Below are positions 1-64,000 of a stretch of DNA of 64,000 bases, in pieces (the first letter of the stretch is position 1; every line of letters starts with the position of its first letter). The stretch lies in NCBI GenBank assembly GCA_016192135.1, contig JACPUR010000035.1:186001-250000 (forward strand), given 5' to 3'. A model generated the notes under the pieces. That model did no database searches. It worked only from the letters and a program-made list of their open reading frames with translations, and was not told the DNA's origin. The position numbers and the translations under genes were made by a program. This stretch comes from Candidatus Tectomicrobia bacterium (GTDB lineage Bacteria > UBA8248).

Positions 1-588
1 GAGCGGGAGATCGCCCTCGCGCTCGAAACCGCCATGCGCAACCTCGGGGCCTCGGGCCCCTCCTTCGGCACCATCGTGGCCTCCGGCCCGCGCTCGGCGC
101 TGCCGCACGGGGTGGCCTCGGACCGGAAGGTCCGGCGGGGGGATATGATCACCATCGACTTCGGCGCCGTGGTGGAAGGCTATCACGCCGACACCACGCG
201 GGTGGCCTGCCTCGGCAGGCCCTCGCGGAAGGGGGAGAAGATCTACAACATCGTGCTGGAGGCGCAGATGGCCGCGGTCGGGGCGGTGGCGCCGGGCGTC
301 TCCGCCGCCGAGGTGGACGCCGTGGCCCGGAAGATCATCCAGAAGGCGGGCTACGGCGAGGCCTTCGGGCACGGGACGGGCCACGGCGTGGGGCTCGACA
401 TCCACGAGGGTCCCCGGGTGGCGCCGGGCTCGCGTGATATCCTGAAGCCGGGCATGGTGGTGACCATCGAGCCCGGCATTTACCTCCCCGGCTGGGGCGG
501 CGTGCGAATCGAGGACATGGTCCTCGTCACCGGGAAGGGCAGGGAAGTGCTCACGAGGCCGATCTCGAAGGACCTGGCGGTTCTTTGA
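1..588 (+). CDS. Xaa-Pro aminopeptidase / M24 metallopeptidase, C-terminal part
   Basis: The gene runs in from the left edge; 195 C-terminal residues are visible and the frame is open from base 1. The segment is the pita-bread catalytic domain of M24 peptidases. The five dimetal ligands are all present: Asp (codon 157-159), Asp (190-192), His (382-384, in GHGTGHGVG), Glu (469-471, in IEPGIY) and Glu (511-513, in RIEDM). Family knowledge: this enzyme removes N-terminal residues preceding proline in the cytoplasm. It lies 30 bases before EF-P, a pairing seen in many bacteria, which favours an aminopeptidase P/prolidase-like protein over methionine aminopeptidase. The N-terminal creatinase-like domain is outside the window. 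Confidence 0.92.
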   Translation, partial: EREIALALETAMRNLGASGPSFGTIVASGPRSALPHGVASDRKVRRGDMITIDFGAVVEGYHADTTRVACLGRPSRKGEKIYNIVLEAQMAAVGAVAPGVSAAEVDAVARKIIQKAGYGEAFGHGTGHGVGLDIHEGPRVAPGSRDILKPGMVVTIEPGIYLPGWGGVRIEDMVLVTGKGREVLTRPISKDLAVL

Positions 589-618
589 GCGGCGGCGGAA
601 GGGAGGATCGGAAGAGGC

Positions 619-1182
619 ATGCCTTCGACGAATGAATTCCGGAACGGGCTCAAGGTCGAGCTGGAGGGAGAGCCCTTCGTCATCGTGGAGTTCCAGCACG
701 TGAAGCCCGGCAAGGGCGGCGCCTTCGTGCGCACGAAGCTGAAGAACCTGCGCACGGGCCGGGTGATCGACCGGACCTTCCGCTCGGGGGAATCGCTGGA
801 CTCCCCCGACGTCGACCAGCGTGAGATGCAGTTCCTCTACCAGGACTCCGATGCCGTGACCTTCATGGACACCACGACCTTCGAGCAGATACCGCTCCAG
901 CGCGCGAACCTGGGCGAAAGCGTGAAGTGGCTCAAGGAGGAGATGGTGGTCCATATCCTCTTCCACAAGGGGGCGGCGATCTCCTTCGAGCTCCCGACTT
1001 TCGTGGAGCTGGTCATCCGCAAGACCGAGCCCGGCGTGCGGGGCGACACCGCGTCCGGCGGGACGAAGCCGGCCGAGCTGGAGACGGGGGCCGTCGTCAA
1101 CGTGCCGCTCTTCCTGAACGAGGGGGACGTCCTCAAGATCGACACCCGGACGGGCGAATACATCGAGCGCGTCAAGTCCTGA
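619..1182 (+). CDS. efp: Elongation factor P
   Basis: 187 residues, the standard length for EF-P, with the KOW-like N-terminal domain followed by two OB folds. EF-P binds between the ribosomal P and E sites and relieves stalling at polyproline. The tip loop reads KPGKGGAF, putting Lys32 at the position modified by beta-lysylation in the EpmA type; it is not the Arg of the rhamnosylated EarP type. No epmA or epmB lies in the window. The ATG is preceded by GGGAGG/GGAAGAGG-like Shine-Dalgarno sequence. Probably co-transcribed with the upstream aminopeptidase gene. Confidence 0.97.
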   Translation: MPSTNEFRNGLKVELEGEPFVIVEFQHVKPGKGGAFVRTKLKNLRTGRVIDRTFRSGESLDSPDVDQREMQFLYQDSDAVTFMDTTTFEQIPLQRANLGESVKWLKEEMVVHILFHKGAAISFELPTFVELVIRKTEPGVRGDTASGGTKPAELETGAVVNVPLFLNEGDVLKIDTRTGEYIERVKS

Positions 1183-1345
1183 CGGGCCCGGGAGGGGCCG
1201 TTGAAAAACCCGCCCTCCTGTGACATCGTGCGGTCCAACAGGAAATCCTGCACGGTGAGGCATTCGGCCGCGGACGCACCGGGGGAGCGGACCTGGGCCC
1301 GGGCCGCATGCCTCCCTGGATGCGCCCATGCGGGGGAGAAGCGTG

Positions 1346-2470
1346 ATGCGGAAATGGACCCTATTCCTGATTGCGTTGTGCGCGGCTCTCGTGCTCTCGG
1401 TTCCGGCGCGCGCGGCCGAGATGATCAAGATCGGCGTGGCTGGCCCGCTGACGGGGGATCAGGCCGCCTTCGGAGAGATGCTCAAGAACGGCGCCCTCCT
1501 CGCCATGGAGGAATGGAACGCCAAGGGGGGCGTCACCCTGAGGGGCAAGAAGGTCAAGGTGGACCTCTTGTGGGGGGACGACCGGCACGACCCGCGCGAG
1601 GGCGTGTCCATCGCGCATAAGTTCGTGAATTCGGGCGCCGTCGGGGTGGTGGGGCATTTCAACAGTTCCGTCTCCATCCCCGCCTCCACTGTCTATGCCG
1701 AGGCCGGCATCGTTCAGATCACCCCGGCCTCGACCAATCCCAAGCTAACGGAGCAGGGCTTCAAGACGGTGTTCCGGGCCTGCGGGCGCGACGACCAGCA
1801 GGGGCAGGTGGCGGCCGCCTTCATCGTGAACAAGCTGAAGGCGAAGAACGTCGCCATCCTTCACGACAAGACGACCTACGGCCAGGGGCTCGCGGACGAG
1901 ACCCAGCGCTTCCTGGGCCAGCTCGGGGTCAAGCCGGTCTTCTACAGCGGCATCGTCCAGGGCGACAAGGATTTCACCCCCGTCCTCACCGCGGCCAAGC
2001 AGAAGAACCCGGAGGTCGTCTTCTTCGGGGGTATCCATCCCGAGGCCATCCTCCTCGTGAAGCAGATGCGCGAGCGGCTGGGGATGGAGGCGGCCTTCGT
2101 GACCGGGGACGGCGTGTACGTGGACGAGTTCTTCAAGATCGCCGGCAAGGCGGCCGAGGGGAGCTACGTCACTTTCACGCCGGACCAGGCGAAGATCCAG
2201 GCCGCCCAGGGAGTCATCACCAAGCACCGGGAGCGCTTCGGCAAGGAAGTGGGGGCCTACACCATCTATGCCTACGTGGCCGCGAACCTCATCCTGAACT
2301 CCATCCAGGAGACGAACACCACCGCGGGGCAGAGGCTCGCGAACCATCTGCGGAGCAAGGCGTGGAGCACGGCCCTGGGCAAGATCCAGTTCAACGCCAA
2401 GGGCGACGTCCTCGAGAGCCCCTACGTGGTCTGGCAGGTGAAGGGGGGGAAGTTCGTCCAGGTGAATTGA
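1346..2470 (+). CDS. Branched-chain amino-acid type ABC transporter substrate-binding protein
   Basis: 374 residues with a signal peptide (basic start, hydrophobic stretch, ARA-A cleavage near residue 22), then a periplasmic type I binding fold of the LivJ/LivK family (IKIGVAGPLTGDQAAFG start; VVGHFNSSVSIPAS and Y/G-rich ligand motifs). It captures the substrate and delivers it to the LivHM permease encoded next. I chose the ATG at 1346, which has GGGGGAGAAG just upstream, over an in-frame ATG at 1328. Ligand identity (leucine, other amino acids, aromatic or amide compounds) cannot be read from sequence. It is first in a five-gene transporter set and is separated from livH by a terminator-like hairpin. 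Confidence 0.93.
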   Translation: MRKWTLFLIALCAALVLSVPARAAEMIKIGVAGPLTGDQAAFGEMLKNGALLAMEEWNAKGGVTLRGKKVKVDLLWGDDRHDPREGVSIAHKFVNSGAVGVVGHFNSSVSIPASTVYAEAGIVQITPASTNPKLTEQGFKTVFRACGRDDQQGQVAAAFIVNKLKAKNVAILHDKTTYGQGLADETQRFLGQLGVKPVFYSGIVQGDKDFTPVLTAAKQKNPEVVFFGGIHPEAILLVKQMRERLGMEAAFVTGDGVYVDEFFKIAGKAAEGSYVTFTPDQAKIQAAQGVITKHRERFGKEVGAYTIYAYVAANLILNSIQETNTTAGQRLANHLRSKAWSTALGKIQFNAKGDVLESPYVVWQVKGGKFVQVN

Positions 2471-2498
2471 TGCGGCTCGGATGAATGGAGGCGGACGA

Positions 2499-2529
2499 GA
2501 GGGGAGGCCGTTGCCTCCCCTCTTTTTTT
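2499..2529 (+). terminator. Intrinsic terminator between the binding-protein and permease genes
   Basis: A perfect 10-bp stem (GAGGGGAGGC / GCCTCCCCTC) with a CGTT loop, followed by seven T residues. It lies inside the transporter gene set. The likely effect is to end most transcripts after the binding protein, so that it is made in excess over the membrane components. Confidence 0.9.
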
Positions 2530-2561
2530 AGGCGGTTTCCGGAAGCGGCCGGGAGCGCGGG

Positions 2562-3470
2562 ATGCTCACCCAGCAGATCGTGAACGGGATCGTCGTCGGC
2601 TCGGTGTACGCGCTGATCGCGCTGGGCTACACCCTGGTGTACGGCATCCTCCAGCTCATCAACTTCGCCCACGGCGAGATCTACATGATGGGCGCCTACG
2701 TGGGGATCGCCGTCCTCGCCGTCCTGGGCGCCATGGGGGTGACGGAGCAGAGCCTCGCCATCTCCATCCTCCTGGTCTTCCTCGTCCCGATGGTCTACTG
2801 CGCGGCCTACGGGGTGACGCTCGAGCGCGTGGCCTACCGGCCCCTCCGCAGGGCCCCGCGCCTGTCCCCCCTCATCAGCGCCATCGGGATGAGCATCTTT
2901 CTGCAGAACTATGTCCAGGTGGCGCAGGGCGCCCGGGAGAGGGCTTTCCCGAACCTCCTCCACCTCGGCAGCTTCGAGCTGATGGGCGCCCACGTGAGCG
3001 GGCTCCAGGTCTTCATCCTCGCGGCCGCCCTCGCCATGATGGCGGGGCTCCAGGTTTTCATCCACAAGACCCGCCTCGGCCGCGCCATGCGGGCGACCGC
3101 GCTGGACCGGACCATGGCCTCCCTGGTCGGGGTGGACGTGAACCGCGTCATCGCGATGACGTTCGCCATCGGGTCGATCCTGGCCGCGGTGGCGGGGGTG
3201 ATGGTGGGGATGTACTACGGGGTGGTGAACCACTACATCGGTTTCGTGGCCGGCATCAAGGCTTTCACCGCGGCCGTCCTGGGCGGCATCGGCAACGTGA
3301 CGGGCGCGCTCCTGGGCGGCTTCCTGCTCGCCCTGCTGGAGAGCTTCTGGGCGGGCTACGTTTCCGCCGTGTACAAGGACGTCTTCGCCTTCGCCGTGCT
3401 CATCGTCGTCCTCATCTTCCGGCCCGAGGGCATCCTGGGCGGCTCGGCGGCGGAGACCGACCGCTCATGA
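2562..3470 (+). CDS. livH: LIV-type ABC transporter permease LivH
   Basis: 302 residues, hydrophobic, about eight membrane segments. It starts MLTQQIVNGIVVGSVYALIA and has the GYTLVYGILQLINFAHGE segment typical of LivH. It forms the inner-membrane channel together with LivM. The conserved cytoplasmic loop that meets the ATPases is recognisable (MRATALDRTMASLVGVDV). It overlaps livM by four bases (ATGA), indicating translational coupling. Length and topology are normal for the family. Confidence 0.95.
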   Translation: MLTQQIVNGIVVGSVYALIALGYTLVYGILQLINFAHGEIYMMGAYVGIAVLAVLGAMGVTEQSLAISILLVFLVPMVYCAAYGVTLERVAYRPLRRAPRLSPLISAIGMSIFLQNYVQVAQGARERAFPNLLHLGSFELMGAHVSGLQVFILAAALAMMAGLQVFIHKTRLGRAMRATALDRTMASLVGVDVNRVIAMTFAIGSILAAVAGVMVGMYYGVVNHYIGFVAGIKAFTAAVLGGIGNVTGALLGGFLLALLESFWAGYVSAVYKDVFAFAVLIVVLIFRPEGILGGSAAETDRS

Positions 3471-4657
3471 GGAGCCTGGCCGCCGCGCCCCTCTGGGGAC
3501 TGTGGTTCGCCTTCCTGGCGCTCCCATTCTCGGGCCTGGAGGGGAGCCTCCGGATCGGCCTCGCCTGCGCCCTTGTGGTGGGGGCGGCGCGGCTCGCCGG
3601 GGTGGCGCTGCGCGCCGAGGCGGTCGCCCCGCGGGTGGCGAAGGGGCGGGAGACGGTCGCGGAGCTCTGGGAGTCCTTCCTGCGGGGGATGCGGGACAAG
3701 CGGGTGGCCCCCTTTGTCCTGCTGGGCATCATGGCCCTGCCCTGGTGGCTCGGGCGCTACGAGACGGACGTCCTGGTCGTCGCGGGCATCTACGTGATGC
3801 TCGCCCTCGGCTTGAACGTCGTGGTGGGCTTCGCCGGGCTGCTGGACTTGGGCTACGTGGCCTTCTATGCCGTGGGGGCCTACTCCTACGCCCTCTTGAA
3901 CACCTGGCTGGGGCTTCCCTTCTGGCCCGCCTTGCTGGGAGGTGCCGCGCTCTCCGCCGCCTTCGGAATTCTCCTCGGCATCCCCGTGCTCCGCCTGAGG
4001 GGGGACTATCTCGCCATCGTGACCCTCGGCTTCGGCGAGATCATCCGGATCGTCCTCAACAACTGGGACGACGTGACCCGGGGCCCGAACGGCATCCTGG
4101 GCATCGGGAGGCCCCTCCTCGGCGAGTTCAGGCTCTCCCAGCCGATGCACTTCTTCTACCTCGTCCTGGCCCTGTGCCTTTTCACGATCTTCATCGTGAA
4201 CCGGCTGAACCGCAGCCGCATCGGGCGCGCCTGGGCCGCGATGCGGGAGGACGAATCCGCGGCCGAGTGCATGGGGGTGGACCTCGTCCACGCGAAGCTG
4301 ACGGCCTTCGCCTTCGGCGCGTCGTGGGCGGGCCTCGCCGGGGTCGTCTTCGCGGCGAAGCAGACCTTTGTCTCGCCCGAGAGCTTCTCCTTCTTCGAGT
4401 CCGTCATCATCCTCTGCATGGTGGTCCTGGGGGGCATGGGGAGCGTCCCGGGCGTGATCCTGGGCGCGCTCATCCTCATCATCCTCCCCGAGATGCTCCG
4501 GGAGATCACCTTTTTCCGGCCCATGCTGCTCGGCGGGGCCTTGGTGCTGATGATGGCGCTCCGCCCGCAGGGCTTCCTCGAGGCGCGGGGGCTGCGCCTG
4601 GCCGAGGGGGCGCTTCCGCCCGAGATGCGCGAGAAGGCCGAGAGGACGGGCCGGTGA
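3467..4657 (+). CDS. livM: LIV-type ABC transporter permease LivM
   Basis: 396 residues. The N-terminal about 100 residues carry an extra hydrophobic segment and a basic linker, as in longer LivM proteins. The conserved core follows: ALGLNVVVGFAGLLDLGYV, GDYLAIVTLGFGEIIRI, and the coupling loop RIGRAWAAMREDESAAECMG. It pairs with LivH in the inner membrane. Its start overlaps the livH stop (ATGA) and its TGA overlaps the GTG start of livG, so the set is tightly coupled. Confidence 0.95.
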   Translation: MRSLAAAPLWGLWFAFLALPFSGLEGSLRIGLACALVVGAARLAGVALRAEAVAPRVAKGRETVAELWESFLRGMRDKRVAPFVLLGIMALPWWLGRYETDVLVVAGIYVMLALGLNVVVGFAGLLDLGYVAFYAVGAYSYALLNTWLGLPFWPALLGGAALSAAFGILLGIPVLRLRGDYLAIVTLGFGEIIRIVLNNWDDVTRGPNGILGIGRPLLGEFRLSQPMHFFYLVLALCLFTIFIVNRLNRSRIGRAWAAMREDESAAECMGVDLVHAKLTAFAFGASWAGLAGVVFAAKQTFVSPESFSFFESVIILCMVVLGGMGSVPGVILGALILIILPEMLREITFFRPMLLGGALVLMMALRPQGFLEARGLRLAEGALPPEMREKAERTGR

Positions 4658-5424
4658 CCGCCTCCCTGCTGGTGTGCCGTGGGCTCACCCGGCGGTTCGG
4701 CGGCCTGACGGCGCTGGATTCGCTCCACCTCGAGGTGCGGCCGGGGGAGGTGGTCGGGCTCATCGGCCCGAACGGGGCCGGGAAGACCACCGCCTTTAAC
4801 GTCATTACCGGAATCCACCGGCCCACGGCCGGGCTTGTGCTCTTCGAGGGGCGAAGCGTCGTGGGCCTGCGGCCGAGCGCCGTCCTCCGGCGGGGGATCG
4901 CGCGCACCTTCCAGAGCATCCGCCTTTTCCGGGGGATGAGCTCCCTTGAGAACGTCCTCGTGGGCCGCCACGCGCGGCTGCGCACGGGCCCGCTCGGGGC
5001 CATCCTCCGCTCCGGCCGGGTGGTGGAGGAGGAGCGGGCGGCGGTGGACTTCGCGATGGAGCTTCTCCGCTTCGCGGGCATCGATCGCCACGCCCTGGCC
5101 CGGGCCGACAGCCTCTCCTATGGGGATCAGCGCCGGGTGGAGATCGCCCGCGCCCTGGCGAGCGAGCCGAGGCTCATCCTCCTCGACGAGCCGGCCGCCG
5201 GCATGAACCCCCGGGAGAAGACAGTGCTGAACGAGTTCATCCTGGCCATCCGCGATCGGGGGGTGACGGTGCTTCTCATCGAGCACGACATGCGGGTGGT
5301 GATGGGCATCTCGGATCGCGTCGTCGTCCTCGACCACGGCGTCAAGATCTGCGAGGGGACGCCCGAGGCGGTGCGGCGGGACCCGAAAGTCCTGGAAGCC
5401 TACCTGGGCAGCGCGCATGCTTGA
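4654..5424 (+). CDS. livG: LIV-type ABC transporter ATPase LivG
   Basis: 256 residues from a GTG start that overlaps the livM stop (GTGA). Walker A is GPNGAGKTT (residues 38-46), the signature is LSYGDQRRVEIARAL (from about 153), and Walker B is LILLDEPAAGMNP (from about 173). The PAAGMNP sequence and the YGDQRR signature are typical of LivG. It powers transport by ATP hydrolysis on the cytoplasmic face with LivF. It overlaps livF by eight bases. Confidence 0.95.
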   Translation: MTASLLVCRGLTRRFGGLTALDSLHLEVRPGEVVGLIGPNGAGKTTAFNVITGIHRPTAGLVLFEGRSVVGLRPSAVLRRGIARTFQSIRLFRGMSSLENVLVGRHARLRTGPLGAILRSGRVVEEERAAVDFAMELLRFAGIDRHALARADSLSYGDQRRVEIARALASEPRLILLDEPAAGMNPREKTVLNEFILAIRDRGVTVLLIEHDMRVVMGISDRVVVLDHGVKICEGTPEAVRRDPKVLEAYLGSAHA

Positions 5425-6121
5425 GATCGCGGACATCCACTTCTACTACGGGCGCATCCACGCCCTACAGGGCGTCTCCTTCCAGGTTCCCTCCGGCAAG
5501 GTGGTGTGCCTAATCGGGAGCAACGGCGCGGGCAAGTCCACCGCCCTGATGGCCGTCAGCGGGGTGAACCGCATCGCGCGCGGGGCCATCCGCTTCGAGG
5601 GCCAGGACATCCACGCGCTTCCGCCCGAGCGGATCGTGCGCCTGGGAATCAGCCAGGCGCCCGAGGGCAGGCGCATCTTCTCCCTCCTGACCGTGCTGGA
5701 GAACCTGGAGATGGGCGCCTACCTGCGCCGGGACGCGGAGGAGGTGAGCCGCGACCTGGACTACGTCTTCTCGCTTTTCCCGGTGCTCCACGAGCGGCGC
5801 CGCCAGCGGGGAGGCACTCTCTCCGGCGGGGAGCAACAGATGCTGGCCATCGGCCGGGCCCTGATGGCGCGGCCGCGCCTCCTCCTGCTGGATGAGCCCT
5901 CGCTGGGACTCGCTCCCCGGATGGTGGAGGTCATCTTCGGCGCCCTGGAGCGCATCCGCGGGCAGGGGACGGGAATCTTCCTGGTGGAGCAGAACGCCCA
6001 CGCCGCGCTGGCCTTCGCGGACTGGGCCTACGTCATGGAGACGGGGCGGATCGTGATGGACGGCCCGCCGGAGGAGTTGCGCCGCTCGGCGGCCGTGCGG
6101 GAGGCCTACCTGGGGGAGTAG
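5417..6121 (+). CDS. livF: LIV-type ABC transporter ATPase LivF
   Basis: 234 residues. Walker A is GSNGAGKST (34-42), the signature is LSGGEQQMLAIGRALM (from about 135), and Walker B is LLLLDEPSLGLAP. SLGLAP and QAPEGRRIF are family hallmarks of LivF. It is the second ATPase of the transporter. The start lies inside the end of livG. The last transporter gene is followed 77 bases later by a NIPSNAP-family gene on the same strand. Confidence 0.95.
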   Translation: MLEIADIHFYYGRIHALQGVSFQVPSGKVVCLIGSNGAGKSTALMAVSGVNRIARGAIRFEGQDIHALPPERIVRLGISQAPEGRRIFSLLTVLENLEMGAYLRRDAEEVSRDLDYVFSLFPVLHERRRQRGGTLSGGEQQMLAIGRALMARPRLLLLDEPSLGLAPRMVEVIFGALERIRGQGTGIFLVEQNAHAALAFADWAYVMETGRIVMDGPPEELRRSAAVREAYLGE

Positions 6122-6198
6122 CGTCTTGCCCGTTTCCCCTTCCGGGCCTACACTTGCCGCGCGTTTCCCGTACATTTCTTGCGAGGAGGGGCTGCCGG

Positions 6199-6816
6199 AT
6201 GATCTATGAGATTCGGATATACACCCTAACGGTGGGCGGGGTGGCCGAGTTCGAGAAGAACTTCGGCGCGGTGGTCGAGAACCGGATGAAGATGTCCAAG
6301 CTGGTGGGCTTCTTCCACTCCGACATCGGCGACCTCAACCGCGTCATGCACATATGGGAGTACGAGGACCTCGCGCACCGGGCCCGGGTGCGGGCCGAGA
6401 CCATGAAGCAGCCCTGGTGGCCCCCGAAGGGCAACGAATCGATCATCCAGAAGCAGATTTCCAAGATCGCGACATGCCCTGCCTTCCGGCCCGAGCCGCG
6501 CTCGGGCGCGCTGGGCGGCGTCTACGAATTCCGCACCTACACGGTCATCCCCGGAAAGATGGGCGAGATCCTCAGCCGCTGGACCCAGCACCTGCCCGCC
6601 CGCGAGGCGCTCTCGCCCCTCGCCGCCTGCTTCACGACCGACATGGGGCCCCTCAACGAGTTCATCCACGTCTGGCCCTACAAGGACCTCAACCACCGCA
6701 ACGAGACCCGAACGGCCTCCCAGAAGCTGCCCAACTGGCCCCCGGGCTCGCGGCCGTTCCTGATGTCCCAGAACACGGAGATATGGATGCCGGCCTCTTT
6801 CTCGCCGCTGCACTAG
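6199..6816 (+). CDS. NIPSNAP-family protein, two tandem domains
   Basis: 205 residues made of two repeats of the NIPSNAP (dimeric alpha/beta barrel) domain. The first opens MIYEIRIYTLTVGG and contains HIWEYEDLAHRAR; the second opens GVYEFRTYTVIPGKMGE and contains HVWPYKDLNHRNE. I chose the ATG at 6199 because it follows GCGAGGAGGGG and begins exactly at the domain; an upstream in-frame ATG at 6154 adds only non-conserved sequence. No biochemical function is established for bacterial members. Its position behind a LIV transporter suggests a link to uptake or breakdown of the imported compound, but that is inference. Confidence 0.9.
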   Translation: MIYEIRIYTLTVGGVAEFEKNFGAVVENRMKMSKLVGFFHSDIGDLNRVMHIWEYEDLAHRARVRAETMKQPWWPPKGNESIIQKQISKIATCPAFRPEPRSGALGGVYEFRTYTVIPGKMGEILSRWTQHLPAREALSPLAACFTTDMGPLNEFIHVWPYKDLNHRNETRTASQKLPNWPPGSRPFLMSQNTEIWMPASFSPLH

Positions 6817-6832
6817 GCCGGAAAGCGAAAAG

Positions 6833-6863
6833 GGCGCTCCCTCGCGAGGGAGCGCCTTTTTTT
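6833..6863. terminator. Strong bidirectional intrinsic terminator
   Basis: A 24-base perfect palindrome (GGCGCTCCCTCG / CGAGGGAGCGCC) followed on the plus strand by seven T residues, with a short A run (T on the minus strand) on the other side. It lies between the convergent NIPSNAP and uppP genes and should end transcription from both. Confidence 0.93.
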
Positions 6864-6920
6864 CGGCTTGGTAGCAGGCAGGGGACGGCTGAAGCGGCAG
6901 ATGTGCAGGTTGCGACGCTC

Positions 6921-7694
6921 TCACCGCATGATCAGCAGAAATACCGCGACCAAGAGAATCCGGTAGACGCCGAAAGCGCTGAATGTGTGCCGCTGGATAT
7001 AACTGAGGAAGAATTTGATGCTGAGGATCGCCATGACAAAGGAAACGGCGAAGCCGATCGCGAGGAGGTGGAACTCCGCGATCGAAAAGGCATGAAGATT
7101 CTTCAGCAGATCAAGGCCCGTCGCGGCGAACATGGTGGGAACGGCGAGGAGAAACGAGAATTCCACGATCAATTCCCGCCGGATGCCCAAGATCATCCCC
7201 CCGACGATGGTGGCGGCGGAGCGCGAGACCCCCGGTATCATGGCGACGGATTGCGCAATCCCGATGCCCAGCGCCTTGGTGTAGCTGATTTCCTCGATGG
7301 TGGGCGCCTCGTCCCTCTCCGTAAAGACATACTCGAAAATCACGAGGATCAAGCCTCCAACGGCGAGAGAGGCCAGCACAACCGGCATGCTCTGGAACAG
7401 GATGGTCTTGATGATCTTGTAAAACGCCAGTCCCAGGATGCCCGTCGGGATGAACGCCACGATAATTTTCTTGAGGGATTCCCAGTGGAGGAACCTTTGC
7501 CGGTAAAGGACGACCACGGCCAGAATCGCGCCGCTCTGAATGGATATCTCAAAGGTCTTGGTGAATTCCGATTGGGAGATGCCCAGCAGCTCGGCGGTGA
7601 GAATGAGATGGGCCGTGGATGAGATGGGGAGAAATTCCGTAAAGCCCTCGATGATTCCCAGGACAATCGATGAAAAAACGTTGATCTCCGCCAT
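6921..7694 (-). CDS. uppP: Undecaprenyl-diphosphate phosphatase (UppP/BacA)
   Basis: 257 residues, polytopic inner-membrane protein. It dephosphorylates undecaprenyl pyrophosphate so the lipid carrier for peptidoglycan and other polymers can be reused. The first active-site motif IEGFTEFLPISSTAHL gives Glu16, Glu20, Ser26 and His29; the second motif PGVSRSAATI supplies the essential Arg near residue 170. I chose the ATG at 7694 because it places the motif at the usual distance from the N-terminus; a TTG at 7751 would add 19 unconserved residues. The gene is visibly poorer in G+C than its neighbours. Confidence 0.95.
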   Translation of the reverse strand: MAEINVFSSIVLGIIEGFTEFLPISSTAHLILTAELLGISQSEFTKTFEISIQSGAILAVVVLYRQRFLHWESLKKIIVAFIPTGILGLAFYKIIKTILFQSMPVVLASLAVGGLILVIFEYVFTERDEAPTIEEISYTKALGIGIAQSVAMIPGVSRSAATIVGGMILGIRRELIVEFSFLLAVPTMFAATGLDLLKNLHAFSIAEFHLLAIGFAVSFVMAILSIKFFLSYIQRHTFSAFGVYRILLVAVFLLIMR

Positions 7695-7792
7695 TTCCTG
7701 GATGATCCCTCGAAAAAGTAACTCGCCGAATCGCCAAGCCGTATCGGTCAAAACGGCCGAAAGTTATGGCCTCGCCTAGAAAATCCCCCTGG

Positions 7793-8917
7793 TCAGAGGA
7801 AGCGAGCCTGCCCTTCGGCGAGGAGCTTCTTGACCAGTTCGCCCACCGTCTGGTCGCGGTCGCCCGCGCAGACGAGGATGGCGTCGTCGGTTTCGATCAG
7901 CACCAGGTTCTCCACGCCCAGGGCCGCGACGAGAGGCTTCGAGGAGCGCACGATGAGATTGCGGGAGTTCACGGCCGCCGCCCGGGACTTCCGGGGGATG
8001 AGCCAGAGGTTGCCCGCCTCGTCCAGCGGGAGCACGCGCCGGAGCACGCTCCAGCTCCCGAGGTCGTTCCAGTCCATGTCGGCCGGCAGGACGACCACCC
8101 CGTTCGCGCGCTCCATGACGGCGTAGTCGACGCTGATGGACTCGCAGCTCCGGAAGGCGCGCTCGAAGGCCTCCCGCTGCCGCTGGCGGAGGGCGGTGGC
8201 GGCGCGGCGCAGGCTCCGCCCGGTCGCGGGGATGTGGAGATTGATCTCGCCGATGAGGCGCTCGGGGCGGCAGATGAAGATGCCGGCGTTCCAGTAGTAG
8301 CCGCCCGCCGCGAGGTACTGCTCCGCCTGGGCGAGCGGGGGCTTCTCGATGAAGCGCTGCACGGCCCGGGCCTCCGTCCCGCCCGGGCTCCGGAACCTCC
8401 GCCCTGCCTCGATGTAGCCGTAGCCGGTCGCTGGCCACTGCGGCGGGATGCCCAGGGTCACGATGGCGTCCCGCTCCCGGGCCATCTCCGCTCCGGCGCG
8501 GACCAACCGCCTGAGAACGGCGGGCCGGCCGATGTAATGATCCGCCGGAAAGGCGGCCATGACGGAGCCGGGCTCCCAGCTCTCGATGAGATGGGCCGCC
8601 AGGCCGAGGCAGGGGGCGGTGTTCCGGCCCTCGGGCTCCAGGATGACGCGGCTCGGCGGCACGTCCGGCAGGGCCTCGCGGATGAGGCGCCGGTGGGCGG
8701 CGGAGCCCACGACCAGGGTGCGCTCGGCCGGGACGAGGCCCTTCAGGCGGCCGACCGTCAGGGCGAGCAGCGAATCGCGCGCCTGGCTCTCCCGGGAGGG
8801 GCTGCCGCCGCCCGGGGGAAGGAATTGCTTGGGGCGGCGGGATCGGCTCACGGGCCAGAAGCGGGTGCCGCTCCCGCCCGCCATCACGACTGCCCACAGG
8901 GTCTGCTTGGAAGCCAT
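7793..8917 (-). CDS. manC: Mannose-1-phosphate guanylyltransferase
   Basis: 374 residues. The nucleotidyltransferase signature VMAGGSGTRFWPVSR (11-25) with RPKQFLP just after is present, together with the FIEKP and YYWNAGIF motifs of GDP-mannose pyrophosphorylases. It makes GDP-mannose from mannose 1-phosphate and GTP. The C-terminal cupin isomerase domain of bifunctional ManC/AlgA enzymes is absent, so it is a single-activity enzyme. Its ATG shares a base with the TGA of the upstream membrane-protein gene (TGATG). It works with the phosphomannomutase two genes upstream. Confidence 0.93.
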   Translation of the reverse strand: MASKQTLWAVVMAGGSGTRFWPVSRSRRPKQFLPPGGGSPSRESQARDSLLALTVGRLKGLVPAERTLVVGSAAHRRLIREALPDVPPSRVILEPEGRNTAPCLGLAAHLIESWEPGSVMAAFPADHYIGRPAVLRRLVRAGAEMARERDAIVTLGIPPQWPATGYGYIEAGRRFRSPGGTEARAVQRFIEKPPLAQAEQYLAAGGYYWNAGIFICRPERLIGEINLHIPATGRSLRRAATALRQRQREAFERAFRSCESISVDYAVMERANGVVVLPADMDWNDLGSWSVLRRVLPLDEAGNLWLIPRKSRAAAVNSRNLIVRSSKPLVAALGVENLVLIETDDAILVCAGDRDQTVGELVKKLLAEGQARFL

Positions 8918-9504
8918 CAGAGGATCCACTTGAGAAGGACGAAGCCGCCGGCCAGCAGGAAAAAGAAAACGAACGTGAGCGTGTTGAAGTAGCGGTCGAT
9001 GAAGATGCGGATCGGGTGGCCGAACCGGTGGATCAGCCAGGCCACGAGAAAGAACCGGGCGCTCCGGCTCAGGGTGGAGGCGATCAGGAAGACCAGGAAG
9101 CTGATGTGGAATGCGCCCGCGGTCACGGTGAAGAGCTTATAGGGGATGGGCGTGAAGCCGGCGATGCCCACCGCCCAGGCGTCGTAGGCGACGTAGTAGG
9201 ATTGGATCAGGGCGTACTTTTCCATCCCGCCGTAGGCGCTGAGGATGGGCCTGCCGACGGTCTCGAAGAGGAAGAGCCCGACGAGGTACCCTGCCACGCC
9301 CCCGGCCACGGAGGCCGCCGAGCAGACGGCCGCGTAGAAGAAGGCGCGCGTGGGCCGGGAGAGCGACAGGGCCATGAGAAGCGGGTCGGGAGGGACGGGG
9401 AAGAAGATGGATTCCGAGAAGGAGAGGCCGGCCAGGGCCGTGGTCCCATAGTGGGAATGGGCCCAGCTCAGGACCCAATCGTACAGGCGCCGGACGCTAC
9501 GCAT
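8917..9504 (-). CDS. DedA/YqaA-like (VTT-domain) inner-membrane protein
   Basis: 195 residues with several hydrophobic segments. Features of the DedA/VTT superfamily, YqaA-type, are the FSESIFFPVPPDPLL segment with its Glu and Pro, a G-rich GGVAGYLVGLFLFETVGRP region, and AGFTPIPYKLFTVTAGAF. DedA-family members are implicated in lipid carrier or phospholipid translocation; the substrate here is unknown. The start is an ATG eight bases inside the end of the mutase gene, and its stop overlaps manC, so the three genes are coupled. Co-location with uppP and sugar-nucleotide genes is consistent with a role in envelope polymer export, by inference. Confidence 0.85.
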   Translation of the reverse strand: MRSVRRLYDWVLSWAHSHYGTTALAGLSFSESIFFPVPPDPLLMALSLSRPTRAFFYAAVCSAASVAGGVAGYLVGLFLFETVGRPILSAYGGMEKYALIQSYYVAYDAWAVGIAGFTPIPYKLFTVTAGAFHISFLVFLIASTLSRSARFFLVAWLIHRFGHPIRIFIDRYFNTLTFVFFFLLAGGFVLLKWIL

Positions 9505-10873
9505 TCGGGAGCTGGACGGAGGGGAACTTCTTGAGCTGGTCGAACACCTCCCGCTGGTAGGCCCGGAGCGAGCTTTCATCCAGGGCCTCGAAGCGGAGGA
9601 CGAGCACGGGCTGGGTGTTGGAGGCCCGCACGAGGCCCCAGCCCTTGGCGAAATTGATTCGCGCCCCGTCCACCTCGATGACTTCGTATTTCCCGCGGAA
9701 ATGGGCCTTGATCTCCTCCACGATGGCGAACTTGTCCTCGTCGGTGCAGTCGACCCGCATCTCGGGGGTGGCGATGGCCGGAGGGATTTCCCGCATCCGC
9801 TCGGCCAGCGTCTTTCCGCCGCTGCCCAGCAGGTGCAGGAGGCGGGCCGCGGCATAGATGGCGTCGTCGTAGCCCAGGTAGCCGTCCACGAAGAAGATGT
9901 GGCCCGAAAGCTCTCCCCCAAGGGGGGCCTTTTCGGCCACCAGGCGGGCCCGGATGAGGGAATGGCCCGTCGCGGACATGACGGGGCGGCCCTTCATCTT
10001 TTGGACGGCCTCGGCCAGCCGGGAGGAGCACTTGACGTCGAAGACGATGGCCTCGCCCGGCCGCCGGGCCAGGATGGGTTCGGCGTAGAGGATGAGAAGC
10101 TCATCCCCCCAGATGATCCGCCCGGTGGAATCCACCACCCCCAGGCGGTCGCCGTCGCCGTCAAAGCCGATGCCCACCTCGGCGCCCGTCTCCTTCACCT
10201 TCGCGATGAGGCTCTGCAGGTTTTGGGGGATGGTGGGGTCGGGATGGTGGTTGGGATAGGTGCCGTCGGGCTCGGTGAAAATACCCGTCACGTCGGCTCC
10301 GATGGCCTTCAGGGTCCGGGTGGCCAGGGGGCCGGCGATGCCGTTTCCGGCGTCGATGACCACCTTCACGGGACGCTCGAGCTCGAGCCCCTGGCTCGCG
10401 CGCGCCACGTAGTCGGGCTGGAGGTCGATTTCCCGGAAATCACCCGGCTGGGCCGCCTGGTGGAGCTTCTTGTCCCGGATGAGGTGATAGAGCGCCTGGA
10501 TTTCTTCCCCGTGGATGGCCTCTTTGTCCTTGGTAATCTTGAAGCCGTTGAATTCGGGCGGATTATGGCTTCCGGTGATCTGAACGCCCCCCCGGACGTC
10601 CAGCCGGTGCGTGGCAAAGGAAAGGCAAGGCGTCGGGACCATGCCCACGCCGGTGACGGCGCAGCCGGCCGCGCAGAGGCCCTCCCGGAGGTACTGGTAA
10701 AACTCGGGGGAGGAGAGGCGGTTGTCCCGCCCCAGGGCCACGTGCGCCCCGTTGGCTCCGCCCATGTGGGTCCCGATGGCCTGCCCGATGGTCCGGACCA
10801 CCGGCGGCGTCAGATCGCGGCCTACCACCCCCCGGATGTCATATTCGCGAAAAATGCGGGGATTCATTTCCAT
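9497..10873 (-). CDS. Phosphomannomutase/phosphoglucomutase
   Basis: 458 residues, the size of AlgC/ManB alpha-D-phosphohexomutases. Four domain motifs appear in order: active-site serine loop GVQITGSHNPPEFNG (near 95-108), metal loop FDGDGDRLG (near 236), sugar-specificity loop GELSGHIFF, and phosphate-binding RASNTQPVLVLRFEA near the C-terminus. It interconverts hexose 6- and 1-phosphates, feeding ManC. The ATG at 10873 follows GGGAAG at nine bases; in-frame ATGs at 10882 and 10867 are alternatives. A plausible sigma-70 promoter lies about 50 bases upstream. Confidence 0.93.
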   Translation of the reverse strand: MEMNPRIFREYDIRGVVGRDLTPPVVRTIGQAIGTHMGGANGAHVALGRDNRLSSPEFYQYLREGLCAAGCAVTGVGMVPTPCLSFATHRLDVRGGVQITGSHNPPEFNGFKITKDKEAIHGEEIQALYHLIRDKKLHQAAQPGDFREIDLQPDYVARASQGLELERPVKVVIDAGNGIAGPLATRTLKAIGADVTGIFTEPDGTYPNHHPDPTIPQNLQSLIAKVKETGAEVGIGFDGDGDRLGVVDSTGRIIWGDELLILYAEPILARRPGEAIVFDVKCSSRLAEAVQKMKGRPVMSATGHSLIRARLVAEKAPLGGELSGHIFFVDGYLGYDDAIYAAARLLHLLGSGGKTLAERMREIPPAIATPEMRVDCTDEDKFAIVEEIKAHFRGKYEVIEVDGARINFAKGWGLVRASNTQPVLVLRFEALDESSLRAYQREVFDQLKKFPSVQLPNA

Positions 10874-10928
10874 GGTTTTCATCTTCCCGTGAGAAGCGGG
10901 CGCCGATTTGGGCCGTTCAGCGGGCCAA

Positions 10929-10957
10929 ATTATTGCATTGGCCGAGTGACCCGGCAA
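10929..10957 (-). promoter_or_regulatory. Candidate sigma-70 promoter for the mutase-dedA-manC genes
   Basis: On the minus strand TTGCCG (-35, bases 10952-10957), a 17-base spacer and AATAAT (-10, 10929-10934). Start codon follows after about 50 bases. Matches are four and five of six to consensus, in an otherwise GC-rich intergenic region. Confidence 0.5.
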
Positions 10958-11043
10958 GAACAAAAGGAATAGGGTGTTTCCCTGGAAAGGGGGACAGAGG
11001 CATTTGGGCCGGAATGGCGAATGCCATCCTTGAAAAGGAGCGC

Positions 11044-11049
11044 TATAAT
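11044..11049 (+). promoter_or_regulatory. Candidate -10 element upstream of plsC
   Basis: A perfect TATAAT hexamer 83 bases before the plsC start, in the divergent 258-base gap. No good -35 box sits at 16-18 bases upstream (the TTGAAA at 11030-11035 is too close), so this is only a candidate. Confidence 0.35.
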
Positions 11050-11131
11050 CCATCGACGGGAGAAATGTTTCGGTTCATCCTTTGGCCGCCGTGTCCCCTG
11101 CCCGATTTCGAGGGAGTATCCAGGAAAACAG

Positions 11132-11827
11132 ATGGGCGGTCCGGGTCCTTGGAAAGAACGGTGGATGATCTGGGCGGGTGTTGTCCTGCTCGGGATTTTC
11201 TTCCGCCTGTTCCTCCGGCTGAAAGTTTCGGGCTGGGAGAACATTCCCGCCGGCGGCGGTGTCCTTTTCCTCAGCAATCACCGCTCGGCGCTGGATGTCC
11301 TCGTAATCCCCTGGTGCATCTACAAGAAATTTCCGCAAGAGGTGATTCGCCAGGTTTCGAAGGATGATCTCTTCCGGATTCCCGTCGTGGGGTGGGTCAT
11401 CACCCAGTGGCGGGCATTCCCGGTGAAGCGCGGGGCGGCCGATTTGTCTTCGCTCCGCCGACTGGAGGAATATGTCCGGCGGGACAAGGTGGTCCTCTAT
11501 CCGGAAGGGACGCGGAGCCGCGACGGTTCGCTCGGACAAGGCAACCGGATGGTGGGGCGGATCATCCGCGACGCCCGCCCCATGGTGGTCCCCGTGGCTA
11601 TCCGGGGGACCGAGAAAGTGGTCCCTCTCGGGAAGACGCTGCCCCGCCCGGGGGCCACGGTCGAGGTGATGTTCGGCCCGCCGGTGCCGCTCGGGGAGGA
11701 AATGGCCATCGGGAACGCGAAGGAATCGAGCCAGGCCATCGTAGACAAGGTGATGGCCGCAATCGGGCACCTTCTCGGCGAGGATAAAGCGCGCTCCCGG
11801 GCCGCGTCCATAGGCGGGGCCGGGTGA
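11132..11827 (+). CDS. plsC: 1-acyl-sn-glycerol-3-phosphate acyltransferase
   Basis: 231 residues with one N-terminal hydrophobic segment and the PlsC acyltransferase domain. The catalytic NHRSALD motif supplies His50 and Asp55 (HX4D), and the EGTRSRDG block near 124 binds the acceptor phosphate. It adds the second acyl chain to make phosphatidic acid at the inner membrane. The ATG at 11132 follows AGGAAAA at suitable spacing; the frame stays open upstream but without conserved sequence. The stop overlaps the next start (TGATG). Confidence 0.93.
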   Translation: MGGPGPWKERWMIWAGVVLLGIFFRLFLRLKVSGWENIPAGGGVLFLSNHRSALDVLVIPWCIYKKFPQEVIRQVSKDDLFRIPVVGWVITQWRAFPVKRGAADLSSLRRLEEYVRRDKVVLYPEGTRSRDGSLGQGNRMVGRIIRDARPMVVPVAIRGTEKVVPLGKTLPRPGATVEVMFGPPVPLGEEMAIGNAKESSQAIVDKVMAAIGHLLGEDKARSRAASIGGAG

Positions 11828-12342
11828 TGGCTTCCCGCGCCCTGCCGGCCGATTTCGCCCGTCTCCTGGGGGACATGCGCCGCCAGGAGCCCTGGGGCCG
11901 GAAGCTCTTCCGCCACCGTGTTTTCCAGGTGTGGGAGGGGGCCGTGGGGAAGTCGCTCGCCCGGGTCGCCCGGCCGGCGGCCGTGCGGGGCGCGCGGCTC
12001 TTCGTGGAAGTGAGCGATTCGGCGTGGCTTCAGGAGCTGAAACTCCGCGAGAAGGATTTGCTGGCCGGCCTCAATGCGGCGCTCGGGACGGAGGAGTTCA
12101 AGGCGCTGACGTTCCGGCTGGGGGAGTGGGAGCCGGATGCGCTTGCGGCCCGGGCGGAGGCGCCCGGGCCCACGCCCGCCTCCATCTCCGCGGAGGATGA
12201 GCCTGCGATCGAGGCTGCGCTCAAGGGCTTGGGCGACCCCGAGCTTCGGGAACGCGCCGAACACCTTCTTCACCGGGCCCGGAGCCGCGGCAATCCGCCG
12301 GGCGGGCCGTTGCAAGCCGTGCATGGGGGGAAAGGGGAATGA
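11827..12342 (+). CDS. DciA-like (DUF721) protein, predicted replicative helicase loader
   Basis: 171 residues. The DUF721/DciA core spans about residues 25-105: WEGAVGKSLARVARPAAVRGARLFVEVSDSAW followed by LQELKLREKDLLAGLN. Family knowledge: DciA is the ancestral bacterial loader or operator of DnaB in genomes lacking DnaC/DnaI. The C-terminal about 60 residues are Ala/Pro/Glu-rich and unconserved. It is coupled to plsC upstream (TGATG) and to the TPR gene downstream (ATGA). A dnaB gene lies about 10 kb away in the same window. Functional assignment rests on family similarity only. Confidence 0.75.
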   Translation: MASRALPADFARLLGDMRRQEPWGRKLFRHRVFQVWEGAVGKSLARVARPAAVRGARLFVEVSDSAWLQELKLREKDLLAGLNAALGTEEFKALTFRLGEWEPDALAARAEAPGPTPASISAEDEPAIEAALKGLGDPELRERAEHLLHRARSRGNPPGGPLQAVHGGKGE

Positions 12343-14060
12343 GGAAAGAGACGCTCTGGCTGGCGGGGGCTTGCCTGCTCGCCGGGCTGGGAGCGGGATG
12401 CGCGTCGTCCATGGAAGGGCAGGTGGAAGTCAATGTGGCCGACGAAACCGGCCTTCCGGGCACGGCGGAGTCCTATTACCACTTTATCCTGGGCTACCGG
12501 GACGAATTGAACAGCCGCCTGGACGATGCGCGGGAGAAACTCTCGCAGGCGGTACAGGGAGACCCAAAATCTTCCTTCCTTCTGACCCGGCTCGCGTCCC
12601 TCATGGTGCGCCAGGGGAACATGGACCGCGCCGAGGAGCTGGCGCGGAGAGCCGTCGCCCTGAACGGGAAGGAGACGCAGGCCTATCTTATCCTCGGGGG
12701 GGTCTATACGGCGCGCGGCAAGCTGGCCGATGCCGTCGCGATTTATGAGAAGCTGCTCAAGATCAAGCCCAACGAGAACGAGGTGCGGCTTCTCCTGGCG
12801 ACCTCTTATCTGGAGCTCGGCCGGAACCAAGAGGCGGTCGACATCCTGGAGAACTTGGCCAAGGACCAGCAAGGCGACGTACTGTCCCGGTTCTACCTGG
12901 CCCAGGGCTACATCCGCCTGAAGAAGTACGACGAGGCGGAGCGCGAGCTCAAGTTCCTCACCGAGCATCAGCCTCAGTTCACGCGCGGCCTCCTGATGCT
13001 GGGCGGCCTGCATGAGACCCGCGGCGAGTTCGGCAAGGCCGAGGAAGTCTACAAGAAGATCCTCGTGTATGAGCCGGACAATCGGCAGGCCCGCGCCCGG
13101 CTGGGCCAGGTTTACATCCGCAAGGAGAACCTGGAAGGGGCGCTCAAGGAGTACGAGCGGCTCGTCCAGGATGAGCCCGGCAACCTCGATGTCCACCGCA
13201 CCCTCGGCTTCCTGCGCTTCGAGCGCCGGAACTTCCAGGAGGCGCTGCGGGAATTTCGCTTCGTGCTGGCGAAAAACCCCAAGGACGAGCCCGTCCGCCG
13301 CTTCGTCGCCGCCATCTATGAGGAGCTCGATCAGGCCAGCCTGGCCGAGAAGGAGCTCAAGGACCTGATCCGGCTCGTTCCCCAGACGGTGGAGGGCCGG
13401 GTCCAGCTCGCCCGCCTCTATGCCAAGACCAACGCATGGGACAAGGCATCCTCCGTCTTGGACGAGGCCGCGGCCGTCAATCCGAAGGATGCCCGCATCC
13501 CCTTCGCGCGGGGCGGCATCCTGATGCGGCAGAAGAAATACGCCGAGTCGGTGGAGTTCCTCCAGGTCGCCGTCAATCTCGATCCGAAATCCACCCTGTA
13601 CCGTTTCAACTTGGCGTCGGCCTTTTACGAGCTCAAGCGCTGGGGCGATGTGGAGGCCGCGACGCGTGAAATCATCCGGCTCAACCCGAAGCACGCCAAT
13701 GCCCTGAACCTTCTGGGCTACATGTTCGCCGAGCAGAACAAGAACATCCCGGAGGCGGAGCAGCTCCTTACCCGCGCGCTCGCCATCGAACCGGCGAACC
13801 CGGCTTTTCTCGACAGCATGGCCTGGGTTTACTACCGGCAGGGTAGGTACAAGGAGGCCCTGGAGAAGATCATCCATGCCCTGAACCAGACGCCCGACGA
13901 CGCCGTCATGCTCGATCATCTCGGCGACATTCATTTCTCGCTGGGCGATGTTCCCAAGGCGCTGGACGCGTGGCGAAAGTCCTTGAAGGCGGATCCGAAG
14001 AATTCCGAGGTGCAGGAGAAGATTCGCCGCCATGAGGAGGCGGGGCGGAAAGCCCGGTAG
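12339..14060 (+). CDS. Tetratricopeptide-repeat lipoprotein
   Basis: 573 residues. The N-terminus is a lipoprotein signal with lipobox LGAGC (Cys21), so it is probably anchored in the envelope. The rest is a long run of TPR helices, about fourteen repeats (for example AYLILGGVYTARGKLADAVA, ALNLLGYMFAEQ, AFLDSMAWVYYRQGRYKEAL). It resembles the TPR protein that precedes lolB-ispE in Pseudomonas (PA4667 position). A scaffold role in envelope assembly is likely but the partner is unknown. The start overlaps the DciA stop (ATGA). Confidence 0.9.
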   Translation: MRKETLWLAGACLLAGLGAGCASSMEGQVEVNVADETGLPGTAESYYHFILGYRDELNSRLDDAREKLSQAVQGDPKSSFLLTRLASLMVRQGNMDRAEELARRAVALNGKETQAYLILGGVYTARGKLADAVAIYEKLLKIKPNENEVRLLLATSYLELGRNQEAVDILENLAKDQQGDVLSRFYLAQGYIRLKKYDEAERELKFLTEHQPQFTRGLLMLGGLHETRGEFGKAEEVYKKILVYEPDNRQARARLGQVYIRKENLEGALKEYERLVQDEPGNLDVHRTLGFLRFERRNFQEALREFRFVLAKNPKDEPVRRFVAAIYEELDQASLAEKELKDLIRLVPQTVEGRVQLARLYAKTNAWDKASSVLDEAAAVNPKDARIPFARGGILMRQKKYAESVEFLQVAVNLDPKSTLYRFNLASAFYELKRWGDVEAATREIIRLNPKHANALNLLGYMFAEQNKNIPEAEQLLTRALAIEPANPAFLDSMAWVYYRQGRYKEALEKIIHALNQTPDDAVMLDHLGDIHFSLGDVPKALDAWRKSLKADPKNSEVQEKIRRHEEAGRKAR

Positions 14061-14081
14061 GCGGCCATCAAACCATTGCGC

Positions 14082-14924
14082 ATGCGGCGTCTCGTCCTAG
14101 GCATCCTGGCGCTGTTCCTCTCCGGTTGCGCCGCGAGGGAAACCGCTCCGCCCCCCGTTCCGCCGGCCGTCTCCGAAGTCCTTGCGCGTATTCGCAACCG
14201 CCCCCGCCCGCGCTCCCTGCGGACGCTCGCCAATTTTCAGCTCCGGTTCAGCGCCGAGGAGCCGGGAGGGCTCCTCGCCCGGGAACTGGGCCTCGGGGGT
14301 ACCTATGCAGGGAAGGCGATTCTCTTGTGGCGCGCGCCGGCTTCCCTGCGGCTGGAGCCCCTGACTCCGCTGGGGACACCTGTCGCCGTCGTGGTGGCCC
14401 GGGAGAAGTCCCTGCGCGCTTACCTGCCCGGGCGGGCGAGATTCTTCGAGGGGCGGGCGGATGCTTCTTCCATGGCTCGGCTGTTCGGGGTGCCGATCGG
14501 CACCGGATTGCTCGTCCGCCTACTTCAGGGGGCGCTGCCGGTGGCGGAGGGAGCGGAGGCGGAGCAAGGCCGGATCGGCTGGGATGAAGAAGCGAGCGCT
14601 TTCCGCCTGGAACTTCCGCCGGGCGGGGGCCTGGATCGCCGGCAGGTGGTGTGGCTGGAGCGGGATTCCTGGAGGCCCCGCCGGGCCCTGCTGGGCGAGC
14701 CCGGTGCGGAGATGGAAGTGCATTTCGGGCCCTTCCGCGAATGGGGCGGGGGGCATCTTCCGGAATGGGTGGAGATGACCGCCCCGAAGGGCGCCAGCCG
14801 GCTTCGGGTGGAAGTTACACTGCCGCCCTCCGCTTCCCCGGCGGAATTTCCGGAGGGCGTTTTCGACCTGGCCGCCCCGCCCGGCGTCCGGGTGCTCCCC
14901 CTCGACGAAAGCGCCTTCCGGTGA
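14082..14924 (+). CDS. Outer-membrane lipoprotein in the LolB position (LolB-like/DUF4292-like)
   Basis: 280 residues with a lipoprotein signal and lipobox LFLSGC (Cys16). The body looks like an LolB/LolA-type incomplete beta-barrel: FQLRFSAEEPG, TYAGKAILLWRAPASLRLEPLTPLG, then strands ending EVTLPPSASPAEFPEGVFDL. Similarity to classical LolB is weak, but the gene sits directly before ispE-prs-rplY-pth, exactly where lolB lies in gammaproteobacteria. LolB receives lipoproteins from LolA and inserts them in the outer membrane. I infer a LolB-like role; DUF4292 is an alternative label. Its TGA overlaps the ispE GTG. Confidence 0.65.
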   Translation: MRRLVLGILALFLSGCAARETAPPPVPPAVSEVLARIRNRPRPRSLRTLANFQLRFSAEEPGGLLARELGLGGTYAGKAILLWRAPASLRLEPLTPLGTPVAVVVAREKSLRAYLPGRARFFEGRADASSMARLFGVPIGTGLLVRLLQGALPVAEGAEAEQGRIGWDEEASAFRLELPPGGGLDRRQVVWLERDSWRPRRALLGEPGAEMEVHFGPFREWGGGHLPEWVEMTAPKGASRLRVEVTLPPSASPAEFPEGVFDLAAPPGVRVLPLDESAFR

Positions 14925-15790
14925 CCACCCCTGAAGGTTTCTGGCTGGCGAGTCCCGCCAAGGTGAATCTAGGGCTGCGCGTGCTGGGGAGCCGTCCCGA
15001 CGGCTATCACGAGATTGTCACCTGGATCCAGCAAGTGTCCCTATCCGACCGCATTTGGCTGGGAAAACGATGCTCCTCCATTCATCTGACGGTGGCCGGA
15101 GAATGCGTCCCCGCTGGGCGGGGAAATCTCGCCTACCAGGCCGCCGCTGCCCTCAGGGGGGAGGCCGGGGACCGGACGCTGGGAGCCCGCATCCATCTTG
15201 AGAAGCACATTCCCGCCGGCGCCGGCCTGGGCGGGGGGAGCGGAAACGCCGCGGCAGTGCTGTGGGGCCTCAACCGGCTCTGGCGCCTCGGCTTGTCGCC
15301 GACAGCCCTTCGCCGCGTCGGGACCTCTCTCGGCTCGGACGTGCCTTCCTTCCTGGCGGGACCGGCCTCCCTCTGCCGAGGCAGGGGGGAGCGCGTGACG
15401 CCCCGGCCGCCCCTGCGGCGGGGGTGGTTCGTCTTGGCCAAACCTGGCTACTCTCTCTCGACAGCCGAGGTTTACGGCTGGATCCGGGGGGCCCGGAGCG
15501 GTCAGGAGGCAGCAGAGCCTGTGACGAACGACAGAACGCCCATCTATCGGAATGATCTGGAAAAAGTGGTGTTCGCCCGCCACCCTGGCCTGAAAAAGGC
15601 CCGCGATCGCATGCTCTGCCTGGGCGCCTCCCGGGCGATGCTGAGCGGCAGCGGGGCCGCGCTGTGGGGTTTATTCTCCAGCCAGGAAGAGGCGCTCAAG
15701 GCTCTGGCTGGATTCCGGCCGGGCCGGGGGTGGAGGGTCTGGCTCGCCCGGCCGCTGACGGCTTCCGCTTGGCTCGTCCGGAAAGAATGA
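14921..15790 (+). CDS. ispE: 4-diphosphocytidyl-2-C-methyl-D-erythritol kinase
   Basis: 289 residues from a GTG that overlaps the preceding stop (GTGA). It is a GHMP kinase: substrate motif SPAKVNLGLRVLGSRPDGYHE (from residue 11) and ATP-binding PAGAGLGGGSGNAA (about 96-109), with the C-terminal LSGSGAALWGLF motif. It phosphorylates CDP-methylerythritol in the non-mevalonate isoprenoid pathway. No upstream ATG is compatible with the conserved N-terminus, so the GTG is well supported. Confidence 0.96.
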   Translation: MTTPEGFWLASPAKVNLGLRVLGSRPDGYHEIVTWIQQVSLSDRIWLGKRCSSIHLTVAGECVPAGRGNLAYQAAAALRGEAGDRTLGARIHLEKHIPAGAGLGGGSGNAAAVLWGLNRLWRLGLSPTALRRVGTSLGSDVPSFLAGPASLCRGRGERVTPRPPLRRGWFVLAKPGYSLSTAEVYGWIRGARSGQEAAEPVTNDRTPIYRNDLEKVVFARHPGLKKARDRMLCLGASRAMLSGSGAALWGLFSSQEEALKALAGFRPGRGWRVWLARPLTASAWLVRKE

Positions 15791-15937
15791 GAGGCGACAT
15801 GCCCGGCCGCGCGTGAAGAAACACGAACGAATAGCGAAATTATATCTTTTTTGCATTTCCGCCCGACTGGCGGCGCGACTTGACCCCATTAGGAAATTTG
15901 AGTACTTAGAACCGCTCTTTGACTTCGGCCCCCGCGC

Positions 15938-16897
15938 ATGGAGACGGACGAAGTGAGGGACTACGAGCTCAAGGTCTTCGGGGGCCGGTCGAACCCCGAC
16001 CTGTTCACCGAGATTGTGAAGGCGCTCGGCGTCCAGCCGGGGATGATCGAAATCGAGGACTTCAGCGACGGGGAAACCTTCGTCCGGATCGAGGAGAACA
16101 TCCGGGGAGCCGACGTCTTCGCCATCCAGAGCATCTGCCATCCGGGAAACGCCAACCTGATGGAGATGCTCATCATGATGGACGCCTTCCGGCGATCGTC
16201 GGCCGAACGGATCACGGCGGTCATCCCGTACTACGGCTATGCCCGCCAGGACCGGAAGGTCCAGCCGCGCGTGCCCATCACGGCCAAGCTGGTGGCGAAT
16301 CTGCTCGCCGCGGCGGGCGCGGACCGGGTCATCACGATGGACCTGCATGCGGGCCAGATCCAAGGGTTTTTCGACATTCCCGTGGATCACCTATATGCCG
16401 CGCCCATCATGATCGACTATTTCTGCCAAAAGAACTTGCAGGACCTCGTCGTGGTTTCTCCCGACGCCGGCGGGGTGGAGCGGGCACGGGCCTACGCCAA
16501 GCGGCTGAACGCCGGCCTCGGCATCATCGACAAGCGCCGGGAGCGGGCGAACGTGGCGGAGGTGGTCCGCATCATCGGAGACGTGAAGGACCGCGACGTT
16601 CTCATGGTGGATGACATCGTGGACACGGCGGGCACCCTGACCCAGGGGGCTCAGGCGCTCATGGATGCGGGCGCCCGGCGGGTCTTCGCGAGCTGCACCC
16701 ACGCCGTCCTCTCCGGCCCCGCCATCAAGCGAATCAATGGCTCGTGCCTGGCGGAGGTTGCGATCACCGACACCATACCGTTGTCCGAGGAGGGGACGCG
16801 CTCCGGCAAGATCACGGTGCTGAGCGTGGGTCATCTCCTGGCCGAGGCGATCCGCCGCATCCACGAGGGCGCGTCGGTCAGCAGCCTCTTCGTCTGA
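15938..16897 (+). CDS. prs: Ribose-phosphate pyrophosphokinase
   Basis: 319 residues. It makes PRPP from ribose 5-phosphate and ATP. Family motifs are DYELKVFGGRSNPDL at the start, SSAERITAVIPYYGYARQDRK, and the PRPP loop DVLMVDDIVDTAGTL (about 219-233). The ATG at 15938 has no good ribosome site; the GTG at 15953 has GGAG nine bases upstream and gives the more usual N-terminus, so the true start may be there. The 147-base gap to ispE is AT-richer than its surroundings and lacks the tRNA-Gln gene present at this place in Pseudomonas. Confidence 0.96.
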   Translation: METDEVRDYELKVFGGRSNPDLFTEIVKALGVQPGMIEIEDFSDGETFVRIEENIRGADVFAIQSICHPGNANLMEMLIMMDAFRRSSAERITAVIPYYGYARQDRKVQPRVPITAKLVANLLAAAGADRVITMDLHAGQIQGFFDIPVDHLYAAPIMIDYFCQKNLQDLVVVSPDAGGVERARAYAKRLNAGLGIIDKRRERANVAEVVRIIGDVKDRDVLMVDDIVDTAGTLTQGAQALMDAGARRVFASCTHAVLSGPAIKRINGSCLAEVAITDTIPLSEEGTRSGKITVLSVGHLLAEAIRRIHEGASVSSLFV

Positions 16898-16900
16898 GAA

Positions 16901-16917
16901 GGCCCGCCCGGCGGGCC
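16901..16917 (+). repeat. Intercistronic hairpin, prs-rplY
   Basis: Seven-bp perfect inverted repeat GGCCCGC / GCGGGCC with a CCG loop, no T run. It lies immediately after the prs stop and before the rplY ribosome site; it could protect the prs mRNA end or adjust coupling. Confidence 0.4.
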
Positions 16918-16937
16918 AACCGTTGGAGTAAACCGAG

Positions 16938-17621
16938 ATGGACAGAGTCAATCTGGAAGTAGAGCGCCGCACAGGGAAGGGCAAGAGCGCCGCGCGCCAC
17001 CTCCGCCGGGAGGGAAAGGTCCCCGCGGTGGTGTACGGGATCCATGACCCGGCCTCGGTGGCGGTCAGCCCCAAGGAGCTCGACCGGGTGCTCGGCACCC
17101 GGGCGGGCGTCAACGTCATCGTTCAATTGAACGTTACGGGCGATGCCCAGGGCGAGCGTCCCGTCCTGATCAAGGACCTCCAGCGCGACCCCATGAAGGG
17201 CAGAATCCTGCATGCGGATTTTCTCGAAATCCGCATGGACCGCAAGATCAAGGTCGAGGTGCCCATCATCCTCAAGGGTGACGCCCCCGGCATCAAGCAG
17301 GGGGGCGTGCTGTCCCAACTCCTCCGCGAGCTGGAGGTGGAGTGCCTCCCGATCGCCATCCCCGAGGAAATCGTCGTGGACGTTTCCGGCGTCAACCTGA
17401 ACGGCGTCGTCCACGTGCGCGAGATATCGCTCCCGGAGGGCGTGGACCTCATGACCGATCCGGAGGAGCCCATCCTGACGGTGGTGGCTCCGGAAGAAGA
17501 GAAGCCGGCCGAGGAGGCCGCCGCCGTCGCGGCCGAGGGCGCTCTTCCGGCGGAGGGCGCTGCCGCGGCCCCCGCGGGCGAAGCGGCCAAGGCCGAGTCT
17601 GGCAAGGAAGAGAAGAAGTAG
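16938..17621 (+). CDS. rplY: 50S ribosomal protein L25, general stress protein CTC type
   Basis: 227 residues: an N-terminal L25 domain (1-95; RTGKGKSAARHLRREGKVPAVVYG) that binds 5S rRNA, a C-terminal TL5/CTC beta domain (about 100-185), and a tail rich in Ala and Glu (PAEEAAAVAAEGALPAEGAA...). The two-domain form is the usual one outside enterics. It sits between prs and pth as in Pseudomonas and Bacillus. The ATG follows GGAGTAAACCGAG. Confidence 0.95.
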   Translation: MDRVNLEVERRTGKGKSAARHLRREGKVPAVVYGIHDPASVAVSPKELDRVLGTRAGVNVIVQLNVTGDAQGERPVLIKDLQRDPMKGRILHADFLEIRMDRKIKVEVPIILKGDAPGIKQGGVLSQLLRELEVECLPIAIPEEIVVDVSGVNLNGVVHVREISLPEGVDLMTDPEEPILTVVAPEEEKPAEEAAAVAAEGALPAEGAAAAPAGEAAKAESGKEEKK

Positions 17622-17651
17622 GGGGGAGGGCCGCGCGTCTCGGCCGGACCG

Positions 17652-18209
17652 ATGGCCTCGCCTTTGGTTCTGGTGGGTTTGGGGAATCCGGGGCCGGAAT
17701 ACGCCCTCACCCGCCACAATGTCGGTTTCTGGGCGCTGGACCGGATCTCCGAGGCGCACCGGATTCCGATCCGCACGCCGCGCCACCACTCGCTCATGGG
17801 CGCCGGCTCGATCGGCGGACAGCGGGTGGTTCTCGCCAAGCCGCAGACATACATGAACCTGAGCGGCAAGGCCGTCCGGGCTCTCCTCCGGGCGGAAGGA
17901 TTGGGGCCCGAGAGCCTCATCGTTCTCCACGATGACATGGACATCTTCCTGGGCCGGGTGAAGTTCAACACGACCGGCGGGGATGGGGGCCATAACGGGA
18001 TTCGGAGCATCATCGAGGCGCTCGGCAGCCGGGAGTTCCGGCGCCTGCGCATCGGCCTCGGGCGCCCGCCGGTGGCCATGGGGGATCGGTCGGACTGGCT
18101 GCTCTCGCCGTTCGGGGCATCCGAGCTCGAGGCAGTCGAGGAATCGGTGACGCTGGCAGCCGAGCGCGCGGTGGCGCTCGTGAGGGAGGAGGCAAGAGGG
18201 GGCGCCTAG
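17652..18209 (+). CDS. pth: Peptidyl-tRNA hydrolase
   Basis: 185 residues, normal length. It releases peptides from prematurely dropped peptidyl-tRNA. Conserved elements are VGLGNPGPEY (8-17), catalytic His22 in TRHNVGF, PQTYMNLSGKAV, and HDDMDIFLGRVKF with the conserved Asp. The distance from a good Shine-Dalgarno sequence is long, but the GNPG position supports this ATG. A GC-rich hairpin overlaps the stop codon. Confidence 0.96.
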   Translation: MASPLVLVGLGNPGPEYALTRHNVGFWALDRISEAHRIPIRTPRHHSLMGAGSIGGQRVVLAKPQTYMNLSGKAVRALLRAEGLGPESLIVLHDDMDIFLGRVKFNTTGGDGGHNGIRSIIEALGSREFRRLRIGLGRPPVAMGDRSDWLLSPFGASELEAVEESVTLAAERAVALVREEARGGA

Positions 18210-18225
18210 GGCTGGCGCCTCCTTT
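18198..18225 (+). terminator. Weak terminator-like hairpin at the pth stop codon
   Basis: A nine-bp stem (GGGGGCGCC / GGCGCCTCC, one G-T pair) with a seven-base loop that includes the TAG stop, followed by only TTT. It may attenuate transcription into the pyrophosphatase gene; the short T run makes this uncertain. Confidence 0.35.
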
Positions 18226-18296
18226 CCTAGGGAGTCTCCGGTTTCTCCGGCGCGCCCGTGCCGCGGGAGCGGGAAAGGGAGGAGGAAAGGAAGCTG

Positions 18297-20294
<1,998 letters not shown>

Positions 20295-20364
20295 GAGAAG
20301 AAAAAACAAGAAGCCTGAATCCATCTCACGCTTCCCCCGGCCCGCAGCGCGCCTCCAGGGGGCG

Positions 20365-20385
20365 CCCGGGCCGGGGTGGCCCGGG
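20365..20385. repeat. Inverted repeat between hppA and rpsF
   Basis: An eight-bp perfect stem CCCGGGCC / GGCCCGGG with a GGGGT loop in the 181-base gap. There is no T run, so it is not a standard intrinsic terminator; its role is unknown. Confidence 0.4.
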
Positions 20386-20429
20386 GGGCCGGATCTGTGC
20401 TAGGCTCCAGCCCTTGATGTTCCTCCTCG

Positions 20430-20450
20430 CTCCGGCCAAAAGGGCCGGGG
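20430..20450 (+). promoter_or_regulatory. Candidate structured leader of the rpsF operon
   Basis: Stem CTCCGGCC / GGCCGGGG (one G-T pair) with an AAAAG loop, ending 25 bases before the rpsF start. rpsF leaders in many bacteria bind the S6:S18 complex for feedback control through a stem containing CCG. This hairpin is in the right place, but I cannot match it to the published consensus with confidence. Confidence 0.3.
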
Positions 20451-20475
20451 CCGCTCAGTCCATGGGGAGATTCGA

Positions 20476-20988
20476 ATGCCTCAATATGAAACGATGGTCC
20501 TGCTGTCCCCGAACCTCACCGATGAAGCGGTCGAGGAAAGCGTCCAGAACTTCAGCAATCAAGTGACGGCGGGGGGCGGGGAAGTCCTCAAGGTGGATCG
20601 GTGGGGCAAGAAGCGCCTCGCCTATCCCGTCCAGCGCCAGCGGCACGGCTTCTACTACATCGTCACCTACAAGTCCGAACCGGCGGTCGTCCAGGAGATT
20701 GAGCGCGGCATGCGACTCAACGAGGACACCTACCGCTACATGACGATCCGCATGGACGCCGCCCTGCTCCGCAAGCTCGAGAGAAACGAGCAGAACGCGA
20801 AGCGGCAGGCCGCCATGGCGCAGGAGGGCCGGCGCGGCGACGACGACCGGGGCGATCGCGACCGGGGCGATCGCGACCGCGGCGATCGCGACCGGGGAGA
20901 ACGGGATCGCGGCGACCGGGGCGACAGGGATCGCGGCGATAGGGATCGGGGAGATCGCGGCGACCGGGGCCGGAGGGATGAGGACTAG
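20476..20988 (+). CDS. rpsF: 30S ribosomal protein S6 with long Arg-Gly-Asp-rich tail
   Basis: 170 residues. Residues 1 to about 100 are the S6 ferredoxin-like fold (YETMVLLSPNLTDEAVEESV, then KLAYPVQRQRHGFYY and TYRYMTIRMD), which binds S18 and 16S rRNA in the small subunit. From about residue 120 to the end is a low-complexity tail made of repeated Asp-Arg-Gly-Asp-Arg units, far longer than the acidic tails of standard S6. It starts a conserved rpsF-ssb-rpsR-rplI cluster. The ATG follows GGGGAGA. Confidence 0.95.
   Translation: MPQYETMVLLSPNLTDEAVEESVQNFSNQVTAGGGEVLKVDRWGKKRLAYPVQRQRHGFYYIVTYKSEPAVVQEIERGMRLNEDTYRYMTIRMDAALLRKLERNEQNAKRQAAMAQEGRRGDDDRGDRDRGDRDRGDRDRGERDRGDRGDRDRGDRDRGDRGDRGRRDED
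20845..20970 (+). repeat. Imperfect 15-base tandem repeat inside rpsF
   Basis: Units close to GACCGGGGCGATCGC, encoding Asp-Arg-Gly-Asp-Arg, repeated about eight times; the first two copies are identical and later ones have drifted (GAACGGGATCGC, GACAGGGATCGC, GATAGGGATCGG). All changes keep the frame and the charged Gly-rich character. Confidence 0.9.
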
Positions 20989-21012
20989 CCCGGTTCCGGG
21001 CGGGAGGCTGCC

Positions 21013-21441
21013 ATGGCCCAGATGAACGCCGTTTTTCTGCGGGGGAACATGACGCGCGATCCCGAGAAGCGCTTCCTCCCCTCCGGGTCGTCGGTCGTGA
21101 ACTTCGGGCTGGCTGTCAACCGCCGCTACCGCAGCGGCGAGGAGTGGAAGGAGGACACCTGCTTCGTCGACATCGTCGTCTACGGGAAGCAGGGGGACTG
21201 GATCATCGAGCAGTGCCGCAAGGGAAGCCCAATCCTCGTGGAGGGCCGCCTCAGCTTCCGGAGCTGGGAGGGCCAGGACGGCCAGAAGCGGAGCAAGCAC
21301 GAGGTGGTGGCCAACACGGTCCACATCCTCGCCCGCCGGGAAGACGGCGGCGAGGGCGGGGGCTCCCGCGCCTACCAGGGCGGCGGGGCCTCCCGGGGAG
21401 GGGACGAGCCTCCCATGACCGACGACGACATTCCATTCTAG
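21013..21441 (+). CDS. ssb: Single-stranded DNA-binding protein
   Basis: 142 residues: an OB-fold domain (1 to about 105; MNAVFLRGNMTRDPEKRFLPSG, then VDIVVYGKQGDWIIEQCRKG), a short Gly/Ser linker, and the acidic tail ending TDDDIPF that recruits replication and repair partners. It sits between rpsF and rpsR, the usual cluster. The ATG follows GGGAGGCTGCC. Confidence 0.95.
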   Translation: MAQMNAVFLRGNMTRDPEKRFLPSGSSVVNFGLAVNRRYRSGEEWKEDTCFVDIVVYGKQGDWIIEQCRKGSPILVEGRLSFRSWEGQDGQKRSKHEVVANTVHILARREDGGEGGGSRAYQGGGASRGGDEPPMTDDDIPF

Positions 21442-21477
21442 CCGCATAGGCTTGAGAGAAGGGCCTGGAGGAAGCAG

Positions 21478-21747
21478 ATGATCATGATGCCTCGCCCGGC
21501 GGGCGACAAGAAGAAGAAAAAGAAGAAGCGGTATGTGCGCAAGAAGATCTGCCGGTTCACGGCGGAGGGGATCGCGTATATCGATTACAAGGACGTGAAG
21601 ACCCTCCGGAACATGGTGAGCGAGCGCGGAAAGATCATTCCCCGCCGCGTCACCGGCACCTCGGCCCGCTTCCAGCGGCAGCTCACCGTCGCCATCAAGC
21701 GGGCCCGCTACATGGCCTTGATGCCCTATACCGTGGATCACGGCTAG
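21478..21747 (+). CDS. rpsR: 30S ribosomal protein S18
   Basis: 89 residues. A Lys-rich N-terminus (a run of seven lysines) precedes the conserved core: [22 protein letters not shown] and [21 protein letters not shown]18 pairs with S6 in the platform of the small subunit. The position after ssb and before rplI is standard. ATGs at 21484 and 21487 are alternative starts within the same N-terminus. Confidence 0.96.
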
Positions 21748-21764
21748 GACGAGGAGACGAGAAG

Positions 21765-22295
21765 ATGGCTCGCGTGATCCTGCGGAAGGAAGTCGAGAAC
21801 CTTGGCGAGGTCGGCGACATCGTCGAGGTGAAGGACGGCTACGCCCTGAACTATCTCATCCCCCGCGGGCTGGCTCTCCACGCCACGGCCAGCACCGTCC
21901 GCGCCACCCAGCACGAGCAGCGCGTGCGGGAGGCGCAGATCCAGTCGGCGCGGCGCTCCGCCGAGGACTTCGCCGGCAAGTTCAAGGGCATCGAGGTGGA
22001 GCTTACCATGAAGGCCGGCGAGGACGGCCGCCTCTTCGGCGCGGTCACCAACCGGCAGATCGAGGAGGCCCTGGCGGCCCAGGGGCTCGAGGTGAACCGC
22101 CGCCGCATCCTCCTCGAGGAACCCATCCGCCGGGTGGGGGATCATGATGTCGCCATCCGGCTCCATCCCGAGGTGAAGACGACGGTGCGCGTCCGCGTCG
22201 TCGCCGAGGAGGCTCCCGGTGAGGGGGCGCCCGAGGCGGCGTCCGGAGAAGGCGGGGAAGGCTCTCCCGAGAAGGCGGAGGAGAGCGCCGGGTAG
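21765..22295 (+). CDS. rplI: 50S ribosomal protein L9
   Basis: 176 residues. The N-terminal domain opens MARVILRKEVENLGEVGDIVEVKDGYALNYLIPRG, followed by the long connecting helix and the C-terminal domain (GRLFGAVTNRQIEEAL). It binds 23S rRNA at the base of the L1 stalk. A Glu/Gly/Ala-rich tail of about 30 residues extends past the usual end. A bidirectional hairpin terminator follows. Confidence 0.96.
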   Translation: MARVILRKEVENLGEVGDIVEVKDGYALNYLIPRGLALHATASTVRATQHEQRVREAQIQSARRSAEDFAGKFKGIEVELTMKAGEDGRLFGAVTNRQIEEALAAQGLEVNRRRILLEEPIRRVGDHDVAIRLHPEVKTTVRVRVVAEEAPGEGAPEAASGEGGEGSPEKAEESAG

Positions 22296-22330
22296 GGAGC
22301 TTTTTTCCGCCGCAGTAGAAGCAAGTGCTT

Positions 22331-22360
22331 GAAAAAGGCCGCCCCAAGGCGGCCTTTTTC
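22331..22360. terminator. Hairpin terminator between rplI and dnaB
   Basis: A perfect 13-bp inverted repeat GAAAAAGGCCGCC / GGCGGCCTTTTTC with a CCAA loop; the stem itself ends in T on either strand. It closes the S6-SSB-S18-L9 unit and lies about 100 bases before the dnaB start. Confidence 0.85.
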
Positions 22361-22457
22361 AATGGATTGCCGGGGCTTCCGCTTACGCCTGAACTGCGGT
22401 AGGCTGTCGTCCACGCCCGGTTTCGCTCGTCGCTTCACGTATCCTCGGAGCCGTTCC

Positions 22458-23882
22458 TTGACCCCTCCCGAAGCCCAAAGGTCCGAGGGCAGGGACCGCC
22501 TGCCCCCCCAGAACATCGAGGCCGAGGAGCGCGTCCTGGGCGCCCTTCTTCTCGATCCCGGCATGGTGGCGCCCGTGATGGAGGTGCTGCGCCCCGAGCA
22601 CTTCTACCGGAGGAATCACCGGGTCATCTTCGAGGCGATGGTCCGCCTGTTCGAGCGTTCCGACCCCATCGACATCCTGACCGTCGTGGACGCCCTCAAG
22701 AAGGAAGGCCAGCTCGAGACGGCCGGGGGCTCCGAGAGCGTCGCCCGCCTGGCGGACGACGTCTCGAGCGCCCGCCGGGCGGTGACCCACGCCAAGCTCA
22801 TCCGCAATGCGGCCATCCTCCGCAGCCTGATCCAGGCGTCCAACGCCATCGCCGAGCGCGCCATCACGGCCGAGGAAGAGGTGGACGGAATCGTGGACGA
22901 CGCCGAGCGCGCCATCCTCGAAGTCTCCTCCGACCGCTACCAGCAGAGCATGGGGAGCATGCGGGATGTCATCAAGATCACCTTCCCGCACCTGGAGGAG
23001 CTCTACGACCGCAAGGAGCTCGTGACCGGTGTCCCGACCGGCTACACCGACTTCGACCGCCTCACGGCCGGCCTTCAGCCCGGGGAACTGTGCATCATCG
23101 CCGGGCGGCCCAGCATGGGCAAGAGCGCTTTCGCGCTCTGCGTCGCCGAGTATGCGGCGGTGGCCGCCAAGGTCCCGGCCGCCATCTTCAGCCTCGAGAT
23201 GAGCGCCCGCTCCCTGGCCATCCGCATGATGTGCGGCCGGGCCATGGTGAACGCCCGCCAGCTCCAGAGCGGCTACATGCCCTCCAGCAAGTGGCCGGAC
23301 CTCATCCGCGCGGCGGGGGAGCTTTCCGAGGCGCCGATTTTCATCGACGACGCCACCGACCTCTCTGTCTTCGATATCCGTGCGAAATGCCGCCGCCTCC
23401 AGGCGGACAAGGGATTGGGGCTCGTTGTGGTGGACTACCTCCAGCTCCTCTCCCACCGGGGGCGCTCCAGTGAGAGCCGCCAGGTGGAGATCTCCGAGAT
23501 CTCGCGGGGCCTCAAGGGCCTAGCCAAGGAACTCAACCTCCCGGTGGTCGCGCTGAGCCAGCTCTCGCGCCAGGCCGAGCAGCGCGAGGGCAAGCGCCCC
23601 ACCCTCGCCGACCTCCGCGAGTCGGGGGCCATCGAGCAGGACGCCGATCTCGTGGCTCTTCTCTTCCGCGAGGAGTATTATAGTTCCACCCCCGAGAACA
23701 AGGGCGTGGCCACCATCATCGTCGCCAAGCAGCGCAATGGCCCCATAGGAGACCTGGAGCTCAGGTTCTTCCCCGATTACGCCCGATTCACGAACCTCGA
23801 CACCTTCCATGAAAGCCCCTCTGCGGCGGCCCCCGCGCCGGCCGGGGCCGACGCCTACGGCGAGGAGGAGACGCCGTTTTGA
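22458..23882 (+). CDS. dnaB: Replicative DNA helicase DnaB
   Basis: 474 residues from a TTG at 22458, seven bases after GGAG. The frame is open further upstream through the terminator hairpin, but that part is not conserved. The N-terminal domain begins LPPQNIEAEERVLGALLLDPG. The RecA-like domain has Walker A GRPSMGKSAFAL (near 215-226), Walker B-like LVVVDYLQLL, and LRESGAIEQDADLV. It unwinds DNA at the replication fork as a hexamer. The C-terminus has a short Ala/Pro linker ending EEETPF. The DciA-like protein in this window is the likely loader. Confidence 0.96.
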   Translation: MTPPEAQRSEGRDRLPPQNIEAEERVLGALLLDPGMVAPVMEVLRPEHFYRRNHRVIFEAMVRLFERSDPIDILTVVDALKKEGQLETAGGSESVARLADDVSSARRAVTHAKLIRNAAILRSLIQASNAIAERAITAEEEVDGIVDDAERAILEVSSDRYQQSMGSMRDVIKITFPHLEELYDRKELVTGVPTGYTDFDRLTAGLQPGELCIIAGRPSMGKSAFALCVAEYAAVAAKVPAAIFSLEMSARSLAIRMMCGRAMVNARQLQSGYMPSSKWPDLIRAAGELSEAPIFIDDATDLSVFDIRAKCRRLQADKGLGLVVVDYLQLLSHRGRSSESRQVEISEISRGLKGLAKELNLPVVALSQLSRQAEQREGKRPTLADLRESGAIEQDADLVALLFREEYYSSTPENKGVATIIVAKQRNGPIGDLELRFFPDYARFTNLDTFHESPSAAAPAPAGADAYGEEETPF

Positions 23883-23929
23883 CCCTTCGGCGGTTCGGCA
23901 AGCTCACCGGCCTGAGCCATGCCGAAGGG
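23883..23929. repeat. REP-like palindromic element downstream of dnaB
   Basis: Outer arms CCCTTCGGC and GCCGAAGGG (nine bp, perfect) enclose a second, partly paired core with GCTCA and TGAGC. The layout resembles the dispersed intergenic palindromes of the CCCTTCGACAAGCTCAGGG kind found in many GC-rich genomes. It begins on the base after the dnaB stop. Confidence 0.6.
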
Positions 23930-23985
23930 CGGGCTCGGGATCATGGACGTCGGCGGGCTCAGCGGAGCCGTGAGGCTTTCGAGCC

Positions 23986-25251
23986 ATGAGCGGCGTGGGC
24001 GCGCCCTTCCTCGCCGGGGGTCCGGCGGCGGGCGCCTCTCTGCGGCCGGGAATGCGCACGGCCCTTTTCGTGGACCTCGACGTCCTCTCCCAGAACTACC
24101 GGACAGTGACGGAGGCCGCCGGGCGCGAGGTCATGGCCGTGGTCAAGGCCGAGGCGTATGGGCACGGGAGCGTGGAGGCCGCCCGGGCGTTCCGCCGGGC
24201 GGGGGCGCGCTGGCTGTGCGTGGCGTCGGTGGAGGAGGCGGAGGCGCTCCGCTCTCCCGGGGCGGAGGAGGGGGAGGGGGGCACCCGGGGCGCCCGTATT
24301 CTCCTGATGAGCGGCGTCCTGCCCGGATGTGCCCCCCGCATCGCCGCGCTGGGCCTCGACGCGGCCGTGTGGGACATGGCGCAGGCGGAGGCCCTCTCGG
24401 CGGCCTCCGAGGCCCTGGGGCGGCGGGCGGCGATCCACCTCAAGGTGGATGCGGGGATGGGGAGGCTGGGGATCGCCCCCGGCGAAGCGGCGGATTTCCT
24501 GCGCCGGGTGTCCGCCCTGCGCGGGGTGGAGGCCGCGGGCCTGATGAGCCATCTCTCCCGCGCGGACGAGGAATGGGGGGGGGACGAAACCCGGCGGCAG
24601 TTCGCCGTGGTGCGCTCGGTGGCGGAGGCGCTCCGGGCCGAGAGCCTGCTCCCGCCGATACTTCACTGCGCGAACAGCGCCGGCGGGATTCTCTTTCCCG
24701 AGGCGCCGGGCGGGCTGGTCCGGGCGGGGATCGCGCTTTACGGCTGCCCCCTGGGGCCGGCGCGCAAGGCGCCGGTCCGGCTCGCGGTGACGTGGAAGGC
24801 GGCCATCATTCAGGTCAAGCCCATTGCGGCCGGCGCGCCCGTGGGGTACGGAGGCATCTACCGGAGGAAGGCGGCGGGCGCCATCGCCGTCCTGGCGGCC
24901 GGCTACGCGGACGGCTACCCCCGCCTTCTCTCCAACCGGGGGGAGGCCGTCCTTCGCGGCAAGCGCGTCCCCGTCGCGGGAAGGGTCTCGATGGACATGC
25001 TGACCCTGGACGTCACCGGCCTCGAGGGAGTAAGGATGGGGGACGAGGCGGTCCTCCTCGGTGGCGGGGATGGGGAGGCCGTCTCCATGGATGACTTGGC
25101 CTCCCGGGCCGAAACCATCCCGTACGAGATTTTATGCGGCATCTCCCCCCGCGTCCCCCGCGTCTACATGCGCGAGGGGCGGTGCGTCGGGTTTCGGGTG
25201 CTGGGGGGCCGGATGGCCGGAGGGGCCGCCGGAGAGGAAGGGGAGCGGTGA
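23986..25251 (+). CDS. alr: Alanine racemase
   Basis: 421 residues. It makes D-alanine for peptidoglycan using PLP. The PLP lysine lies in VMAVVKAEAYGHG (Lys54; most family members have Asp where this has Glu), and the catalytic Tyr lies in the C-terminal domain around GYGGIYRRKAAG, followed by VLAAGYADGYPR and VSMDMLTLDVTG. A second ATG at 24052 (MRTALFVDLDVL) would begin closer to the conserved domain and is a possible true start. The stop overlaps the GTG of the ABC ATPase gene. Confidence 0.93.
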   Translation: MSGVGAPFLAGGPAAGASLRPGMRTALFVDLDVLSQNYRTVTEAAGREVMAVVKAEAYGHGSVEAARAFRRAGARWLCVASVEEAEALRSPGAEEGEGGTRGARILLMSGVLPGCAPRIAALGLDAAVWDMAQAEALSAASEALGRRAAIHLKVDAGMGRLGIAPGEAADFLRRVSALRGVEAAGLMSHLSRADEEWGGDETRRQFAVVRSVAEALRAESLLPPILHCANSAGGILFPEAPGGLVRAGIALYGCPLGPARKAPVRLAVTWKAAIIQVKPIAAGAPVGYGGIYRRKAAGAIAVLAAGYADGYPRLLSNRGEAVLRGKRVPVAGRVSMDMLTLDVTGLEGVRMGDEAVLLGGGDGEAVSMDDLASRAETIPYEILCGISPRVPRVYMREGRCVGFRVLGGRMAGGAAGEEGER

Positions 25252-26009
25252 GCGGCGCGACCAAGATCGAGTTGCGCGGTCTCGAGAAATCCTTCGGGGC
25301 GAACCGCGTCCTGCGCGGCCTGAGCTTCCGGATTCCCGCCGGCAAGATCACCGTCATCATCGGGCGGAGCGGGGAGGGGAAGAGCGTCCTCCTGAAGCAC
25401 ATGATCGGGCTGGTCCGGCCCGACAAGGGCCAGGTCCTCGTGGACGGGGAGGACATCACCGGCCTGAGGGACCGGGATCTCAACCGCGTCCGCGGAAAGT
25501 TCGGCATGCTCTTCCAGGGGGCGGCCCTGTTCGACTCGATGAACGTGGCGGAGAACGTGGCGTTTCCCCTGCGGGAGCACTCGCGCCTGTCTCCGGAGGA
25601 GATCATGGCGCGGGTGACGGACAGGCTCCGCCTGGTGGGCCTGGAGGGGGTGGAGGACCGCATGCCCTCCGAGTTGTCGGGCGGGATGAAGAAGCGGGTG
25701 GGCCTCGCCCGGGCGCTCGTGCGGGAGCCGGAGATTATCCTCTACGACGAGCCCACCACCGGCCTCGACCCCATCCTGACCGATTCGATCAACCGCCTGA
25801 TCGTCCACACCCAGAAGACGCTGGGCGTCACCTCCGTCATGATCAGCCACGATGTGGAAAAGGCGCTCGAGTTCGCGGATCGGGTGGCCATGCTCCACCA
25901 AGGATGCATCGCCGCCGAGGGGACGCCGGAGGAGCTCCGGGCGATGGATGACCCCCTGGTGCGGCAGTTCCTCTCCGGAAGCGCCGAGGGGCCGATCAAG
26001 GTCCTGTGA
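25248..26009 (+). CDS. MlaF/Ttg2A-like ABC transporter ATPase
   Basis: 253 residues from a GTG overlapping the alr stop (GTGA). Walker A is GRSGEGKSV (39-47), the signature is LSGGMKKRVGLARAL (from about 142), and Walker B is IILYDEPTTGLDP. The GGMKKR signature, MLFQGAALFDSMNVAENVAF and EPTTGLDPI are features of MlaF, the ATPase of the MCE-type lipid transporter between inner and outer membranes. No MlaE permease or MlaD MCE-domain gene lies beside it, which is unusual. The stop overlaps the tgt GTG. Confidence 0.85.
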   Translation: MSGATKIELRGLEKSFGANRVLRGLSFRIPAGKITVIIGRSGEGKSVLLKHMIGLVRPDKGQVLVDGEDITGLRDRDLNRVRGKFGMLFQGAALFDSMNVAENVAFPLREHSRLSPEEIMARVTDRLRLVGLEGVEDRMPSELSGGMKKRVGLARALVREPEIILYDEPTTGLDPILTDSINRLIVHTQKTLGVTSVMISHDVEKALEFADRVAMLHQGCIAAEGTPEELRAMDDPLVRQFLSGSAEGPIKVL

Positions 26010-27211
26010 GCGCGCCCATCCGTTTTCGAGTCACGGCCGGCGAACCCGGAGAGGCGGCCAGGCGCGGCCTCCTCGAAACTCCCCACGGAGCCTTCGAAAC
26101 CCCCGCCTTCATGGCGGTCGGGACCCAGGCCACCGTTAAGACCCTCGATCCGCGCGACCTGCGCGAGGCCGGGTGCCGGATTCTCCTCGCGAACGCCTAC
26201 CACCTTTCCCTGCGGCCCGGGGCGGACCGCATCGCCCGCCTGGGAGGCCTCCATCGGTTCATGGGCTGGGACGGGCCCATCCTCACCGACAGCGGAGGCT
26301 ACCAGCTCTTCAGCCTGGCCCCCCTGGCCCGGGTGACGGACGAGGGAATCGACTTCCAGAGCCACCTGGACGGCGCCCGGCACATGCTCACCCCCGAGCG
26401 GGCGGTGGAGATCCAGGAGGCGCTGGGGCCGGACATCGCCATGGTGCTGGACGAGCCGCTCGGGTTCCCGCACACGCGGGAGGAGGCCGAGGCGGCGCTC
26501 GTCCGGACGACGGCGTGGGCCCGGCGCGCGCTCGATGCCCACAGGCGGCCGGATCAGGGGTTGTTCGGAATCGTGCAGGGGGGCGCGTTCGAGGACCTGA
26601 GGCGCCGGAGCGCCGAGCAACTCGTGCCGCTCGATTTCCCCGGCTACGCCATCGGCGGGCTCAGCCTGGGCGAGCGGAAGCGCGAGACGGATGCCCTCCT
26701 GGCCGCGGCGGCGGAGGTCCTCCCCCGGGAGAAGCCCCGCTACGTGATGGGGATGGGCACCCCGGGAGATCTCGTGCGGGCGGTCCGGCTGGGGGCGGAT
26801 CTGTTCGACTGCGTCATGCCCACGCGCCACGCCCGGCGGGGCAACCTCTTCACCTGGGAAGGGCGGCTCTCCATCAAGCGGAACGAATTCGCCGAGGACG
26901 CCTCGCCCATCGATCCCGCGTGCGGCTGCCCAGCCTGCCGGGGGGGCTTCAGCCGGGCCTACCTGCGCCATCTCTTTCAGGCCGAGGAGTCGCTCGGCCA
27001 GCGGCTCATGACGCTCCACAACGTGTTCTTTTATCAGGAGTTGGTCGGGAGGATGCAGGAGGAGATCCGCTCCGGCCGTTTCTCCGCCTGGGCGGAGAAG
27101 GTGTTGGGCGGCCCCCTCGGCCAGGACCCCGAGGGCCCGTCGAGGGGCCGGGGCCTTCGCCGGAGCCCGGCCGGGAAGCCCCTCGGCCCGGTTTCTCCTG
27201 ACGAAGAATAA
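26006..27211 (+). CDS. tgt: Queuine tRNA-ribosyltransferase
   Basis: 401 residues from a GTG start. It exchanges guanine-34 of tRNAs with GUN anticodons for preQ1. The first catalytic Asp95 lies in TDSGGYQLFSL (usually GGFQVFSL), and the nucleophile Asp268 lies in LFDCVMPTR. Zinc ligands are Cys306, Cys308 and Cys311 (CGCPAC) and His338. The last about 30 residues are an unconserved Pro/Gly/Arg-rich tail. The tgt-yajC-secD-secF order is widespread in bacteria. Confidence 0.96.
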   Translation: MSAPIRFRVTAGEPGEAARRGLLETPHGAFETPAFMAVGTQATVKTLDPRDLREAGCRILLANAYHLSLRPGADRIARLGGLHRFMGWDGPILTDSGGYQLFSLAPLARVTDEGIDFQSHLDGARHMLTPERAVEIQEALGPDIAMVLDEPLGFPHTREEAEAALVRTTAWARRALDAHRRPDQGLFGIVQGGAFEDLRRRSAEQLVPLDFPGYAIGGLSLGERKRETDALLAAAAEVLPREKPRYVMGMGTPGDLVRAVRLGADLFDCVMPTRHARRGNLFTWEGRLSIKRNEFAEDASPIDPACGCPACRGGFSRAYLRHLFQAEESLGQRLMTLHNVFFYQELVGRMQEEIRSGRFSAWAEKVLGGPLGQDPEGPSRGRGLRRSPAGKPLGPVSPDEE

Positions 27212-27295
27212 AGGTCTGATTCTCAAAGCCTTCGATTGACAAGGCGGCAGGCCTTTGCTACCAAGAACGGGTTTTGCCAATTCACGGGAGGGGAC

Positions 27296-27664
27296 ATGCA
27301 CGCGGGTCTGTGGCAGCGGCTCATAGATGGGCTGGTTCCCGAAGCGGCGGCCGCTGCGACGGGCGGGGGCGGGGGAGAGCCGAGCTTCCTGATCCAGTTG
27401 GCGCCGTTTTTCCTGGTCTTCGTCATCATCTACTTCCTGATGATCCGGCCCCAGCAGAAGAAGTCGCAGGAGCACCGGGCGATGCTTGAAGCCCTCAAGC
27501 CGGGCGACAATGTGATCGCCGGCGGCATCTTCGGCGAGATCGCGAAAATCAAGGACGACGTGGTCACCCTGAAGATCGCCGAGAACGTGCGCATCCGCGT
27601 CCATCGTTCGGCCATCTCCTCCAAGACGGCGGCGGAAGCCGATAAGCCGCAAGGCGCTTCCTGA
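27296..27664 (+). CDS. yajC: Preprotein translocase accessory subunit YajC
   Basis: 122 residues: a short N-terminal segment with a Gly-rich stretch, one membrane helix (LAPFFLVFVIIYFLMIRPQQKK), then the cytoplasmic YajC domain (LKPGDNVIAGGIFGEIAKIKDDVVTLKIAENVRIRV). It joins SecD and SecF. The ATG at 27296 follows GGGAGGGGAC; an in-frame start at 27236 would add 20 unconserved residues. Confidence 0.95.
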   Translation: MHAGLWQRLIDGLVPEAAAAATGGGGGEPSFLIQLAPFFLVFVIIYFLMIRPQQKKSQEHRAMLEALKPGDNVIAGGIFGEIAKIKDDVVTLKIAENVRIRVHRSAISSKTAAEADKPQGAS

Positions 27665-27734
27665 GACTTCCGGCATCCGACGGAGGGAAGCCCGCCCGAG
27701 CGGTCCCCCTTCGGCCGGAGTGTGAGAGGAAAAC

Positions 27735-29282
27735 ATGAAAGGCATGGGATGGCGGGCCGCGGTGGTCGCCGTCGTGATCGGCGCCGCGGTCTTTTTCCTG
27801 ATTCCCCCGAAGGAGCGCCTCCACCTCGGGCTGGACCTGCAGGGCGGGATCCATCTCGTGCTGGAAGTCCAGGCCGAGAAGGCGGTGGAGGCGAAGGTCG
27901 ACCGTTATTTCGCCGAGATCCAGAGCCGTCTCACCCAGGATGACATCCGCACCCAGACCCTCCGGCGAGAGGGAAACCGCGTCACCATCGGCTTGGTCAG
28001 GGAAAGCGACCGGGGCAAGCTCCTCTCCCTGATGGCGGGCTATCCGGACCTCGTCCTCCAGGGCACCGAGGGCGCTCCCCCCACCTTCGCCTACGCGATG
28101 CCGGCCCAGCAGGCCAACCGCATCATGGATCAGGCGGCGGCCCAGGCCATCGAGACGCTTCGCAACCGAGTGGACCAGTTCGGCGTGCGCGAGCCCTTGC
28201 TGCAACGCCAGGGGGAGCGCCGGATCATCGTCCAGCTCCCCGGCGTGCAGGACCCCGCACGCGCCAAGGCCCTCATCGGCAAGACGGCCCAGCTCGAGTT
28301 CAAGCTGGTGGACGATTCCGCGAACGCGGCCCAGGCCCAGCAGACGGGGCCGCCCGAGGGGACGCAGCTCCTCTTCGAGACGAGGCGCGATCCGGCGACG
28401 GGGCAGACGGTCCGCCAGACGCCCCTGATCGTGAAGCGGGAGGCCCTCCTGACGGGCGACAACCTGACGGACGCCCGGGTGGAGATCGGCGACCGCTTCA
28501 ATCAGCCCTACGTCAGCGTGGCTTTCGACTCCCTGGGCGCGCAGACCTTCGACCGCGTCACGGCGGCCAACGTGGGCAAGCGGCTGGCCATCGTGCTGGA
28601 CGGGGTGGTGTACAGCGCTCCGGTCATCCAGGAGCGGATCAGCGGGGGGAGGGCGCAGATCACCGGCAGCTTCACCATCGAGGAAGCGCGAGACCTGGCC
28701 ATCGCCCTGCGGGCGGGGGCGCTGCCGGCGCCGGTCCAGGTGCTGGAGGAGCGGACGGTGGGGCCTTCCCTTGGGTCGGACTCCATCCGCCAGGGCATCA
28801 TCAGTATCGTCGTGGGCTTTCTTCTCACCGCGGTTTTCATGTGTTTCTACTACAGGCTGAGCGGCTCCGTCGCGGTGCTGGCCCTGGTGCTGAACCTCCT
28901 GATTATGATGGGCGCCCTCGGCTTCTTCGAGGCCACCCTGACCCTGCCCGGAATCGCGGGAATCATCCTGACGGTCGGCATGGCCGTTGACGCGAACGTT
29001 CTCATCTTCGAGCGCATCCGAGAGGAACTCCGCCTCGGGAAGACGGTCCGCTCCGCCCTGGACGCCGGCTACAACAAGGCCTTCCTCACCATCCTGGACT
29101 CGAACGTAACCACCCTGGTGGCCGCCCTGGTGCTGCTCCAGTTCGGGACGGGCCCCATCAAGGGTTTCGCCATTACCTTGAGCGTGGGTATCATCGTCAG
29201 CATGTTCACCGCCATCTTCGTGACTCGCTTGATCTATGACTTCGTGCTTTCCCGGCACGACGTGAGGAGCCTGAGCATCTGA
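27735..29282 (+). CDS. secD: Protein translocase subunit SecD
   Basis: 515 residues with six membrane helices and a periplasmic P1 domain. Markers are LGLDLQGGIHLVLEV near the start, the P1 region with TLRNRVDQFGVREPLLQRQG, and the transport motif GIILTVGMAVDANVLIFERIREE. With SecF it uses the proton-motive force to finish export through SecYEG. The secF ATG overlaps its TGA (TGATG). Confidence 0.97.
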   Translation: MKGMGWRAAVVAVVIGAAVFFLIPPKERLHLGLDLQGGIHLVLEVQAEKAVEAKVDRYFAEIQSRLTQDDIRTQTLRREGNRVTIGLVRESDRGKLLSLMAGYPDLVLQGTEGAPPTFAYAMPAQQANRIMDQAAAQAIETLRNRVDQFGVREPLLQRQGERRIIVQLPGVQDPARAKALIGKTAQLEFKLVDDSANAAQAQQTGPPEGTQLLFETRRDPATGQTVRQTPLIVKREALLTGDNLTDARVEIGDRFNQPYVSVAFDSLGAQTFDRVTAANVGKRLAIVLDGVVYSAPVIQERISGGRAQITGSFTIEEARDLAIALRAGALPAPVQVLEERTVGPSLGSDSIRQGIISIVVGFLLTAVFMCFYYRLSGSVAVLALVLNLLIMMGALGFFEATLTLPGIAGIILTVGMAVDANVLIFERIREELRLGKTVRSALDAGYNKAFLTILDSNVTTLVAALVLLQFGTGPIKGFAITLSVGIIVSMFTAIFVTRLIYDFVLSRHDVRSLSI

Positions 29283-30217
29283 TGGAATTCTTCCGGCCCG
29301 GCTTGAATTTCGACTTCGTAGGCAAGCGGAAGATGTTCATGGGTGTCTCCGCCGCCGCGATCCTTCTCTCCTTCGTTCTCCTCGCGACGCGGGGGCTGAA
29401 CTACGGCATCGACTTCGTGGGAGGGACCATCGTCCAGGTGGCCTTCAAGGAGAAGAAGCCCATCGGCGACATCCGTGGGGCGGTTTCGGCCCTGAACCTG
29501 GGCGACGCCCTCATCCAGGAGTTCGGCTCGGATCGCGAATTCCTGATCCGGGTGAAGGAGTTCCGCAGCGACGTGGAGGGCGTGGACAAGCGGATCGCGG
29601 GAGCGTTGGAAAAATCCTTCGGAAAAGGTTCCTTGGAGATTCGGCGCACGGAGTCGGTGGGGCCCCAGGTGGGGGAGGACCTGAAGCGGAAGGCGATGAG
29701 CAGCCTTATTTTCGCCTGTATCGGCATTCTGATTTATGTGGGGCTGCGCTTCCGGTTCGTGCCGGCGGCGGCCTCCATCGTCGCCCTTCTCCATGACGTT
29801 ATCATCACGATGGGGATCCTGTCCCTGACCGGCAAGGAATTCAACCTCCCCATTGTGGCCGCCGTGCTCACCATCATCGGCTACTCCATCAACGACACCA
29901 TCGTCATCTTCGACCGCATCCGGGAGAACACGCGCCTCTCGCGGCGCTCGGAACTGGGCGAGGTAATCAACTCATCCATCAACCAGACTCTCTCCCGCAC
30001 CATTCTCACCGGCGGCACCACGCTGCTCACGCTTCTGGCCTTTTTCTTTCTAGGCGGGGAGGTGATCGCGGACTTCTCCTTTATCCTGATTGTGGGAATC
30101 ATCATTGGGACCTATTCCTCCATCTACGTCGCCAGCCCCATCCTCGTGGCCTTCCCCGGCTACTCGGGGGGCGCCGCAGCGCCCAGGCGCAGCAAGAAGG
30201 CCGCCGCCCGGGCGTAA
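29282..30217 (+). CDS. secF: Protein translocase subunit SecF
   Basis: 311 residues. The opening FVGKRKMFMGVSAAAILLSF leads to NYGIDFVGGTIVQV, and the membrane core has IGYSINDTIVIFDRIRENTR. Six helices, the usual size. It ends about 70 bases from the convergent argG gene. The tail is Arg/Lys/Ala-rich (RRSKKAAARA). Confidence 0.97.
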   Translation: MEFFRPGLNFDFVGKRKMFMGVSAAAILLSFVLLATRGLNYGIDFVGGTIVQVAFKEKKPIGDIRGAVSALNLGDALIQEFGSDREFLIRVKEFRSDVEGVDKRIAGALEKSFGKGSLEIRRTESVGPQVGEDLKRKAMSSLIFACIGILIYVGLRFRFVPAAASIVALLHDVIITMGILSLTGKEFNLPIVAAVLTIIGYSINDTIVIFDRIRENTRLSRRSELGEVINSSINQTLSRTILTGGTTLLTLLAFFFLGGEVIADFSFILIVGIIIGTYSSIYVASPILVAFPGYSGGAAAPRRSKKAAARA

Positions 30218-30286
30218 GTTTCCGCCGCGTCATCTTGCGTTTAGGCGTGAAAAAGCCCCGAAGGCGGCCCTTTTATGCGCGCGGGA

Positions 30287-31501
30287 TTAGTTCCCCCGCT
30301 GGGCCCGGACCTTGAGCCGGAGGGCGTTCAGGCGGATGAAGCCATCGGCGTCCTTTTGCGCGTAGACCGAGTCGGCCTCGAAGGTGGCGAGGTCGGGCCG
30401 GTAGAGGTTCTTCTCCTTGGGGGCTCTCCTCCCCACCACTTGGCAGGTCCCCTTGAAGAGCTTCACCCGGGCGGTGCCCCAGACCGAGCGGGCCGCCTCG
30501 TCCACGGCCGCCTGGATGAACTCCCGCTCGGGCGAGAACCAGAAACCGTTGTAGACGAGCCGCGCATACTGGGGAATGAGCGAGTCCCGCAGGTGGAGCA
30601 CCTCGCGGTCGAGGGTCAGGGACTCGACCCCGCGCCGGGCGGCGTGGAGGACGGTGCCGGCCGGGGTTTCGTACACCCCCCGGCTCTTCATCCCGACGAA
30701 ACGGTTCTCGACCAAGTCCACCCGGCCCACGCCGTGGCTCCCGGCCAAGGCATTCAGGCGCTCCATGAGGGCCACCGGAGCGAGCCGCTCGCCGTCCAGC
30801 GAAACCGCGTCGCCGTTCTCGAAGCCGACTTCCACGTAGGCGGGCTTGTCCGGCGCCTTCTCGGGGGAGACGGTGAGGACGAACATGTCCGCCGGAGGCT
30901 CGGCCCAGGGATCCTCCAGGATGCCTCCCTCGAAGCTGATGTGGAGGAGGTTGCGATCCATCGAGTAGGGCTTCGCCGCCGTGACGGGCACCGGAATGCC
31001 GTGCCGCTGGGCATAGGCGACGAGCTCGGAGCGTCCGCCGAAGTCCCACGTGCGCCAGGGGGCGATGACGGTGATCGAGGGGTCGAAGGCCGCGTAGCCC
31101 ATCTCGAAGCGCACCTGGTCGTTGCCCTTGCCCGTCGCGCCGTGGGCCACGGCGTCGGCCCCCGTCTTGCGCACCACCTCCATCTGCCCCTTGGCGATGA
31201 TGGGCCGGGCGATCGAGGTACCCAGGAGATAGGAGCCTTCGTACACGGCCCCCGCCCGGAGCATGGGGAAGACGAAGTCCCGGGCGAACTCTTCGCGGAG
31301 GTCCAGGACGTGGCATTCGTCCGCCCCCGTCGCCAGCGCCTTCTTCTCGAGGCCCTCAAGCTCCCCCGTTCCCTGGCCCACGTCCGCCGCGTAGGCCACG
31401 ACCGGGCAGCGGTAGGTCTCCTTGATCCACTTCAGCATGACCGAGGTGTCGAGCCCGCCGGAGTAGGCGAGCACCACCTTTTGCGGCTTAGCGGCCATCA
31501 T
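30287..31501 (-). CDS. argG: Argininosuccinate synthase
   Basis: 404 residues, standard length. The PP-loop [16 protein letters not shown] (10-25) binds ATP; citrulline- and aspartate-binding blocks follow ([29 protein letters not shown]). It joins citrulline and aspartate. Two adjacent ATGs (31501 and 31498) are possible; both lie inside the end of argF, overlapping it by 11-14 bases with the ribosome site GGGGGAA in argF coding sequence. It is the last gene of the leftward arg set, which lacks argH. Confidence 0.96.
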
Positions 31502-32417
31502 TTCCCCCGAGAAGGACTTCCAGAAGGATCTTCTGCGCGTGGAGGCGGTTCCCCGCCTGCTGGAACACCACGCTGCGCGGCCCGTCGATGACCTCGGCCG
31601 AGACTTCTTCCCCCCGGTGGGCCGGGAGGCAATGCATGAAGACGGCGTCCTTGTCCGCCCAATGGAAAGTCTCGCCGTGCACGCGGTAGGGCGTGAGCAG
31701 CTCGTGGCGGAGGGCTTCCTCGCCCTCCTGGCCCATGGAGGTCCAGACGTCGGTGTAAAGAGCGTGAGCGCCCCCGCACGCCGCCTGGATCTCGTTCGTT
31801 ATCTGGATGATGGCGCCCGAGGCCGCCGCAAGTTCCCGCGCCCGGGCCACGACCCCCGCATCGGGCTGAAGCTCGGGCGGGCAGGCGACGCTCACCCTCA
31901 CCCCAATCAACGCGCCCACGAGGAGGAGGGAGTGGGCCACATTGTTCCCGTCCCCCAGGTAGGCGAGCTTGAGGCCCTCCAGGCGCCCGAAGCGCTCGAG
32001 GAGGGTGAGGAAGTCCGCCAGCGCCTGGCAGGGATGGTGCAGGTCCGTCAATCCGTTGATGACCGGAACCGAGGCGTGGCGGGCGATCTCCTCCACCCGC
32101 TCGTGGCCGAAGGTGCGGACGACGATCCCGTCCACGTACTCGCTTAGCACGCGGGCGCTGTCCGCGGGCGTCTCGCCCCGGGCGAGCTGAGTGTCCTGCG
32201 GGGAGAGGAAGATGGTCCTCCCGCCGAGCTGGGCCACGCCCGCCTCGAAGGAGACGCGCGTGCGCGTCGAATGCTTCTCGAACAGCAGGGCCAGGGTCTT
32301 CCCCGCCAGGGAAGCGGACCGGGCGGAGCGTCCCCGGCGCTTGCGGTCGAGGGCCTCCCGCAGGAGCTCGCGCGTCTTCTCGGCCGAGAGCTCGGTGCCG
32401 TCCAGGTAGTCCTTCAT
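31488..32417 (-). CDS. argF: Ornithine carbamoyltransferase
   Basis: 309 residues. The carbamoyl-phosphate motif STRTR (50-54) is followed by the HPCQALAD block, DVWTSMGQE, and [11 protein letters not shown] with the catalytic Cys. It makes citrulline. Its ATG shares a base with the argD TGA (TGATG), and its end overlaps argG. Confidence 0.96.
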
Positions 32418-33610
32418 CACGCCGCAAGGTCCTTCAGCGCGCCGTCCAGGAAGTCCGCCAGCCTGTCGATCATCGCGGGCTCCACCACCAGGGGCGGGAT
32501 GAGCCGGATCACTTTTCCCACCGCCACGTTCAGGAGGAAGCCGGCCGCCAGGCCCTTCGTCACGATGGATGCCGCGTCCCGGTCCACCTCCATTCCCAGG
32601 AGGAGTCCCTTCCCGCGAACGTCCTTCACGATGGGATGGCGCGAGGCCAGCTCCCGGAGGCGCTTCAGGGCGTGATTCGACACCTCCTCCACCCGCCCGA
32701 GGAAGCCCGGGGCCAGGGTGGCATCCATGGCCGCGCAGCCCGCCGCCGTGGCCAGCGGGTTGCCCCCGAAGGTGGCCGCGTGGTCCCCCGGCTCGAAGGC
32801 CATGGCCTTGTCGCTCGCCACCAGGGCGCCGATGGCGGTGCCGCCGGCCAGGCCCTTGGCCAGGCTCATGGCGTCGGGCGCCACGCCGTAGTGCTCGTGC
32901 GCCCAGAGCTTCCCGGTGCGGCCCATCCCCACCTGGACCTCGTCGAAGAGAAGCAGGAGGTCGTTGGCGTCGCAGATGTCCCGGAGCCCCTGGAGGAAGC
33001 CCTCGGGGGGGACGTTGACCCCTCCCTCGCCTTGGATGGGCTCGACCAGGATGGCGCAGGTCTTCTCGCTCACCGCGGCCGCCACCGATTCGATATCCCC
33101 GAAGGGGAGATAGCGGAAGCCGGGCACGAGAGGATGGTAGCCCTTGTGGAACTTTTCCTGGCCCGTCGCCGTCATGGAGGCGAAGGTCCGGCCGTGGAAG
33201 CTCGCCTGGAAGCTCAGGATCTCGTGCCGCCCCTCCCCGTGCTTCTTGTGGGAGTACTTGCGCGCCAGCTTGATCGCGGCCTCGACGGCCTCGGTGCCGC
33301 TGTTGCAGAAAAAGACCTTGTGGCCGAAGGAGTTCTGGGTGAGGCGCTCGGCCAGGCGGATCTGCGGCTCGATGTGGTAGAGGTTCGACACGTGGAGGAG
33401 CCTGCCCGCCTGCTCCCGAAGCGCCGCCACCACCGCCGGATGGCAATGGCCCAGGTTGCACACCGCCAGCCCCGAGACGAAGTCGAGGTACTCCTTCCCG
33501 TCCGCATCCCACACGCGGCAGCCCTGCCCGCGTACCAGCGCCACCGGGTAGCGGCCGTAGGTGGGGGCCACGTGCTGGGCGGCGAGCGAGACGAGCGCGG
33601 CGTTGGACAT
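32417..33610 (-). CDS. argD: Acetylornithine aminotransferase
   Basis: 397 residues, class III PLP aminotransferase. Markers are VFFCNSGTEAVEAAIKLARKY, LLFDEVQVGMGRTGKLWAHEHYGV (PLP Asp) and the PLP lysine in MSLAKGLAGG (near 249). It converts N-acetylglutamate semialdehyde to acetylornithine and may also serve in lysine synthesis. It begins 28 bases after argB and is coupled to argF. Confidence 0.94.
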   Translation of the reverse strand: MSNAALVSLAAQHVAPTYGRYPVALVRGQGCRVWDADGKEYLDFVSGLAVCNLGHCHPAVVAALREQAGRLLHVSNLYHIEPQIRLAERLTQNSFGHKVFFCNSGTEAVEAAIKLARKYSHKKHGEGRHEILSFQASFHGRTFASMTATGQEKFHKGYHPLVPGFRYLPFGDIESVAAAVSEKTCAILVEPIQGEGGVNVPPEGFLQGLRDICDANDLLLLFDEVQVGMGRTGKLWAHEHYGVAPDAMSLAKGLAGGTAIGALVASDKAMAFEPGDHAATFGGNPLATAAGCAAMDATLAPGFLGRVEEVSNHALKRLRELASRHPIVKDVRGKGLLLGMEVDRDAASIVTKGLAAGFLLNVAVGKVIRLIPPLVVEPAMIDRLADFLDGALKDLAA

Positions 33611-33638
33611 CGCGGTGTTCCTTTCTCTGAACCGGGGC

Positions 33639-34514
33639 TCAGCGAACGATCTGGGTGCCCACCCCTTCGTCGGTGAACACTTCCAGGAGGACGGCGTGGG
33701 GGACTCGGCCGTCCACGATATGGGCCTTCTTCACGCCGGAGGCCAGGGCTTCCAGGCAGGCCTCCACCTTGGGGATCATGCCGCCCTGGATGACGCCCTC
33801 TTCCCGCAGCCGCTGCGCGTCGGGAGCCTTCAGGGTGCTGATGAGGTTTCCCTTCTTGTCCTGAATTCCGGGGACGTCGGTCAGGAGAATGAACTTCTCC
33901 GCGGCCAGGGCGCCGGCGATGGCCCCGGCGGCGGAGTCGGCGTTGATGTTGTAGACGTTCCCGTCGTCGTCCACCCCCAGCGGGGCGATCACCGGGATGT
34001 AGTGCGCCCGGGTGAGGTGGTGGATGATGCCGGGCTCGACCCTCACCACCTCGCCCACATGGCCGAGGTCGACGATCTCGTCCGCGCCCTCGGCGGTCTT
34101 GCGGCTCAAGGTGAGCTTCCGCGCGCGCGTCAGCCCGGCGTCCGATCCGGAGAGGCCCACCGCGGCCCCTCCGTGGCGGTTGATGAGCCGGACGATGCCC
34201 TTATTGGTCGAGCCCGAGAGCACCATCTCCACCACCCCGACGGTTTCTTCGTCCGTGACCCGGAGGCCCTCGATGAACTCGGTCGCCTTGCCGATCTTCT
34301 TGAGGAGATCCCCGATCTGGGGCCCGCCCCCGTGGACGACCACGACGTTGATGCCCACGTACTTGAGCAGCACCACGTCCTGGGCGAAGGGCGACTGCAG
34401 GCCCTTCTCCACCTGAGCGGCCCCGCCGTACTTGATCACCACGGTCTTCCCCGAGAAGCGCTGGATGTAGGGAAGCGCCTCGACCAGGGTGGCCGCCCGT
34501 TCTCTCGCGTCCAT
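33639..34514 (-). CDS. argB: Acetylglutamate kinase
   Basis: 291 residues. Key blocks are VVIKYGGAAQ at the start, VVLLKYVGINVVVVHGGGPQI, and the C-terminal GGMIPKVEACLEALASGVKKAHIVDGR. It phosphorylates N-acetylglutamate and is usually the arginine-feedback step. ATG 34514 follows GAGGAGCACC; the upstream open frame is unconserved. A 103-base gap separates it from hslU, so it may have its own promoter. Confidence 0.96.
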   Translation of the reverse strand: MDARERAATLVEALPYIQRFSGKTVVIKYGGAAQVEKGLQSPFAQDVVLLKYVGINVVVVHGGGPQIGDLLKKIGKATEFIEGLRVTDEETVGVVEMVLSGSTNKGIVRLINRHGGAAVGLSGSDAGLTRARKLTLSRKTAEGADEIVDLGHVGEVVRVEPGIIHHLTRAHYIPVIAPLGVDDDGNVYNINADSAAGAIAGALAAEKFILLTDVPGIQDKKGNLISTLKAPDAQRLREEGVIQGGMIPKVEACLEALASGVKKAHIVDGRVPHAVLLEVFTDEGVGTQIVR

Positions 34515-34617
34515 GGTGCTCCTCACTGTGCCGGAAGGGCTACCAACAGGGCGGGAAATATACACCGGGGGGAGGGCGGGGCCAAGGGGAGGAGGAAAGG
34601 CCGGTCCCGGGGCGGAA

Positions 34618-35976
34618 TCAGAGGATGTAGCGGCTCAAGTCGAGGTTTTCGACGATGTCCTGGAGCTTATCGCGGACGTAGGCGGCGTCGATGGAGATCT
34701 CCTGTCCGGCCATGTCCGGGGCGGAGAAGGAGATGTCCTCCAGCAGGCGCTCCATGATGGTGTGGAGCCGGCGCGCGCCGATGTTCTCCGTCTGCTCGTT
34801 GATCCGGGCGGCGAAGCCCGCCACCTCCTGGATGGCGTCGTCGGTGAAGGAGATCTTCACGCCCTCGGTGGCCAGGAGAGCCGGGTACTGCCGCACGAGG
34901 GCGTTCTCCGGCTCCTTGAGGATGCGCACGAAGTCCTCCCGGCCCAGGGGCTTGAGCTCCACCCGGATGGGGAAGCGCCCCTGGAGCTCGGGCAGGAGGT
35001 CCGAGGGCTTGGCCATGTGGAAGGCGCCCGCCGCGATGAAGAGGATGTGGTCCGTCTTGACCGGCCCGTGCTTTGTCTGGACGGTCGAGCCCTCGACGAT
35101 GGGCAGGAGGTCGCGCTGCACCCCCTCCCGTGAGACGTCGGGGCCGTGGCGGCCGCCCCCGCTGGTGGCGATCTTGTCGATCTCGTCGAGGAACACGATG
35201 CCCGACTGCTCGGTGCGGTGAATGGCCTCGGAGTTCGCCTTGTCCGGATCGATGAGCTTGTCGGCCTCCTCCTGGCAGAGGAGCTTGAAGGCCTCCGGCA
35301 CCCGCATGCGGCGGGTGCGGTTCCGCGGAGGAAAGAGGCCGCCCATGATCTCCTTGATGTTCAGCCCCATCTGCTCGAGGTCAGGCCCGCCCAGGAACTG
35401 GATCTCCGGCCCCTTGTCGCTCACTTGCATCTCGACCTCGCGGTCGTCCAGCCTGCCCTCCTCCAGGAGGGAGCGGAACTTCTCCCGGGTCCGCTTGTAG
35501 CTTTCCTCGCCCAGGGGATCGCGCGGCTGGCCCCGCTCGTCGATGGCGGCGAAGCCCGGGGGGCGGGGCAGGAGGAGGTCCAGCAGGCGCTCCTCGGCCA
35601 GATTCTCCGCGCGCACCCGGTTGACCTCGCGCATCTCCTCGCGGACCATGTTCCGGGCCAGCTCGACGAGATCGCGGATGATGCTCTCCACGTCCCTGCC
35701 CACGTAGCCCACCTCGGTGAACTTGCTCGCCTCCACCTTGATGAAGGGGCTCTTGGCCAGGCGGGCGAGGCGGCGGGCGATCTCCGTTTTCCCCACACCG
35801 GTCGGGCCGATCATGATGATGTTCTTGGGGGCGATGTCCTCCCCGATCTCGGGGGGGAGCTGCTGGCGCCGCCAGCGGTTGCGCAGCGCGATGGCGACGG
35901 CGCGCTTCGCCTCCGCCTGGCCGATGACATAGCGGTCGAGTTCTTCGACGATGCGGGCGGGGATGAGCTGTTCCAT
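34618..35976 (-). CDS. hslU: HslU, ATPase subunit of the HslVU protease
   Basis: 452 residues, AAA+ unfoldase. It opens [34 protein letters not shown]; Walker A is [15 protein letters not shown] (near 57), the intermediate I-domain is in the middle, and Walker B is [11 protein letters not shown]. The C-terminus ends LSRYIL, the conserved tail that inserts in HslV. Start overlaps the hslV stop by one base (TGATG). Confidence 0.97.
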
Positions 35977-36524
35977 CAGAGGCTTTCGATCGTGATCTTG
36001 TGGTTGGTGTAGATGCAGATATCCGCCGTGATGTCCAAGGCGCGGCGGACGACGTCGGCGGCGGCCAGTTCAGGCTCCAGGCTGAGGATCCCGCGTGCCG
36101 CCGCCGTGGCGATGGGACCGCCGCTTCCGATGCCCAGGATTCCGTCGTCGGGCTCGATGATGTCCCCGGTGCCCGAGAGGATGAGGGAGGTTTCCTGGTT
36201 CGCGACGGCGAGCAGGGCCTCCAGCCGCCGGAGCACCCGGTCCGTGCGCCAGTCTTTTCCCATCTCGACGGCGGCCCGGGCGAGGTTGCCGCGGTACTCC
36301 TCGAGCTTTCCCTCGAAGCGCTCGAAGAGGGCGATGGCGTCCGAGGCGGAGCCCGCGAAGCCGGCGAGGACCTTCCCCCCGCTCAGGCGGCGGATCTTGA
36401 CCGCGCCGAGCTTGACGGCCGTCTGGCCCATCGTGACCTGGCCGTCCCCGCCCATGGCCGTCTGGCCGCGGTAGCGGACGGCGAGGATGGTGGTGGAGCG
36501 GATCCTGGCATTGGGTTCGGTCAT
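35976..36524 (-). CDS. hslV: HslV, peptidase subunit of the HslVU protease
   Basis: 182 residues, proteasome-beta-like. The family nucleophile is the first Thr of TTILAVRY; here ten residues precede it after the Met, so a propeptide must be removed. The [11 protein letters not shown] and [14 protein letters not shown] blocks are standard. The ATG overlaps the xerC stop (ATGA). It forms the degradation chamber with HslU. Confidence 0.96.
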
Positions 36525-37504
36525 TGGCGTTTTTCCCGTTTCCTTCCTGGAGCGCCGCGCTCCTTGGCCCGGGGGTGCGCGGCGTCGTACACGGCCCGGA
36601 GATGATCGAAATTCACCTGGGTGTAGCGCTGGGTGGTGGAAAGGCTCGCGTGGCCCAGCAGCTCCTGGATGGACCGCAGGTCCGCCCCGTCCTCCAGGAG
36701 ATGGGTCGCCGCGCTGTGGCGCAGCGCGTGCGGAGTGAAATGATAGCCGAACCCACCCTTGAGTTCATAGCCCCGCAGGATGTCTCGGGCCCGGTCCGTC
36801 GTGAGCCGCCCGCCGCGCGCGCTGCGGAAGAAGGGCGACGCCCCGCACTCGGCTTCCCCGGCCGGCAGGGGAGGGCGCTCCGGCCGGAAGCGCTCGACGG
36901 CCTGGGCCGCCTTCTTCGTCATGGGGACGATGCGCTCCTTCCGGCCCTTGCCGCGCACCCGGAGGAGGCGCTCCTTCGTGTCCACGTCCTCATTGTTCAG
37001 GGCCGCCAGCTCCCCCACCCGGAGACCGGAGCCGTAAAGGATCTCCAGCATGGCCAGGTCCCGCCGCCCCTCGGGGGTGGCGGGGTCGGGCAGCTTCAGG
37101 AGCCGGTCGGCGTCGTCCACCGGGAGGAAGGCCGGCAGCTTGCGGGACTGCTTCGGGGAAGGGATTCCCTCGGCCGGGTTCTCCGCCGCGAGCCCCTCGC
37201 GCCGGAGGAAGCGGAAGAAGGTCCGCAGGCTCGACAGGTGGCGGTTGACCGTGGAGGCGTCCACCCGGCGCCGGTGCATGTGGCCCAGGTAGGCCCGCAC
37301 CGCCAGGGCGTTCACTTCCTCGGGGGTAACCGGCCCTCCCGCCCATTCCCGCAGGAAGCGGTCGAAGTCGGCCAGATCCGAGGCATAGGCCCGCAGCGTG
37401 TGCTCCGAGGCGTTGCGCTCCTCGCGGAGGTGAGCCTCGAAGCGGCGGCGGGCTCCGGCCAGGCCGCCGGTCAGGCGACCTGGGGCATCATCCGCTCGAT
37501 CCAT
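36521..37504 (-). CDS. xerC: Tyrosine recombinase XerC
   Basis: 327 residues. N-terminal SAM-like core-binding domain ([23 protein letters not shown]), then the catalytic domain with Arg in [33 protein letters not shown] with the Tyr nucleophile. It resolves chromosome dimers with a XerD partner. A Gly-rich insertion ([19 protein letters not shown]) is modest. Location next to trmFO and hslVU matches the codV position of Bacillus, supporting a chromosomal Xer rather than an integrase. It overlaps trmFO by 34 bases. Confidence 0.93.
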
Positions 37505-38805
37505 GGCTTGAGGTCCCTCAAGGCGCGCTCGATGACGTGCCGCTTGCGCTCCTTGCGCGGGACCCGCTTCTCCAGGGGCGGGAAGAGTCCGAAGTTGACG
37601 TTCATCGGCTGGAAGTTCTTGGGGTCCGCCTCCACGATGTAGTGGTTGAGCGCCCCCAGGGCCGTGGTGGGGGGAGGCGGGACGATGGGCTCCCCCCGCA
37701 GGAGCGCCGCCGCGTTCAGGCCCGCGAGGAGGCCGATGGCGGAGGATTCGAGATAGCCCTCGACCCCGGTGATCTGGCCCGCCACGAACAAGTGAGGGTG
37801 GCGCTTGAGCTGGAGGGTGACCCGCATGAGCTTGGGGGCGTTGATGTAGGTGTTTCGGTGCAGGCTTCCGAAGCGGAGGAAGCGCGCGTTCCCGAGCCCC
37901 GGGAGCTGGGAGAAGATGCGCTTCTGCTCCGGGTAGCGGAGGCGGGTCTGGAACCCCACCATGGAGAAGAACTCCCCGGTCAGGTCCTCGCGCCGGAGCT
38001 GGACCACGGCGTGGTAGGTCTGCCCCGTCTCAGGATGCTCCAGCCCCACCGGCTTCATCGGTCCGAAGGCCAGGGTGTCGCGCCCCCGGCTCGCCATCTC
38101 CTCGATGGGCAGGCAGCCCTCGAAGTAGACGGCCTTCTCGAAGTCCCTCAGCGGAATCTTCTCGCCTCCGACGACGGCGTCGATGAAGCGGTTGTAGTCC
38201 GCCTCGCTCAGGCCGATGTTCAGGTAATCCCCCTCGCTCTCCTCCGCCATGTCCTTTCCGTAGCGGGAGGCCTGGAAGGCCACCGACATGTCGATGCTCT
38301 CGCCGTAGAGAATAGGGGAGATGGCGTCGTAGAAGTAGAGGTACTTTCCCTGGGTCAGCCGCGCCACCTCTGCCGCGAGCGCAGGGCTGGTGAGGGGGCC
38401 GGTGGCGAGGATGGTCGGCGCCTCCCCATCGAGGGAGGTCACTTCCTCCCGGTGTACGCGGATGCGGGGCTCTCCCTGGATCGCCTCGGTCACCTTCTTG
38501 CTGAACTGGGCGCGGTCCACGGCCAGGGCGGTGCCCGCCGGGACCCGGGTGGCGTCCGCGGCCTGGAGGATGAGGGAGTCGAGCCGCCGCATCTCCTCCT
38601 TCAGCAGCCCCGAGGCGTTCTCCAGCGAGTTGGAGCGCAGCGAATTGGAGCAGACGAGTTCCGCCAGGCCGTCCGATTGATGGGCGGCGGTCGGGACCAG
38701 GGGGCGCATCTCGTAGAGATCCACCTCGATGCCCCGCTTCGCCGCCTGCCAGGCCGCCTCGCTCCCCGCGAGGCCGCCGCCGATGACGCGCAGCCGCGCG
38801 CTCAA
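37471..38805 (-). CDS. trmFO: tRNA uracil-54 methyltransferase (FADH2/folate), TrmFO
   Basis: 444 residues from a TTG at 38805, eight bases after AGGAGG and overlapping the topA stop (TTGA). The FAD motif is [13 protein letters not shown] (7-19). The two catalytic cysteines are Cys52 ([11 protein letters not shown]) and Cys231 ([13 protein letters not shown]). It uses methylenetetrahydrofolate to methylate U54 in the tRNA T loop. The topA-trmFO-xerC-hslVU order is like that in Bacillus. Confidence 0.96.
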
Positions 38806-41348
38806 GCCGATACCTCCTGTTCCTTCTCCGATTCGGTGTGATCGTCCCCCAGGCTGGCGAGCAGGCCCGGCGGGGCCGGCTCCGAGTGCCCGCAGGACTT
38901 GATCGGGCAAACGAGGCGGACTCCGCTCTTCTTCGTGACCTTGATCGTGGAAATCGGATGTCCGCAGGCCGGGCAGGGCCGGGCGACGGGACGGTCCCAT
39001 ACGACGTACTTGCACTCGGGGAACTTGTTGCATCCGTAGAACGGCTTCCCGGATTTCCGGGAGCGCCGCATCACGAGCTCGCCGCCGCAGCCCTCCCGGC
39101 CGCACGGCACTCCCGTCGGGATGGGCGCGGCCGCCGCCTTCCCGCCGGGGAGAATCTTCCGGGTCTTGTGCTCCTTCGGATACTCCGAGCAGACCAGGTA
39201 AGGGCCGAATGGGCCCCGGCGCGCCTGCATGGACGCCCCGCACTCCTCGCAGGGAGGCGCCTTCTCCTCCCCCTGGACGAGATCCTCATCCTCCTCGGGG
39301 CTGCCCTCCTCGGGCAGGCTTTCGGAGAACTTGCAATCGGGATATGCGGAGCAGGAGATAAACCAGCCGTTCTTGCTGAACTTCTTGACCAGCGGCTCCC
39401 CGCACTCCGGGCAAGCCCTGTCGACGGGCTCGGTGTGGGTCTTGAGGTTGGGCAGGGCCTTCTTGGCCGTCTGCACCGTCCTGTCGAACCGGTCGTAGAA
39501 GGTGCGCAGGATGGGCAGCCAGGGGGTGCTCCCCTTCTCGATGTCGTCGAGGTCGCTCTCCATCTTGGCCGTGAACTTGACGTCCATCACGTCGGGGAAG
39601 CCCCGCACGAGCAGCTTGTTCACCTCCCGGCCGAGGCTGGTGGGGGTGAACTGGCGCTTGCGGCGCTCCACGGTGACATACTTCCGCTTCTCCAGAGTGT
39701 CCAGGATGGTGGCGTAGGTGCTCGGGCGCCCGACGCCGTCCTCCTCCAGCTCCTTGACCAGGGCCGCCTCCGTGTAGCGCGGGGGCGGCTGGGTGAAGTG
39801 CTGCTCCGGGAGGACGCCGTTGGAGGCCGCCTCCGTCCCGCGGAGCCGCACCGGATCGCCCTCGTCCAGGGAAGGCAGCAGCCGGTCGCGGCCGCCGGCG
39901 CCCGCGCGCCCGTTCTCCTCCTCGCTATCCGGCGGGCCCTCCGCTTCCTCTGTCCTCTCCTGATAGACGTCGAGGAAGCCCGGGAACTTGAGTACCGACC
40001 CGGTGGCGCGCAGCAGGAGATCCTCGGCCGTGATGTCCACGCTCGTCTGGTCGTACACGGCTGGGGCCATCTGGCCGGCCAGGAAGCGCCGCCAGATGAG
40101 GGTGTAGAGCGCCAGCTGCTCGGGTTTCAGGCGGCTCGCGACCCGGTCCGGGTGCAGGCTCGGGTCGGTCGGCCGGATGGCCTCGTGGGCGTCCTGGGCC
40201 ATCTCCCCGGTCTTGTAGACGGGCGGTTTCTCGGGCAGGTGGCCGGCCGAGAAGTTCTTCTGGATATACTCCCGCGCGGCGTTCACGGCCTCGGGAGCCA
40301 GGCGCACGGAGTCGGTCCGCATGTAGGTGATGAGGCCGACGGTCCCGAGCTCGCGGCCGAGATCCACGCCCTCATAGAGGGACTGGGCGATGCTCATGGT
40401 GCGCTTGGCGCCGTAGCGGAGCTTGTTCGAGCTCTCCTGCTGGAGCGTGCTCGTGATGAACGGGGCGGGTGGGCGGCGGCGGCGCTCGCGGCGCTCGACC
40501 TTTGAAACCCTGAGGTCCGCCCGCGCGATGCGTTCGGCGAGGCTCCGCGCCTCCGCCTCGGTCCCGATTTCGGGCTCCCGGTCCCCGACCCGGTGGATCT
40601 TGGCCTCGAAGGGGGGAGGGGTGCCTTCTTTCTGGAGAAACGCCGTGATGGTCCAGTATTCCTTGGGCTGGAAGGCCTCGATCTCGTCCTCGCGCTCGCA
40701 GATGAGGCGGAGGGCGACGGACTGCACCCGGCCGGCGCTCAGGCCGAAGGCCACCTTGTTCCAGAGGATTTCGCCCGAGAGCTTGAAGCCCACGATGCGG
40801 TCCAGCTTGCGGCGGGTTTCCTGGGCGTCCACCTTCTTCTGGTCGATGCGGCCCGGGCGCTCGAGCGCCTCCCTGACGGCCCGCGGGGTAATCTCGTTGA
40901 AGGAGACGCGGTAGATGGAATCCTCCTTGCGGCCGTTCCCGATGATCTCCTTGACGTGCCAGGCGATGGCCTCACCCTCGCGGTCCGGATCGGGCGCGAG
41001 ATAGATCTCCCCGGCGGCCTTGGCGGCCCGGCGGAGCTCATCGATGGCCTTCTTCTTCGCGGGAATCTCGCCGTAGTCGGCGCTGAAGTCGTTCCGGACG
41101 TCGATGCCCATTTTCCGCTCCCCGGTCTTCTTGAGGTCGCGGACGTGCCCCTTGGAGGCCATGATGGCGAACTCCGGCCCCAGCATCTTCTGGATCGTCT
41201 TCACCTTGGCCGGCGATTCGACGATGAGGAGCTTCGTCGCGGAGGAGCCTCCGCCCGTGCTTCCCGCCGTCCGGGCCCGCCTGCTCTTGGGCTGGGCCTT
41301 CTTCGCCTTTTTGGCCCTCGGGCGGGCCTTGGAATTTTTTTCGATCAT
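38802..41348 (-). CDS. topA: DNA topoisomerase I
   Basis: 848 residues. A Lys/Arg/Ser-rich extension of about 37 residues precedes the Toprim domain ([30 protein letters not shown]). The active-site Tyr342 lies in [14 protein letters not shown] charged Glu/Gly-rich insertion sits around residues 470-500. The C-terminus has four zinc-ribbon-like units; the second (CEECGASM...CSEYPKEHK) lacks its fourth Cys. It relaxes negative supercoils. It begins six bases after smg. Confidence 0.96.
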
Positions 41349-41354
41349 GCTGCC

Positions 41355-41834
41355 TCAGTTCGTCAGGCGGATGTCGTCATCCTGGAGCATCTGTAGCACG
41401 CCGGGCCGCAAGGCGTCACGGCGTTCCCGGAGAAGGACCAGGAGGGCGACCGTACGCACCTCCCGAAGCCCAATCTCCTCCTCGCTCAAGTCGATGCAGC
41501 GCTGGATGAGTTCCTCCCGGAGCCAATCGTCGATGATCCCGGCGTTATAGAGACGGTGGATGATTCCCTGCGCCGCGGGGGAGAAGGCCAAATGCTCCTC
41601 CGGGTGCAGCACGCGCACCGCGCGTCCTCTGCGGCTCTCCGCGAGGAGGTCTCCCGGCTCGCGGCGGTCCTGGGGGAGCTGCTGGACCCAGGAAAGGGCG
41701 TCATAGATGTCTTCCTGCTGAAATCCCCGGCTCGCCAGGAAATTGGAAATCTCCCGCTCGTCCTGGAGAATGTGGTTTCCCTCCAGCGCCTTGTCCACCA
41801 GCAGGCGCATCATCGTGAACAGTTTTTCGCGCAT
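41355..41834 (-). CDS. smg: Smg-family protein (DUF494)
   Basis: 159 residues, matching the Smg/DUF494 family: EISNFLASRGFQQEDIYDALSWVQQL and AQGIIHRLYNAGIIDDWLREELIQRCIDL are the recognisable blocks. The function of Smg is not established. It lies between dprA and topA as in gammaproteobacteria. ATG 41834 follows GGAGGGA. Confidence 0.9.
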   Translation of the reverse strand: MREKLFTMMRLLVDKALEGNHILQDEREISNFLASRGFQQEDIYDALSWVQQLPQDRREPGDLLAESRRGRAVRVLHPEEHLAFSPAAQGIIHRLYNAGIIDDWLREELIQRCIDLSEEEIGLREVRTVALLVLLRERRDALRPGVLQMLQDDDIRLTN

Positions 41835-41851
41835 ACAGATTCCCTCCGGAA

Positions 41852-43000
41852 CTAGGCGCTCCGGTAGAGGCCTCCTCCGGTCCGGCGGACTTTTCCCCCG
41901 ATCTCGAGCTGAAGGAGGGCGCCGGACACCTCCTCGGGCCGGAGGCCCAGGGCGCGCGTGAGACTCTCGATGGATTCCTCGCCCTCCGCCAAGCGGCTCA
42001 TCAGCGCCCGCTCCGTGTCCGAAAGGGAGGGATCGTCCGCCGAGCCGGCGGCCGCCTTGGGCGGGATGGAGGGCGTGAGGGCCTGCGTCCGCACGAAAGA
42101 AGGCAGCGCCGCCAGGATGTCCTCGGCGCTCTCCACCAGATGGGCGCCCTCCTTGATGAGGTGATGGCAGCCGGCGCTCCGGCCCGTGTGGACCGGGCCC
42201 GGCAGGGCCATGACCTCGCGCCCCTGCTCGGCCGCCAGGCGGGCCGTGAGGAGGGCGCCGCTGCGGTGGGCGGCCTCGACCACCACGGTGGCCGCCGAGA
42301 GGCCGCTGATGATGCGGTTGCGCCGGGGGAAATTCGCCGGATAGGGCGTGGCGCCCCAGGAAAATTCCGAAATCACCACCCCCTGGGCGGCGATCCGGCG
42401 GCGCAGGTCGTGGTGGTCGGAGGGATACTGCACCCCAAGGCCGCAGCCCAGGACGGCCACCGTGCGCCCGCCCGCCTCGAGGGCCCCGAGATGGGCCTCG
42501 GCGTCGATCCCGTGGGCCATCCCGCTCACGATGGCAAAGCCTTGGACGGCCAGGGTTCCGGCCAGTTCCCGGGCCATCCGCCGGCCGTACTCGCTCGGGT
42601 GGCGCGTGCCCACGAGGGCGATGCATGGGGAGGAGATGGCCGATGGGTCACCCTCCAGGTAAAGGGCTCCCGGGCCGGCGTAAATCGTCTGCAGGATCTC
42701 GGGGAAAGCCGCCTCGTCCCGGGTGAGAATTCGGACCCCGCCGGCCTCCCGCCGCAGTCGGGCCGCCATATCGCCCGGCGCTTCCCGCTCCAGCGCTTCG
42801 GCGGCCTTCCGGCCGGCGAGGCGGGCAAAATCCGGCCCTGGCGCGGCGAGGGCCTCCTGGGGGCCGCCAAAGGCCTCCAGAAGGCGGTGGAGGCGCTCCG
42901 GCGTCATGTTGGGAAGCATCTGGAGGACGAGCCAGGCGTCCGGCAGGGAACAGGCTCGTCCATCCAGGGAGCGGCGGATTCCGGTGATTAGGCCTTCCAT
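41852..43000 (-). CDS. dprA: DNA-processing protein DprA/Smf
   Basis: 382 residues: N-terminal SAM-like helices, the Rossmann domain (LVGTRHPSEYGRRMA, IVSGMAHGIDAEAHLGAL, TVAVLGCGL, SGALLTARLAAEQGREVMALPG), and a C-terminal winged helix ending GGGLYRSA. It loads RecA onto incoming single strands during natural transformation and is widespread even in non-competent bacteria. First gene of the leftward dprA-smg-topA-trmFO-xerC-hslVU run. Confidence 0.95.
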   Translation of the reverse strand: MEGLITGIRRSLDGRACSLPDAWLVLQMLPNMTPERLHRLLEAFGGPQEALAAPGPDFARLAGRKAAEALEREAPGDMAARLRREAGGVRILTRDEAAFPEILQTIYAGPGALYLEGDPSAISSPCIALVGTRHPSEYGRRMARELAGTLAVQGFAIVSGMAHGIDAEAHLGALEAGGRTVAVLGCGLGVQYPSDHHDLRRRIAAQGVVISEFSWGATPYPANFPRRNRIISGLSAATVVVEAAHRSGALLTARLAAEQGREVMALPGPVHTGRSAGCHHLIKEGAHLVESAEDILAALPSFVRTQALTPSIPPKAAAGSADDPSLSDTERALMSRLAEGEESIESLTRALGLRPEEVSGALLQLEIGGKVRRTGGGLYRSA

Positions 43001-43157
43001 TCGTTCCTCAAATTATGAAACATGCCCATCCCCCGGGCACCCGTTCCTTACCACGGAGGGAGCGGCCCATGTCAAGGCACGGGTTTTCAATGGCTGGCGA
43101 AAAGCAGGCTTTCGCTCTTTCGTCGCCGATTTCCGTGGGTGCATTCGAGGCGGGAAG

Positions 43158-43934
43158 TTACCGCTGCACGTTGTTGCCCGACTGATGGAGGGTGCGGAGC
43201 TGGCCCTTCGCCTTTTCGGTGAGGGAATGGCGGGGGAAGCGCTCGATCAGCTTCTCGAACTCCAGGGCGGCTTGTCGCGGGTTGTTCATGCGGAGATGGG
43301 TCAAGCCGCTCATGTAGAGCGCATCCGGGACCTTCCGGCTGGAGGGGTGCTGCCGGAGGACCTTCTCGAAGGCTTCGAGGGCCGGGGCGTACTCCTTCAG
43401 GTCGTAATGGCTCTCCCCCAGCCAATACTGTGCATTGGCCGCCAGGACGCTCCGGGGATGGCGAGCGAGGAACTCGCGGAAGAGAACGACCGCCTCACGG
43501 CTCTTTTTCTCCCGCACCGCCCGGTACGCCGTGTTGTAGGCGTTCTCGGGCGAGAGATTCGCCAGGCGGGCGGCCGAAGGAGAGGAAGCCCCGGCGCCCG
43601 GGCCGGAGGGGCGTGAGGGAGCGGAGAGAGCCGGGGGAGCCGGCTTGCTCGCCATCACTTCGCGCCGCAGCCGTTCGATTTGCTCCTCGAGACGGCCCTG
43701 CTGCCCCTGGAGCTCGCGGACCACCGTCCCGAGGGTCTTCATCTGCTCGGCGAGCTGGGACGTCTGGACCTCGAGCCGGGCGCTGCGCTCCTGCGCGGCC
43801 ACGACCTGGCGCTGGAGGAGGGCCGGATTCACGTCGGCCGCGGCCGGCGCGGCCGCGTCCGGCCCCGCCTGCGGGAAGGCGGAGCAGCCGGCGGCGGCGC
43901 CCAGCAGAAGGAGGATGGGGAGGAACCGGCGCAT
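43158..43934 (-). CDS. CpoB/YbgF-like cell-division coordinator lipoprotein
   Basis: 258 residues. Lipoprotein signal with lipobox AAAGC (Cys17); a coiled coil at about 40-90 (QRQVVAAQERSARLEVQTSQ, ending EQIERLRREV); a Pro/Ser linker; then TPR-like repeats (ENAYNTAYRAVREKKSREAV, AQYWLGESHYDLKEYAPAL). In enterics CpoB is periplasmic, links Tol-Pal with PBP1B; here a lipid anchor is predicted. The tol-pal genes are not in the window. It follows rng by 65 bases on the same strand. Confidence 0.85.
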   Translation of the reverse strand: MRRFLPILLLLGAAAGCSAFPQAGPDAAAPAAADVNPALLQRQVVAAQERSARLEVQTSQLAEQMKTLGTVVRELQGQQGRLEEQIERLRREVMASKPAPPALSAPSRPSGPGAGASSPSAARLANLSPENAYNTAYRAVREKKSREAVVLFREFLARHPRSVLAANAQYWLGESHYDLKEYAPALEAFEKVLRQHPSSRKVPDALYMSGLTHLRMNNPRQAALEFEKLIERFPRHSLTEKAKGQLRTLHQSGNNVQR

Positions 43935-43999
43935 GAAGCCTCTCCTTGCCTGTGGTGGGCAGAGCCTACGGGCGCGGGGCGGGGGTGTCAACCGGATGC

Positions 44000-45571
44000 T
44001 TAGACGGGGATGACCTCGAAGCCTTCCAGGTGCAGCTCGGGGTCGGCCTTGATGACGAGCTGGACGCCGAGACGCCTCTCCACCTCCTCGACGTGCCGCC
44101 GCTCGTCCTCGAGAAGGCGGCTGCCCACGTCCGGATGGACGTTGAGCAGGAACTTGCGGCTCTTGCGGTGGGCGTGGCGGGCCCGGCTGACTTCGCGCAG
44201 GGCCTCGTAGCCGACGGAGGCCGGCGACTTCACCCGCCCGCGGCCCTCGCAGTAGGGGCAGGGGGCGCAAAGGATGCGCTGAAGGCTGTCCCGCACCCGC
44301 TTGCGCGTCATCTCGACGAGGCCGAGGTCGCTGATTTTGAGGATGTTCGTGCGCGAGCGGTCCTTCCGGAGCTCCTCCTTGAAAGCGTTGTAGACCTTCT
44401 CCTTGCTCTCCTCGCGTTCCATGTCGATGAAGTCGACGATGATGATTCCGCCCAGGTTCCGCAGCCGGAGCTGGGTGACGACCTCGCGGACGGCCTCGAG
44501 GTTGGTCTGAAGGATGGTCTCCTCGGGGTTCCGCTTGCCCACGAAGCGCCCCGTGTTCACGTCGATGGTGGTGAGAGCCTCCGTCTGATCGATGACGATG
44601 TAGCCCCCGCTGCGCAGCCACACCCGCTGACCCAGGGCCCGCTCGATTTCGAGCTCGATGCCGTAGTGGTCGAACACGGGCTCCTCCTCCTGGTAGTGGT
44701 GGAGGCGGGGAAGCAGGTGGGGAGAGTAGCTCTCGAGGAAGGAACGGCAGTTGGCGTGTTCTTGCTCGTCGTCGATCACCATGCGCTCGACGGATGAGTT
44801 GAACAGATCCCGGACGGTGCGCTGGATGAGGTTGAGGTTGTAGTGGAGGAGGGAGGGTGCTTCCGCCTGCTCGTTGCGGGCCAGGATGTCGTCCCATAAG
44901 GCGTGGAGGAAGCCGATGTTCGCCTCGATGTCCTCGGCGGGCATGCCCTCGCTCGCGGTGCGGACGATGTAGCCCGCGCCCGGCTGGCGGTTCTTGCGCA
45001 CGAGCTTCCGCAGGCGGCGCCGCTCGTTCTCGTCCTCGATGCGCCGGCTGATCCCGATCTGGTTGATGGTCGGCATGTAGACGACGTAGCGGCCGGGCAG
45101 GGTGATGTAGCTCGTCAGGCGGGAGCCCTTGGTGCCGAGGGGCTCCTTGCTGACCTGCACGATGACCTCCTGGTTCTCCTTGAGGAGGTCCTGGATGGTC
45201 TGGGTCTTCTCCCCCCGCCGGCGGCGCCCCCCGCGGCCGCGGGGGCGGGCCTCGTCCTCTCCCTCGGATTCGAAGTCCAGGTCCTCGTCGTCCTCGTCCT
45301 CGACTTCCTCGGCCGCGAGCTTCCGGTAGTTCTCGATGGACTCGATGGTGTCCACGTCGCTGACGTACAGGAAGCCGGCCTTGTCCAGGCCGATGTCGAC
45401 GAAGGCGGCCTGCATGCCCGGCAGGACCTTCGTCACCCTGCCCTTGTAGATGTTGCCGACGGTTCCCTTCTCGCTCTCGCGCTCGACATAGAGTTCGGTG
45501 GCGACGCCGTTCTCGAGCAGCGCCACGCGGGTCTGGAAGGGCTCGGCGTTGACGATGATTTCAGAGGGCAT
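44000..45571 (-). CDS. rng: Ribonuclease G/E family endoribonuclease
   Basis: 523 residues: an S1 domain split by a strongly acidic then basic insertion (about 75-120: EDEDDEDLDFESEGEDEAR, then RGRGGRRRRGEK), followed by the 5'-sensor and catalytic DNase I-like domain with DVNTGRFVG (Asp near 337) and the second Asp in IIIVDFIDM. The zinc-link CPYCEGRGR is present. It processes rRNA and decays mRNA. Short of the long C-terminal scaffold of RNase E, so RNase G type. It overlaps the radical SAM gene by 11 bases. Confidence 0.94.
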   Translation of the reverse strand: MPSEIIVNAEPFQTRVALLENGVATELYVERESEKGTVGNIYKGRVTKVLPGMQAAFVDIGLDKAGFLYVSDVDTIESIENYRKLAAEEVEDEDDEDLDFESEGEDEARPRGRGGRRRRGEKTQTIQDLLKENQEVIVQVSKEPLGTKGSRLTSYITLPGRYVVYMPTINQIGISRRIEDENERRRLRKLVRKNRQPGAGYIVRTASEGMPAEDIEANIGFLHALWDDILARNEQAEAPSLLHYNLNLIQRTVRDLFNSSVERMVIDDEQEHANCRSFLESYSPHLLPRLHHYQEEEPVFDHYGIELEIERALGQRVWLRSGGYIVIDQTEALTTIDVNTGRFVGKRNPEETILQTNLEAVREVVTQLRLRNLGGIIIVDFIDMEREESKEKVYNAFKEELRKDRSRTNILKISDLGLVEMTRKRVRDSLQRILCAPCPYCEGRGRVKSPASVGYEALREVSRARHAHRKSRKFLLNVHPDVGSRLLEDERRHVEEVERRLGVQLVIKADPELHLEGFEVIPV

Positions 45572-48377
45572 GGGCGACCGGACGGGGATTCTCCGCCTTC
45601 CACCGGACGGCGGCTTTGCGCACCTGGGCCCGCAGGCATTCCTCCGGAGAGAGGCCCAGGCAACGGGAGAGAAGCTCGGGGATCTTCGGGGCGGCGCCCT
45701 CGCCGTTCCGGAGGGTGAGGACGAGGCGCGGCCGCGGACCGGGCGTGACGGAGAAACGGGCGATGGCGGGCCGGGCATCGAAGCGGACGGTCCGGCCCTT
45801 CCGCTCCCGCTCCAGCATGATCGAGGGCGAGGCCAGCGCCTGCCCGACGGCCCGCTCCAGGCGGGCGCGGTCCGGCCGGGCCTCCGGAGGCAGGCTGATC
45901 TCGTAGATCGAGGCCTGGACGGCGTTCGCGGCGGACGGTTCCCCGCCCGCCAGCTCCCAGCCCGCCCTGGGCTTCAGGCCCTCCGGCAGGGCGATCTTGA
46001 GCCGCCGGAACACCTCGCCCAGGCGCAGGGGGCCCGCGAGCTCGAGGAGGGGGATATCCACCACCTCGGCCCGGCTCTCCACCCCGACCGGCAGAGGGGG
46101 CGAGAACACAATCTTGGGATGGGGGTTGAAGCCCCGGGTGTGCTCCATGCGGTAGCCCGCCCGCTGGACGGCGCGGTTGAAGGCGCGGAGCACCTCGAGA
46201 TGGCTGAGGAAGCGCAGGTCGCCCCGCTTCTCATAGATGAAGCGGAACCGCCGGACCGGCACGTTCGGCTGCTCGGCGGCGAGGCCGGGGTTGTCCTCCC
46301 CGGCGCCCTCGAAGCCGAGGGGCACGGGGCCGTCCTCCCGGGGGGAGCGGCGGGGTGCCCGGCGCTTTTTGGCCTGCTTGGCCAGGGAGAGTTCGGCCGG
46401 CTCGATGGGAGCCGAGTCCACGCCCGGCGGCAGATCGGCCGCGCGGGGGGGCTCATCGGGAGTGGAAGCGGGGGGGCGGCCGTTCGCCGCCGCACCCGCG
46501 GAAACGAGGGGCAGCCGCCGCTCGGGGGGCGGAAGGGGCTTCTCGTAGTGGTACTTGATGCCCTTGTACTTATCGAGGATGCCGCACTGGCCGCACGATT
46601 CGTAGCGGCAGTCGCCGATGGTCACCTCGCGCTGCGCCCGCCGCCAGTCGGCGAGCAGGTACTCCTTCGTCACGCCGCAGTCGAGGTGGTCCCAAGGGAG
46701 GGGCTCCTCCGCCGGGATCCGCCGGTAGGCGTACCACTCCGGGTCGAGCCCGTGGGCGGCGAAGGCGGCCGTCCACTTGCCGATGTCGAAGAATTCCTTC
46801 CAGCCGTCGAACTTGCAGCCCAGGTCCACGGCCGTCTCGATGACGTCCGCCAGCCGCCGGTCGCCCTTCGAGAGGACGGCCTCGAGGAAGCTGTGGGCGG
46901 GCTCGGACCAGTGGAGCTTGATGCGCCGGTCGGGCACGTTCCGCTTGATGAAGTCGAGCTTCGCCTTGATCTCCTCCCGGCGGTCCTGGGGGAACCACTG
47001 GAAGGGGGTGTGGGGCTTGGGCACGAAGGTGGAGAGGCTCGCGTTGATGAAGCGGAAGCGCTCCCCGGTCTCCCGCGAGCGCATCCGGCCGCAGGCCATG
47101 AGCATGTCGCACATCTCGCGGAGGTCCTCGAAGCTCTCGGTGGGCAGGCCCAGCATGAAGTAGAACTTCACGCCCGGCCAGCCGGCGTCGAGGATGTCCT
47201 GGAGGTTGCGCCGGAGGTCCGCCTCGGTGAGCACTTTGTTGATGACGTTCCGCAGCCGCTCGCTCCCCGCCTCGGGGACGAGGGTGAAGCCCGTCCGGCG
47301 CACCCGGGCGATCTGGGCGAGAAGGTCGGGGCTCATCGCCCCCACCCGGAGCGAGGGCAGGGAGATGGAGGTCTGCAGCGGGGCCAGGCGCTCCATCAGG
47401 CGGGGCACGAGGCCCTTGAGGGGCTGGTAGTCGGCGATGCAGAGGGAGGAGAGGCTGAGCTCCTCGTAGCCGGTGCTGCGCAGCGACGCCTCGGCCAGCT
47501 CCATGACCTGGAGCGGGTCGCGGTCCCGGACGGGACGGTAGACCATGCCCGCGTGGCAGAAGCGGCAGCCCCGGGTGCACCCGCGCTGCACCTCGAGGGT
47601 CACGCGGTCGTGCACCACCTGGGTGTAGGGGACGATGGGGGCCGTCGGGTGGGGGGAGCGGTTGAGGTCCTCCAGGCGGCGGGCCAGGACCGGCCGGCGG
47701 TGGCCGCTCGCGTGGCGGAAGCCCCGGACGCTCCCGGAAGGCTCGTGTTCCACGATGTAGCGTCCGGGGATGTAGATGCCGGGCAGGCGCTCGATTCGGT
47801 CGAGCAGGGCCTCGCGGTTCTCCCCGGAGCGGCGCCACGCCTCGTGCGCCTCCACGATCTCAGGGAATATCTCCTCCCCGTCTCCCAGCGCGACGGCGTC
47901 GAAGAAAGGCGCCACCGGCTCCACGTTGAAGACGACCGGCCCGCCCGCCACGACGAGGGGGTCCTCGCGGCGGCGCTGGGAGGCGCGCCGGGGGATGCCG
48001 GCCAGGTCGAGGAGGAGGACGACGTTGCTGGCCGCCAGCTCGTAGAGGAGGGAGACCCCGAGGATGTGGAACTCCCGCACCGGGGTGCGGCTTTCCAGGG
48101 AGGCGAGCGGTGCGCCCTTCTCCCGGAGAATGCGCTCGAAGTCGCTCCAGGGGAGGAAGACGCGCTCGGCGGCCGTGTCCTCGCGGGCGTTCAGCAGGTG
48201 ATAGAGGATGCGGATGCCGTTGTGGGACATCCCCACTTCGTAGGTGTCGGGGAAGGCCAGGGCGACGCGGTTCCGCACCCGGGCGAGGTCCTTGCGGACG
48301 GCGTTGACCTCGTTCCCGAGGTAGCGGGAAGGCTTCTGGACGAAGGGAAAAACGTCCCTCGCATAGTCGAGCGGCAT
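45561..48377 (-). CDS. B12-binding-type radical SAM protein fused to DUF2344 domain (TIGR03960/TIGR03936 type)
   Basis: 938 residues. The N-terminal part (to about 230) is the cobalamin-binding-like region of TIGR03960 proteins. The radical SAM cluster motif CTRGCRFC gives Cys267, Cys271 and Cys274. From about 700 to the end is a DUF2344 domain (FIYEKRGDLRFLSHLEVLRAFNRAVQRAG). Between them is a Cys-rich patch (CRYESCGQCGILD) and a Pro/Ala linker. The reaction is unknown; its fixed position before rng suggests an RNA-related task, by inference. ATG 48377 was preferred to a TTG five codons upstream. Confidence 0.9.
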   Translation of the reverse strand: MPLDYARDVFPFVQKPSRYLGNEVNAVRKDLARVRNRVALAFPDTYEVGMSHNGIRILYHLLNAREDTAAERVFLPWSDFERILREKGAPLASLESRTPVREFHILGVSLLYELAASNVVLLLDLAGIPRRASQRRREDPLVVAGGPVVFNVEPVAPFFDAVALGDGEEIFPEIVEAHEAWRRSGENREALLDRIERLPGIYIPGRYIVEHEPSGSVRGFRHASGHRRPVLARRLEDLNRSPHPTAPIVPYTQVVHDRVTLEVQRGCTRGCRFCHAGMVYRPVRDRDPLQVMELAEASLRSTGYEELSLSSLCIADYQPLKGLVPRLMERLAPLQTSISLPSLRVGAMSPDLLAQIARVRRTGFTLVPEAGSERLRNVINKVLTEADLRRNLQDILDAGWPGVKFYFMLGLPTESFEDLREMCDMLMACGRMRSRETGERFRFINASLSTFVPKPHTPFQWFPQDRREEIKAKLDFIKRNVPDRRIKLHWSEPAHSFLEAVLSKGDRRLADVIETAVDLGCKFDGWKEFFDIGKWTAAFAAHGLDPEWYAYRRIPAEEPLPWDHLDCGVTKEYLLADWRRAQREVTIGDCRYESCGQCGILDKYKGIKYHYEKPLPPPERRLPLVSAGAAANGRPPASTPDEPPRAADLPPGVDSAPIEPAELSLAKQAKKRRAPRRSPREDGPVPLGFEGAGEDNPGLAAEQPNVPVRRFRFIYEKRGDLRFLSHLEVLRAFNRAVQRAGYRMEHTRGFNPHPKIVFSPPLPVGVESRAEVVDIPLLELAGPLRLGEVFRRLKIALPEGLKPRAGWELAGGEPSAANAVQASIYEISLPPEARPDRARLERAVGQALASPSIMLERERKGRTVRFDARPAIARFSVTPGPRPRLVLTLRNGEGAAPKIPELLSRCLGLSPEECLRAQVRKAAVRWKAENPRPVAHAL

Positions 48378-48525
48378 GGGTTGTACCTGCAATTTTCATC
48401 CTTCCCGGAAGAGCCGGAAAGGGAATTTACGCAGAGAGGGCGTCCCGCGGGGGCCGGCCCGGCCCGTGCAACGAGCGGGATCGCTGGAAACATGGTGAAG
48501 GATTCGGGACCAATTTTCAACCGGC

Positions 48526-48557
48526 GCAAAATCAGGGCGAAATTGCCCTTGATTTGC
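48526..48557 (-). other. Imperfect hairpin after rodA
   Basis: In the 190-base gap after the rodA stop, arms near GCAAATCAAGGGC and GCCCTGATTTTGC pair over about twelve bp with two single-base bulges. There is no T run, so it is a possible RNA-processing or weak termination site only. The rest of the gap shows no gene. Confidence 0.35.
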
Positions 48558-48567
48558 GGGAGCCGCG

Positions 48568-49710
48568 TCAGAAGCTGTTGAAGCCCTTGCGGCGCATTCT
48601 CACGTTGATGACCAGGGCCACGGCGATGAAGGAGGTGAGCGACGCGCTCCCGCCGTAGCTCACCAGGGGGAGGGGAATCCCGACGATGGGGATGAGGCCG
48701 AGGGTCATGCCGATGTTGAAGGCCGAATAGAAGAAGAAGGAGGTGGCCACCCCGGTGGCGATGAGGGCGCCTTCCTTGTCCCCGGCGTTGAGGGCGGCCA
48801 GCATGCAGCGGTGGATGAAGACGAGGAAGACCACGAGGAGGAAGATGCCCCCCACGAAGCCCAGCTCCTCGCTCAGGACCGAAAAGATGAAGTCGGTATG
48901 CTTCTCGGGAAGGAAATGGAGGCGGCTCTGGGTGCCCTGTAGGAGGCCTTTCCCCCAGAACTCGCCGCTCCCGATGGCGATCTTGCTCTGCAGGCTCTGG
49001 TAGCCCGTGCCGAGAGGGTCGGCCTCCGGGTTGAACAGGGTGAGGATGCGGTTCCGCTGGTACTCCTTCAGGAAGAACCAGCCGACCGGAGCCATGACGA
49101 CCGCGCCGGCCCCCAGGATGTACAGGATGCGGCGCTCCACTCCCACCATCAGGGCCAGGACGGCGGCCGTCATGAAGACGGTGAAGGCGGTCCCGAGATC
49201 CGGCTGCTTGGCGATCAGGACGACGGGGATCATCACCAGGATGAACGGGTAGATCAGCTCGCCGAGGCGGAGGGGCTCGCTGCTGTCGCGGGCCCCGAAG
49301 ATGCGCGCGAGGATGATGATGACGGCCAGGCGCGCCACCTCGGACGGCTGCAGCCGCATCGGCCCGAACACGAGCCACCGCTTGGCCCCGTACACCACGC
49401 GGCCGGCGAACAGGACCATGACCAGGAGGACGATGACCAGGCCGTAGAAGAAGTAGGCCATCCGCGTGAAATGATGGTAGTCGAAGAGGAGGACGAACGA
49501 CAGCACCAGGAGGCCGATCGTGGACCAGAGGGCCTGCTTCCAATGGAGCCCGTTGGCCAGGAGGTCCTGGTTCGAATGGATCGCGCTGTAGATCATGAGC
49601 ACGCCGATGCCCGACAGGGAAACGGTCGCGCCCACCAGCAGCCAGTCGACCTGGCCGAGGGCCCGCCGGAAGGGGGAGAGGGTCTTGAGGATGGGCGCGC
49701 TAGTCCTCAA
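48568..49710 (-). CDS. rodA: Rod-shape SEDS glycosyltransferase RodA
   Basis: 380 residues, about ten membrane segments. SEDS-family blocks are VVYGAKRWLVFGPMRLQPSEVARLAVII, KQPDLGTAF with the catalytic Asp region, and GIPLPLVSYGGSASLTSF. It polymerises lipid II during cell elongation with PBP2. Start is a TTG at 49710 lying inside the end of mrdA (11-base overlap) with GGAGGAGG upstream. Last gene of the mre cluster. Confidence 0.95.
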   Translation of the reverse strand: MRTSAPILKTLSPFRRALGQVDWLLVGATVSLSGIGVLMIYSAIHSNQDLLANGLHWKQALWSTIGLLVLSFVLLFDYHHFTRMAYFFYGLVIVLLVMVLFAGRVVYGAKRWLVFGPMRLQPSEVARLAVIIILARIFGARDSSEPLRLGELIYPFILVMIPVVLIAKQPDLGTAFTVFMTAAVLALMVGVERRILYILGAGAVVMAPVGWFFLKEYQRNRILTLFNPEADPLGTGYQSLQSKIAIGSGEFWGKGLLQGTQSRLHFLPEKHTDFIFSVLSEELGFVGGIFLLVVFLVFIHRCMLAALNAGDKEGALIATGVATSFFFYSAFNIGMTLGLIPIVGIPLPLVSYGGSASLTSFIAVALVINVRMRRKGFNSF

Positions 49711-51613
49711 GGAGGTTCGCCTCCTCCGGAATGGGCACGATGGCGGCAGGACGGGGCACGCCGGCCCTGGGCGCTGCGGCCACCGCCTGGGGCGGCTTCA
49801 CCGGGACGCCGAGATAGAACGCGATGAGGTCCCGGGCGAGGGGAGCGAAGGAGGAACCCGCCTTGCCGGCGTGCTCGCCCAGGATGGCGATGGCGATTCG
49901 GGGCTCATCGTAGGGCGCGAAGGCCACGAACCAGCCGTGGTCGCGGTAGGGCCGGGGGAGGTCCTCGGGCTTCGCCTTCCGCCCCGTCAGGTTCAGGCGC
50001 ACGGCCTGGGCCGTCCCCGTCTTCCCGGACACGACGACTTCGGCGAGGGCGGCCCGCTTGGCGGTGCCGCGGGGGCCGTTCACCACCTCGCGGAGGCCCT
50101 CCCGGACGGTGTCGAAGATCTCCTTCGGGATGGGGATCTTGTGGATCGCCTCGGGCCGGTGGCGGTACAGGACCTCCCCCTGGGGCGAGGTCACCTCCCG
50201 GACGACGAAGGGCTTCCACAAGGTCCCGCCGTTGGCGACGGCGGCCATCATGTTCGCGGCCTGCATGGGGGTGATCAGGTTGAAGCCCTGGCCGATGGAG
50301 ACGCTGATCGTCTCGCCCGGGTACCACCTCTCGTTGAAGCGCTTGCGCTTCCAGGCGTCCGAGGGGACGAGGCCGCCCTTCTCCCCGGGGTCGTACCCGG
50401 TGGCCTCCCCCAGCCCGAAGAGATGGGAGTAGTAGGCGATCCGCTCGATGCCCAGCTTGTTGCCGACGGTGTAGTAGTAGACGTCGCAGCTCTGGGCCAG
50501 GGACTGGATAAGGTCGATGGGCCCGTGGCCCCCTTGCTTCCAGTCGGCGAAGACGCGGCGGCCGAACGGGAAGGAGCCGTTGCAGTAGACCTTGTCGTCC
50601 GGGCGCATCACCTTCTCGTTCAGGGTGGCGAAGGCCATGACGATCTTGAAGATGGAACCGGGCGGGTACTGCCCGCGGAGGGCGCGGTTCTCGAGCGGCT
50701 TCAAGGGGTCGCTCGTGAGCCGCCGCCAGGACTTGCCCCTGAGCCCGCCGGCGAACTGGTTCGGGTCGATGGCCGGGTTGCTCACCAGGGCGAGGATGGC
50801 GCCGTCTCTGGGATCGAGGATGATGATGCTGCCCTCGAAGTCCCGGAAGAGCTCCTCGGCCTTGGCCTGAAGGGCGTAGTCGATGGTGAGGTGCAGGTTG
50901 TTTCCCGGCTTCTCGACGAAGGGCACCACCACCCGAAGCTCGCGGCCGTAGGCGTCCACCTCGACCTGCTTGAAACCGGTCTCCCCGCGCAGGTAACGCT
51001 CGAAGGCACGCTCCACGCCGTACTTGCCCAGGAGGTCCCCCTGGCGGTAGTTGAACTCCGTCAGCTCCTGAAGCTGCTGGCCGTCCACCTCGCCGAGGTA
51101 GCCCAGCACGTGCCCGCCGCGCTCCTCGGTCCGGTAGTTCCGCAGCGGCGCCACCTGGGTGAAGACGCCCGGGAAGTCCGGCCGGTGCTCCTCGAAGAAG
51201 GCCATCGTCTTCCGGTCCACGTCGGCCTTGATGAGGAAGGGCCGGAAGGGGTTGGCCCGCCGCACCTTCTCGCGGAGCTCGTCATAGGGCTGGTCGGTCA
51301 TCCGGGCGAGGTGGCGGACGGCCTCGTTCAGGTCCGGGGAGTTCTCCTTGACCAGGTAGAGGTTGAACGAGGCCCGGTTGTCGGCGAGGAGGCGCCCGCC
51401 GTGGTCGTAGATGAGGCCCCGCGGGCTCCGCACCACGCGGTAGGCGATGCGGTTGTTCTCCGAGAGGGCGCGGAACTTGTCGCCCTGCAGCACCTGAAGG
51501 TGCCAGAGCTGCACGAAGAGCACCATCATGCACAGGCTGAAAGCGAACGCCAGCCACTGCATCCGCCGCCGCATCTTGTCGGGTGTCTCCCCCCCCATCC
51601 GGCTCCTGAACAT
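49700..51613 (-). CDS. mrdA: Penicillin-binding protein 2
   Basis: 637 residues: one N-terminal membrane anchor, dimerisation (pedestal) domain, then the transpeptidase domain. Active-site serine is Ser320 in PPGSIFK, the second motif is SCD (QSLAQSCDVYYY), and the third is Lys531-Thr-Gly (VVSGKTGTAQ). It crosslinks peptidoglycan for elongation together with RodA. A Pro/Ala-rich tail extends after the domain. Three bases separate it from mreD. Confidence 0.96.
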   Translation of the reverse strand: MFRSRMGGETPDKMRRRMQWLAFAFSLCMMVLFVQLWHLQVLQGDKFRALSENNRIAYRVVRSPRGLIYDHGGRLLADNRASFNLYLVKENSPDLNEAVRHLARMTDQPYDELREKVRRANPFRPFLIKADVDRKTMAFFEEHRPDFPGVFTQVAPLRNYRTEERGGHVLGYLGEVDGQQLQELTEFNYRQGDLLGKYGVERAFERYLRGETGFKQVEVDAYGRELRVVVPFVEKPGNNLHLTIDYALQAKAEELFRDFEGSIIILDPRDGAILALVSNPAIDPNQFAGGLRGKSWRRLTSDPLKPLENRALRGQYPPGSIFKIVMAFATLNEKVMRPDDKVYCNGSFPFGRRVFADWKQGGHGPIDLIQSLAQSCDVYYYTVGNKLGIERIAYYSHLFGLGEATGYDPGEKGGLVPSDAWKRKRFNERWYPGETISVSIGQGFNLITPMQAANMMAAVANGGTLWKPFVVREVTSPQGEVLYRHRPEAIHKIPIPKEIFDTVREGLREVVNGPRGTAKRAALAEVVVSGKTGTAQAVRLNLTGRKAKPEDLPRPYRDHGWFVAFAPYDEPRIAIAILGEHAGKAGSSFAPLARDLIAFYLGVPVKPPQAVAAAPRAGVPRPAAIVPIPEEANLLED

Positions 51614-51616
51614 GGC

Positions 51617-52141
51617 TCAGGATTTCTCCGGATAGGGCGATCCCGCGGCGGCGGGGGCGATGCGTTCCTCCGCGCCCACCAGGAGCCCGATGAGCAGGGG
51701 CGCGAGGAATGTGTTCAGGAGGGTCGTCTTTCCCGCCTCCACCCAATAATAGGAGGTCACGGGCACGTCCGGCAGGAAAATGAACAGAAGGAAGACCAGG
51801 AGGGCCGCGTTGAAGGCCGACGCGATGGCGACCAGGATAGCGTGGAACAGCGCCTCCCGGCCGGTGACGTTGCGCCTGATGCACCCGGTTGCGTGGCCGA
51901 TGAGTCCCTTGGAGAGGGCGTTGGCACCCAGGAGGCCGCCCGAAAGCACGTCCTGCAGGAGCCCCAGGATGAACCCCCCGATGAGGCCGCTTTCCTTGCC
52001 CCGCTGCAGCCCGAGGTAGACCACGATGAGCGCCATCGGGTCCGGCCGGGCGCCGAGCCAGGCATTGAAGTATTCGGAGACGGCCGCCTGGACCACGATG
52101 GATGCCATCCCGAGCAGGAAGTAGAAGAGGGCGAAGATCAT
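51617..52141 (-). CDS. mreD: Rod shape-determining protein MreD
   Basis: 174 residues, five or six membrane helices (MIFALFYFLLGMASIVVQAAV start; GGFILGLLQDVLSGGLLGANAL is the typical MreD block). An integral component of the elongasome that regulates MreC/PBP2. Start overlaps the mreC stop (ATGA). Confidence 0.9.
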   Translation of the reverse strand: MIFALFYFLLGMASIVVQAAVSEYFNAWLGARPDPMALIVVYLGLQRGKESGLIGGFILGLLQDVLSGGLLGANALSKGLIGHATGCIRRNVTGREALFHAILVAIASAFNAALLVFLLFIFLPDVPVTSYYWVEAGKTTLLNTFLAPLLIGLLVGAEERIAPAAAGSPYPEKS

Positions 52142-52974
52142 GGCCGGCCGTTCTCCTGCGCCGGAGTCATCATGATCAGCACTTCTTCCAGGCTGTTGAA
52201 GTTTACGGCGGACCGCGCCTCCACATGGCGGAAGAGCCGCTCGCCCTTGGGTCCCACCTTGGTGACCCAGGCGACGGGCAGGCCCTTGGGAAACACTCCG
52301 CCCAGCCCCGAGGCGATCAGAAGGTCCCCTTCCTGCACGTCGCTGTCCGTGGCCAGGTAGCGGACCTCTCCCTTGTCGGCCGGGCCCATCGAGAAGATTC
52401 CCTGCGCCCGGGTCCGCTGGACGATCACGTCCACCGCGCTGCGCGAGTCAGTGAGGAGCAGCACGCGGCTCGTGGTGTGGCCCGCGCGCGATATCCGGCC
52501 CACCACGCCGGACGGATTGACGACCGGCATGCCGCGCCGCACCCCGTGGGCGGTCCCAAGATCCACCAGGAGGGTCTGGCCGAACGGGCTGACGTCCCGT
52601 CCCAGGATGTGTGCCAGGCGGACGGGGGCGGGGAGCCCCCGGCTCGCGGTCAGGAAGCCCTCGAGACGCTGAACCTTCGCCTCGAGCTCCCGGAGCTGAA
52701 ACGAGACGCCGCGCATGGCCGAGAGCTGCTTCTTGAGGACGATGTTCTCCTCCCGCAGGTCGCGAAAGAGGAGATATTGGCGGCCCAGGTCGCGCGTCCA
52801 GCGCTTGGGGGCGGCGGCCGCCTCGAGAAGGGGGCCCGTCAGGGAGAGGATGCCCCGCTCGATGAGGTTGACGCCCCCCTGGCGGCGCACACTGAGGGTC
52901 ATCAGCGTGAAGCAGACGAGAAAGAGCGCCGTGAGCAAAGTGGCGCTGCGGCGTTCATGGATTAGCTGAAACAT
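52138..52974 (-). CDS. mreC: Rod shape-determining protein MreC
   Basis: 278 residues: N-terminal membrane helix (ATLLTALFLVCFTLMTLSV), a coiled coil (about 65-105), and the periplasmic beta domain with RDVSPFGQTLLVDLGTAHGVRRGMPVVNPSGVVGRI. It activates PBP2/RodA. The gap to mreB is 77 bases with nothing else in it. Confidence 0.95.
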   Translation of the reverse strand: MFQLIHERRSATLLTALFLVCFTLMTLSVRRQGGVNLIERGILSLTGPLLEAAAAPKRWTRDLGRQYLLFRDLREENIVLKKQLSAMRGVSFQLRELEAKVQRLEGFLTASRGLPAPVRLAHILGRDVSPFGQTLLVDLGTAHGVRRGMPVVNPSGVVGRISRAGHTTSRVLLLTDSRSAVDVIVQRTRAQGIFSMGPADKGEVRYLATDSDVQEGDLLIASGLGGVFPKGLPVAWVTKVGPKGERLFRHVEARSAVNFNSLEEVLIMMTPAQENGRP

Positions 52975-53051
52975 CCCTCGCTGCGCGTTCCCCGCCGGCG
53001 GAGCGGGTGGACCCCCGCCCGGCGCATTCGGAAAGCGGCCGGCCCGAGACC

Positions 53052-54170
<1,119 letters not shown>

Positions 54171-54189
54171 CTAAAACCAATATTTTTGG

Positions 54190-54214
54190 GGTCCACGCGG
54201 GGGGCCGCTGGACC
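54190..54214. repeat. Inverted repeat in the mreB/ppiD divergent region
   Basis: GGTCCA-C-GCGG / CCGC-TGGACC with a GGGG loop: ten pairs and one bulged base. It is just upstream of the mre promoter candidate, where a regulator might bind, but it has no further support. The 272-base region has no gene. Confidence 0.4.
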
Positions 54215-54343
54215 CGGAGCGGGGGTGGGTTCCTCCCCGGGTCTCCCGGTTGCGGCGAAGGGGGAGGTGGGATATGGTCCCCGTCTTGCCGCCGGGAGGG
54301 GCCGATCCTCCTGCTCGTGGGACCATCGGGGGAAAGCGCCGGT

Positions 54344-56245
54344 ATGCTGCGGTTTTTCAGGGAACGGGGAAATAGCTGGATTCTGAAGGGTTTGCTTGGC
54401 TTGGTGGCCGTCACCTTCGTTTCGTGGGGCGGCTTCGCCATGATGGACAGTCGGGCCGTCGAGGGTGGGAAGGTCGCCGCCTGGGTGAACGATATCCCCA
54501 TCACCGTCCAGGAATATGAGCGGATCTATTTCCAGCAGGTCGAGGCCTTGCGGCGCCAGCTCGGCCCGCAGTTCAAGGACGAGCTGATCCAGCAGCTCGG
54601 CGTCCGCCAGCAGGTGCTGGCCAGCCTGGTTTCCGAGAAGCTCCAGCTCCAGGAGGCCCAGCGCCTCGGCATCCAGGTGAGCGATGCCGAGGTGGCCCTC
54701 CGCATCCAGGAGGTGGAGGCCTTCCACCGCGGGGGGCGGTTCGACCCCGCGATCTACCGCCAGGTGCTCGAGCAGAACCGCCTGACCCCCCGGCAGTTCG
54801 AGGAGGCCCAGCGCAGCGATATCGCCACCGAACGGCTGCGCCGCTACATCGGCATGGCCGCCTCCGTGAGCGAGGTCGATGTCACCGAGGCCTACCGGCT
54901 GCTCAACGAGCGCATCAAGGTGGCGGCCCTGACCGTCTCGCCCAGCGAGTTCGAGAAGGAGGCCGCCGCCCAGGCCAAGGAGAAGGACCTCCGGGAGCAC
55001 TACGAGAAGAACAAGGAGCAGTTCCGCGTCGGCCCCCAGCGGAAGGCGCAGTGGTGGTACCTGTCCTATCAGGCCATGCTTCCCCGCGTCACCGTCGCGG
55101 AGCCGGAGCTGAAGGCGCGCTACGAGCAGATTCGTTCGCGGTTCGCGGTGGAGGAGCAGGTGACCCTCAGCCAGATATTCCTCAAGCTCGATCCGAACGC
55201 CAAGGCGGAGGAGGCCGAGGCGGCGAAGAAGAAGCTCGAGGCGCTCCGGGATCAAGCCCGCAAGGGCGCTGATTTCGGCGCCCTCGCCAAGGCCAACTCG
55301 AACGATCCCTCCGCCGCCAAGGGCGGCGACATGGGCTCCTTCAAGCGGGGCGAGATGGTCCCCGAGCTCGAGAAGGTGGCCTTCTCCCTCAAGAAGGGAG
55401 AAGTGGGCGGCCCGGCGCGGACTTCTTTCGGCTACCACCTCCTGCTCGTCCGGGACCGGCAGGAAGCGCGCCAGCGCCCGTTCGAAGAGGCGCGGGCCGA
55501 GGTGGAGAAGGACCTTCGCCAGATCAAGGCCAAGGGCGCGGCGCGCGAGGCCCTGCGTTCGGTGCGTTACGCCATCGAGGACAAGAAGCCGGCCCCCGCC
55601 GTCCAGGGCCTCAGCGCGGGGGAGACCGGCTTCTTCGAGCAGGCGTCTCCTCCCGCCTCCGTCCCCCAGAAGGAGGAGCTGGCCGAGCTCGTGTTCCGCC
55701 TCGGGAAGAAAGACGCCCTTTCCCCGGAAGCGGAAGGGGAGAAGGGCGTGATCTTCGCCCGCCTGGTGGACCTGCGGGACGCCCACGTCCCCGCCTTCGA
55801 GACGGTCGCCGATCAGGTGCGGAAGAAGTGGGTGGAGGAGAAGGCCGTCCAGCTCGCGCGCGCGAAGGCCGAGGCCTGGACGAAGGAGATCAAGGAGGGC
55901 AAGCGGACCCTCGAGAGCTTGTCCAAGGAGATGAAGGTCAAGCTCATCGCCCCCGGCCCATTCTCCCGCCGCGACGTCCCCAGCGAGCTGAACGCGGGAC
56001 CAGATGCCCTCCGGGCGGTCTTCCGGATGCGCAAGGGAGAGGTGGAGCGGATATTGGCGGGGAAGAACGTCCTGCTGGTCCAGTGCCTGGAGGCCCCCGC
56101 CGCCGACATGGCGAAACTGGCCGAGGAGAAGAAATCGCTGCGCGAGCGCCTGCTGGCCGACCGGCAGCGCCTGCTCTTCCTGCGGCACCTGGAGGGGCTG
56201 CGCCAGTCGGCAAAGGTCCGGCTGGAGAGGGGCTTCTCGCTTTAG
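54344..56245 (+). CDS. PpiD/SurA-like periplasmic foldase with parvulin domain
   Basis: 633 residues. An N-terminal membrane anchor (ILKGLLGLVAVTFVSWGGFAMM), a SurA_N-like chaperone region (WVNDIPITVQEYERIYFQQ; about 40-230), one parvulin PPIase domain (about 270-370: VTLSQIFLKLDPNAKA, then GGDMGSFKRGEMVPELEKVAF), and a long C-terminal helical part. It should help outer-membrane or secreted proteins fold on the periplasmic side. ATG 54344 follows GGGGGAAAGCG. Confidence 0.93.
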   Translation: MLRFFRERGNSWILKGLLGLVAVTFVSWGGFAMMDSRAVEGGKVAAWVNDIPITVQEYERIYFQQVEALRRQLGPQFKDELIQQLGVRQQVLASLVSEKLQLQEAQRLGIQVSDAEVALRIQEVEAFHRGGRFDPAIYRQVLEQNRLTPRQFEEAQRSDIATERLRRYIGMAASVSEVDVTEAYRLLNERIKVAALTVSPSEFEKEAAAQAKEKDLREHYEKNKEQFRVGPQRKAQWWYLSYQAMLPRVTVAEPELKARYEQIRSRFAVEEQVTLSQIFLKLDPNAKAEEAEAAKKKLEALRDQARKGADFGALAKANSNDPSAAKGGDMGSFKRGEMVPELEKVAFSLKKGEVGGPARTSFGYHLLLVRDRQEARQRPFEEARAEVEKDLRQIKAKGAAREALRSVRYAIEDKKPAPAVQGLSAGETGFFEQASPPASVPQKEELAELVFRLGKKDALSPEAEGEKGVIFARLVDLRDAHVPAFETVADQVRKKWVEEKAVQLARAKAEAWTKEIKEGKRTLESLSKEMKVKLIAPGPFSRRDVPSELNAGPDALRAVFRMRKGEVERILAGKNVLLVQCLEAPAADMAKLAEEKKSLRERLLADRQRLLFLRHLEGLRQSAKVRLERGFSL

Positions 56246-56261
56246 CGGGGGCTCTTCGCGG

Positions 56262-56576
56262 TCAGCGCCAGAAATCCTCGCGGTCCTCGGGCCGCACCTC
56301 GTGCTTCTCCTGGATCCGCTTGTCGAACTCCTTGGCGGCTTCCTTCCGCCGGGCCTCCTGCTGGGCCATGAGCTCCTTGAGGCCCGGCGATTTTTTCTTG
56401 GCGGCGTCCCCGAACGGATCCTTCACCTGGTGGCGGGCGATGGAGACGAGCTCCCCGCGGATCTCGATCTTGATCTGGTTCCCCGGGGCCACCCCGAGCG
56501 CTTTCATCACGTCCTTCGGCAGGTGGATGCGGCCTCCCTCGCCCACTTCGATCACATGAATGGGCTGCTCGTTCAT
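56262..56576 (-). CDS. AbrB/SpoVT-fold DNA-binding protein
   Basis: 104 residues. Residues 5-50 form a swapped-hairpin AbrB domain (VIEVGEGGRIHLPKDVMKAL, GVAPGNQIKIEIRGELVSI). The rest is a charged, helical tail (LKELMAQQEARRKEAAKEF, ending DFWR). AbrB-fold proteins act as transcription regulators or antitoxins; no toxin gene is next to it. It is the last gene of the leftward thiD-cupin-glgP group and its stop is 16 bases from the convergent ppiD stop. ATG 56576 follows GAGGAG. Confidence 0.85.
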   Translation of the reverse strand: MNEQPIHVIEVGEGGRIHLPKDVMKALGVAPGNQIKIEIRGELVSIARHQVKDPFGDAAKKKSPGLKELMAQQEARRKEAAKEFDKRIQEKHEVRPEDREDFWR

Positions 56577-56614
56577 CGTTGCGGCTCCTCTGCTGGCGGA
56601 AAGCCCTCCCGCCG

Positions 56615-59176
56615 TCAGCCCCACGTGAGGAGGTGCATGCCCAAGGGCTGGGGAAGATCCGGGTTGTTGGGCATCACCCGCACCGCGATCCCGCGCGACC
56701 CGGCGATCTCGCAAGCGAGCTCCCCCTGGAACCGGTAGAACCCGTTCCCCATCTCCTCCGCGACCGCCATGGGAAGCGTCTGCCCCTCCGTGATCTTGTG
56801 CGCCGGGTCGATGGGCCCGTGGTAGACCTCCACGCGGACGTCCGAGGGGCCCAGGGGGCCGAGCTCCACGTCCGCCGTCACGCGGATGGACGTTCCCACC
56901 GACACCACGCCGTTGCGGTCCACCGAGATGTCGCGGATTTGCACCTTCGGCCACGCCTCGCGGACTTTGCCCTTCCAGGCGGCGAGGGAGCGGGCCGGCT
57001 TCATGCTGTCGCTGATGAGATAGGAGCGGTGCCGGGCGAGCGGCAGGTAGAAGCGCTCGGCGTATTCGCGCACCATGCGGTTCGTGTTGAACACCGGCGC
57101 GAGGGACTTCAGGGAGTTCCGCATCATCTCCACCCACCCGCGCGGGATGCCGTCCGTCGAGCGGTCGTAGAACAGCGGCACGATCTCCTGCTCCAGCCGG
57201 TCGAACAGGCTGTCGCATTCCACCTTGTCCTGGTAGCCCGAGTCCTGGTACTCCTCCCCCGCGCCGATGGACCAGCCGAGGTCGCTTCGGTAGCCCTCCG
57301 CCCACCAGCCGTCCAGGATGCTCAGGTTGAGCGCGGCGTTGGCGGCCACCTTCATGCCGCTGGTGCCGCTGGCCTCCTGGGGCCGGCGCGGGTTGTTGAG
57401 CCACAGGTCCACGCCCTGAACGAGGTGGCGCGCGACGTCGATGTCGTAGTCCTCGAGAAAGACCACGCGCCTGCGGACGGCGGGCTGGCGGGCGAAGTTG
57501 ATGAGGTCGCGGATGAAGGACTTCCCCTCGTGATCGCGGGGGTGGGCTTTCCCGGCGAAGATGATCTGGAGAGGCCGCTCCTTGTTCGTGAGAAGGGCGA
57601 TCAGGCGGTCGGGCTGCTGGAGGAGCAGGGTCGCGCGCTTATAGGTCGCGAAGCGCCGCGCGAAGCCGATGGTGAGTGTGCCCGGCTCGAGGATCTCTGT
57701 GGCCAGATCGAGATGACTGCGGGAGAGGCCCCGATTCTGCCAGCGTTGCCGCAGATGGCTGCGGCAGAAGCTGACGAGGCTCTCCCGGGCCCGCTCCTGC
57801 ACGAGCCAGAGCTCGGTCGCGGGGATGCGGTCCACGCGCTCCCACGTCTCCGGCTGGTCGGGATCGTTCGTCCACCGGGGGCCGAGGTAGCGGCTGAGGA
57901 GGTTCTTCACCTCGGCCGAGACCCAGGATGGCAGGTGCACGCCGTTGGTGATGGATGAAATGGGCACCTCGCTCAGCGGGAGGTTCGGCCACAGGCCGTT
58001 CCACATCTTCCGCGAAACCTCGCCGTGCAGGCGGCTGACGCCGTTCGCGCCCGCCGAGAGCCGCAGGGCGAGGACCGCGACGTTGAAGGGCTCGTCCTGG
58101 TTGGCCGGGTTCGGCCGCCCGAAGCCCATGAACTCCTCCCAGCTGATCTGCATGGAGGCCGCATAGGGGCGGAAGTATTTCTCCATCAGCCCGGGGGGGA
58201 AGATGTCGATCCCGGCCGGGACGGGCGTGTGCGTGGTGAAGACGTTGCCGGCCGAGGTCATCTCCCGCGCGGTGCGGAAGTCGATGTTGTACTTCTCCAT
58301 CGCCAGCCGGATGCGCTCCAGCGAGAGGAAGGCCGAGTGGCCCTCGTTCATGTGGCAGACGACGGGCGGGAGGTTCAGCTTGTGGAGCATCCGCACCCCG
58401 CCGACCCCGAGCAGAATCTCCTGGCGGATGCGTGTCTCCATGTCCCCCCCGTAGAGCGCCAGCGTGACCTCGCGGTGAGGAGGAGCGTTCTCGGGAAGGT
58501 TGGCGTCCATGAGAAAAATGGGGACCCGCCCCACCTGCACGCGCCAGATCTGCGCCTTGAGGAGGCCGTCGGAGAACTGCACCTCGACCGTGACGGGGTT
58601 GCCCTGCTCGTCGCGCACCAGCCGCAGGCACATGTTGTGGAAGTCGTTGTCCGGGTAGCGCTCCTGCTGCCAGCCGTCGGCGCTCAGGTACTGCCGGAAG
58701 TATCCCTGCTGGTACAGCAGCCCCACGCCCACCAGCGGGAGGCCCAGGTCGCTCGCCGATTTCATGTGATCGCCGGCGAGGATGCCGAGGCCGCCCGAAT
58801 AGTTCGGGATGGACTCGGTCAGGCCGAACTCCATGCTGAAGTAGGCGATGCGCAAGTCGGGGATGCCTGCCTCGCCGAACTTCTTCTGGTACCAGCGGGG
58901 CTCGGTCATGTAGGTCCGGAGCTCCTGCAGCACGCTCTGGAGCTCGCTCAGAATCCCCTCGTCTTGAGCCGCCTCGTCGAGGGTCTTCTGGGAGAGGCGG
59001 CCGAGCATCCGCACCGGGTTGTGGTGGGTCGCCTCCCATTCGTCCCCGCCGATCTGGGCGAAGAGGGCGCGGGCCCGCGGGTTCCAGTCGAAGGCGATGT
59101 TGTAGGCGATCTCCTCGAGGTCCTTGAGCTGGGGAGGCAGGGTCGGAATCACCTGGAACGGAATGACTGTGTTCAT
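56615..59176 (-). CDS. glgP: Alpha-glucan (glycogen/starch) phosphorylase, short TIGR02094 type
   Basis: 853 residues. An N-terminal DUF3417 segment (IAYNIAFDWNPRARALFAQIG), then the GT35 phosphorylase fold: NYSGGLGILAGDHMKSASDLG, CHMNEGHSAF, and the PLP-lysine block SGTSGMKVAANAA (Lys609). It releases glucose 1-phosphate from alpha-glucans. The last about 100 residues form a beta-domain typical of this subfamily. No other glycogen gene is nearby. ATG 59176 follows GGAAGG. Confidence 0.95.
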   Translation of the reverse strand: MNTVIPFQVIPTLPPQLKDLEEIAYNIAFDWNPRARALFAQIGGDEWEATHHNPVRMLGRLSQKTLDEAAQDEGILSELQSVLQELRTYMTEPRWYQKKFGEAGIPDLRIAYFSMEFGLTESIPNYSGGLGILAGDHMKSASDLGLPLVGVGLLYQQGYFRQYLSADGWQQERYPDNDFHNMCLRLVRDEQGNPVTVEVQFSDGLLKAQIWRVQVGRVPIFLMDANLPENAPPHREVTLALYGGDMETRIRQEILLGVGGVRMLHKLNLPPVVCHMNEGHSAFLSLERIRLAMEKYNIDFRTAREMTSAGNVFTTHTPVPAGIDIFPPGLMEKYFRPYAASMQISWEEFMGFGRPNPANQDEPFNVAVLALRLSAGANGVSRLHGEVSRKMWNGLWPNLPLSEVPISSITNGVHLPSWVSAEVKNLLSRYLGPRWTNDPDQPETWERVDRIPATELWLVQERARESLVSFCRSHLRQRWQNRGLSRSHLDLATEILEPGTLTIGFARRFATYKRATLLLQQPDRLIALLTNKERPLQIIFAGKAHPRDHEGKSFIRDLINFARQPAVRRRVVFLEDYDIDVARHLVQGVDLWLNNPRRPQEASGTSGMKVAANAALNLSILDGWWAEGYRSDLGWSIGAGEEYQDSGYQDKVECDSLFDRLEQEIVPLFYDRSTDGIPRGWVEMMRNSLKSLAPVFNTNRMVREYAERFYLPLARHRSYLISDSMKPARSLAAWKGKVREAWPKVQIRDISVDRNGVVSVGTSIRVTADVELGPLGPSDVRVEVYHGPIDPAHKITEGQTLPMAVAEEMGNGFYRFQGELACEIAGSRGIAVRVMPNNPDLPQPLGMHLLTWG

Positions 59177-59192
59177 GGGCCTTCCGTCTTGG

Positions 59193-59645
59193 TTAGAGGG
59201 TGCCGCCGGGGGAGGTCGCCCGGCCGGCCTGGGACTGTGAATCGCCGCCTGCGAGGCCGTAGGCGCCCTTTTCACGGAGCGCGACGTTGGGTCCCGGCGG
59301 CGAGTAGATGACGACGTACTTGAGGGGCTTGCCCGGCCCGCTGCGGATCTGATGCATGGCCCCAGGCGGGACGAATATCGCGTCTCCTTCCTCGAATGGC
59401 ACATTTTCCCCGTCGATGGCGACGGAGCCCGACCCGCTCAGGATGTAGAAAGCGTGCTCTTCCTTGTCGTGCTTATGGGCCGTGGAGCTCAGGCCCGGAC
59501 CGAACTCGTTGAACAGGAGGGCGAAGTTGCGGGCGCCGACGGTCTGATCGTCCAGCAGGATGCGGAAGAGGCTGTGCCCTCCCGATACCGGCAGGGGCCC
59601 GGAGGCGGCCTCGCCGGGACGGACGCGGTAGGCGGCTTTTTTCAT
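59193..59645 (-). CDS. Cupin-domain protein
   Basis: 150 residues with one conserved cupin barrel: metal-binding HKHDKEEH and the second motif PPGAMHQI with the final His. The binding of a divalent metal is expected; a substrate cannot be named. The ATG overlaps the thiD stop (ATGA). Its place between thiD and glgP is not a known conserved arrangement. Confidence 0.85.
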   Translation of the reverse strand: MKKAAYRVRPGEAASGPLPVSGGHSLFRILLDDQTVGARNFALLFNEFGPGLSSTAHKHDKEEHAFYILSGSGSVAIDGENVPFEEGDAIFVPPGAMHQIRSGPGKPLKYVVIYSPPGPNVALREKGAYGLAGGDSQSQAGRATSPGGTL

Positions 59646-60469
59646 GCGCTCATCCTCTGAACGGAGCGGTACATGTGATTCAAGGGGCCCCTCCCTTTCC
59701 CGAGGGGCAGGGCGCTCTCGATGGCCCCCTGGATGTATTCCTTGGCCGCCGCGGCCGCCTCCCGGACCGGCCGCCCGAGGGCGAGGCCGGCCGCGATGGC
59801 CGAGGAGAGGGTGCAGCCCGTCCCGTGGGTGTGCGGAGTGTCGACATGCCGGCCGCCGAGGACGGCGATCTCGCGCCCGTCGAACAGCACGTCCGCCGCT
59901 CCCCGGGTAATGTGGCCGCCCTTCACGAGCACATGGCGCGGGCCGAGGCGGTGGAGCGCCCGGGCCGCCTCCTTCATCTCCTCGATGCCGCCGATGGGCC
60001 CGCCGCCCAGGAGATCGCGGGCCTCCTCCGTGTTCGGCGTGAGCACCTCGGCCAGCGGGAGGAGCTCCCGGATGAGGGCCTCGCGCGCCTCCGGCGCGAG
60101 CAGGCGGTCCCCGCTCTTGGCCACCATCACCGGGTCCACGACCAGCCGCTCCAGCCGGTGCTCCCGGACCTTCCGGGCCACCACCTCGACGATTTCGGCC
60201 GTGGCCAGCATCCCCACCTTGGCGGCGGCCACCGGGAGATCGCCGCACACGGAGTCGAACTGCAGGGCGATGAAATCGGGAGGCACGCCGTGCACGCCCT
60301 GGACCCCCACGGTGTTCTGGGCCGTGAGGGCGGTGATGACGGAGGCGCCGTAGACGCCGAAGGCGCAGAAGGTCTTGAGGTCCGCCTGGACCCCCGCGCC
60401 CCCTCCCGAGTCGGAGCCGGCGATGGTCAGCGCGACGGGAGGCAGGTCAAAACCGGTTCGGAATGCCAC
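59642..60469 (-). CDS. thiD: Hydroxymethylpyrimidine/phosphomethylpyrimidine kinase
   Basis: 275 residues from a GTG at 60469, eight bases after AAGGAAA. The ribokinase-like fold shows [20 protein letters not shown] near the start, [15 protein letters not shown], and the [18 protein letters not shown] anion hole. It makes HMP-pyrophosphate for thiamine. The frame is open to 60652 but the added sequence is unconserved. No TPP riboswitch pattern is visible upstream. Confidence 0.93.
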
Positions 60470-60525
60470 GGATCGGTTTCCTTTCTCTCGCCAGGGGAAA
60501 ACCGGCAGCGGGAAGGGAGCGCGAT

Positions 60526-60553
60526 CTTCGGCCCGGATAAACCCGGCCCGAAG
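60526..60553 (-). repeat. Leader hairpin upstream of thiD
   Basis: Ten pairs (CTTCGG and CCGG arms, one internal mismatch) with a short AT-rich loop, 57-84 bases before the thiD start. The 292-base thiD/cysK gap holds no gene; this and the cysK promoter are what I can see in it. Confidence 0.35.
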
Positions 60554-60684
60554 CCGCCTTCCATCCCCTCGCCACCGTGAATGTATCATCTCGGGAAAGA
60601 AGAATGAAATGGAGTTGTTTTTTGCGTCTTGGATCGGCTGGGCCGGGGCCATGCCGGGGGTGGGGCAAATTAGGGGCCGTTATC

Positions 60685-60713
60685 TTGACAATTTTATTCG
60701 GGAATTATATTCT
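60685..60713 (+). promoter_or_regulatory. Candidate sigma-70 promoter for the cysteine cluster
   Basis: A perfect -35 TTGACA (60685-60690) followed by TATTCT at a 17-base spacing (60708-60713), or TATATT at 15 bases (60706-60711). The AT-rich patch is exceptional for this window. The cysK start is about 48 bases downstream with GGAGGAAAGAAGGAA before it. Confidence 0.65.
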
Positions 60714-60761
60714 TTGGCCGACGTATGGTAAGGGAAGGATGGAGGAAAGAAGGAATACAGC

Positions 60762-61721
60762 ATGGCTTTGGGCACCCGAGGGCGGCCTTCCCAAATTCTC
60801 CGGGCTCATTCCGATATTTTGGGCCAGGTCGGGGGAACGCCCCTGGTCCGCCTGAGGCGCCTTCCGGACCCCAAGGGAGCGCGGGTCTACGCCAAGCTGG
60901 AGCAGTTCAACCCCGGCGGGAGCGTCAAGGACCGCATCGCGCTCAGCATGATTCTCGACGCCGAGCGGCGCGGCCTGCTCAAGCCCGGGGGCACCATCCT
61001 CGAGCCCACGAGCGGCAACACGGGCATTGGGTTGGCCATGGTGGGCGCCGTCCGGGGCTACCGCGTGATCATCGTCCTGAGCGAGAGCATGAGCCATGAG
61101 CGCCACTCGCTGCTCACGGGCTACGGCGCGCAGGTGGTCTTCAGCCCCGGCGAGGGGGGCATGATGGGCTCGGTGACCAAGGCCGAGGAGCTGCTCGCCG
61201 GGAATCCGGACTACTTCATGCCCCAGCAGTTCAACAACCCGGCCAATCCCGAGATCCACCGCCGCACCACCGCCCGCGAGATTCTCCGGGACATGGGCGC
61301 CCAGCGCGTGGACGCCTTGGTGGCGGGGGTCGGCACGGGGGGCACCATCACCGGGGTGGGCGAGGTGCTCAAGGCCAAGCGTCCGGCCACCCGCGTCGTG
61401 GCGGTCGAGCCGGCCGGCTGCGCCATCCTCTCGGGTGGCAAGCCCGGGCCGCACCAGATCCAGGGGATCGGGGCCGGCTTCGTCCCCCGCGTGCTGAACC
61501 GCGAGGTGATCGACCAGGTCGAGGTGGTCACGGACCAGGAGGCCTACGACCATTCCAAGGAGCTCGGCCGGGGGGAGGGGATCGCGGCGGGCATCTCGGC
61601 CGGGGCGGCCGTCTGCGCCGCGCTGCGGGTGGCGCGCGGGATGTCCCCCGAGGAGAACGTGGTCGTCGTCCTGCCCGACGGGGCGGAGCGGTATTTCAGC
61701 CTGGAGCCTTATTTCCGCTGA
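60762..61721 (+). CDS. Cysteine synthase, CysK-like
   Basis: 319 residues, fold type II PLP enzyme. PLP lysine is Lys56 in NPGGSVKDR; the substrate loop is TSGNTG (83-88); the phosphate loop is GVGTGGTITG. It forms cysteine from an activated serine and a sulfur donor. The overall sequence (LGQVGGTPLVRLRRLPD; GGKPGPHQIQGIGAGFVP) is closest to CysK, which uses O-acetylserine and sulfide. It opens a cluster with a sulfur carrier and a second synthase, so an alternative donor is possible. Confidence 0.93.
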   Translation: MALGTRGRPSQILRAHSDILGQVGGTPLVRLRRLPDPKGARVYAKLEQFNPGGSVKDRIALSMILDAERRGLLKPGGTILEPTSGNTGIGLAMVGAVRGYRVIIVLSESMSHERHSLLTGYGAQVVFSPGEGGMMGSVTKAEELLAGNPDYFMPQQFNNPANPEIHRRTTAREILRDMGAQRVDALVAGVGTGGTITGVGEVLKAKRPATRVVAVEPAGCAILSGGKPGPHQIQGIGAGFVPRVLNREVIDQVEVVTDQEAYDHSKELGRGEGIAAGISAGAAVCAALRVARGMSPEENVVVVLPDGAERYFSLEPYFR

Positions 61722-61794
61722 TTGGCTTGTTCCATTCCAGCGCCAGCCGTCCGGGGGCCATCTCCCCGGCGCGGCCATCGAAAGGGAGAGCACG

Positions 61795-62073
61795 ATGCCG
61801 GTTGTGGTCCGGATTCCCACCCCCCTGCAGGAGTTCACCCAGCAGAAGGATGCCGTCGAGGTCGATGGCGAGACGGTGAAGGACGTCCTCGCCAACCTGG
61901 ACAAGAAGTGCTCCGGCATCCGCCAGCGCCTCTACGACGAGAGCGGGAAGCTCCGCCGCTTCGTCAACATATACGTGAACCAGGAGGACATCCGCTTCCT
62001 CCAGGGCGAGGGGACGAAGGTGAAGGGGGGCGACGAGGTGTCGATCGTCCCGGCCATCGCGGGCGGCCGCTGA
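61795..62073 (+). CDS. ThiS/MoaD/CysO-type sulfur-carrier protein
   Basis: 92 residues, ubiquitin-like beta-grasp. Blocks are VVVRIPTPLQEFTQQ, TVKDVLANLDKKCSGIRQRL, RRFVNIYVNQEDIRFLQGEG and DEVSIVPAIAGG. The pattern resembles mycobacterial CysO. In active carriers the C-terminal Gly-Gly is adenylated and thiocarboxylated; here the protein ends Gly90-Gly91-Arg92, so trimming by one residue would be needed. It lies between cysteine synthase and an E1-like gene and before a JAMM peptidase. Confidence 0.9.
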   Translation: MPVVVRIPTPLQEFTQQKDAVEVDGETVKDVLANLDKKCSGIRQRLYDESGKLRRFVNIYVNQEDIRFLQGEGTKVKGGDEVSIVPAIAGGR

Positions 62074-62086
62074 TCCGGAGGACGGC

Positions 62087-62785
62087 GTGACCCTGACCCA
62101 GGACCAGGTCCAGCGCTACAGCCGCCACTTGCTCATGCCGGAGATCGGAGGGCAGGGACAGGCGCGGCTGCTGGAGAGCGCGGTCCTGATCGCCTTCTCC
62201 CCGGAAGCGCGGGGCGCGGCCGAAGCCCTGGCGGCCTACCTGGCGGCGGCGGGGGTGGGGAGGATCGGCTGGTGGGCGGCGGGCGCCGGGGAAGCTCCCG
62301 CGCCGGGCTCGCTGGCCGGGCTGCTGGACGCATACGCCCCGGGCGGCGCCGGGGCGTCCGTCCGGTCGATCAACCCGGACGCCCGCCTCGAAACGATCGG
62401 GAGCCGGGACGAAGCGAAGCGGCGGGACGATGGCCTGGTCCTGCTCCTGGGCGAGGACGCCCGCCTTGAGGCGTTCGGGCGGGAGTGCCGGGACGGGGGG
62501 AAGGCGGTCCTCCGCGGGCGGCTCTCGGGCATGGCCGGCGCCGTCCTGGCCGGTGAAGCCTCGGCCCTTGGCTTTGAACCGGCGGAGGCCGGGGAGGAAC
62601 TCCCGCCGGCCCCGGCGGAAGGCGCGCTGGGCGCGCTGCTGGCGGCGGGGGCCATCCGGGCCCTGCTGGGGGAGGCCCCGGCCGAAGCGGGCTTTGATTT
62701 CGAAAAAGGCCGCCTGTGGGGCCGTCCGGTTCCCCAGCGCGCGGCGCGGGGTGCCGCCCCCGCCGCGGAAGCCTTTTCACAGTAG
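62087..62785 (+). CDS. Degenerate MoeB/ThiF-like (E1-type) protein, predicted inactive
   Basis: 232 residues from a GTG 13 bases after the carrier stop, with GGAGGA upstream. The start (LTQDQVQRYSRHLLMPEIGG) and AYLAAAGVGRIGWW match the N-terminal part of MoeB/ThiF adenylyltransferases, and SINPDARLETIG and GALGALLAAGAIRALLGE match later segments. The ATP-binding GxGGxG is replaced by AFSPEA (36-41), the Asp-x-Asp and Asn/Arg positions are Ala/Gly/Pro, and neither the catalytic Cys nor the CxxC zinc pairs exist; only one Cys remains. The frame is intact. I infer a pseudoenzyme. Confidence 0.8.
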   Translation: MTLTQDQVQRYSRHLLMPEIGGQGQARLLESAVLIAFSPEARGAAEALAAYLAAAGVGRIGWWAAGAGEAPAPGSLAGLLDAYAPGGAGASVRSINPDARLETIGSRDEAKRRDDGLVLLLGEDARLEAFGRECRDGGKAVLRGRLSGMAGAVLAGEASALGFEPAEAGEELPPAPAEGALGALLAAGAIRALLGEAPAEAGFDFEKGRLWGRPVPQRAARGAAPAAEAFSQ

Positions 62786-62798
62786 AGGAAGGTTCGTG

Positions 62799-63737
62799 AT
62801 GGCTGAGAGCATGATTCAGGCTCCTGCCCGTTCGTTCCGCAGCATCGACGACGTCCCGATCCTCAAGCTGATCGGGAACACCCCCCTGCTGCGCATCCGG
62901 CTGTTCGAGCGGGAGTTCCCGCATGTCGAGGTCTGGGCCAAGGCTGAGTGGTTCAACCCGGGTGGATCGGTGAAGGATCGGCCCGCCCTCTCCATGGTGA
63001 GGGACGGCCTCGAGCGGGGCCTCCTGCGGCCCGGCATGACCCTACTGGATTCCACGAGTGGCAACACCGGGATCGCCTACGCCATGATCGGGGCCGCGCT
63101 CGGCATCCCGGTGAAGCTCGTCCTCCCGGCGAACGCGAGCCCGGAGCGCAAGGGCACGCTCAAGGCCTACGGCGCCGAGATGGTCTTCTCGAGCGCGCTC
63201 GAGGGCTCGGACGGCGCGCAGCGCCTCGCGCGCCGGATCTACGAGGAGGACCCGGAGGCCTATTTCCTGCCCTGCCAGTACGACAACCCCGCCAACCCGC
63301 TCGCCCACGAGAACGGGACGGCGGTGGAGATCCTCGAGCAGACGGGCGGCCGCGTGACCCACTTCGTGGCCGGCCTCGGCACGACGGGCACCCTGGTGGG
63401 CACGGGGCGGGGGCTCAAGAAGCGCAAGGCGGACGTCAAGGTGTGCGCGGTGATGCCCGCCGAGCCCTTCCACGGCCTCGAGGGCATGAAGCACATCCCC
63501 ACGGCCATCCGCCCGGGGATCTACGAGGAGGCGGTGCACGATCAGCTCATCCTGGCCGGGACCGAGGACAGCTATCAGCTGGCCGAGCGCCTGGCGCACG
63601 AGGAGGGGCTGTTCGTGGGCCACTCTTCGGGGGCGGCCCTCGTGGGCGCGCGCGAGGTGGCGGAGCGCGCCCGGAGCGGCGTCATCGTGGTCATCTTCCC
63701 CGACAGCGGGGATCGGTACCTGAGCGAGATGCATTGA
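62799..63737 (+). CDS. CysM-like cysteine synthase
   Basis: 312 residues. PLP lysine Lys59 (NPGGSVKDR), TSGNTG (86-91), and the block THFVAGLGTTGTLVGTGR, which closely follows mycobacterial CysM. That enzyme uses O-phosphoserine and CysO thiocarboxylate. The region after it (HGLEGMKHIPTAI) differs from the Arg-containing loop that selects phosphoserine there, so donor and acceptor need testing. ATG 62799 follows AGGAAGG. It lies between the E1-like gene and the JAMM peptidase. Confidence 0.9.
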   Translation: MAESMIQAPARSFRSIDDVPILKLIGNTPLLRIRLFEREFPHVEVWAKAEWFNPGGSVKDRPALSMVRDGLERGLLRPGMTLLDSTSGNTGIAYAMIGAALGIPVKLVLPANASPERKGTLKAYGAEMVFSSALEGSDGAQRLARRIYEEDPEAYFLPCQYDNPANPLAHENGTAVEILEQTGGRVTHFVAGLGTTGTLVGTGRGLKKRKADVKVCAVMPAEPFHGLEGMKHIPTAIRPGIYEEAVHDQLILAGTEDSYQLAERLAHEEGLFVGHSSGAALVGAREVAERARSGVIVVIFPDSGDRYLSEMH

Positions 63738-63751
63738 GAGGATTGCTCGAA

Positions 63752-64000
63752 TTGCGGCTGACGAAGGAGCAGGCGGAGATGATAGGCGGGCATGCCCGGG
63801 CGGCCTATCCCGACGAGTGCTGCGGCGTCATCGTGGGCCCCCCCGCCGGGGAGTCGAACGGCGACCCGCGCCGCCTGCGGGTGCACCTCTTGCGGAACCT
63901 TCAGAACGAGATGCACGCGAAGGACCCCGAGTCCTACCCCCGAACGGCCCGGCGCGCGTTCCTCATCGATCCGTTCGCGCTGGAGCGCATCCTGCGCGAG
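63752..64000 (+). CDS. Mec-like JAMM/M67 metallopeptidase, N-terminal part
   Basis: The first 83 residues, running off the right edge. The YPDECCGVIVGPP start motif and the NLQNEMHAKDPESYPRTARRAFLIDP block are typical of the M67 Mec family, whose mycobacterial member releases cysteine from the CysO-cysteine adduct. The zinc-binding HxH...D motif would lie beyond the window. Start is a TTG at 63752 about ten bases after GAGAGG; another TTG at 63743 is possible. Confidence 0.8.
   Translation, partial: MRLTKEQAEMIGGHARAAYPDECCGVIVGPPAGESNGDPRRLRVHLLRNLQNEMHAKDPESYPRTARRAFLIDPFALERILRE

Follow-up and report, generated by a model that had tools for sequence, protein, structure and literature searches.

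The inactive E1-like protein and its operon

The window, i.e. the whole stretch of 64,000 nucleotides analyzed here, ends inside an operon with the gene order cysK - cysO/moaD - pseudo-E1 - cysM - JAB - E1 - rrf2, which combines a sulfur carrier, a cysteine synthase and a JAB protease as in the CysO-CysM-Mec+ gene set. The following features are referred to below:

60762-61721, + strand: cysteine synthase, CysK-like, 319 aa (TIGR01139, 412.5 bits; cut-off 350.95)
61795-62073, + strand: CysO/MoaD-like sulfur carrier, 92 aa, C-terminus AIAGGR (PF02597, 67.1 bits)
62087-62785, + strand: pseudo-E1 gene of MoeB/ThiF fold, 232 aa, GTG start; proposed inactive, arm-donating subunit
62105-62179, + strand: N-terminal arm/arginine-finger segment of the pseudo-E1, residues 7-31, QVQRYSRHLLMPEIGGQGQARLLES (from invariant positions and dN/dS)
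62799-63737, + strand: cysteine synthase, CysM-like, 312 aa (PF00291; best NCBIfam model TIGR01138 cysM, 341.6 bits, below its cut-off of 394.2)
63743-64000, continuing past the window to the equivalent of 64243, + strand: JAB/Mec+-like metalloprotease (from reading and frame conservation)
Equivalent of 64240-64956, past the window (L002:6240-6956; G000:C35:250240-250956), + strand: catalytic E1, 238 aa (from its motifs)

The pseudo-E1 frame is free of internal stops and separated by 13 bases each from the carrier gene on its 5' side and the cysteine synthase gene on its 3' side. The Pfam model PF00899 (ThiF) matched residues 11-61 only (profile positions 1-48) with 13.9 bits, below the gathering cut-off of 28.1, and the NCBIfam MoeB/UbaA models aligned to residues 2-61; the segment RYSRH...GGxGQxRLL is retained. 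In the alignment, none of the 14 pseudo-E1s of the lineage (see below) possesses the GxGGLG loop (P-loop) or the acidic, Asn, Arg and Lys nucleotide residues, including those of the Arg73/Lys86/Asp130 type (MoeB numbering) that are present in the operon E1; the cysteine of the SC...AGV motif and both zinc CxxC pairs are likewise missing from all 14, and the alignment contains no conserved cysteine at all.

The single-chain AlphaFold2 model of the pseudo-E1 nevertheless comprises a complete E1 adenylation domain (pLDDT 79.6, pTM 0.79), for which Foldseek returned an E-value of 5e-11. Superposition on MoeB (1jwa_B) gave Z 18.7 with an rmsd of 3.5 over 196 residues, tied with APPBP1/NAE1 (Z 18.5) and SAE1 (Z 18.2); among the SAE/NAE entries listed, the best-matching chain was almost always the inactive subunit, SAE1 or APPBP1. 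Residues 1-20 were modeled with low confidence (pLDDT 52-56), as would be expected if the arm needs a partner. Compared with a functional MoeB/ThiF-type E1, the protein has the fold and the RYxR arm but lacks a sufficient Pfam score, the ATP site, the cysteine and the zinc pairs. The description in an earlier note on this DNA, i.e. an intact frame, a retained N-terminal MoeB/ThiF signature and lost catalytic residues, was therefore borne out: the frame is also open in 14 homologues at the same operon position, the matches to PF00899 and the MoeB-type models cover the N-terminal ~61 residues, and the loss extends to all 14 copies; the structural comparison with MoeB proposed there yielded the full E1 fold.

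The carrier ends one residue past its Gly-Gly motif (AIAGGR or AIAGGL) in all 14 genomes that contain the pseudo-E1 (window 62044-62073; L033-L045). It may represent a precursor that needs trimming by the neighboring JAB protease before activation, as has been described for QbsE/QbsD.

Complementary loss in the operon E1 and its distribution

The PF00899 search of the window's genome (96.8% complete) produced a single match, the operon E1 located 1.5 kb beyond the pseudo-E1; five ThiS/MoaD-family matches and MoaE are encoded in the same genome. The operon E1 contains the glycine loop, the DxD, NLxRQ, K and SDN residues, the cysteine and both CxxC motifs. Its start overlaps the JAB stop (ATGA) and the protein begins with MTLAERLARSSVLVVGAGGLGSP at beta-strand 1, without the ~24 N-terminal residues including RYxRH that open the full-length E1s of the lineage; the PF00899 match starts at profile position 13-21 in every copy of the operon E1 versus position 1 in those full-length proteins. 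A hidden upstream arm exon or a frameshift was considered and rejected, as the JAB stop overlaps or directly precedes the start, and the upstream sequence contains no in-frame RYxR. The operon E1 was modeled with moderate confidence (pLDDT 61); the model matched MoeB/ThiF with Z 22, and its best chain among the SAE/NAE entries listed was almost always UBA3/SAE2.

The lineage corresponds to the GTDB phylum UBA8248 (PMC10839748). In a phylum-level set, assigned to Nitrospinota/UBA8248 through the named MAGs in it, the pseudo-E1 was present in 14 of 18 genomes from four genera, always at the same operon position, and the split was complementary without exception: each of the 14 pseudo-E1s has the arm, and the operon E1 beside it is arm-less. 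As every pair comes from a MAG of one and the same family-level lineage, the 14 genomes do not equal 14 independent events. Among the four genomes without the pseudo-E1, the operon is interrupted by contig ends in G001 and G003, whereas cysK-cysO-cysM-JAB is preserved in G002 and G005 without either the pseudo-E1 or the operon E1 (in G002, only a C-terminal E1 remnant is retained); full-length E1s are encoded elsewhere in both. The pattern of 14 genomes with both and two with neither corresponds to a Fisher p of 0.008, kinship being ignored. The rrf2 gene beside the lost E1 of G002 (L253:9593-9998) has an internal deletion of ~16 codons and a change of frame; decay or misassembly at this end of the operon could therefore contribute to the E1 loss there. 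In G005, whose main cysO operon contains neither E1 nor pseudo-E1, a full-length, armed E1 directly adjoins a separate cysteine synthase gene (L046, G005:C71:3007-4692).

Outside the lineage, the strong PF00899 matches listed in a survey of 232 genomes started at profile positions 1-3, with G166 as the sole exception. The arm-less E1 of this genome (L190:5693-6769, G166:C7) is sister to the operon E1s in the tree (100/99) and is located near a JAB gene, with a lipoate-ligase-like gene between them; a pseudo-E1 was not found in the G166 genome. An E1 can therefore lose its arm while having no partner, or the arm-less form without a partner was the earlier state; this is the main caution to the interpretation given below. 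The alignment-based scan of 85,000 species recovered 12 loci of the lineage and 68 other closest matches. A second pseudo-E1 family was not found, all 68 matches from outside the lineage having an intact P-loop in the pattern-based scan, which would miss very divergent pseudo-E1s; a single-sequence scan of genome contigs with the pseudo-E1 found no relatives. In the E1 tree, the pseudo-E1s form one long, monophyletic branch (100/100) outside all E1s.

Selection on the arm and a proposed two-gene E1

Within the operon, dN/dS was 0.05 for the carrier, 0.15-0.20 for the operon E1 and 0.28-0.32 for the whole pseudo-E1 gene. In the latter, the values for two genera were 0.04 and 0.08 over residues 7-31 versus 0.39 and 0.375 outside them, and invariant positions were concentrated in the arm (14 of 25 versus 20 of 186 elsewhere, p 8e-7). 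The full-length E1s of the lineage, which served as control, displayed no such contrast (12 of 25 versus 107 of 205). Constraint on the nucleotide sequence at the 5' end of the gene was rejected as a cause, since pS was similar inside and outside the arm. Selection thus keeps the pseudo-E1 as a fold that carries the arm.

Position 13 of the pseudo-E1 corresponds to MoeB Arg14 and ThiF Arg11, the second arginine of RYxR, which comes from the neighboring subunit and contacts the gamma-phosphate; this finger arginine has been reported as catalytically non-essential in MoeB and ThiF and is missing in TcdA (PMC13139853). The arm reads RYSRH in 12 of the 14 genomes and RYSHH in the other two (G010, G012), where the finger arginine is replaced by histidine. 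This substitution fits the reported non-essentiality in MoeB/ThiF and the absence in TcdA, and suggests that the arm as a dimer element matters more than the finger arginine itself. Another E1 (L209, G090:C2:86997-87683) has the arm with cysteine at the finger position (RYGCQ) and provides a natural test of the need for the arginine.

As the sole other E1 of the genome is located in the operon and lacks the arm, and as the arm of the pseudo-E1 is constrained, the latter is best read as the inactive half of a heterodimeric E1: judged from sequence and predicted folds, the two proteins most probably form a heterodimeric sulfur-carrier E1. Two separate genes encode the halves, an inactive, armed one without the ATP site and a predicted active, arm-less one that has it. 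With several carriers and MoaE in the genome and no other E1 detectable by PF00899, the pair is presumably functional. MoeB and ThiF have been described as homodimers, in which the N-terminal RYxR arm of each subunit enters the ATP site of its neighbor; in the proposed complex these tasks would be split. The catalytic subunit would contribute the P-loop, the Arg/Lys/Asp ATP residues, the cysteine and the zinc site that it has kept, and the pseudo-E1, a dimer half by its fold, would insert the missing arm in trans, so that each heterodimer would contain one active site and presumably require both subunits. The pair would adenylate the C-terminal glycine of the CysO/MoaD-like carrier of the operon, probably serve the other ThiS/MoaD carriers of the genome as well, and the activated carrier would feed CysM/JAB-dependent cysteine synthesis. 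On the other hand, with the finger arginine reportedly not needed for catalysis in MoeB/ThiF and missing in TcdA, the arm-less E1 might work without the pseudo-E1.

The earlier note had instead interpreted the pseudo-E1 as a scaffold or regulator for carrier-cysteine synthase complexes; in this reading, it would bind the carrier, the cysteine synthases or both and organize sulfur transfer without being an E1 subunit. The position of the gene between cysO and cysM and the retention of the fold without an ATP site would agree with such a function, yet it predicts neither that the operon E1 misses exactly the arm retained by the pseudo-E1, nor that constraint is concentrated on this arm, nor the joint absence of both E1 halves where cysO and both cysteine synthases remain. 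We therefore consider it unlikely as the sole explanation and favor the E1 half, although a scaffold role may exist on top of it. The expectation in the note that activation is supplied by an E1 encoded elsewhere was correct in that another E1 is needed, but the only other one is encoded in the same operon; the proposed genome search for an intact MoeB/MoeZ did recover a catalytic E1, albeit this arm-less protein. Similarly, the gene is indeed located between the proposed partners cysO/moaD and cysM, but the likeliest partner, the E1, follows two genes on, past the window.

Quite improbable is the assumption that the pseudo-E1 mainly regulates another full-length E1 of MoeB/MoeZ type and that the operon E1 acts as a lone, arm-less homodimer. 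A full-length E1 is encoded in most of the 14 genomes with a pseudo-E1, and G166 has its arm-less E1 unaccompanied by a pseudo-E1. However, there is no full-length E1 in the window's genome or in G007, and the pseudo-E1 is also absent from the two genomes in which full-length E1s occur without an operon E1. That the pseudo-E1 is a decaying, functionless MoeB duplicate held in the operon by polarity is very improbable: its post-arm residues do evolve faster than the operon E1 (dN/dS ~0.38 versus 0.15-0.20), but the 14 copies from four genera are without frameshift or stop, residues 7-31 are under strong purifying selection at unreduced pS and the model is well folded, in line with the argument of the note against random decay and with the dN/dS comparison among relatives suggested there, which indicated purifying selection overall and the strongest in the arm.

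It is fairly likely that this bacterial lineage evolved, independently of the eukaryotes, an obligate heterodimeric E1 encoded by two genes from MoeB-type proteins. The catalyst subunit would then have lost its arm and the arm-donor subunit its active site, whereby the arrangement of SAE1/NAE1 would have been recreated. For the origin of the asymmetric two-part E1s of ubiquitin-like pathways from symmetric bacterial homodimers, ancient eukaryotic proteins have so far been the main basis of inference; bacteria apparently took the same step separately, with small proteins of ~240 aa each. Since operons lacking both halves and genomes encoding full-length E1s occur in the same lineage, this step is directly testable, i.e. 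which parts of the dimer are dispensable, what role is played by the arm and by its arginine, nominally non-essential, and whether a dimer can do with a single active site. The pseudo-E1 also illustrates concretely how the function retained by a pseudoenzyme can be read from the site of selection.

Comparison with known E1 systems

Animals, plants and fungi provide the other known examples of such a division of labor, in their enzymes for the activation of SUMO and NEDD8. In these heterodimeric E1s of eukaryotes, SAE1-UBA2 and NAE1(APPBP1)-UBA3, two genes encode an inactive half that keeps the fold and the arm and a catalytic half (PMC12355090), and the predicted folds of the pseudo-E1 and the operon E1 match the corresponding halves. 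In contrast, the operon E1 is a bare adenylation domain of 238 aa without the catalytic-cysteine half-domains and the ubiquitin-fold domain, and is therefore not classed as a canonical eukaryotic-type E1; its substrate, moreover, would be a sulfur carrier instead of a conjugated modifier. When the pseudo-E1 profile was compared with the PDB, only bacterial ThiF/MoeB and Uba4 were matched. The inactive adenylation domain (IAD) of BilD, SAE1 and NAE1 were consequently rejected as the sequence source of the pseudo-E1, and the likeness to SAE1/NAE1 looks convergent. The open-access literature searched yielded no description of a heterodimeric E1 encoded by two genes, either for bacteria or for a sulfur-carrier pathway.

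The yeast ct6A synthase Tcd1-Tcd2 is also an obligate heterodimer of ThiF fold, in which Tcd2 receives the finger Arg59 from the inactive Tcd1 and depends on this subunit for solubility and activity (PMC13139853); it differs as a eukaryotic tRNA-modifying enzyme with larger C-terminal domains and more of the active site kept in both subunits. BilD of the BilABCD system is a bacterial E1 with an inactive and an active adenylation half (PMC11354881), but both belong to a single fused chain that also includes a Cys domain, and the BilD substrate is ISG15-like without connection to a sulfur-carrier pathway.

MoeB and ThiF of E. coli and mycobacterial MoeZ belong to the same fold and superfamily, activate MoaD, ThiS or CysO and reach into the active site of the neighboring subunit with their arm; MoeB and ThiF, however, carry arm and active site in every subunit of their homodimers, and MoeZ has an additional rhodanese domain. 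In mycobacteria, CysO is activated by MoeZ and then used by CysM and Mec+ (PMC3227635). The gene neighborhood is of the kind described as operon type 4c by Iyer et al. 2006 (ThiS/MoaD, E1, JAB, cysteine synthase; PMC1779556). Whereas the E1 of that type is a single protein with a fused rhodanese domain, in the operon described here the E1 is divided between two proteins, neither of which carries rhodanese, and an Rrf2 regulator and a second cysteine synthase are encoded as well.
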